Positions 1-35,474 of a stretch of DNA of 35,474 nt are shown here, piece after piece (position 1 is the first letter of the stretch; the number at the start of each line of letters is the position of its first letter). Where the stretch lies: the NCBI GenBank assembly GCA_013316435.1, contig WSMR01000005.1:1-35474 (forward strand), read 5' to 3'. The position numbers and the translations under genes were made by a program. Under the pieces are notes generated by a model. That model worked only from the letters and a program-made list of their open reading frames with translations. It made no database searches and was not told the origin of the DNA. Source of the DNA: Candidatus Saccharimonadota bacterium (GTDB lineage: Bacteria; Patescibacteriota; Saccharimonadia; Saccharimonadales; Saccharimonadaceae).

Positions 1-1
1 C

Positions 2-1381
2 GGTAGTGGCTTAGATAAAACTGGTGCAAGTATTGGTCCAGGGATGATAGTTTCAACTGAGAAACTAAATCAGATTGAAGAGGTTGATGCACGAGGGCGG
101 TTAATACGTCTGCAGCCAGGCGTGAAACTAGGCGAGCTAAATCAAGCTTTGCGTTTAAATGGTTTATGGCTGCCAATTGGTTATGATAAGCGTGCTACGA
201 TCGGTGGCTTGATTTCAGATAATCCTACCGACGACTATAGCTATAAGTACGGTGGGATTTTCCACTATGTTGAACGTGTAGAAATTACATTGCCGAGCGG
301 AGATCTAGTGCAGTTGGCTGCGATACCGCAACGGGCGGCCGATTCTAAAGCTAAGGAGGATTCTGCTGAAGGGGTATTGTATCGCAAAGTAAATCAGCTA
401 CTAGATGAGCAAGCGGACACTATTCTAGACCGCTCAATGCGACCGTTTGATGCTGAGGGCTATGCCAATATAGTGCGGGTGCGCGAAAAACACATGATGA
501 ATTTACTTCCGCTACTGTTTGCCTCGCAAGGGACTTTGGGCGCAATCACCGATATTATTTTACGCCTTGAGCCGCTGCCTTCTACGTCGCGGAGAATGAT
601 GGTTTCATTCCATGACCTAAAGACGGCGCAGAGGTTTATGAACTATGCGCGCGATTTAAAGCCGTATTTACTGAAACTAGTTGATTTGGCAATTATTGAG
701 CGGGCTATCGAAAACGGCAAAAAACTAGATTTTGTGACTAGAAAGCTTGGTAAAGGCGTGCTAGTTATAGCAGGATTTGACTTTTCTAAGCACAAGACCA
801 AGCGATGCCTGGAGCAACTGAGTGAGCTTTTGCCCAACAACGCACAGCAGTTGATTGAAACGGTGGAAAATTATGAAGATTTTGAGGAAATTGAAAGCTT
901 CTTGACTAACTACCTGAATGATGGTGATGGTGATGGTGAACGTACTGCGATCTTGGATAATGTATTTGTTCCGAGCATGAATTTTACCGATTTTGTGCAA
1001 GGGCTCAAAACTTTGGAGCAAACTGTCCGCAAAGATTTGCCGATTTATGGATCATTTGCTGCACCGAACTATAACCTGAGACCGGATTTTGATTTATCAG
1101 ATTTCGGTGACCGTCAGGAAGCAGTAGATTTTATGCAGACGTATAGTGAACTCGTAGTATCTTGCCAAGGTTCAATCACTGCGAATTACCCCGAAGGTAG
1201 AACACGCTCAATCGTGCAAATCGCTACGCTTTCAGCAAACGAGAGGCAATTATATGCAGGGATAAAATCGGCGTTTGATCCACTTAGTATTATGAACCCT
1301 GGAGTAAAGCTCGGCGCTTCAGCCGAGGATGCAGTTCGACATCTGCGGACTACCGAGAAGGGCGGCATAGTTACGCCTTAA
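2..1381 (+). CDS. FAD-binding (PCMH/GlcD-type) oxidase, 5' end outside window
   Basis: Frame is open from nt 2 through the listed ATG at 44 (GSGLDKTGASIGPGMIVSTEKL...). Has LQPGVKLGELNQAL, IGGLISDNPTDDYSYKYGG and C-terminal SIMNPGVKLG, typical of FAD-linked oxidases. Confidence 0.85.
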   Translation, partial: GSGLDKTGASIGPGMIVSTEKLNQIEEVDARGRLIRLQPGVKLGELNQALRLNGLWLPIGYDKRATIGGLISDNPTDDYSYKYGGIFHYVERVEITLPSGDLVQLAAIPQRAADSKAKEDSAEGVLYRKVNQLLDEQADTILDRSMRPFDAEGYANIVRVREKHMMNLLPLLFASQGTLGAITDIILRLEPLPSTSRRMMVSFHDLKTAQRFMNYARDLKPYLLKLVDLAIIERAIENGKKLDFVTRKLGKGVLVIAGFDFSKHKTKRCLEQLSELLPNNAQQLIETVENYEDFEEIESFLTNYLNDGDGDGERTAILDNVFVPSMNFTDFVQGLKTLEQTVRKDLPIYGSFAAPNYNLRPDFDLSDFGDRQEAVDFMQTYSELVVSCQGSITANYPEGRTRSIVQIATLSANERQLYAGIKSAFDPLSIMNPGVKLGASAEDAVRHLRTTEKGGIVTP

Positions 1382-1469
1382 TGTAATATGACGAGGAACC
1401 CAAGCAAAGAAGCCCCATTCGATATTTTTTTCGAGGCGACGCAATTATTTCTTGTGCGATAGCATATGA

Positions 1470-1475
1470 TATAAT
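1470..1475 (+). promoter_or_regulatory. Extended -10 (TGaTATAAT) of tig, 6 nt before ATG (leaderless layout)
   Basis: ...catatgaTATAATcgtagaATGAAG. Confidence 0.6.
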
Positions 1476-1481
1476 CGTAGA

Positions 1482-2876
1482 ATGAAGACTACAAGAAAAA
1501 AATTATCTGACACTAGGGTGGAAATGCAGGTGACGCTGGATGCGGCGGATTTGAAGGTGGCGCGCAATCAGGCTCTGACGCGATTGGCTCAGGACTTGAA
1601 GGTGCAAGGCTTCCGCAAGGGTAAAGCCCCAGCTTCGCTCGTTGAAAAGCAAGTTTCACCAAACGAAATCGCCAACGAGACAATTGATATTGCGGTGCGT
1701 ACCAATGTTGCTAAGGCATTTGAGGCGGAAAAACAGCCTCCGATTGCTATCACCAATGTCAATGTCACAAAATATGTTCCGGATGATACGGCTGAATTTA
1801 CCGCTACCGCGGATGTTTTGCCCGACGTCAAGCTTGGTGACTATAAGAATTTGAAGGCGAAAATGGGTAAAGTTGAGCCGACTGCCGCTGATATACAAGA
1901 AATTATTGATAATATCGTAAAAGCGTATTCGGAAAAGACGGTTGCGAAGAAAAAAGCTGAACTAGGTGATGAAGTGATTATCGACTTCGTGGGTAAGCGC
2001 GAGAATGGTGAAGAATTTGCTGGTGGTAGTGCCAAGGACCATCATCTAGAACTTGGGTCAGGACAATTCATTCCAGGATTTGAGGATGCAATTGTGGGGC
2101 ATGAGTCGGGTGACAAGTTCGACATCAAAGTGACTTTTCCGAAGGACTACCCGGAAAAAAGTCTTGCCGGTCAGCCAGCTATTTTTGAGACTTTGGTAAA
2201 ACAGGTTAACGAAGTTAAAGTTCCAAAATTAGATAACGAGCTAGCGAAAAAATGTGGTAATTTTGAGACCGTGGCGGATTTAAAAGCCGATATCAAGAAA
2301 AATTTGCAGGCGCAGAATCATCAGCGAGCTTATGAGCAATATCGGGATGATCTTGTTCAGGATTTAGTTAAGAAGTCAAAAGTTGCAGCACCGGAGATTT
2401 TGATTAATGATCAAATGCGTTTTATTCGCGACGATTTGACTCGTAATGTTGCAAGTCACGGCATGACTTTGGAGCAATACTTGGCTCAGTCCGGTATGAC
2501 GATAGAAGAATGGGAAAAGCAAGCCAAGGACGTTGCCGAGCAACGCGTGAAATCATCCTTGGTTTTGCAGATTTTAGCTCGTGAGCAGAATATCCAGGTG
2601 AGCGATGCTGAAGTTGAGGCAAAAATTGCGGAGCTTCGTGATGTTTATCAAAACTCGAAAGAGGCACTTGATAACCTGAAAAAACCGGAAGTGCGTCAAG
2701 ACATCAAAAATCGTATGATTATCGACAAGACTTTGGACTTTTTGACGGTAGAGAATTTGCAGAGTGCAGATAAGTCGAAAAAGGATACAAAAACCACGCA
2801 GACGGCTAAGAAGCCATCGCCAAAGAAAGACAGCAAGAAGACTACAAAGACAACTAAAAAATCAGACACGAAATAG
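1482..2876 (+). CDS. tig: Trigger factor with Lys/Thr-rich C-terminal tail
   Basis: N-terminal ribosome-binding region (VQGFRKGKAPASLVEKQ), PPIase region (GDEVIIDFVGKRENGEEFAGGSAKDHHLELGSGQFIPGFEDAIVG), and an SKKDTKTTQTAKKPSPKKDSKKTTKTTKKSDTK tail. Confidence 0.95.
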   Translation: MKTTRKKLSDTRVEMQVTLDAADLKVARNQALTRLAQDLKVQGFRKGKAPASLVEKQVSPNEIANETIDIAVRTNVAKAFEAEKQPPIAITNVNVTKYVPDDTAEFTATADVLPDVKLGDYKNLKAKMGKVEPTAADIQEIIDNIVKAYSEKTVAKKKAELGDEVIIDFVGKRENGEEFAGGSAKDHHLELGSGQFIPGFEDAIVGHESGDKFDIKVTFPKDYPEKSLAGQPAIFETLVKQVNEVKVPKLDNELAKKCGNFETVADLKADIKKNLQAQNHQRAYEQYRDDLVQDLVKKSKVAAPEILINDQMRFIRDDLTRNVASHGMTLEQYLAQSGMTIEEWEKQAKDVAEQRVKSSLVLQILAREQNIQVSDAEVEAKIAELRDVYQNSKEALDNLKKPEVRQDIKNRMIIDKTLDFLTVENLQSADKSKKDTKTTQTAKKPSPKKDSKKTTKTTKKSDTK

Positions 2877-3048
2877 CTGGCGAAAACTGAGTTAGACGGA
2901 CGTACTGTTTAGATTCGCGTTCAGGACGCACTAAAAAGCTTGCAATTTTGACTCGACTAGAGTATAATTAATGGTAGAGTTTCAAGCTGGATACTATTGC
3001 TGTGCGTATCTAGCATATAATAAAAGTTATAGTTAAATAGGGAAGTTT

Positions 3049-3459
3049 ATGCCAACAATTAATCAGTTGATTCGTAAACCACGCAAAAAGGCGATCAAAA
3101 AGTCGAAGGCGCCTGCTCTTGGGAGCATCGTGAACACTTTGAAGACTCGTAAATATGACCAAGCTGCGCCTTTGAAACGCGGCGTATGTCTAAAAGTTAC
3201 AACCAAAACTCCGAAGAAGCCAAACTCGGCTCTTCGTAAGGTTGCGCGTGTCCGTTTGACCAACGGTCAGGAAGTTTGGGCTTATATCGGTGGGGAAGGC
3301 CACAATCTTCAAGAGCACGCTGTGGTGCTGGTGCGCGGTGGTCGTGTGCCGGATTTGCCAGGTGTGCGCTATCATATTGTGCGCGGTACGCTCGATCTTC
3401 AAGGCGTGCAGGGTCGCAAGCAAGGTCGTTCTAAATATGGTGCAAAGAAGGGAGAATAG
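3049..3459 (+). CDS. rpsL: 30S ribosomal protein S12
   Basis: [51 protein letters not shown]. Confidence 0.97.
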
Positions 3460-3461
3460 TT

Positions 3462-3941
3462 ATGCCACGTAAAGTTACTAAATCTTTGCAACGTAAAATT
3501 TCACCGGATCGTAAGTATCAGTCTGTTTTGGTGCAGCGTTTAATTAATAAAAGCATGCTTGATGGCAAGAAACAGGTTGCCGAACGTGCTGTTTATGAAG
3601 CGCTTGAAGGTGCAGCAAAGAAGTTGAAGTCGGAAGATCCAGTTGAGGTTTTTGAAAAAGCAATCGCCAATATTTCGCCGGATTTTGAAGTGAAATCTCG
3701 TCGAGTTGGTGGTGCTAACTATCAAATTCCATTCCCGATTTCCGGTCATCGTCAAGAGCATTTTGCTTTCACTTGGTTAGTCCAAGCGGCGCGCGCTCGT
3801 AGCGGTATGCCGTACGCGAAGCGCCTTGAGCTAGAAATCGTTGATGCCTACAATGAAACTGGTGCTGCCTTCAAGAAGAAGGAAGATTGTCACCGCATGG
3901 CTGAGGCAAACCGTGCCTTTGCACATTTTGCAAGAGCATAG
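3462..3941 (+). CDS. rpsG: 30S ribosomal protein S7
   Basis: MPRKVTKSLQRKISPDRKYQSVLVQRLINKSMLDGKK...RRVGGANYQIPFPI...HRMAEANRAFAHFA. Confidence 0.97.
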   Translation: MPRKVTKSLQRKISPDRKYQSVLVQRLINKSMLDGKKQVAERAVYEALEGAAKKLKSEDPVEVFEKAIANISPDFEVKSRRVGGANYQIPFPISGHRQEHFAFTWLVQAARARSGMPYAKRLELEIVDAYNETGAAFKKKEDCHRMAEANRAFAHFARA

Positions 3942-3963
3942 GATTATTAGCCTAGAAATTGAA

Positions 3964-3990
3964 AGAGGAGTCCGATGGGCTCCTCTTTTT
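3964..3990 (+). terminator. Intrinsic terminator after rpsG
   Basis: GAGGAGtccgatggGCTCCTCTTTTT. Confidence 0.85.
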
Positions 3991-4021
3991 ACTCTGATTA
4001 TGGCTTTGATTGTCAGAAAAA

Positions 4022-4534
4022 TTACCGATTGGAAAACATAATGTAGTATATAGCCATGTCATTTTCCATTTCGCTAGTCCTTACCCATTCAACGAATTTA
4101 GGGTTTGTGTTAATTTCCTCAGTGTCACCGCAGTCTTGAGGCAGACCATTTGGTATCGGCCTGGAGTGGCGCATCACTAAGAGCGTATGCGTAGGACTCG
4201 TGGAGGTGATATAAAATTCCTCCGTGTCGCCATTGTAGTCCCCTTGAATGAAATTGTCTAAGGTAATTCGCCACTCCAGTCGTGAATATTCTGATGAAAA
4301 CGGCGGGAAAGCGGCGAGCAACGGGTATGGCATTCGTCCACATATATCCGCTCTTTGCGCAAATCCTATTGGTAGTCTTCGAGAAAAAACGAGATTAAGA
4401 TTTGGCAAAGTGTCGCCAAAAAGAGATACTATCACCTGGTCGGTGCCGCAATCGTTTTTGCGAATCGTATAGCTCGCCTCCCCACATAGCTACCTAAGCT
4501 CAGTATCTGAGAGTAACTTCGTCTGCATTTCCAT
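4022..4534 (-). pseudogene. Hypothetical accessory gene interrupted by an in-frame TAG at 4492..4490
   Basis: SD (AGGGAGA) and ATG at 4534 give MEMQTKLLSDTELR*LCGEASYTIRKNDCGTDQ, in frame with the listed 137-aa ORF (4435..4022). Confidence 0.6.
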
Positions 4535-4621
4535 AAAAAATCTCCCTTTTCTTTAGGCTAGACATCAAAGTCTTTAGATAGATTAAAGTTCTTTTATGCC
4601 CGCCCACATAATTATCTCTCC
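4535..4621 (-). ncRNA. 5' leader of the 4534 gene, homologous to the 20590..20689 leader
   Basis: GAGAGATAATTATGTGGGCGGGCATAAAAGAACTTTAAT...ACTTTGATGTCTAGCCTAAAGAAAAGGGAGA. See findings. Confidence 0.5.
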
Positions 4622-4650
4622 ATTCTATCACAGATTGATATAAAAGTCAA
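4622..4650 (-). promoter_or_regulatory. Sigma70-type promoter TTGACT-N17-TAGAAT
   Basis: Reverse complement: TTGACTtttatatcaatctgtgaTAGAAT. Confidence 0.75.
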
Positions 4651-4687
4651 GACCTTGAACATTGAAAGTAGTTTTTAACATGAAAAT

Positions 4688-4732
4688 ACCACCCCTAATT
4701 CGCGGTATTCTTTGAATCTTGGGGTGGTTTTT
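4688..4732. terminator. Intrinsic, probably bidirectional, terminator
   Basis: ACCACCCC...GGGGTGGTTTTT; inner ATTC/GAAT also pairs. Confidence 0.75.
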
Positions 4733-4762
4733 GCGTCTGATGTTGTAGTTTTTTCTGTGTCG

Positions 4763-5461
4763 CTAAATTGCTGCCGCGAGTTCTTCGGCAACAAGTTCTG
4801 ATCCCGCCAGGGAACCTTCGTTTGTTTCTGCGGTGCACAGTGCTTCGCATTCTTTTCTTAAGGCACTGAATGGATGTTCTTTCAACACATCCCGCAGATA
4901 TAGCTTAATCCGTCGTACCTCTTTTGGGCGCTCTTTTTTGAAAGTGCGCTCAAGCCTGCTGTATTCGCGACGGAGCGTCTTGTCATTCTTGCTGGCAAGC
5001 AGAAACTTAAGCAGGCAAATACAAATAGCGATACCCCTAAAAAAGTGGGGCATCTCCCCAGGTAATTGCAATCCTCCCGGCAAGGGTTTCGTATTATCCG
5101 GCCGGTAGCAGATCCAAATGCAGCCTTCTTTGCACCGAACTGTAATGACCCAACAACTGTGGCAAATATCCCATAAACCGGTAGGATATTCATACGCTGC
5201 ATTCGGTAAATAGCTTGACGATAAAATCCCCCAAGCTCGGTCAAGCGCCCGGCGTAGCTCGGCAGCTTCGGCCTCATTGCTGGCAATGAGAAATGCGTCA
5301 CGACGCATTTCTACTCGTCTGCTATCAGGCTGGTTGTAACGGCGCGTTTGGGCTAAGAGCGAGCCCCCTAATCCAACTTGCTCGAAAGCCCTACGCAGGA
5401 TCTCAATCGTTATCGGATCGAGGAATGACTCGTTTACTACTGTTTTTTTGAAACCTTTCAA
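4763..5461 (-). CDS. Hypothetical protein (232 aa)
   Basis: Long ORF with a TTG start 6 nt after AGGAGG; strong promoter upstream. No family recognised. Confidence 0.7.
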   Translation of the reverse strand: MKGFKKTVVNESFLDPITIEILRRAFEQVGLGGSLLAQTRRYNQPDSRRVEMRRDAFLIASNEAEAAELRRALDRAWGILSSSYLPNAAYEYPTGLWDICHSCWVITVRCKEGCIWICYRPDNTKPLPGGLQLPGEMPHFFRGIAICICLLKFLLASKNDKTLRREYSRLERTFKKERPKEVRRIKLYLRDVLKEHPFSALRKECEALCTAETNEGSLAGSELVAEELAAAI

Positions 5462-5560
5462 GTTAACCTCCTTTGAGTTGACAATCCCAGTGCACTAACT
5501 AAAACATCAAACAGATTAAAGTGCGACTAGGAAATTTTCGAGTTCCAAGTACATCTTACC

Positions 5561-5589
5561 ATTGTATCACAGATTTTTATTTATGTCAA
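5561..5589 (-). promoter_or_regulatory. Sigma70-type promoter TTGACA-N17-TACAAT
   Basis: Reverse complement: TTGACAtaaataaaaatctgtgaTACAAT. Confidence 0.8.
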
Positions 5590-5668
5590 TAGTGAAGAAA
5601 TTTACGAAAACTTTATCCTTATGGCAAAAGTGTGCTATAATTAACCGTAAGTAGGTTTAGGAGGAATC

Positions 5669-6667
5669 ATGGTCAGATTAGCTATCAATGGGTTTGGTCG
5701 CATTGGTCGGTGCGCGTTTAAGATTGCTTTTGAACGTCAGGACGCTGAAATCGTAGCGATCAACACGATTGGCTTACCGATGGAACTAGCGCATTTGCTG
5801 AAATATGATTCCGCTTATGGAGTCTATGACCACGATATTGACTACGATGACAAGCATATTATTATTGACGGTCAGCCAATTTTATTCTTGCAGGAGGCAG
5901 ACCCGTCAAGGCTGCCGTGGGATCGCTTAAAAGTTGATACGGTACTAGAATGTACTGGTAAATTCCGTTCACCCGCTGATGCGCGAGCCCATATCAAAGC
6001 TGGGGCGCGCAAAGTAGTAATTTCGGCGCCAGCCAAGGGCCAGGGTGCAAAGACGGTAGTGCTAGGCGTAAACGAAGAGGTTGTCACGGCTGATGATGAT
6101 GTTATTTCTTGCGCTAGCTGTACAACCAATTGTATTGCGCCAGTAATGAAAGTTTTGGAAGATAACTTTGGGATCGAGAAAGCCATGATGACAACAGTGC
6201 ATTCTTACACGGCTTCACAAAAGCTGCAAGATGACGCCGCAAAGGATTTGCGAGAAGCGCGTGCGGCGGCAGTCAACATCGTACCGACTAGTACTGGGGC
6301 ATCAAAAGCTACCGCACTAACGATTCCAAGTCTCGAGAACAAATTTAACGGGCTTTCGGTGCGTGTGCCGAGCCTAGTGGTGTCGCTTGCCGATATCACG
6401 GCGCTAGTAAAGCGCCAAACTACGATTGCGGAGCTAAATCGAGTTTTCGAAAAAGCCGCCGATGAGCCATACTATGAAGGTATTCTTGCCGTGACGCACG
6501 AGCAGTTAGTTAGTACTGATTTTCGTGGTAATTCCAACTCGGCAATTGTAGACTTGCCGCTTACCGACGTAGTTGACGGTGATATGATAAAAATCGTCGC
6601 CTGGTATGACAATGAGTGGGGTTACTCGAATCGTTTAGTTGAACTATCGGTGGATTTTGGGAGGTAA
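5669..6667 (+). CDS. gap: Glyceraldehyde-3-phosphate dehydrogenase
   Basis: INGFGRIGR, SCASCTTNCIAP, AAAVNIVPTSTGASKA, WYDNEWGYSNR. Confidence 0.97.
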   Translation: MVRLAINGFGRIGRCAFKIAFERQDAEIVAINTIGLPMELAHLLKYDSAYGVYDHDIDYDDKHIIIDGQPILFLQEADPSRLPWDRLKVDTVLECTGKFRSPADARAHIKAGARKVVISAPAKGQGAKTVVLGVNEEVVTADDDVISCASCTTNCIAPVMKVLEDNFGIEKAMMTTVHSYTASQKLQDDAAKDLREARAAAVNIVPTSTGASKATALTIPSLENKFNGLSVRVPSLVVSLADITALVKRQTTIAELNRVFEKAADEPYYEGILAVTHEQLVSTDFRGNSNSAIVDLPLTDVVDGDMIKIVAWYDNEWGYSNRLVELSVDFGR

Positions 6668-6668
6668 T

Positions 6669-7145
6669 ATGCCGGAATATACAATTTATTTAGGAAGTGA
6701 TCATCGCGGTTTTGAAGATCGTAAAGAACTAAAACCACTACTTGAAGGCTGTCATCAGTTTTTACGTATTGAAGATCTTGGGCCAAAGCGGCTGGATCCG
6801 GAGGATGATTTTAATGATATTGCGATTACGGTTGCTAGTGCGGTGCTGGGCAATGAGCACAGTTTTGGGGTACTAATTTGCGGTTCGGCGCATGGAGTTT
6901 GCATGCAGGCAAATCGGATTAAGGGGATTCGCGCAATCAATGCTTTGACGCCAGAAAGTGCGGTGGCAGGACGTGAGGATGACTATGCAAATGTACTCTG
7001 CCTCAGTGGCGACAACTTTAGCGCAGAGGAAATGGAGAAGATTGTGAAGGCGTTTTGTCATGCTCGGCCAAAAACCGACGAAAAATATCAAAGACGCGTC
7101 CAAAAACTAGATGACGATAGCAAATGGCCAGGGGGCGAGGCGTAA
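6669..7145 (+). CDS. rpiB: Ribose-5-phosphate isomerase B / LacAB family
   Basis: IYLGSDHRGFEDRKELKPLL, GVLICGSAHGVCMQANRIKGIRA. Start at 6669 preferred (GGGAGG before it) over the listed 6639. Confidence 0.85.
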   Translation: MPEYTIYLGSDHRGFEDRKELKPLLEGCHQFLRIEDLGPKRLDPEDDFNDIAITVASAVLGNEHSFGVLICGSAHGVCMQANRIKGIRAINALTPESAVAGREDDYANVLCLSGDNFSAEEMEKIVKAFCHARPKTDEKYQRRVQKLDDDSKWPGGEA

Positions 7146-7148
7146 TCT

Positions 7149-7796
7149 ATGGCAGCAATTGTCCCGACCATTACCACTGACGATAAGGCGGTTTTTGACA
7201 AAAACTTGCAGGCGTTTGCGCAGTTTTCAAAACGGATTCAAATTGATACTTCGGATGGTACTTTTGCGGCGACGACTATGGTCGGACTCGATAATATGGA
7301 ATTCCCAGCGGGTGCGCAAATTGATCTCCATCTGATGACAGCTAAACCGAGCCAATATCTCGAGCGGGTAATTGAGCTAAAACCGAGTCTCTGTATTGTG
7401 CATATTGAGGTGGATGATGATTTGATGCGAATTGCTCAGAGCTTGCACGGCGCGGGGATCAAGTTTGGGCTAGCTCTGCTTAAAGGCACTTATCCGCGAA
7501 GAGCACAACAGTTGATTTCTGAGGCTGACCACATGATGATTTTTGCCGGTTCGCTTGGGGCGCAGGGCGGTCAGGCCGATCTTTTGCAATACGAAAAAGT
7601 GCCCATTATTCGAGCCCTGAAGCAAGACATTGAAATTGGCTGGGATGGCGGAGCGAATTTGAGTAATGTCCGGGCGCTGGCGCATGCCGGAATTGATGTA
7701 ATTAATGTTGGTAGCGCCATTACGAATGCTCCAGATTCGGCTGCGATGTACAAGGCGATTAGCGAAGAGGCCGAACGAAAGGGTGTTTTGATATGA
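7149..7796 (+). CDS. Ribulose-phosphate 3-epimerase-like TIM-barrel protein (divergent)
   Basis: RIQIDTSDGTFA, DLHLMTAKPSQYLE, VHIEVDDD, IGWDGGANLSNVRALAHAGIDVINVGSAI. Confidence 0.75.
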   Translation: MAAIVPTITTDDKAVFDKNLQAFAQFSKRIQIDTSDGTFAATTMVGLDNMEFPAGAQIDLHLMTAKPSQYLERVIELKPSLCIVHIEVDDDLMRIAQSLHGAGIKFGLALLKGTYPRRAQQLISEADHMMIFAGSLGAQGGQADLLQYEKVPIIRALKQDIEIGWDGGANLSNVRALAHAGIDVINVGSAITNAPDSAAMYKAISEEAERKGVLI

Positions 7797-8779
7797 GTCG
7801 TATCGTGAGCATTGGCCCGGCGGTCGAAGACATTTATTTGATTGATCGCGATGATTTGTCAGAAGTTAACTGGAACGGTCAATCGATTTTTTCGGGTCTT
7901 AGTTTTGGTGCAACGGTTGATATTGACAAAGTGGAATATCATGTTGGTGGCGGCGGTGTGAATGCAGCGGTGGCTTTTGCGCGTTTCGGCCACGAGACGA
8001 TTTTTATGGGTAATCTTGCGCGCGACATCGGCGGTGAGGCAATTTTGCGTTGTTTTGATGAAGAAAATATTGATAGTAGTTATGCCGAAATAGTGGCTGG
8101 TATCACAGCGACCCGGGTTTTACTGATTGACGCAAAGACTGGTGAACGGACCGAACTAAAATTCGAGGGTGTAGCAAAGACAGCAAAAAACTTGAATGCG
8201 AAGGATCTAGACGATATTGAACCGGATTGGATTTATCTCGGGAGTCTAGGCGGAGATATGCACAAAGTACTAGAAATAGTGGAACGGGCGCAAAAGGTTG
8301 ATGCAAGATTGATGTGGAATCCAGGTGCAGCCGAACTGAAGCATGCGAAAAAGGTGATTGGATTACTGAACGATGTTGACGCGTTGCTGGTAAATAAAGC
8401 CGAAGCGGCTCAGCTAGTACCGGGGGTGATTTTGACTGAGCTTTTGGCGCGCTTAAGTAATTATTGCAAGACGGTGATTATTACAGACGGAATTATGGGT
8501 GCGATTGCTACCGATCATATCGAAACTTATCGGCTGGGTGTTTACGAACAAAGCAGAATAAAAGACGTTAATGGTACTGGTGATGCCTTCGGGGCGGGAT
8601 TTTTGGCGAAATATGCCGATGAGGAGAATTTTGCTGAGGTGCTAAAATATGCTTCAGCAAATGCCGTAAAAGTAGCACAGAAGTTTGGCGCTCAGGGCGG
8701 GATTATGAATGGTAGTGAAAAACTGCATCAGATGCCGATGGTGAAGATTGCTAATTTGTCGGAGTGGTCAACTTCATAA
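7793..8779 (+). CDS. PfkB-family carbohydrate/nucleoside kinase
   Basis: VGGGGVNAAVAFARFG and the C-terminal DVNGTGDAFGAGFLAKY motif; 4-nt overlap with the upstream gene. Confidence 0.9.
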   Translation: MSRIVSIGPAVEDIYLIDRDDLSEVNWNGQSIFSGLSFGATVDIDKVEYHVGGGGVNAAVAFARFGHETIFMGNLARDIGGEAILRCFDEENIDSSYAEIVAGITATRVLLIDAKTGERTELKFEGVAKTAKNLNAKDLDDIEPDWIYLGSLGGDMHKVLEIVERAQKVDARLMWNPGAAELKHAKKVIGLLNDVDALLVNKAEAAQLVPGVILTELLARLSNYCKTVIITDGIMGAIATDHIETYRLGVYEQSRIKDVNGTGDAFGAGFLAKYADEENFAEVLKYASANAVKVAQKFGAQGGIMNGSEKLHQMPMVKIANLSEWSTS

Positions 8780-8805
8780 AGTGATAGTAAGTAGAAAGGA
8801 ATAAG

Positions 8806-9570
8806 ATGGCAAAAAACGATGAAATTGGAGATTTCCTAAAACAAGAGCAGAAAGTGCTTTCTGAGCTCGAAAAAGATGATGTGGCGCGGGCGCGGGCATA
8901 CGCAAACGATTTGCTTAGAGGATTAAAGACCGTGCGAACTTATCCGCAAGGTGTGACAATTTTTGGTTCGGCACGATTTCCGCAGACAAATAAATATTGC
9001 AAGAAAGCACGTGAACTAGGGCAGCTGCTAGCACAAAATGGTCACACTGTGATTACGGGTGGCGGTCCAGGGATTATGGAAGCGGCTAGCCAAGGAGCGT
9101 TTGAATACGGCGGTCGCAGTATTGGACTTAATATTACCCTTGCGCACGAGCAGTTCCCGAACCCGTATCTAACCGACGTTTTGCAATTTCAATATTTCTT
9201 TGCACGCAAGGTTATGCTCGCGATGTCATCAAAAGTCTATGCGATGTTCCCAGGTGGTTTTGGTACGCTTGATGAACTTTCGGAAGTAATTGTTCTAATG
9301 CAGGAAAATAAAATGCCCAAAATGCCAGTTTTCCTGTTTGGCAAGAGTTACTGGCGACCATTAGTGCGTTTTGCAGAATCAAAAATGATTACTAATGGTG
9401 CAATTTCTAAGAAGGATTTGAAATTACTCTACGTAACGGATGATATTAAGGAAATTGTCAAAGCGGCTAATAAAATTGGCCATCCAAAGATCAAGACGAA
9501 TTTCTATGATGGCTTCCGGGCACAATCAGGAATTGATGAACTGCCGGAAGAAGATCGATTGATTAAGTAG
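8806..9570 (+). CDS. LOG-family (TIGR00730-type) protein
   Basis: VTIFGSARFP, VITGGGPGIMEAASQGAFE, MFPGGFGTLDELSEV. Confidence 0.9.
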   Translation: MAKNDEIGDFLKQEQKVLSELEKDDVARARAYANDLLRGLKTVRTYPQGVTIFGSARFPQTNKYCKKARELGQLLAQNGHTVITGGGPGIMEAASQGAFEYGGRSIGLNITLAHEQFPNPYLTDVLQFQYFFARKVMLAMSSKVYAMFPGGFGTLDELSEVIVLMQENKMPKMPVFLFGKSYWRPLVRFAESKMITNGAISKKDLKLLYVTDDIKEIVKAANKIGHPKIKTNFYDGFRAQSGIDELPEEDRLIK

Positions 9571-9587
9571 CGCGAAGGGGCTATAAT
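9559..9587 (+). promoter_or_regulatory. Promoter TTGATT-N17-TATAAT, -10 ends 9 nt before ATG
   Basis: TTGATTaagtagcgcgaaggggcTATAATacattatatATG. Confidence 0.6.
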
Positions 9588-9596
9588 ACATTATAT

Positions 9597-10271
9597 ATGA
9601 GCAGTGGAGGATCAAAAATTGGGCGCAGTCTCGATCGCTGGATCGACGAGTGCAAGATGGCAATTTCCGGGATGGTTCTTGCGACCAGCAAGATAGATTT
9701 TTGGCTCGGGTTTTTAATTTCTTTTGTGCTTTTTGGCACACTAATGAATTTACTGGATGGCGGTTTTGGTGTTTTTAGTACAATGTTCGCCCTGGGCACC
9801 GCTGCTAGCTTTAGAATTATTGGTGAAGCATTTTTGGCAATTTTTGGAGTTGGGAAAGCTTTTGGTGATTGGGCTTTGATGTTTACGGTAGTGCTCTTGC
9901 AAAGTATTTTGATTGGACTGATTGTTTTTGTATGGCTAGCCAAACGTCGCCAAAAGGAGTCTGCGGTGGCTGAAGTAGCTAAAAACGCTAATAATGTCCA
10001 GGATGCCGGGATTGCAACTGGTCTAGCAATTCTTGGGACTGGTTGCCCGACTTGTGGGACGAGTTTGCTGGCACCGGTACTTAGCTCTTTTGTGAGTTCG
10101 GGTAGTTATTTGATTGCTGGTGTGATTTCTTGGGGGTTGACAGTTGCAGCAGTAGTGTTAATTTTATTTGCCATCAAGCGCGTAGGGCGAGATGCCTATG
10201 CTATAGTTGCAAGTGAAAGATTTTTGCAGAAGAGAAAGGAAAAGCATGTCACAAGCCACACCAAAAAATGA
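9597..10271 (+). CDS. Multi-pass membrane protein with a CPTCGTS motif
   Basis: Several hydrophobic segments; GTGCPTCGTSLLAPVLSS; overlaps the start of the DsbA-like gene. Confidence 0.75.
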   Translation: MSSGGSKIGRSLDRWIDECKMAISGMVLATSKIDFWLGFLISFVLFGTLMNLLDGGFGVFSTMFALGTAASFRIIGEAFLAIFGVGKAFGDWALMFTVVLLQSILIGLIVFVWLAKRRQKESAVAEVAKNANNVQDAGIATGLAILGTGCPTCGTSLLAPVLSSFVSSGSYLIAGVISWGLTVAAVVLILFAIKRVGRDAYAIVASERFLQKRKEKHVTSHTKK

Positions 10272-10959
10272 AACCGCAGGTCGAATCGGTCGGATTGTTT
10301 TAATAGCTGGAATCGTCTTTTTGTTTCTTGTTATTTTTGTGATTAGTGTGACGTATAAATCTCCAGCTAGCGCAGATGTTTGGGATATGCGCACGACAAT
10401 TGGCAATCCTGAAGCAAAAAAGCATTATGTAATGTATACCGATTTGATGTGCCCATATTGCGATGTATTTTCGCGTGCGATTATGGACCATCAAGACGAA
10501 TTTGAGCAATTCCTAGCAGATAACGATGTGCTATTTGAGATTCGTTTGACAGACATGCTATACTATGGCGCAGGTAGTGGGATGTCGCTAGATGCAGCTG
10601 AGGCGGCGCAGTGTGCAATTCGTGAAGATCGTTTTTGGGATTATTATCATGCGGCACTGAAGTCGCTATACGATGATTATCACTCCAAAGGTATTGGTAG
10701 TAGCAAAACCGCTACACCAATCAAAGATATGTCGGAAGATTATTGGCTGGAAATTGGGCTCGAAGCTGGAATTGGTGGGGACTTTGAAGATTGTGTCAAA
10801 AATCACGAAACTGCCGCCGAAGTTGAAGAGATTACTATGAAAGCCTCGCAATTTGCCGAGGGGATGCCAACTTTTACATTTGAGAAATTTAAGACTTCGG
10901 GTTTCAGTGATACATGGGGCTGGGAAGAAGCCAAAGATTTTCTTGAAGCTGGGCTCTAG
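10246..10959 (+). CDS. DsbA-like thioredoxin-fold protein, membrane anchored
   Basis: N-terminal TM, DLMCPYCDVFSRAI redox motif, C-terminal EGMPTFTFEKF (cis-Pro region). Start at 10246 has AGAAAGGAAAAGC before it. Confidence 0.85.
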   Translation: MSQATPKNETAGRIGRIVLIAGIVFLFLVIFVISVTYKSPASADVWDMRTTIGNPEAKKHYVMYTDLMCPYCDVFSRAIMDHQDEFEQFLADNDVLFEIRLTDMLYYGAGSGMSLDAAEAAQCAIREDRFWDYYHAALKSLYDDYHSKGIGSSKTATPIKDMSEDYWLEIGLEAGIGGDFEDCVKNHETAAEVEEITMKASQFAEGMPTFTFEKFKTSGFSDTWGWEEAKDFLEAGL

Positions 10960-11012
10960 GAGCTAGAATTCTGGGATCAAAATTTAAAATCTCGAGCCCC
11001 CAGTGGCGATAG

Positions 11013-12317
11013 TCAGAAACTACGGGTCTCTTTTTCGCCAGTTTCAAGGTTTTTAAGTTCATACTTGCGACTTTTAGCCTCGTTCTCACCAATTACAGTA
11101 GCAAAATTTGCAATTTTGCTTGCGTATTTGAGCCGATCGCCCAATTTTTTATTACTTACGATTACGTCGACTTTTTGCTCAGTTTTACGTAGATCATTCG
11201 CTAGCTCCTCAGAGAGAGCAAGCTCATTATTACTGAATGGAATCACGCAGACGTCGATTGGCTTTGCTTCTGCTAAGTTAATTAACTGATAATTTTGCAG
11301 GATCCAAAAGAGTCTTGTCAAACCGATTGAGCCGCCCACGCCTGGGAATTTTTGATCAGTATAATTGCTAGCGAGATTTTCATAGCGACCGCCGCTACAG
11401 AGCGACCCAATCTCGCGGTGGCCATTTGCAAAGGTTTCAAAAACCGTGCCGGTATAATAATCCAGTCCACGTACAATCAACATGTCGGCTTCTACTTGGA
11501 TCGAATCATTTTGACCGATCTTGAGTTCAAGCAGCTTCATTACTTCGGTAAGTTCAATGACGCCGGTCTTGAATTGCTCATTACTGCAATCAAGAGCCTC
11601 CAACTGCGGTCGAACCTCATCAATAGAACCCGAAATATTCATGAACGTTGTTATTTTTACAATATCTTCCTCATTCAACCCTAATTCTTGAAGTGCTGAG
11701 ATAGTTTTTTCTCGCGGGACTTTTTCGGCGTGGTCAATAATCGAGAAAATATCTTCGGCATTTCCTTCTAGCTCTAAAGATGAAATCAAACCACCGAGCA
11801 ATTTGCGATTACTAACACGTACAACTAAATTCGAAAGTGGGAGAATTTTCACCGCCTCCACGAGCGTAGCAATCACTTCAGCGTCGTAATAAATTGGCAA
11901 ACTATTTCGTCCAATAATATCAACATCACACTGATAAAATTCGCGGTAGCGTCCTTTTTGCGGCCGTTCACCCCGAAAATTACGACCGATTTGGGTAACT
12001 TTAAAAGGAAAGGCTAAATCACTTTCGTGCTCGACTACGTAGCGTGCTAGCGGTACTGTGTGATCAAACCTGAGAGCCTGGTCTGCCGACTCGGCATCTT
12101 CGGTAGTTTTGACAACTTTATAAATCTGCTTTTCGGTATCTCCGCCGGCTTTGGCGAGCAAAATTTCGGTACGATCAATTGTTGGAGTTTCAATACTTTG
12201 AAAGCCGTGGGCATGGAACTCGTTTAGGAAACCGTTTTTGAAACGGTCAAATTCACTTTGTAAGTTTGGCAGTAGTTCTTGCATTCCGCCGAGCGGCGCT
12301 GTATTGATTTTTTTCAT
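11013..12317 (-). CDS. hisS: Histidine--tRNA ligase
   Basis: MQELLPN, RFDHTVPLARYV, IGRNFRGERPQKGRYREFYQCDVDIIG, VRGLDYYTGTVFE, GGRYENL. Start at MKKINTAPLGG (12317), not the listed 12392. Confidence 0.95.
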   Translation of the reverse strand: MKKINTAPLGGMQELLPNLQSEFDRFKNGFLNEFHAHGFQSIETPTIDRTEILLAKAGGDTEKQIYKVVKTTEDAESADQALRFDHTVPLARYVVEHESDLAFPFKVTQIGRNFRGERPQKGRYREFYQCDVDIIGRNSLPIYYDAEVIATLVEAVKILPLSNLVVRVSNRKLLGGLISSLELEGNAEDIFSIIDHAEKVPREKTISALQELGLNEEDIVKITTFMNISGSIDEVRPQLEALDCSNEQFKTGVIELTEVMKLLELKIGQNDSIQVEADMLIVRGLDYYTGTVFETFANGHREIGSLCSGGRYENLASNYTDQKFPGVGGSIGLTRLFWILQNYQLINLAEAKPIDVCVIPFSNNELALSEELANDLRKTEQKVDVIVSNKKLGDRLKYASKIANFATVIGENEAKSRKYELKNLETGEKETRSF

Positions 12318-12324
12318 GTTTTCT

Positions 12325-12330
12325 ATTATA
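12325..12330 (-). promoter_or_regulatory. Extended -10 (TGgTATAAT) of hisS, 7 nt before ATG
   Basis: Reverse complement: ctatgTGGTATAATagaaaacATGAAA. Confidence 0.6.
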
Positions 12331-12368
12331 CCACATAGACTGTAGCTAGAACCATGGAGGCACCGACC

Positions 12369-12417
12369 AAAAAACCAGCGCTTCGTCGCCAACCTGCGGT
12401 TAGCTCTAAAGCGCTGG
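12369..12417 (-). terminator. Intrinsic terminator of tRNA-Cys; its stem includes the encoded CCA
   Basis: Minus strand: CCAGCGCTT...AAGCGCTGGTTTTTT. Confidence 0.75.
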
Positions 12418-12488
12418 AGGCACCGACCGGAATTGAACCGGTGTACGCGGTTTTGCAGACCGCTGCGTCACCACTCCGCCACAGTGCC
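12415..12488 (-). tRNA. tRNA-Cys (GCA), CCA encoded
   Basis: GGCACTGTGGCGGAGTGGTGACGCAGCGGTCTGCAAAACCGCGTACACCGGTTCAATTCCGGTCGGTGCCTCCA; 7-bp acceptor stem, anticodon GCA, U73. Confidence 0.95.
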
Positions 12489-12596
12489 ATAGAACCATTT
12501 TAGCATATCTAAGTCTTTTAGCCAAAATCCGTACCTAATTCTAAATTTTCAGGGTATGTTATTATTGTTTTTAGAACTACTAGAAAAGGAGCACGC

Positions 12597-13004
12597 ATGC
12601 AAGAAGTATTTGATTATCTAAAAGCTTTGGAAGTTAATTTCTTGGCAACCCGAACGAAAAACGGCGTGAGCTGTCGACCATTTGGTGATCCAGTTAAGTT
12701 TAACGAGAAAATTTACATGTTAACTCTAGCACATAAAGAAGTCGCAAAACAGCTTGCGAACGATAATCATATTTGCATCGTGGCATATAATCCTGAAAAG
12801 GGGAATTGGTTACGAATTTTTTGCGAAGCAGCTGATGATAGTGAGAATACGGCCGTCAAACAGGCGATTATTGATGAATTTGATTGGGCGGCTGAGGCTG
12901 GATATACGCTCGATAACCCGGACTTCAAATGCTATTACCTTGTAAACGCAAAAGCGGAGATTCGCGACTGTGATGGAGAGGTTTTGACGAGCTATGAATT
13001 TTAA
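12597..13004 (+). CDS. Pyridoxamine 5'-phosphate oxidase-like FMN-binding protein
   Basis: LKALEVNFLATRTKNGVSCRPFGDPVKFNEKIYMLT... layout; SD AAGGAG. Confidence 0.75.
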   Translation: MQEVFDYLKALEVNFLATRTKNGVSCRPFGDPVKFNEKIYMLTLAHKEVAKQLANDNHICIVAYNPEKGNWLRIFCEAADDSENTAVKQAIIDEFDWAAEAGYTLDNPDFKCYYLVNAKAEIRDCDGEVLTSYEF

Positions 13005-13013
13005 CTCCTCGCC

Positions 13014-13307
13014 TCACCCCTCCCGTACCACACAGCGAACGGCAAGACCGTTTCCGCGGTAATGGTTATGCTGAGGGAGGACATTCGTCGGGTACGTACT
13101 CAAGTAATGACCGTGCGTAGCAGAACCAGCAGTAGTAGACCACCAGTAGCCACTTGTGACGCGTTCGTTGATGTCGCCATACGAGCGATCGTAGCCGCCC
13201 GTACGGAGAAAGTTGAAAATCGCTGCTAGTCCCTTGAGCCCATCATATGCTGTAACTTTTACAACAATTTCGACTACAAGTTCACCAAAATCGAGAATTT
13301 TTATTGA
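13014..13307 (-). pseudogene. C-terminal remnant of a FISUMP-like surface protein
   Basis: Open frame without start, ending ...DGLKGLAAIFNFLRTGGYDRSYGDINERVTSGYWWSTTAGSATHGHYLSTYPTNVLPQHNHYRGNGLAVRCVVREG*; absent from the ORF track. Confidence 0.65.
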
Positions 13308-13332
13308 CTTTTATACATAAGCGTGGTATAAT
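13304..13332 (+). promoter_or_regulatory. Promoter TTGACT-N17-TATAAT
   Basis: TTGACTtttatacataagcgtggTATAATagatatagatATG. Confidence 0.8.
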
Positions 13333-13342
13333 AGATATAGAT

Positions 13343-13891
13343 ATGGTGATTTGGGATTATTTCATGCGCAGAAAATGGCTTCTTCTTACTGTTTTGGCAG
13401 TGTTTTTGCTAAGCGGTACAGTGAGCGGTTATTTTTTGCGCAATTCCGATACTTTTGTAGTTGATAGTACGGTGCTTAATCAACCGAATGAGGTTGAAAC
13501 CACGGAGTCTAATATCGCTCGCGTGCGGGTCCCGATATTATCTGAAGAAGAGGCGAATGCAGTTTCGGTTGCTAAGGAAGAGGAGCCCGCAGTTGAGACC
13601 GTTGAGCTTGCTGATAGCACAAATAATCTAGAGGACAGCTCATCCTTGGATAACGTCATTGCAGCTGCGGAATCGGTAGCTGAACCAGCCGAGGTAGTTG
13701 AAGCTCCTCAGGAGAGCCCCAAAGAAGTCGACGTTCCTCTGACTGGAGATTCGCAAGCCGACATCAATGCGGCTTGGCGGAGCCTGTTTACGGCTTGGCA
13801 GCAAGCAACTTGGACGATTTTTGGTGTAATTACCGTAGCCTTGTTGATGGTTATACTGGCTCGCTATTCATTTTGGCGCAAACTCCGCTAA
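13343..13891 (+). CDS. Hypothetical membrane protein with two TM segments and an acidic linker
   Basis: MVIWDYFMRRKWLLLTVLAVFLLSG...TIFGVITVALLMVILARYSFWRKLR. The listed start 13304 lies in the -35. Confidence 0.65.
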   Translation: MVIWDYFMRRKWLLLTVLAVFLLSGTVSGYFLRNSDTFVVDSTVLNQPNEVETTESNIARVRVPILSEEEANAVSVAKEEEPAVETVELADSTNNLEDSSSLDNVIAAAESVAEPAEVVEAPQESPKEVDVPLTGDSQADINAAWRSLFTAWQQATWTIFGVITVALLMVILARYSFWRKLR

Positions 13892-13931
13892 GGCTCGTTT
13901 CGTCTTGCTATAGCTCTAGTACCGCCCCGCT

Positions 13932-15041
13932 TTAGTCTAATTTCGTGATTTTGCTAAAGTAGAATTTTTCGCCGGATTTTTTGAACTGATATTGGTAGCG
14001 GTTTAGGCGTTCTTTATATTCGTTAAAATCAGTTTGCTCAGCATCTTTGGCAACCGGACGAAATAAATCGTTGAAATTATAAAAACTGCGCTCGTCTTTA
14101 TCGTAAATTCCCGCTCGCGAAATCAGATAAATAACTTCGCCTTCTTGGTAAATACGCTCAATTTCTTCGATAATTTCACGATGTTGATTAAGGGCGCAGG
14201 TCTGATTTTTGGCTTCAAAAGTCTCGTTGGCACGCTGATAGCTAAAATTCAAACAGCCCGAGCTAAAATTACCAGCATAGAACTTGGCTGATTCACCAAA
14301 AAGTTCCGAGAATTTAGCTTTCAAAGTGTCAACTGAAACCGTGACGGTGTTATCTTTTGCAGAAACTGTCGATCCTTGAGCCTCGATGCCAGTACTTGCG
14401 GCAGTCGCTTGATCTCTTGCGACTTGACGATAAGCCATATTTAGCAAATACTCCGGTTTGATGTCGCTCAGTTTATAATCATCGCTATAGAGATAATAGG
14501 CTGAAACGCTATCGGCATTGAGATCGGTTTTTATTTGGTCAAGCAGATAGCTATAGTTCGCAAGATACCAATCATCGTCCTTGACCGGTTCGGCAGCGGG
14601 TGCTTCAGCTTCTTGTATCTCATTTGTATTAACAATGTTCGTACCCTCAATGCGATAGCCAAGGTTGTAGAGCAGATGCACGCTGTAGCCAAAACCGAGC
14701 ATAAGAATTATAATAATGACATCACGAAAGAAATTATTCCAACGTCGGCGACGGTTGGCGCGCTTCAACTGTTCGCTAAGCGTTGTCTGAAAAGTGTCGC
14801 TAATACTTTCTAGGAGTTCCTTCTGATTTGCGGCGATTTGCTCCTGCAGTGCCATAAAAGTGTCAAGATCGACGGTTTTTTTGCGCGTGCGCGTCGTCTT
14901 GGCTGCATCGGATTTCTTGGTTTTTACCTTGCTAACTTTTGTCGCTGAATTTGCGGTCTTGGTCACCTGAGTGCCTTTCTTGCCACGTTTAGTATTTTTT
15001 GTTACTTCTTCGCCCACCGTCATTTCTGTAGTATCTGACAT
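13932..15041 (-). CDS. Hypothetical single-TM protein with basic K/T-rich N-terminus
   Basis: MSDTTEMTVGEEVTKNTKRGKKG...RRRRWNNFFRDVIIIILMLGFGYSVHLLY; SD GAGAGGT; TGcTACAAT upstream. Confidence 0.75.
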   Translation of the reverse strand: MSDTTEMTVGEEVTKNTKRGKKGTQVTKTANSATKVSKVKTKKSDAAKTTRTRKKTVDLDTFMALQEQIAANQKELLESISDTFQTTLSEQLKRANRRRRWNNFFRDVIIIILMLGFGYSVHLLYNLGYRIEGTNIVNTNEIQEAEAPAAEPVKDDDWYLANYSYLLDQIKTDLNADSVSAYYLYSDDYKLSDIKPEYLLNMAYRQVARDQATAASTGIEAQGSTVSAKDNTVTVSVDTLKAKFSELFGESAKFYAGNFSSGCLNFSYQRANETFEAKNQTCALNQHREIIEEIERIYQEGEVIYLISRAGIYDKDERSFYNFNDLFRPVAKDAEQTDFNEYKERLNRYQYQFKKSGEKFYFSKITKLD

Positions 15042-15142
15042 ATTTACCTCTCTTTAATGTCTTCATTGTAGCATAAGGGTTACGGTTTTCAATAAAAATG
15101 CTTGCGATTTTCTTAAACCCTAAGGGCGAATCTCATGCATTC

Positions 15143-15171
15143 TTGACGATTTAGTGAAAAACGCTTATACT
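15143..15171 (+). promoter_or_regulatory. Promoter TTGACG-N17-TATACT
   Basis: TTGACGatttagtgaaaaacgctTATACT. Confidence 0.65.
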
Positions 15172-15200
15172 TAAATCAATAAATTACAAAGGAGTAATCA

Positions 15201-15581
15201 ATGGCTACAAAATCGACAAAAACTACCAAAGCGTCACGCTCAACCAAACCAGCAACAACCACCCGCAAGACCACGACAACTAGGACTCCGGCTCGCAAGA
15301 CCACTACGGCGCGCAGTGCGGCTATGGCTAGTACAGAGGCTCCGGACGGTGAATATCGACCAATCTCAATGTGGGGTTACTTTGGCTGGGAAATTGTTTA
15401 TGCAATTCCGGTAATCGGCTGGATTATTTGCGTTGGGCAGGCTTTCTGCGCAAATAATCGTAACTTGCGCAACTTTGCTCGTTCGCAATTTTGTTGGTTG
15501 ATTCTATGGCTGATTTGGATTTGCGTACTAGCTGGACTCGGCGTGTTTACAAGTCTGTTCACGGCGTTTGGTTGGATTTAA
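15201..15581 (+). CDS. Hypothetical membrane protein with T/K/R-rich N-terminus
   Basis: SD AAAGGAG; MATKSTKTTKASRSTKPATTTRKTTTT... then hydrophobic segments. Confidence 0.7.
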   Translation: MATKSTKTTKASRSTKPATTTRKTTTTRTPARKTTTARSAAMASTEAPDGEYRPISMWGYFGWEIVYAIPVIGWIICVGQAFCANNRNLRNFARSQFCWLILWLIWICVLAGLGVFTSLFTAFGWI

Positions 15582-15659
15582 CGCAGATCACAATTCCAGT
15601 CCAAGCTAGACAAATGTTACTAGTTTGCTATAATTAATCTATAAAATGAGGAGAAAATC

Positions 15660-16229
15660 ATGTCAATTGCATGGATTGTGATTTTGATTATTGTCGTAGT
15701 CTTGATCGTGGTGGTTTGGGGAACTTATAACAGTCTCGTGAAGCTGGACGAGCGGGTGAATGAGGCTTGGTCGGATATCACAGTACAGCTGAAGCGCCGT
15801 TCGGACTTGATTCCAAATTTGGTTGAGACCGTTAGGGGCTATGCCAAACACGAAACTGAAGCTATCAAAGCCGTTTCGGACGCTCGTGCCAAGATGATGG
15901 GTGCGCGTTCGGTTGAAGACACTGCAGAAGCGGACGGTTCGTTTGTCGGCGCTTTGTCGCGCCTGATGGCGGTTACGGAGTCGTACCCAGAACTAAAAGC
16001 GGACAAGAATTTCCAGCAGTTAAGTAGCGAGCTTACCGATACCGAAGACAAAATTCAGGCGGCGCGACGTTTTTATAATGCTGGCGCGAAGGAACTCAAT
16101 ACCAAGATCAAACTTTTCCCGTCAAATTTGATTAATAATTTGGTTGGTCACTTCAAAGCGCGAGACTACTTTGAGGTTTCCGAAGACGAAAAGGCCAAGA
16201 TTGCTAATGCTCCAGAGGTAAAATTCTAA
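15660..16229 (+). CDS. lemA: LemA family protein
   Basis: YNSLVKLDERVNEAWSDITVQLKRRSDLIPNLVETVRGYAKHE...RRFYNAGAKELNTKIKLFPSNL. Confidence 0.95.
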   Translation: MSIAWIVILIIVVVLIVVVWGTYNSLVKLDERVNEAWSDITVQLKRRSDLIPNLVETVRGYAKHETEAIKAVSDARAKMMGARSVEDTAEADGSFVGALSRLMAVTESYPELKADKNFQQLSSELTDTEDKIQAARRFYNAGAKELNTKIKLFPSNLINNLVGHFKARDYFEVSEDEKAKIANAPEVKF

Positions 16230-16232
16230 ATA

Positions 16233-16265
16233 GGGCGGGCGCAGCTAACCCCTGCGCTGCCTTTT
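16233..16265 (+). terminator. Terminator/attenuator between lemA and htpX
   Basis: GGCGGGCGCAGctaacccCTGCGCTGCCTTTT. Confidence 0.55.
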
Positions 16266-16274
16266 AGGTTGATT

Positions 16275-17153
16275 ATGTATAAACAAATTGCAGCAAATAA
16301 ACGAAACACCATATTCATTATGGGCTTTTTTGTGCTGATTGTCGGTGCGATTGGCTGGATAATTGCGTACTTTACGGAGGATTGGGCAGTTCTGATTTGG
16401 GTGTTTGTGATTGCGCTAGTTTATGCCATAATCCAATACTTCGCTTCGGCAAGTTTAGCCGTAGCGATGACCGGTGCCAAGCAGATTCAAAAGAAAGATA
16501 ACCCGCGTTTTTATAATACGGTCGAGAATCTCTCGATTGCAACTGGGCTGCCAATGCCAAAAGTTTATATTATTGATGATCCGGCGCCAAACGCCTTCGC
16601 TTCGGGGCGTGATCCTAAACATGCGGTCGTGGCAGCAACCACCGGCCTACTAGATATTATGGACAACAAAGAGCTGAATGCCGTAATGGCGCACGAGATG
16701 TCGCACGTCAAAAACTATGATATTCGAGTTTCTATGATTACTTTCGGTTTGGTTTGTTTGGTGGGGTATATTGCTGACCTTGGGTTTCGGATGATGTTTT
16801 ATACTAGTCGTCACGATGATGACGATAATAGTCCGATTGGCCTAATTGTAATGCTGCTAGTTTCAATTATCGCGCCAATTGCGGCGAGTCTAGCACAGCT
16901 AGCGGTTTCGCGCGAGCGTGAATATCTTGCTGATGCTTCAGCGGCGCAAATTACGCGCTATCCTGAGGGGATGATCTCAGCGCTGAAGAAGCTTGAAATT
17001 CATGGTCGCCCGATGCACCGTCAAAATCCTGCCACTGAGGCGATGTTCATCAATAGTCCGCTCAAAAAGGGTGCAATCAAGAATCTGTTTAGTACCCATC
17101 CATCTATAGAGAAGCGTATCGAAAGGCTTGAGCATGGCAAAACAAAGTTCTAA
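16275..17153 (+). CDS. htpX: M48-family HtpX-like membrane protease
   Basis: AVMAHEMSHVKNYDIR, SREREYLADASAAQITRYPEGM, FSTHPSIEKRIERL. Confidence 0.93.
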   Translation: MYKQIAANKRNTIFIMGFFVLIVGAIGWIIAYFTEDWAVLIWVFVIALVYAIIQYFASASLAVAMTGAKQIQKKDNPRFYNTVENLSIATGLPMPKVYIIDDPAPNAFASGRDPKHAVVAATTGLLDIMDNKELNAVMAHEMSHVKNYDIRVSMITFGLVCLVGYIADLGFRMMFYTSRHDDDDNSPIGLIVMLLVSIIAPIAASLAQLAVSREREYLADASAAQITRYPEGMISALKKLEIHGRPMHRQNPATEAMFINSPLKKGAIKNLFSTHPSIEKRIERLEHGKTKF

Positions 17154-18285
17154 GGTTAATGGTCCTCGTTCGGAAAAGGTGCTAAGAAAGCCAAAGTTCC
17201 CTTCAAAAAAGGTGAGCAAAAACGCCAAAACTCCTACCAAAAATGTGTCAAAAAAGGGCTTTTTCGGCAAAATTGGGCAATTTTTGAGGAAAATTAAGCA
17301 AAAAGTATCAGAAAAGCGTGGAGAACACCTCCACCCGCACAAGAGCTTCCGACGTTCTTACCGCGAAGATTATTTGCGCACTACCAAAACCGCCGGTATT
17401 ATGGAACAAATCATGGCGACGTTTCGCATGATTTTTAAACACTACAAAACCTTTTTGCCACTAATTTTACTGATGGTTGTGGGCTATATTTTGCTAGTAG
17501 GACTCATGAGCGAGGAATTTTACCAGGAATATCATGATTCAATCAACGAGGCTAACGAAGCTGAGGGTGTAGCCAAAATTGGCACGTTTGCCAAAGCGGC
17601 CCTACTGCTATCTTCTACCGTAACGACCGGTGGGCTTGATTCCGGTATGGACGAAGTCAGCCGAAGTTTTATGATGATTTTATTCTTGGTGATGTGGCTA
17701 GTGACGATTTATCTTGTGCGCCATTTTATGGCCGGCCATCAGCCAAAATTGCGCGACGGACTCTATAATGCACTTGCGCCACTAATTTCGACGTTGGCGG
17801 TACTGATAATTATCTTTATTCAGGCAATTCCATTGATGCTAGTTTTGATTACTTATTCGGCGGCGGTAGCGACTGGCTTTCTTGCAACACCGTTTTATGC
17901 CTTAATTTACTTCATTTTTGCGATGCTAATGCTATTAATCTCGGTTTATTGTTTCTCGAGTTCGCTGATTGCACTAGCTGCGGTGACAGCGCCTGGAGTT
18001 TATCCGCTCGTAGCGCTCGGTTCAGCGTCCGATTTAATGATGGGGCGGCGTATACATTTTATTGTGCGGCTAGTCGCTCTGCTAATAGTCGTGGTTCTAA
18101 TATACATTATTGTAATGATGCCGGTGATTTTGCTTGACTTGTGGCTCAAAAGCAGTTTTGATTGGCTATCCAGTGTACCGATTGTGCCGTTTATGCTGCT
18201 GGCTTGTACTTGCTTTATCTTTGTTTACTCGGCAACTTATATTTATCAGTATTACCGTGCGCTGCTAGATTACCAAGAGAAGTAA
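17134..18285 (+). CDS. Hypothetical multi-pass membrane protein with basic N-terminus
   Basis: MAKQSSKVNGPRSEKVLRKPKFPSKKVSK... then several TMs; overlaps htpX by 20 nt. Confidence 0.75.
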   Translation: MAKQSSKVNGPRSEKVLRKPKFPSKKVSKNAKTPTKNVSKKGFFGKIGQFLRKIKQKVSEKRGEHLHPHKSFRRSYREDYLRTTKTAGIMEQIMATFRMIFKHYKTFLPLILLMVVGYILLVGLMSEEFYQEYHDSINEANEAEGVAKIGTFAKAALLLSSTVTTGGLDSGMDEVSRSFMMILFLVMWLVTIYLVRHFMAGHQPKLRDGLYNALAPLISTLAVLIIIFIQAIPLMLVLITYSAAVATGFLATPFYALIYFIFAMLMLLISVYCFSSSLIALAAVTAPGVYPLVALGSASDLMMGRRIHFIVRLVALLIVVVLIYIIVMMPVILLDLWLKSSFDWLSSVPIVPFMLLACTCFIFVYSATYIYQYYRALLDYQEK

Positions 18286-20328
<2,043 letters not shown>

Positions 20329-20353
20329 GTTGCGTAGGACTCCGGGATGAATG

Positions 20354-20522
20354 TTGGCACTACGACAGCCCATAGCCCTAGCTCTGTATCCTTTCTCAGA
20401 TTTGGGCTGTAGTAAAAATACAACAGCCAACTTAGTCCATAAGCTAAACACGTTCTGTTGTAATTTTTACTACGAACAAGTCCAGGATACAGAATTAGGG
20501 TTATGGGTCACATTAGTGTCAA
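20354..20522. repeat. Long imperfect inverted repeat (~169 nt)
   Basis: Nested arms: 20354-20362/20514-20522, 20369-20392/20484-20507 (21 of 24), 20409-20426/20455-20473 (one 1-nt gap). Confidence 0.8.
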
Positions 20523-20560
20523 GCCTTATACGAAAAATACCGAAATTAGCATATAAACTA

Positions 20561-20589
20561 TTGACTTTTTGAGCAATGTGTGCTATAAT
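20561..20589 (+). promoter_or_regulatory. Promoter TTGACT-N17-TATAAT
   Basis: TTGACTttttgagcaatgtgtgcTATAAT. Confidence 0.85.
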
Positions 20590-20689
20590 GAAGAGATATC
20601 ATATGGGCGGGCATTGAAGTACTTTAATATACTTACGTATATATTTGTATACTTTTGATGCCTAGCATAAAGAAAAAGGGGGAATTCTC
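20590..20689 (+). ncRNA. 5' leader homologous to the 4621..4535 (minus) leader
   Basis: GAAGAGATATCATATGGGCGGGCATTGAAGTACTTTAAT...CTTTTGATGCCTAGCATAAAGAAAAAGGGGGA. Confidence 0.5.
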
Positions 20690-21466
20690 ATGAAAAGAGA
20701 ACAGAATTTGAAGGAAAAAGCAAGGAAAATGGCGAGGCTCGGCCGAATTTTTATTTTCGGAGGGCTGATTTGCGCGATCGTAAGCTTAATGTATTGGCGG
20801 GCGGATCGCGAAGAACGGCGATTAGCCGAGCAGCAGGAAAACGCTACTAAGCTTGACAAAAGCGTAGACCACGTAATTGACCCTGCTCCACCAACTCCGG
20901 CTCCGGCTATTGTTGACTCTTGGTACAAAGGCGGACAGATGGTTCCGAGTAAGGAGTTGGGTGAAGACTCCGACTGGCAGATTGCAGTCTATGGTGATGT
21001 GTCAGAGCAGGGACTGGAAGACAGTACGGTCGAGAGTCGTAATTTGAATGATTCTGAACTTGCTAATTCATTGTCAGCGCTTTTTATGACCGAGGATGAT
21101 GACGGGCAACGCAGGAGTTTTGATGATTATATTGAAGAGCCTGTAATCATTGAGCCAGGTAAATATCAGATTGAGTTTGACTGCACCCGATACAATTTGT
21201 CATTACCCGTGGATCAGAAGACGATGAAGTATTTCATTGTTCCGACCAGGTTGAGGGGGGATAGTGAAAGGGCGATTACATTTGCATTGTATGACGACGA
21301 AAATCGGCAGTTTCATCAGATCTGTGTGCCGTTTAGGAGTGAAAAATTTGTTGTGATTAAATATGCTCTTGACGATGTTTTTGTAGAAGAAACGTGGGGG
21401 CAGGTTTATCGCTTGTGTTTTGAAGTGACGGAGACTAGTCCTTGGCCAGATTCAAATCCTCAGTGA
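20690..21466 (+). CDS. Hypothetical membrane-anchored protein (258 aa)
   Basis: SD GGGGGA; basic N-terminus and one TM (LGRIFIFGGLICAIVSLMYW); acidic extracytoplasmic domain. Confidence 0.8.
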   Translation: MKREQNLKEKARKMARLGRIFIFGGLICAIVSLMYWRADREERRLAEQQENATKLDKSVDHVIDPAPPTPAPAIVDSWYKGGQMVPSKELGEDSDWQIAVYGDVSEQGLEDSTVESRNLNDSELANSLSALFMTEDDDGQRRSFDDYIEEPVIIEPGKYQIEFDCTRYNLSLPVDQKTMKYFIVPTRLRGDSERAITFALYDDENRQFHQICVPFRSEKFVVIKYALDDVFVEETWGQVYRLCFEVTETSPWPDSNPQ

Positions 21467-21586
21467 GCTTTATCCTGATCCGCCAATGCTGCCGGGTATC
21501 CCATCCGCAGTAGACGAGCCACCTGCAGCCGAAAGGTAGATTTCGGAATCCTTCAACAGATGAGCTTGGTTTTCAGAAGTATGCGA

Positions 21587-21619
21587 CTATAGTCCGGCGT
21601 CAAAGCCGGGCTATTTTTA
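21587..21619. terminator. Intrinsic terminator
   Basis: AGTCCGGCgtcaaaGCCGGGCTATTTTT. Confidence 0.75.
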
Positions 21620-22157
21620 TTAGTTCCCAAAGCGCGATTGCAGTTGCCACGGAGACATTAAAAGATTCTTTTTGCCCATACATTGGAATTTCTAGAAAAT
21701 AATCACAATGATTACGAATTTCCGCCTGAATTCCTGCCACTTCTTCACCAAGAATCAGGACAATTTTGGAGGCCAAGCTATCTAGCTTTTCTGATTTTAT
21801 CAGCAGGCTTTGCCAATCTAGCTTAGGGGCCCCGAGGACAATTTTGCGGTTTTCCTCCGTAGGGTCAAGGTTATTTTCTAAACCGAGAATGAGGCTGCCC
21901 TGAGACCGCTCTAGTTCTAGCCATTTTAGTAGATTGTCAATAACGATTTGCGAGACTAAATTTTCTGCGCCAATTGCCGATTTGCTGATTTGGTGATTTA
22001 GTTTTTCGCGTAGGTGAGGTAGTAGCTTTTGATCGTCGTAACGTGGAGTATAACCGGAATAGACTACTTCGTCAACCCCTAGTCCTTCGGCGGTGCGCAA
22101 AATCGCTCCAACATTGTAAGTCGAGCGAATATTATGTAGAACTAGCGTGATTTGCAT
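21600..22157 (-). CDS. SpoU/TrmH-family RNA methyltransferase
   Basis: LHNIRSTYNVGAILRTAEGLGVDEVVYSGYTP; LILGEEVAGI; IPMYGQKESFNVSVATAIALWE. Confidence 0.93.
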   Translation of the reverse strand: MQITLVLHNIRSTYNVGAILRTAEGLGVDEVVYSGYTPRYDDQKLLPHLREKLNHQISKSAIGAENLVSQIVIDNLLKWLELERSQGSLILGLENNLDPTEENRKIVLGAPKLDWQSLLIKSEKLDSLASKIVLILGEEVAGIQAEIRNHCDYFLEIPMYGQKESFNVSVATAIALWELIKIARL

Positions 22158-22163
22158 AAAAAT

Positions 22164-22169
22164 ATTGTA
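22164..22169 (-). promoter_or_regulatory. Extended -10 (TGtTACAAT), 6 nt before ATG
   Basis: Reverse complement: tatgtTACAATatttttATGCAAATC. Confidence 0.55.
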
Positions 22170-22183
22170 ACATAGAAACTCAA

Positions 22184-22212
22184 TTGGGGGAGTTTTTAAA
22201 ATATGCTATAAT
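22184..22212 (+). promoter_or_regulatory. leuS promoter TTGGGG-N17-TATAAT, -10 ends 7 nt before ATG
   Basis: aaaaTATGCTATAATatagagtATGGAT. Confidence 0.6.
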
Positions 22213-22219
22213 ATAGAGT

Positions 22220-25200
22220 ATGGATAGATATGACCCGCTGAAAATTGAACAAAAATGGCAAAAAATTTGGGATGAGACCGAAGCTTTTAAAGCTGGCTCG
22301 GTTGATAAGAATAAACCAAAAATGTACCTTGCGGAGATGTTCCCATATCCTTCGGGGGCAGGTTTGCATGTTGGACACGTACGCAATTTTACGATTGTTG
22401 ATGTGCTGGCACGCTTTTATCGTCAGCAGGAGATGAATGTATTACGCCCGTTTGGCTACGATACGTTTGGCTTGCCGGCCGAGAATTATGCGATCAAAAC
22501 TGGCATTTCGCCGCAAGAAGCGACCGAGACGAATATCAATAATTTCCGTAATCAGGCCAAGAAGCTTGGCTACGCGATCGATTGGAGCCGCGAAATCAAT
22601 ACTAGCGATCCGGAATATTATAAGTGGACGCAGTGGTGCTTTTTGCAACTTTATAAGGCGGGCTTAGCCTATCAGAAGGAATCGTATCAGTGGTGGTGCC
22701 CGGTTGATAAGACCGTGCTAGCAAATGAGCAGGTTGAGAATGGCAAGTGTTGGCGTTGTGGTCATGAAGTTGAAAAGAAGAAAATGAAGCAGTGGTTCTT
22801 CAAGATTACGGATTATGCTGATGAGTTGCTGGATGGAATCGATGCTTTGGAATGGCCGGAAAAAATCAAAACTATGCAGAAAAACTGGATTGGCCGATCT
22901 GAAGGGGCGGAGATTGACTTCGAGTTCGCAAACTTGCCGCACTTTGTCGATAGTGTGCATCCGCCGATTGAAGGAAAAAAGAACACGAAGCGCAAGGTCG
23001 TGCAAGTATATGTTTATAATCCTCAGACAAAGAAGTACCTAGCTGTCGAGTATAAAACCCAACCTTGGATTTCGATGGTGCAAGGCGGGATCGAAGAGGA
23101 TGAAGATCCGGAAACTGCCGCCCGTCGCGAAGTTTTGGAAGAGACTGGCTATAAGAATCTTAGACTTAAGAGCGTGCTTGGGCGGTACCGTTCGGAGTTT
23201 TATGCTGCCCATAAGGACGTCAATCGTGATGTTGTCTGCACTCAATTCCTCTTTGAGCTAGAAAATGAAGAGCGCGATGAAATGTCAGCAGAAGAAAAAG
23301 CTATTCAAGAACCGGTATGGCTGACCAAAGAAGAAATCTTTACCGAGCCGCGCCTCCAAGCTGTCAAGGAAGTTGAGTTAGCATTTGCTCGTATCGATTG
23401 GTTGAAGCACGACGAGATTGAGGTGTCCCTAAATACCTTAAACTCTATTCGCGTCTTCACCACCCGTCCTGATACAATTTTCGGCGTCACTTTCCTCGTG
23501 CTTGCGCCTGAGCATCCACTAATCAAATTCCTTGTGAATGATGATACACGCGAGAAAGTTGAGCAATATTGTAAAATCGCGCTTAAAAAATCCGAAATTG
23601 AACGCCAAGAAAATAAAGAAAAAACCGGCGTTTTCACCGGCAGCTACGCCATCAATCCAGCTACCGGCGAGAAGATTTCAATTTGGGTGGCGGACTATGT
23701 TCTCATGGGTTATGGCACTGGTGCGATTATGGCGGTGCCGGCACATGACGAGCGTGATTTTGAGTTTGCAGAGAAGTTCGATTTGCCAGTAAAAGAAGTC
23801 ATCGAAAAACCGGAAAATAGTGATGATGACAGCCGCTGCTATCATGGTGAGGGTGAACTGGTGAACTCTAAACAATTTGACGGTACGCGTAGTGAAGATG
23901 CTCGCGAGCAGATTGTAGCTTGGCTAGAAGGTCAGGGTGTCGGGCATCAAAAAGTCACCTATCGTATGCGTGATTGGCTAATCTCGCGTCAGCGTTATTG
24001 GGGCTGTCCAATTCCGATTGCTTATGACAAAGACGGTAATGCGCACCCGATTCCTGAAGACCAGCTTCCGGTCATGCATCCCGAGGTCAAGGATTATCAG
24101 CCGGATGATTCGGGTCGTTCGCCACTTGCCAAGGCTGAGGATTGGCTGAAAGTGACTTTGAAAGACGAAAACGGTAACGATATTGAATGTACGCGTGAGA
24201 CCGATACACTTGACGGTTATGCTTGCTCAAGTTGGTATTTGTGGCGTTATGTTAGCCCGCACGATACCGAGGCGGCCTGGGATCCGGAAGCGATTAAATA
24301 TTGGGCGCCAACGGATATTTATTGTGGTGGCGATCATGCAGTAGCACATTTGCTCTATGTACGTTTTTGGTGTAAGTTTTTTGCTGATCAGGGATATCTG
24401 TCATTTCGCGAGCCGGTGAAAAAGCTACTTTATAATGGCTATATCAATGCCCCGGATGGCAAAAAGATGAGTAAGAGTAAGGGGAACGTAATTGACCCTT
24501 TGGAGGTAATTGATAGTGGCTATGGCGCCGATACGCTGAGAACTTACGAGATGTTTATTGGTCCATACGATCAAGATGCGGCTTGGGATACCAAGGCAAT
24601 TGGTGGCGTTTATCGCTTCTTGAACCGTTGTTGGACGCTGTGTTTTGCGCATGACATAGATAGTGGTGAGCGGCGTTCTTCGGAGGAACTTTTTGCGACC
24701 AACGGGGAGCAACCAAAGCGCAGCTCCACCCATAACGATGGGTTGGAGCAAGCGGGTTCCGAGAAGAAAGATGGTCGCCACCACCTCATGCTGCGCCATA
24801 AAACCATCAAAAAAGTCACTACCGACTTGCATCGTCAAAGCTTCAATACCGCCGTGGCGGCACTGATGGAATATGTCAATGAGTTATACAAAACGCCGAT
24901 AGTCGACGTTGAGGACATTGTGGCGCTAGCAAAACTCTTGAAACCATTTGCTCCACATCTTGCCTCGGAAATGCTTGAGCACTTGGGTGCGGGCGATGTT
25001 TGGCCGACTTGGGACGAAAAATATCTAGTCAGTGACGAGATTGAGATCGTAGTACAGGTAAATGGTAAACTTCGGGCGAGGCTAAGCGTCGCAGCGGATA
25101 AAGCCGGAGATGCCGACGAGCTACAAAAACTAGCCCTAGAAGACGGTAACGTTCAAAAATTTGTCTCAGATCGGGAAATTCGCAAGGTAATTATCCCGAA

Positions 25201-25231
25201 AGGCGCGAAATTGATCAATATCGTCGTGTAA
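22220..25231 (+). CDS. leuS: Leucine--tRNA ligase with an inserted Nudix domain
   Basis: PYPSGAGLHVGHVRNFTIVD (HIGH), KKMSKSKGNVIDP (KMSKS), VFTTRPDTIFGVTFLVLAPEHPL editing domain; Nudix box GGIEEDEDPETAARREVLEETGY at 23084..23152. Confidence 0.95.
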   Translation: MDRYDPLKIEQKWQKIWDETEAFKAGSVDKNKPKMYLAEMFPYPSGAGLHVGHVRNFTIVDVLARFYRQQEMNVLRPFGYDTFGLPAENYAIKTGISPQEATETNINNFRNQAKKLGYAIDWSREINTSDPEYYKWTQWCFLQLYKAGLAYQKESYQWWCPVDKTVLANEQVENGKCWRCGHEVEKKKMKQWFFKITDYADELLDGIDALEWPEKIKTMQKNWIGRSEGAEIDFEFANLPHFVDSVHPPIEGKKNTKRKVVQVYVYNPQTKKYLAVEYKTQPWISMVQGGIEEDEDPETAARREVLEETGYKNLRLKSVLGRYRSEFYAAHKDVNRDVVCTQFLFELENEERDEMSAEEKAIQEPVWLTKEEIFTEPRLQAVKEVELAFARIDWLKHDEIEVSLNTLNSIRVFTTRPDTIFGVTFLVLAPEHPLIKFLVNDDTREKVEQYCKIALKKSEIERQENKEKTGVFTGSYAINPATGEKISIWVADYVLMGYGTGAIMAVPAHDERDFEFAEKFDLPVKEVIEKPENSDDDSRCYHGEGELVNSKQFDGTRSEDAREQIVAWLEGQGVGHQKVTYRMRDWLISRQRYWGCPIPIAYDKDGNAHPIPEDQLPVMHPEVKDYQPDDSGRSPLAKAEDWLKVTLKDENGNDIECTRETDTLDGYACSSWYLWRYVSPHDTEAAWDPEAIKYWAPTDIYCGGDHAVAHLLYVRFWCKFFADQGYLSFREPVKKLLYNGYINAPDGKKMSKSKGNVIDPLEVIDSGYGADTLRTYEMFIGPYDQDAAWDTKAIGGVYRFLNRCWTLCFAHDIDSGERRSSEELFATNGEQPKRSSTHNDGLEQAGSEKKDGRHHLMLRHKTIKKVTTDLHRQSFNTAVAALMEYVNELYKTPIVDVEDIVALAKLLKPFAPHLASEMLEHLGAGDVWPTWDEKYLVSDEIEIVVQVNGKLRARLSVAADKAGDADELQKLALEDGNVQKFVSDREIRKVIIPKGAKLINIVV
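24664..24795. repeat. Palindromic in-frame insertion inside leuS
   Basis: GCTCCACCCAT(aacg)ATGGGTtGGAGC at 24723-24749, plus GCGACCA/TGGTCGC at 24695-24701/24772-24778. Confidence 0.6.
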
Positions 25232-25264
25232 AGCCGAAGAATATGATAAAGACTATATCTTTCT

Positions 25265-25293
25265 ATTATATCACAGGACGCGCAAAAAGTCAA
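25265..25293 (-). promoter_or_regulatory. Orphan minus-strand promoter TTGACT-N17-TATAAT facing the leuS 3' end
   Basis: Reverse complement: TTGACTttttgcgcgtcctgtgaTATAAT. Confidence 0.6.
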
Positions 25294-25319
25294 GCGTAAT
25301 CAATAAAATTGGAGGTAAA

Positions 25320-26768
25320 ATGGAGAAAAGTCCGCGTAGCACAGAGCAAAATCCATCAACCTGGGAAAATGATTCGGTAACCGAATCTCCCCTGAAGCCA
25401 GGGGAGATAGGAGAAACTTCCTTGGCGGAGGTTGAATCAAATAATGAATTACACCGCTCTAGCCATCAGGATTTAGGGCGTAAAGTTCTCGATCTAGAAA
25501 GCAGTGATAATTGGAAGCGTAATACTTCGTTCGTGCGCGCAGAAACTGAGCCGGATTATGAAAATGACTTAACCGAGGCGGAATTGCAAAGCCATCCCGA
25601 GCAGCGGTTCAAAGTAAATCCGGATCGATTTCCAATTTTACGCGATCAGGCAATCAGTAATGAAACTCTGAAGATTGATGAAACTTTGAGTCTACTGGTT
25701 CAAGATGCTGCTGATACGGTTGCGATATTGACTGGCGAAACTGACCCGCCAACGCGGAGGGCTGATGCTGTTATTTATCTTGATAAATCTGCGCGGCCAG
25801 TAAGTTGGTTGGTGAACGAGATGTGGGAAGACTTTACCACGGCTAAGCGTCCGGAATTTGAAGGATTTATGGGGATCGACCGTATCACTTGGTTTCGTGC
25901 TGTGGGTCTCGAAGTGGACGATCAAGGGAATTTGAAAGAAGATACCGGAATAAAGCGAAAAGGAACTAAAGCTAATTTTAGCGATTTTCAGCGAGCAATG
26001 TCTGAGAGCCCGATTCGTCGAAGTGATCTTGCCCGAGCACGCTTAGCGTTGATGCCGGATGGTATTGAGAGTCTACGTGATTCAATGAACGAGGAAGAGC
26101 TAATGAAATTTGACGCTTATAATCCGCTGGTTTTTGAATCAAGCGAACGTGACCAAAATGAAACTGCTCCGGAGCTTCCGGAATGGATTATTGAGAAGGT
26201 TTTTGCAATCCCTACGGGTTTAGAGGGCAAAAAGATTATGGTAATTGATGAGGTTCAAAACTCTGGCGCAACTGCCGAGATTGCCAAAGAAATTATCATG
26301 CGCGCCGTGAATGATCCGGGCACAGAGGTTGATACGCACATTTTTTGGGAAGCGGGCACAAAACAGGTTGAAGGGGATCAGGCGCAAATGCAGTCGGCAC
26401 CAGTGTGGTATGATCATGATGTAAACCCCGAGCTTGGTAAGGGGATTGGAAATGTGAACTTTCGGGAGCTGCGAAAAAAGTTTGAGAGAGATGGTGGCGT
26501 TGAGCAACTAAACGCGCTCTATATCGCTCCCTTTCGAGGTCGAACGCTCAATATGGCGGCGCAAGAAGGTGAGAGCTCGGTTGAGCTGATGAAGGAGTTT
26601 CAGCGCCTCGCCAAGATCTACCGAGAAGGTCGAATTTTGATGTCAAATCCTAAGCATTATGATCTAGAGAAATGGGTTGGGCATTACGAAGATCTAGAAA
26701 TAGAATTTACTCCTAATCCGAAGGTAAAGAATTCTTATATCAACCTGCGCCAAGGACTTAATAAATAG
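25320..26768 (+). CDS. Hypothetical protein with phosphoribosyltransferase-like motif
   Basis: KKIMVIDEVQNSGATAEIAKEI resembles a PRPP-binding loop; DAVIYLDKSARPVSWLV; SD GGAGG. Confidence 0.7.
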   Translation: MEKSPRSTEQNPSTWENDSVTESPLKPGEIGETSLAEVESNNELHRSSHQDLGRKVLDLESSDNWKRNTSFVRAETEPDYENDLTEAELQSHPEQRFKVNPDRFPILRDQAISNETLKIDETLSLLVQDAADTVAILTGETDPPTRRADAVIYLDKSARPVSWLVNEMWEDFTTAKRPEFEGFMGIDRITWFRAVGLEVDDQGNLKEDTGIKRKGTKANFSDFQRAMSESPIRRSDLARARLALMPDGIESLRDSMNEEELMKFDAYNPLVFESSERDQNETAPELPEWIIEKVFAIPTGLEGKKIMVIDEVQNSGATAEIAKEIIMRAVNDPGTEVDTHIFWEAGTKQVEGDQAQMQSAPVWYDHDVNPELGKGIGNVNFRELRKKFERDGGVEQLNALYIAPFRGRTLNMAAQEGESSVELMKEFQRLAKIYREGRILMSNPKHYDLEKWVGHYEDLEIEFTPNPKVKNSYINLRQGLNK

Positions 26769-26780
26769 CAAATAAAAATG

Positions 26781-26818
26781 ACCCCTCCAGGCCCGAAAGC
26801 TATTTTGGAGGGGTTTTC
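26781..26818. terminator. Bidirectional terminator between convergent genes
   Basis: ACCCCTCCA...TGGAGGGGTTTT; minus side ends ACCCCTCCA...TGGAGGGGTCATTTTTATTTGC. Confidence 0.85.
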
Positions 26819-27273
26819 CCTGGATGCATCTTAGCAAAAAAAGCTGCAAAAGCTGCATCCATATCCGGCGGTGGAGCGCCAAAATCTTCGATAGGTTGTG
26901 GGCTGGCGCAAATGCGCATCGAGGCTCCGTGCGGTGCTTTACAACTGATGCCTAACGACAGCGTATAATAGTCTTGATTTACTCTGTCAAGGCAATCGCA
27001 TTGAAATTGGATCATCTTCGAGAAGCGCTGCAGGGTTGAGACCTGCCCAAGCAAGATTACGTCGTCTTGTCCATCCTGATGGATGATGCGTGGTTTTACA
27101 CCAATATCCACTGCTACGGGATGTTCCTCGGGATGGAGCAACTTAATCTCCATCATGTCGTACTCCCTGAGGCTGACCAACAAATCTTTGGCCGCTATGT
27201 ATTTCTTTTGATCAGTTCTTAATAAAATACCATTACCTACGTCCGCCCATTTACCAGTAGGTACAAAGCTCAT
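26800..27273 (-). CDS. Hypothetical protein (157 aa)
   Basis: SD-like GGGGGTGAT and a strong promoter upstream; stop codon lies in the terminator loop. Confidence 0.65.
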   Translation of the reverse strand: MSFVPTGKWADVGNGILLRTDQKKYIAAKDLLVSLREYDMMEIKLLHPEEHPVAVDIGVKPRIIHQDGQDDVILLGQVSTLQRFSKMIQFQCDCLDRVNQDYYTLSLGISCKAPHGASMRICASPQPIEDFGAPPPDMDAAFAAFFAKMHPGKTPPK

Positions 27274-27297
27274 TCATATCACCCCCGTTTCACGAGC

Positions 27298-27340
27298 ATA
27301 TACTTCCATTATAGCACACATGGCGAAAAAAGTCAATAGA
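27298..27340 (-). promoter_or_regulatory. Promoter TTGACT-N17-TATAAT of the 27273 gene
   Basis: Reverse complement: CTATTGACTtttttcgccatgtgtgcTATAATGGAAGTATATG. Confidence 0.75.
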
Positions 27341-27479
27341 AAAACATAAGTTTTTCTATTGCTGCCTGCGTCGCTCGAAGAAAGAAATATTTGGGTTTCT
27401 TTATCACTCGCTATCCTCGACAGTTCAAGCACTTTATTCTCGATATCTTGGCCGTGATAGGGTTAATAGCAAAGCTCAG

Positions 27480-27980
27480 ACGACCATTATACGCGAATCT
27501 TATAAAGAAGTAACAGCTTTAGCTGCAGCTGAGAGTGGCTTAGATCGAGAATATATCAAGAAGGTTAATAGTAATGACGGTCAGAAAATTGCAGAAGAGC
27601 TATATTTGACGACGTCACCTGCGAAATATGCCATTGAGGCTCAGGATGCGGTCTTGAAAGAGATCGCGAAACATGGCAGTTGTGTGATTGTGGAGCGAGC
27701 GGCGGATTATATTCTAAGGAATGAGGCTGCACTGCTCAGAGTATATATCTATGCGCCAAAAGATTATCGCTTGAATAATTTGCAGGATATGTATGGCGAT
27801 GATCAAAAGTCGGCTAAAAAGCACTTTGAGCGAGCTGACCGCAACCGTGCTGAATATTATCAGTTGATTTCGGGGCAAAAGTGGAGTGAGCCTAAAAACT
27901 ATGATTTGTGTATTGATGCTTCGCTGGGGAAGAAGCAAGTTGCGAAAATGATCGCTGACTTAGCCAAAAATCATGGATAG
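27480..27980 (+). pseudogene. 5'-truncated cytidylate kinase-like protein
   Basis: Coding-like frame before the listed TTG (27606): ESYKEVTALAAAESGLDREYIKKVNSNDGQKIAEELYLTTSPAKYAIEAQDAVLKEIAKHGSCVIVERAADYILR; no P-loop or upstream ATG/GTG found. Confidence 0.6.
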
Positions 27981-28093
27981 CTTTTTGTCAAAAGGTGCGT
28001 GAGACTGTAATTTAACTGCAAAAATGACCCTTGTAGGATGGCTTAAAATGTGATAATCTAAGAAGAGAATTTCATATTAATTTAAGGAGCATT

Positions 28094-28360
28094 ATGCCTG
28101 AACCTAAAAAACAGAGTAGCCCACGCAAAACTGGTCTACGCCGTAGTCATCTTCGCTTGAAGTTGGCGCGGGCGGTGAATAGCACTTCTCCGGTCAAAGC
28201 ATTTGAGACCGCGAAGAAGACGCCAAATCTTAAGGTCAAGACCGTAAAAAACGCTAAAACTTTGACCGTGAAAGCAGCAAAGAGGGCTGCGAAAGACCTT
28301 GACAAAGCGGGCAAAAAGATTGCAAAGACTACTACGAAAGTCACTAAGAAAACTAAATAA
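28094..28360 (+). CDS. rpmF: Probable ribosomal protein L32 with Lys/Ala-rich C-terminal tail
   Basis: MPEPKKQSSPRKTGLRRSHLRLKLARAVN resembles the L32 N-terminus; followed by nusB and rnc; SD AAGGAG. Confidence 0.65.
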   Translation: MPEPKKQSSPRKTGLRRSHLRLKLARAVNSTSPVKAFETAKKTPNLKVKTVKNAKTLTVKAAKRAAKDLDKAGKKIAKTTTKVTKKTK

Positions 28361-28372
28361 AAGGGAAGGTAT

Positions 28373-28963
28373 ATGGCTAGTAACCGGCACTTGGGCAGAA
28401 TTATTGTTTTACAGAGTTTGTATGAATACGAATTTCGAACGAAAGCTGGGGACAAAACGGCGGATATTGATGTAATCGTCGCAAAGGATATTGAGCCATA
28501 TGAAAAAGCGCTTGGTGATACTGAGTTCGTCTATGGTTTGGCGCGCGCAGTTTCCGGGCAGTTTAAAGAATTGGATGAGATCTTGCAACCGATGGCGCCG
28601 GAATGGCCGCTTGATACGATTGCAGCGATAGATCGTAATATTTTGCGAATGGGGCTTTACGAGCTGAGGAATTCGGTTGAAGCGGTACCGCCAAAAGTCG
28701 CAATCAACGAGGCGGTTGAGCTAGCAAAAGCGTTTGGTGCGGAAAACTCCTCCAAATTCGTTAACGGTGTACTTGGTACTGCATATCGTCAAATTTATGA
28801 GCCGGAATCTGTCGGCCAAGCACCGAGCAAGGAGCAAAATGAGCAAGAAAAAATCGAAAAAGAACAAAAAGACTCTAGGGGTGCAGGCGCAGCAGAAAGT
28901 GCCGGAACAGATCAGCCAGCCACCAATGATGGAGGCGACAACGGAGGCGAAGGCGAGGTCTAA
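28373..28963 (+). CDS. nusB: Transcription antitermination factor NusB
   Basis: LQSLYEYEF, IAAIDRNILRMGLYELRNSVEAVPPKVAINEAVELAKAFGAENSSKFVNGVLG. Confidence 0.95.
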   Translation: MASNRHLGRIIVLQSLYEYEFRTKAGDKTADIDVIVAKDIEPYEKALGDTEFVYGLARAVSGQFKELDEILQPMAPEWPLDTIAAIDRNILRMGLYELRNSVEAVPPKVAINEAVELAKAFGAENSSKFVNGVLGTAYRQIYEPESVGQAPSKEQNEQEKIEKEQKDSRGAGAAESAGTDQPATNDGGDNGGEGEV

Positions 28964-29501
28964 TCCGAAGAAAGTCCCGGAGGCTTTGCCGTTAAAATCC
29001 GAGAAGATTTCCGGTGTTAAGCGGTTTACATCACGAATTCTTAAAAAACCGCCAATTCAAGAGGTTGTGCGCGAGCCGACTGCTGGGGGGATCGTTTTTC
29101 GAAATTCGGCTGATGGGCAAGATATTGAAATCCTTTTGATTCAAGACTCTAAGGGGCGCTGGACGATTCCTAAAGGTCACATTGAGCCGGGCGAAACTGC
29201 GCGCCAAACCGCAATTCGTGAGATTGGTGAAGAGGCGGGGTTGTTTCATATTGAAGTCGTGACTTGGCTTGGTAAAATTCATTTTCAGTATCGGCGCGTG
29301 AATAAACTAGTGCTAATGATGACGCAGATCTATCTAGTACGTGCTCTAGATATGAGCGAGACGCCACATAAGGAACAGTGGATGAAGGGGATTAAGTGGT
29401 TTCGCTTTAATGACGCAATTGAGGCGATTGAATACGAAGACATTGAAAAACTAATGCTTGTAGCAAGAAACAAAATTAGACAAGGCACCAAAAAGGGGTA
29501 A
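28839..29501 (+). CDS. Nudix hydrolase with basic N-terminal extension
   Basis: GHIEPGETARQTAIREIGEEAGL Nudix box; start 28839 follows AAGGAGCAAA; overlaps nusB by 125 nt. Confidence 0.9.
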   Translation: MSKKKSKKNKKTLGVQAQQKVPEQISQPPMMEATTEAKARSNPKKVPEALPLKSEKISGVKRFTSRILKKPPIQEVVREPTAGGIVFRNSADGQDIEILLIQDSKGRWTIPKGHIEPGETARQTAIREIGEEAGLFHIEVVTWLGKIHFQYRRVNKLVLMMTQIYLVRALDMSETPHKEQWMKGIKWFRFNDAIEAIEYEDIEKLMLVARNKIRQGTKKG

Positions 29502-29503
29502 AA

Positions 29504-30235
29504 ATGGATAAACACGAACTTGCAAAATATCAAGAGTTTGCAAAAGAAAAATTAGGGTTTGAATTTCACGATCCGATGCTACTCGTGACAGCGCTTACGC
29601 ACCGTAGCTATATGAATGAGCACAAAAAGAGTTGTGACGCGCACAATGAGCGGCTTGAATTTTTGGGCGACGCAGTGCTTGAGCTAGTTTCTTCGGATTT
29701 TTTGTATCGTAATTACAATGAACCCGAAGGGATTATGACGGCTTGGCGTTCGGCTTTGGTGCGAACAGAGAGTATCGGTGAGTCAGGTGAGCAGTTGGGA
29801 TATGCGCCGCTAGTGCGTCTTTCAAAAGGCGAAAAACATGGCACGGCGCGGGCGCATGCTTCGATTTTGGCAGACTGTTTTGAGGCCGTAATTGGAGCAA
29901 TCTATCTTGACCAGGGTTACGATACGGTCAAGGAGTTTATCGATAAATGGATTTTGGTGAAAATTGATCGAATCCTTGAAGAGGGTAGCTGGCGCGATCC
30001 GAAAACCTATTTACAGGAGTTATCGCAACATCACGATGGCGCGACGCCAGTTTATCGGGTACTTGGCGAAGATGGGCCGGATCATGATAAACTATTTACT
30101 GTAGGGGTATATGTTGGAGGCCAGCTCAAAGCGAAGGGTGAAGGCCACTCAAAGCAGACGGCTGAGGGTGCGGCCGCCGCGGAAGCAGTTAAGGAATATT
30201 TGAAGAGGGAAAATGCTAGAACTAAAAAATATTAA
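29504..30235 (+). CDS. rnc: Ribonuclease III
   Basis: HNERLEFLGDAVLELVSSDFLY, ADCFEAVIGAIYLDQG, C-terminal dsRBD. Confidence 0.96.
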   Translation: MDKHELAKYQEFAKEKLGFEFHDPMLLVTALTHRSYMNEHKKSCDAHNERLEFLGDAVLELVSSDFLYRNYNEPEGIMTAWRSALVRTESIGESGEQLGYAPLVRLSKGEKHGTARAHASILADCFEAVIGAIYLDQGYDTVKEFIDKWILVKIDRILEEGSWRDPKTYLQELSQHHDGATPVYRVLGEDGPDHDKLFTVGVYVGGQLKAKGEGHSKQTAEGAAAAEAVKEYLKRENARTKKY

Positions 30236-32762
30236 AAAAGTTTATCAAAGCAGCGACCTAAAACAAATTGCGCTGAGGAATGTTTCGATTACTTTTCGGG
30301 ACAAAGAATTTGTTTCAATTTTGGGTCCGAGTGGTTCCGGAAAGACGACGCTTCTAAATATTATCGGTGGACTGGATGACTATACTTCCGGTGATTTGCT
30401 GATTAATGGCGTTAGCACCAAGAAATATTCGGACCGAGATTGGGATAATTACCGTAATCACTCGGTAGGATTTGTGTTCCAAAGCTATAACCTGATTGGC
30501 CATCAGAGTGTGCTTAGGAACGTTGAACTAGCTTTGACGCTTTCCGGTGTGGGGCGCAGAGAGCGGACCGAGCGCGCTAAAAAAGCCCTGAAAGACGTGG
30601 GACTTTCACAACACATCAATAAGCGACCGAGCCAGCTATCAGGCGGCCAGATGCAACGAGTAGCGATTGCTCGGGCATTAGTGAATGACCCGGAAATTTT
30701 GCTGGCGGATGAGCCAACTGGCGCGCTAGATTCTGAAACTAGCGAGCAGATTATGGATTTACTAAAAGAAGTGGCAAAAGATCGGCTAGTGATCATGGTG
30801 ACACATAATCCTGAGCTTGCTAAGCAGTATTCAACTAGAATTATTACGATTCAAGACGGAAAGATTCTGAAGGATTCAAACGCCTATAAGCCAAAAAAGA
30901 CTAAGGAGGCTTTGGCGCCAACTGGAAAAACTAAAAAATCTCGCACTTCGATGAGTTTTTGGACTGCCTTTGGCCTTTCGATGAATAACTTGATGACCAA
31001 GAAAGGTCGTACGATTTTAACCGCTATTGCCGGGTCAGTTGGGATCATTGGGATTGCATTGATTCTGAGCCTAAGTAATGGCATCCACGAATACATTAAT
31101 CGTACCGAAGAGGAGGCTTTGAGTGAGTATCCGATTCAGCTTCAGAAGAATGCCGTAGATATTTCAGCTTTTGCAACGGCATTTACCGGCGGTACTGAAG
31201 GTGAGCAGCATGATGATGGTAAAATTCATTCACGCAACATTATGGGCGATGTATTGGCGCAGGTAAGCACCAATACCGCAAATAATTTAAAGGAATTCAA
31301 AACTTACATCGAAACCGGAGCTGGTCAAGACATCAAAGATTACACTAGTGCGATTTCTTACGGTTGGGATTTGCCACTAAAGATTTATAAGGATAGCACC
31401 AAGGAAGTCGTTCAAGTTCATCCTTCAACGGCGATGGACGCAGTCGGCATGGGTACGGACGGCATGAGTTCAATGATGATGAATATGGAAATCTTTGCCA
31501 ATATTGGTGCAAATCAAGACTTGCTCGACCGAATGTATGACGTGGTTGATGGGCGTTGGCCGGAAAATTATAACGAATTAGTGCTGTCGGTAGGTGAAAA
31601 TGGCGAAATTTCGGATTACACACTTTATACGCTGGGGATTTTGCCACAAAGCGATCTCAAAAAGGCGCTAAACAAGATTATCGCTGGCGAAGAAGTTAGC
31701 TTTGAAAATACATCTTATGATATTAAAGATTTGCTAAACCTTAAATTCCGCCTCGTACTACCGACCGATTATTATAAAAAGCAAGGCAATATTTGGGTTG
31801 ATATGAGCGGTGACGAAGACTATATGAAGGAAGTTTTGAAGAAAGCTCCGGAGCTAAAAGTCGTCGGGATCGTAAAACCAAACGGCGATTCGGCACTCAC
31901 CAGCAGTTTCCCGGGCTATCTCGGCTATAAGCAAAGTCTTGAAGAATACATCATAAACAAAGTGAATGAATCGGAAATCGCCAAGGCGCAAAAGAAAGAT
32001 AAGACCGTAAATGTACTGACGGGCAAGAAATTTGGTGCTGAAGAAAAGTTTAGCGCCGAGAATCTTACGCCCGAGCAGCAGGCTTATCTTGCTACGCTTG
32101 ATGCGGCGGAATTAGCTGAGGTAGTTTCGTCTTACCAAGAGAATGCCAACGCAACTTATGAAAGTAATCTCGAAAAGCTAGGGATTGCGAATCTTGACGA
32201 TCCGGACACGATTTCACTCTTCCCGAAAGATTTTGAGGCTAAGACCAATATAGAGCAAATTATTGATCGCTATAACGAAGGTAAAAGCGAGGAAGACCAA
32301 ATCACATATACCGACATGATGGGCACGATGATTTCGTCGGTCTCGATGATTGTTGATGTAATTAGTGCAGTTTTGATTGCCTTTGTGGCGATTAGCTTGG
32401 TAGTTTCGAGCATCATGATTGCGATTATCACTTATATCAGTGTGCTTGAGCGTACTAAGGAGATTGGTGTTCTTAGGGCAATTGGCGCTAGTAAGCGTGA
32501 TGTATCGCGCGTCTTTAATGCCGAAACGTTGATTGAGGGCTTGGCGGCTGGTTTGCTTGGTATTGGTGTGACCTTGCTACTGACGATTCCTATCAATATG
32601 GTGGTGGAACAAGCGCTAGGGGTGAAGAATATTGCGGTCTTGCCGATAACCGGTGCAGTGATTTTGATCGTGCTGAGCGTGCTGCTGACGGTGCTAGCCG
32701 GCTTGATCCCGGCACGTATGGCCAGCAAAAAGGATCCAGTTGAGGCTTTGAGGACGGAGTAG
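30213..32762 (+). CDS. ABC transporter ATPase-permease fusion (MacB/FtsX type)
   Basis: Walker [17 protein letters not shown], signature [33 protein letters not shown]-terminal FtsX-like [19 protein letters not shown]. Confidence 0.95.
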
Positions 32763-34111
32763 TGGCAGGAACAGAACTAGCAGATTCTGATCATGCTAAC
32801 CTTGACGTAAAAGGGGTGAAAAGCACTAGAGAGGAAAATCACCCTCGTTCGGAGAAGCTTACAGAGAAACTGAAGACTCTTCCCGCAGCGCCAGGAGTTT
32901 ATTTCCACAAAGATGCCGATGGCAATGTGATTTACGTTGGTAAGGCGGCAGTACTCAAAAATCGTGTGCGGCAGTATTTCCATAAAACCAACAAAGACGT
33001 CAAGACCGAGGCGCTAGTTAGGGAAATTGCTGATACCGATTGGATTGTTGTCGACACTGAAATGGATGCGCTATTTCTCGAGTCAGAAATGATTAAGCGC
33101 TACAAGCCAAAGTGGAATATCTTACTACGTGATGATAAAAATGTAAATTATGTACGCATCAATATGAAGTCCGAAGTGCCATATGTGAGTTTTACGCGTA
33201 CGCCGCAGGATGACAAAGCGGACTATATTGGTCCATTTTATAGTAAATTGCCGCTCGAGAAGGCGCTCAGGATTCTCAGGAAGGTATTTCCATATTACGA
33301 TAAACCTTACGACGGTAAAAAGACTTTGAATACTGACCTTGGACTGACGCCGGGAATTGAAGTAGGTAATTCAATGCCGGCGGAATATAAGAAAAATCTG
33401 CGTAAGCTAGAATTATATCTACAGGGTGGGCGTCACAAGCTTCTGAAAGATCTTGAAAAACAAATGAAAGCAGCAGCCAAAGCCGAGCGTTTTGAGGAAG
33501 CCGCCGAGGCGAGAAAGCAACTTTTTGCTTTGCGCGAGCTGCAAAAGAAGATTGTTTTTTCAGATCGCGAGTTTTTGGACATTTCTTCTGATCAGGCTTT
33601 ATTAGAATTACAGCAAATACTCAGCCTTGAACACCCACCGCGGCGAATTGAGGGATACGATATTTCGCACCAATCCGGTACCAATGTGGTTGGTTCGATG
33701 GTAGTATTCGTAAATGGCGTAAGTGATCGTAGCGAATATCGGAAATTTAAGCTGCACCGTCAGCAGAATAATGATTTTGCTGCCCTGCATGAGGTACTGG
33801 AGCGCCGCTTGAAGCATTCGGAATGGGAAAGCCCCGACTTAATTTTACTTGATGGTGGCGAGCCGCAACTTGAAGCGGTAAAAGATTTGTTGTTGCCAAC
33901 CAGAATTAAATTTATTGGGCGCGATAAAGATGGTAGTCATGGTCGTAATTCGGCGGTTGAGATTGTGATCCCTGAAAATTGCAGTTATCGTCACCTGCAG
34001 CTGGATTCTAGTAGTCATCTCGCGAAGTTGATTGCACGAATTGATGACGAAGCGCACCGTTTTGCAATTACTTACCATACGCTATTAAAACGCAAAGGCC
34101 TGCTCAAATAG
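32762..34111 (+). CDS. uvrC: UvrC-family excinuclease subunit, lacking a C-terminal HhH region
   Basis: LPAAPGVYFHKDADGNVIYVGKAAVLKNRVRQYF (GIY-YIG), UVR motif, IEGYDISHQSGTNVVGSMVVFVNG, DLILLDGGEPQLEAV; GTG start overlapping the upstream TAG. Confidence 0.92.
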   Translation: MAGTELADSDHANLDVKGVKSTREENHPRSEKLTEKLKTLPAAPGVYFHKDADGNVIYVGKAAVLKNRVRQYFHKTNKDVKTEALVREIADTDWIVVDTEMDALFLESEMIKRYKPKWNILLRDDKNVNYVRINMKSEVPYVSFTRTPQDDKADYIGPFYSKLPLEKALRILRKVFPYYDKPYDGKKTLNTDLGLTPGIEVGNSMPAEYKKNLRKLELYLQGGRHKLLKDLEKQMKAAAKAERFEEAAEARKQLFALRELQKKIVFSDREFLDISSDQALLELQQILSLEHPPRRIEGYDISHQSGTNVVGSMVVFVNGVSDRSEYRKFKLHRQQNNDFAALHEVLERRLKHSEWESPDLILLDGGEPQLEAVKDLLLPTRIKFIGRDKDGSHGRNSAVEIVIPENCSYRHLQLDSSSHLAKLIARIDDEAHRFAITYHTLLKRKGLLK

Positions 34112-34116
34112 ATTGC

Positions 34117-34145
34117 TTGTCTTTTTGGTACGTACGCGCTATAAT
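34117..34145 (+). promoter_or_regulatory. secG promoter TTGTCT-N17-TATAAT, -10 ends 6 nt before ATG
   Basis: TTGTCTttttggtacgtacgcgcTATAATatatgcATGAGT. Confidence 0.65.
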
Positions 34146-34151
34146 ATATGC

Positions 34152-34379
34152 ATGAGTTTGGGAACACTACTACAAGGTCTTACCTTTGTCTCGGCAATCT
34201 TGTCGATTTTGTTAATTCTTTTGCAGCAGCGTGGCGCTTCGCTCGGGGCAGGGTTTGGTAGCTCCGGCGAGTTATACACCGAGCGTCGTGGGCTTGAGCG
34301 TTCATTATTTAATGCAACGATTATTTTTGTACTGATTTTTGTTTTGTCGATTCTAGGGATGGTACTAATACCGGCGTGA
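34152..34379 (+). CDS. secG: Preprotein translocase subunit SecG
   Basis: Two TMs around LLQQRGASLGAGFGSSGELYTERRGLER. Confidence 0.85.
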   Translation: MSLGTLLQGLTFVSAILSILLILLQQRGASLGAGFGSSGELYTERRGLERSLFNATIIFVLIFVLSILGMVLIPA

Positions 34380-34396
34380 GGATTTGAGATCAAGCA

Positions 34397-35474
34397 ATGA
34401 AACAGCGAGGAAAAAAGCGTGGGCAAAAACTAGCAAAGCGCTGGGAGAGCTTCTCTGCGCAGGCAAAAGAAACCAGTCGTGAGCATATCCAAGAGAATTT
34501 GATTGAACGTTTGCCGAATGCGCGGCGAGTGCGACTCTTGATTTTGGAATGGTGCTTGCTAATCGTAGTAATTGTATCACTGGCGCTTACGCAGGCTTTT
34601 TGGTATCGCCAGTCGTATGCTACACAGGCCTATGTTGGCGGTGGTTCTTATACGGAAGCAACGCTAGGCAAGGTGAATTCGCTCAACCCTCTGTTTGCCA
34701 AGACTAGCAGCGAGAAAGCCCTCTCGAAACTAATGTTTGCAACTTTGTCGAAGATTGATTACTCCGGTCACGTTGGCCTGGGGCTGGCCGCTTCAATTAC
34801 CCCGGATGAAACTAGTAAGGTTTGGACATTAAAGCTACGCGAAGGCTTAAAATGGTCGGATGGTGAGCCAATTACGTTGGATGATGTCGAATTTACGATG
34901 GGGTTGATTAAGGACCCAGCGGTCAACTCGACTTATTCTTCTAATTTTGAAGGGATTAAAATTACTCGCAGTGAGGATACTCTGACTTTTACCTTGCCTT
35001 CGGCCTATGTTGATTTTGATGCCACTTTGAATGTACCGATTTTGCCGAAACATGCCCTAGAAGACGTCAATGTGAGCCAGCTCCTGGAGAGTAATTTTAG
35101 TCTAAACCCGATTACCTCGGGTGCGTTTGCTTTTAATGCGATGCAGAGCGTATCGACGGACGGCGAGAAGATTATTTATCTTGCCGCAAATAATAATTAC
35201 TATGAAGGTCGCCCGATGCTTGAGAGCTTCGCGATTCATACTTATGAGACTAATGAGGAGATTGTAAAAGCGATTACGACCGGTGAGGCAACCGCTACGG
35301 CGGAACTGTCGGCCGTCTATCGCGATCAATTGCCTACGGATTTGATTTATGAGAAACAGACTGCGCTCGCTAGTGGTGTTTTTGCGTTTCTAAATACCAA
35401 GAGTGATATGTTGTCAAACGTGAAAATTCGCCAGGCGATTCGCCAAGGGGTTGATATTGGTCAAGTTCGGTCGG
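34397..35474 (+). CDS. ABC transporter substrate-binding protein, family 5 (partial, runs off window)
   Basis: Open from ATG 34397 to window end: MKQRGKKRGQKLAKRW...LMFATLSKIDYSG...WTLKLREGLKWSDGEPITLDDVEFTMGLIKDP...; absent from the ORF track. Confidence 0.88.
   Translation, partial: MKQRGKKRGQKLAKRWESFSAQAKETSREHIQENLIERLPNARRVRLLILEWCLLIVVIVSLALTQAFWYRQSYATQAYVGGGSYTEATLGKVNSLNPLFAKTSSEKALSKLMFATLSKIDYSGHVGLGLAASITPDETSKVWTLKLREGLKWSDGEPITLDDVEFTMGLIKDPAVNSTYSSNFEGIKITRSEDTLTFTLPSAYVDFDATLNVPILPKHALEDVNVSQLLESNFSLNPITSGAFAFNAMQSVSTDGEKIIYLAANNNYYEGRPMLESFAIHTYETNEEIVKAITTGEATATAELSAVYRDQLPTDLIYEKQTALASGVFAFLNTKSDMLSNVKIRQAIRQGVDIGQVRS

Follow-up and report, generated by a model that had tools for sequence, protein, structure and literature searches.

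Two copies of one 5' leader

The window, meaning the whole stretch of 35,474 nucleotides analysed, is contig C63 of a Saccharibacteria draft genome (693 kb, 82% complete). It carries the same 5' leader, leader A, before two unrelated genes, at 4615-4535 on the minus strand and 20596-20689 on the plus strand, as described in the original prediction. The following features are found at the two loci:

4622..4650, minus strand: promoter of copy 1 (TTGACT-N17-TAGAAT), read in the sequence; this promoter type recurs in the genome
4535..4615, minus strand: leader A copy 1, from the predicted transcription start to the start codon (alignment A2; 95.7 bits with R1, the covariance model of the leader A pair)
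4541..4554, minus strand: extended Shine-Dalgarno sequence AAAGAAAAGGGAGA of copy 1, read in the sequence (16S 3' end of the relative G034)
4022..4534, minus strand: broken gene downstream of copy 1, with 14 codons, TAG (4492-4490) and then, still in frame, 155 open codons
20561..20589, plus strand: promoter of copy 2 (TTGACT-N17-TATAAT)
20596..20689, plus strand: leader A copy 2 (alignment A2; R1 match of 116 bits)
20669..20683, plus strand: extended Shine-Dalgarno sequence AAAGAAAAAGGGGGA of copy 2, read in the sequence (16S 3' end of G034)
20690..21466, plus strand: orphan gene of 258 amino acids behind copy 2; judged by eye, one membrane segment is likely at its N-terminus

The two copies align end to end, beginning at the promoter and finishing a few bases 5' of the start codon, and are ~72% identical; their likeness reaches no further than the promoter at one end and the start codon at the other. 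A 25-base core pattern of the leader matches twice in the window and not at all in 100 shuffles, and blastn with the leader alone, copy versus copy, gives an E-value of ~1e-5 against the own genome. The TTGACT-N17 promoter that had been proposed ahead of each copy is found in both cases and is of the type TTGACT-N17-TAnAAT. The promoter part is uninformative, since many promoters of the own genome match about equally well. The proteins behind the two copies had been described as dissimilar, and a BLASTP E-value of 11 agrees with this. Because the likeness ends on both sides and the proteins are unrelated, the pair is not a gene duplication: whole-locus homology, which had been named as evidence against a shared leader element, was looked for and continues neither into the flanks nor into the protein.

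The genes behind the leaders

The gene that had been placed at 4534 does have the leader, but the gene itself is broken by a TAG at codon 15. Its product is MEMQTKLLSDTELR*, and the frame of the open codons that follow has a weak coding signal. A pseudogene, an assembly error and a 14-codon upstream reading frame are the three explanations considered. No homologue of either gene behind leader A was found in the 59 other genomes searched. The nearest relatives compared share 83-84% GAPDH identity with this genome, so that no very close species is among them.

Copy 1 lies in the rpsG-gapA junction (window 3941-5669), which is 1.7 kb long here and holds two orphan genes. The junction measures ~330-370 bp in close relatives (L089, L092) and is longer in several others, and in other species other genes are inserted. 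Because of this difference in length, the junction is regarded as a variable insertion spot. Between ligA and copy 2, at window 20360-20520, there is a long imperfect inverted repeat with the arms CCCATAGCCCTAGCTCTGTATCC / GGATACAGAATTAGGGTTATGGG and TGTAGTAAAAATACAACA / TGTTGTAATTTTTACTAC, which is possibly a terminator or a small mobile repeat. In ~18 relatives, the LigA match breaks near residue 160 and its pieces lie ~70-130 bases apart, although the frame is open throughout; the adenylation domain has a variable insertion here.

Predicted stem and search for further members

In both copies, a stem is predicted from the following arms:

4596..4606, minus strand: predicted 5' stem arm TGGGCGGGCAT of copy 1 (inner-stem pair probability 0.78-1.00)
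4554..4565, minus strand: predicted 3' stem arm ATGTCTAGCCTA of copy 1
20604..20614, plus strand: predicted 5' stem arm TGGGCGGGCAT of copy 2
20658..20669, plus strand: predicted 3' stem arm ATGCCTAGCATA of copy 2

The GGGCAU/AUGYCU stem is present in the single-sequence folds of both copies, with pair probabilities of 0.78-1.00. The energies of these folds are just 1-1.8 sd below those of shuffles, and the consensus fold (alifold) of the two-copy alignment has a p-value of 0.041. Nine of the 11 stem pairs are invariant, one shows the change from G-C to G-U that had been correctly noted, and one is broken in copy 2. The broken pair (columns 12 and 73 of A2) lies in the outer helix. Double (compensatory) changes are seen in 0/11 pairs, a count to which two sequences give little power. 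The modelled stem is therefore considered plausible but not demonstrated. A loop-tail pseudoknot (CUUUA:UAAAG) in leader A is not above shuffles (p 0.65 and 0.95).

The original prediction had named a lack of further members as evidence against it; R1 found none beyond the two copies, either in 120 relatives or in 393 class genomes. A search of 60 relatives and of genome and viral collections with exact and relaxed DNA patterns returned the two copies and three exact matches from the viral collection. The viral matches were rejected as leaders, as all three are inside coding sequence. The L040 leader scores 24.6 bits against R1 (E 0.12) and is a candidate third member. For leader A, no Rfam match was found at the gathering threshold and nothing beyond noise even at E = 10; the suggestion that it is riboswitch-like is weak, with neither an Rfam match nor anything pointing to a ligand.

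A second pair of structured leaders was met in the own genome, at L040:3464-3574 (minus) and L071:3927-4037 (plus). These share TAGCGC..AAGTA-TTTA..TTTGTGGTGCA and lie before two unrelated orphan genes; their alignment score is 38, versus 33 for the best of 20 shuffled sets.

A leader motif of the genus

The proposal that leader A is a cis-regulatory RNA is supported indirectly by its core, GNACUUUAA, which is a genus-wide, strand-specific leader motif beside Shine-Dalgarno sites, but not by covariation of the stem or by any sign of a ligand. The motif, GNACWUUAA, is on the sense strand in both copies and once more in the window:

4583..4591, minus strand: GAACTTTAA, variant of GNACWUUAA in copy 1; the same variant is found in the phoH leader L343
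20619..20627, plus strand: GTACTTTAA, genus-wide leader motif in copy 2 (motif counts, phoH leaders)
5516..5524, minus strand: GCACTTTAA, third linear copy of the motif; the orphan gene 4763-5461 has it in its 5' leader, where there is no leader A stem

For the motif counts, those 5' leaders were used that follow a recognisable promoter. The pattern GYACWUUWA is found in nine leaders of the own genome versus 0.6 expected (3 in the upstream and 2 in the antisense control) and in 14 leaders of G034 versus 0.8 expected (controls 1 and 1). The form GCACATTA is found in 15 leaders of G034, with 0.5 expected and controls of 0 and 0. In the leaders of G034, the motif is the top-ranked 7- and 8-mer, above the Shine-Dalgarno sequence itself. 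Across the genus (~104 genomes), GCACATTA-N-GGAGG has 102 matches versus 21 for the backward pattern, and GTACTTTAA-N-GGRGG has 115 versus 21 (118 genomes); these sums were added by hand, and overlapping G-runs double-count a few. Ahead of Shine-Dalgarno sites, the motif is therefore ~5 times commoner genus-wide than its backward control. In other families of the order, GCACATTA-N-GGAGG has ~33 matches versus 28 backward.

Tandem mixed copies of the motif, GCACATTATGTACTTTAAGGAGG in G027 and GCACATTACGTACATTAAAAAGGAGG in G187, suggest that its spellings are interchangeable. Of 32 loci of the genus, 12 have GGTGG 5' of the motif (shuffled mean 1.3, maximum 4). It was also considered whether the motif always follows a stable hairpin, but the signal is weak, with a mean z of -0.84 versus -0.45 elsewhere. 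The motif is more than a longer Shine-Dalgarno sequence, because its GUAC or GCAC part is not complementary to the 16S 3' end, which reads ATTACCTCCTTTCTT in the relative G034. The genes behind it are of mixed function and include phoH, H+-pyrophosphatase, DegV, adenylosuccinate lyase, and genes with GGDEF and HD domains; of 20 genes tested, 10 match no Pfam family.

The motif of leader A lies ~30 (copy 1) and ~50 (copy 2) bases 5' of the Shine-Dalgarno sequence and does not adjoin it as in most members. Leader A is thus outside the ~25-base spacing of the class, and some other members in the own genome also have spacings of 24 and 42. In the predicted fold of copy 1, much of the motif is base-paired.

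Leaders of phoH

The motif has been followed across species in the leaders of 25 phoH orthologues, one per species, which are 52-100% identical to the query. Nineteen of the 25 leaders hold a sequence within one mismatch of GTACTTTAA, while the shuffled mean is 0.35 and the maximum 3. The spellings include GUACUUUAA, GUACAUUAA, GCACAUUAA and GAACUUUAA. The leaders open with GGYGGGAG or AGUGGGAG and fold into a hairpin (P1), behind which comes a U-rich stretch. In L328-L352, ~60-85 bases 5' of the phoH start codon, the hairpin GGYGGGAG..CUCUCAUUUUU is seen, and the motif adjoins GGAGG.

In P1, pairs 4 to 6 are changed on both sides with standard pairing kept; in an 11-sequence alignment, pair 6 alone shows a both-side change. 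A second helix, P2, in which loop and tail can pair, has double changes in five of six pairs, and the complementarity of loop and tail is greater within species than between species (p = 0.007). In the 11-sequence alignment, as many double-change pairs as observed arise in 30 of 500 shuffles, and the observed paired fraction is reached in 78 of 500; because of these shuffles the P2 pseudoknot is regarded as probable, not proven. The phoH leaders match no Rfam family and are, from their sequences, a candidate new structured leader RNA.

Leader A and the phoH leaders have a G-rich 5' arm, GNACWUUAA and the extended Shine-Dalgarno sequence in common. The arms GGCGGGCAT/ATGTCC of the phoH leader L350 resemble those of leader A, and the 9-mer GGCGGGCAT occurs in both; by estimate, this is near what chance alone would give and is a hint only. 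In the phoH leaders, the motif is 3' of the hairpin and touches the Shine-Dalgarno sequence, whereas in leader A it is inside the stem loop. R2, a covariance model built on the phoH leaders, does not recover leader A, nor does the leader A model recover the phoH leaders. Because R2 does not find it, leader A is not filed under the phoH structure.

Proposed function and alternatives

Leader A is a mosaic of genus-wide parts: the common promoter, the extended Shine-Dalgarno sequence and the motif GNACWUUAA. The explanation that is favoured, with modest confidence, is that it belongs, as a duplicated variant private to its lineage, to a genus-wide class of translational 5' leaders read by a trans-acting factor. 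Judged from the sequences, this class would be defined by GNACWUUAA, usually beside an extended Shine-Dalgarno sequence and often after a G-rich GGYGG element or hairpin, and leader A and the other motif leaders may share a common origin. The motif would be the binding site of the factor, with an RNA-binding protein as the most likely candidate and a small RNA as second choice. Bound near the Shine-Dalgarno sequence, the factor would raise or lower translation, and scattered accessory genes could in this way come under joint control with a small number of core genes (phoH, H+-pyrophosphatase, DegV). The GGGCAU/AUGYCU stem of leader A may hold the motif in its loop and so bring it nearer to the Shine-Dalgarno sequence. 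It is most likely that the motif acts as RNA, at translation initiation and through a trans-acting factor, because it is strand-specific, is spaced from the Shine-Dalgarno sequence and not from the promoter, and is conserved amid diverged flanks. The cis-regulatory reading of leader A, through the genus-wide motif, is moderately supported, and the motif is the more interesting result. The broader proposal, that the genus runs a translational regulon through an RNA-binding factor that reads GNACWUUAA beside the Shine-Dalgarno sequence, in many cases together with a G-rich hairpin or pseudoknot, and that leader A is a copy captured by orphan genes at variable loci, is put forward tentatively.

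Leader A could instead be just a strong expression module that was duplicated recently, consisting of a promoter, an mRNA-stabilising 5' hairpin and a strong Shine-Dalgarno sequence, on two orphan genes without a regulator, and the motif could be an unspecific AU-rich enhancer of translation such as a ribosomal protein S1 site. The promoter and Shine-Dalgarno sequence are indeed the standard of the genus, the copies of leader A number two only, and in the own genome stable hairpin leaders that differ in sequence precede several orphan genes (z -3 to -8). An AU-rich enhancer does not account for the G and C at fixed places of the motif, which are kept in the phoH leaders across species, nor for its strand specificity or the ~5-fold lower counts of the backward controls. 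Orphan genes as a class were also considered to have more stable leaders, but the difference from conserved genes is not significant (p = 0.10 in G000, 0.91 in G034). This explanation is considered unlikely.

A DNA operator just 3' of the promoter, bound by a repressor, is improbable. The sequence AAGTACTT is palindromic, the L040 leader holds the perfect palindrome TTAAAGTACTTTAA, and the motif lies within ~110 bases of promoters; however, the form GCACATTA is not palindromic, the spacing of the motif tracks the Shine-Dalgarno sequence and not the promoter, and the strong orientation bias (antisense control of 0-2) disfavours AAGTACTT as an operator. A metabolite-binding riboswitch, in which stem and loop would form a ligand pocket beside the Shine-Dalgarno sequence, is a weak and very improbable reading, for although the stem is predicted in both copies and the phoH leaders with the same motif have a covarying P1 and significant loop-tail complementarity, the loop-tail pairing of leader A is no better than shuffled, compensatory changes and Rfam matches are lacking, and the downstream genes are unrelated.

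Comparison with known leader elements

The cis-regulatory leaders in Rfam 15, such as riboswitches, ribosomal protein leaders and the T-box, are also structured or motif-bearing and lie between promoter and Shine-Dalgarno sequence. They differ in that, for the leaders searched, no family scores as high as its gathering threshold; the sole cis-regulatory match is an ordinary L10 leader in G034. A long T-box-like leader was seen at L056:9236-9460 (plus) before a class I tRNA synthetase gene and is a candidate T-box by the look of its sequence, with GGTACCGC and a terminator-like hairpin.

In Bacillus, 5' mRNA stabiliser hairpins stand close to the start of the transcript on otherwise unrelated genes, with a strong Shine-Dalgarno sequence behind them. 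By analogy, leader A may be compared with these, as both combine a hairpin near the transcript start with a strong Shine-Dalgarno sequence before unrelated genes. Unlike a generic stabiliser, leader A has a linear motif that is conserved across species and that a stabiliser would not need.

In the literature searched, no described leader RNA element was found in Saccharibacteria. Translational control has been proposed as key to the switching of epibiotic Saccharibacteria between the attached and free states (PMC11665869). A defined motif and a list of its targets, phoH and many orphan genes among them, bring the question of how this switching works within reach of tests in cultured strains.
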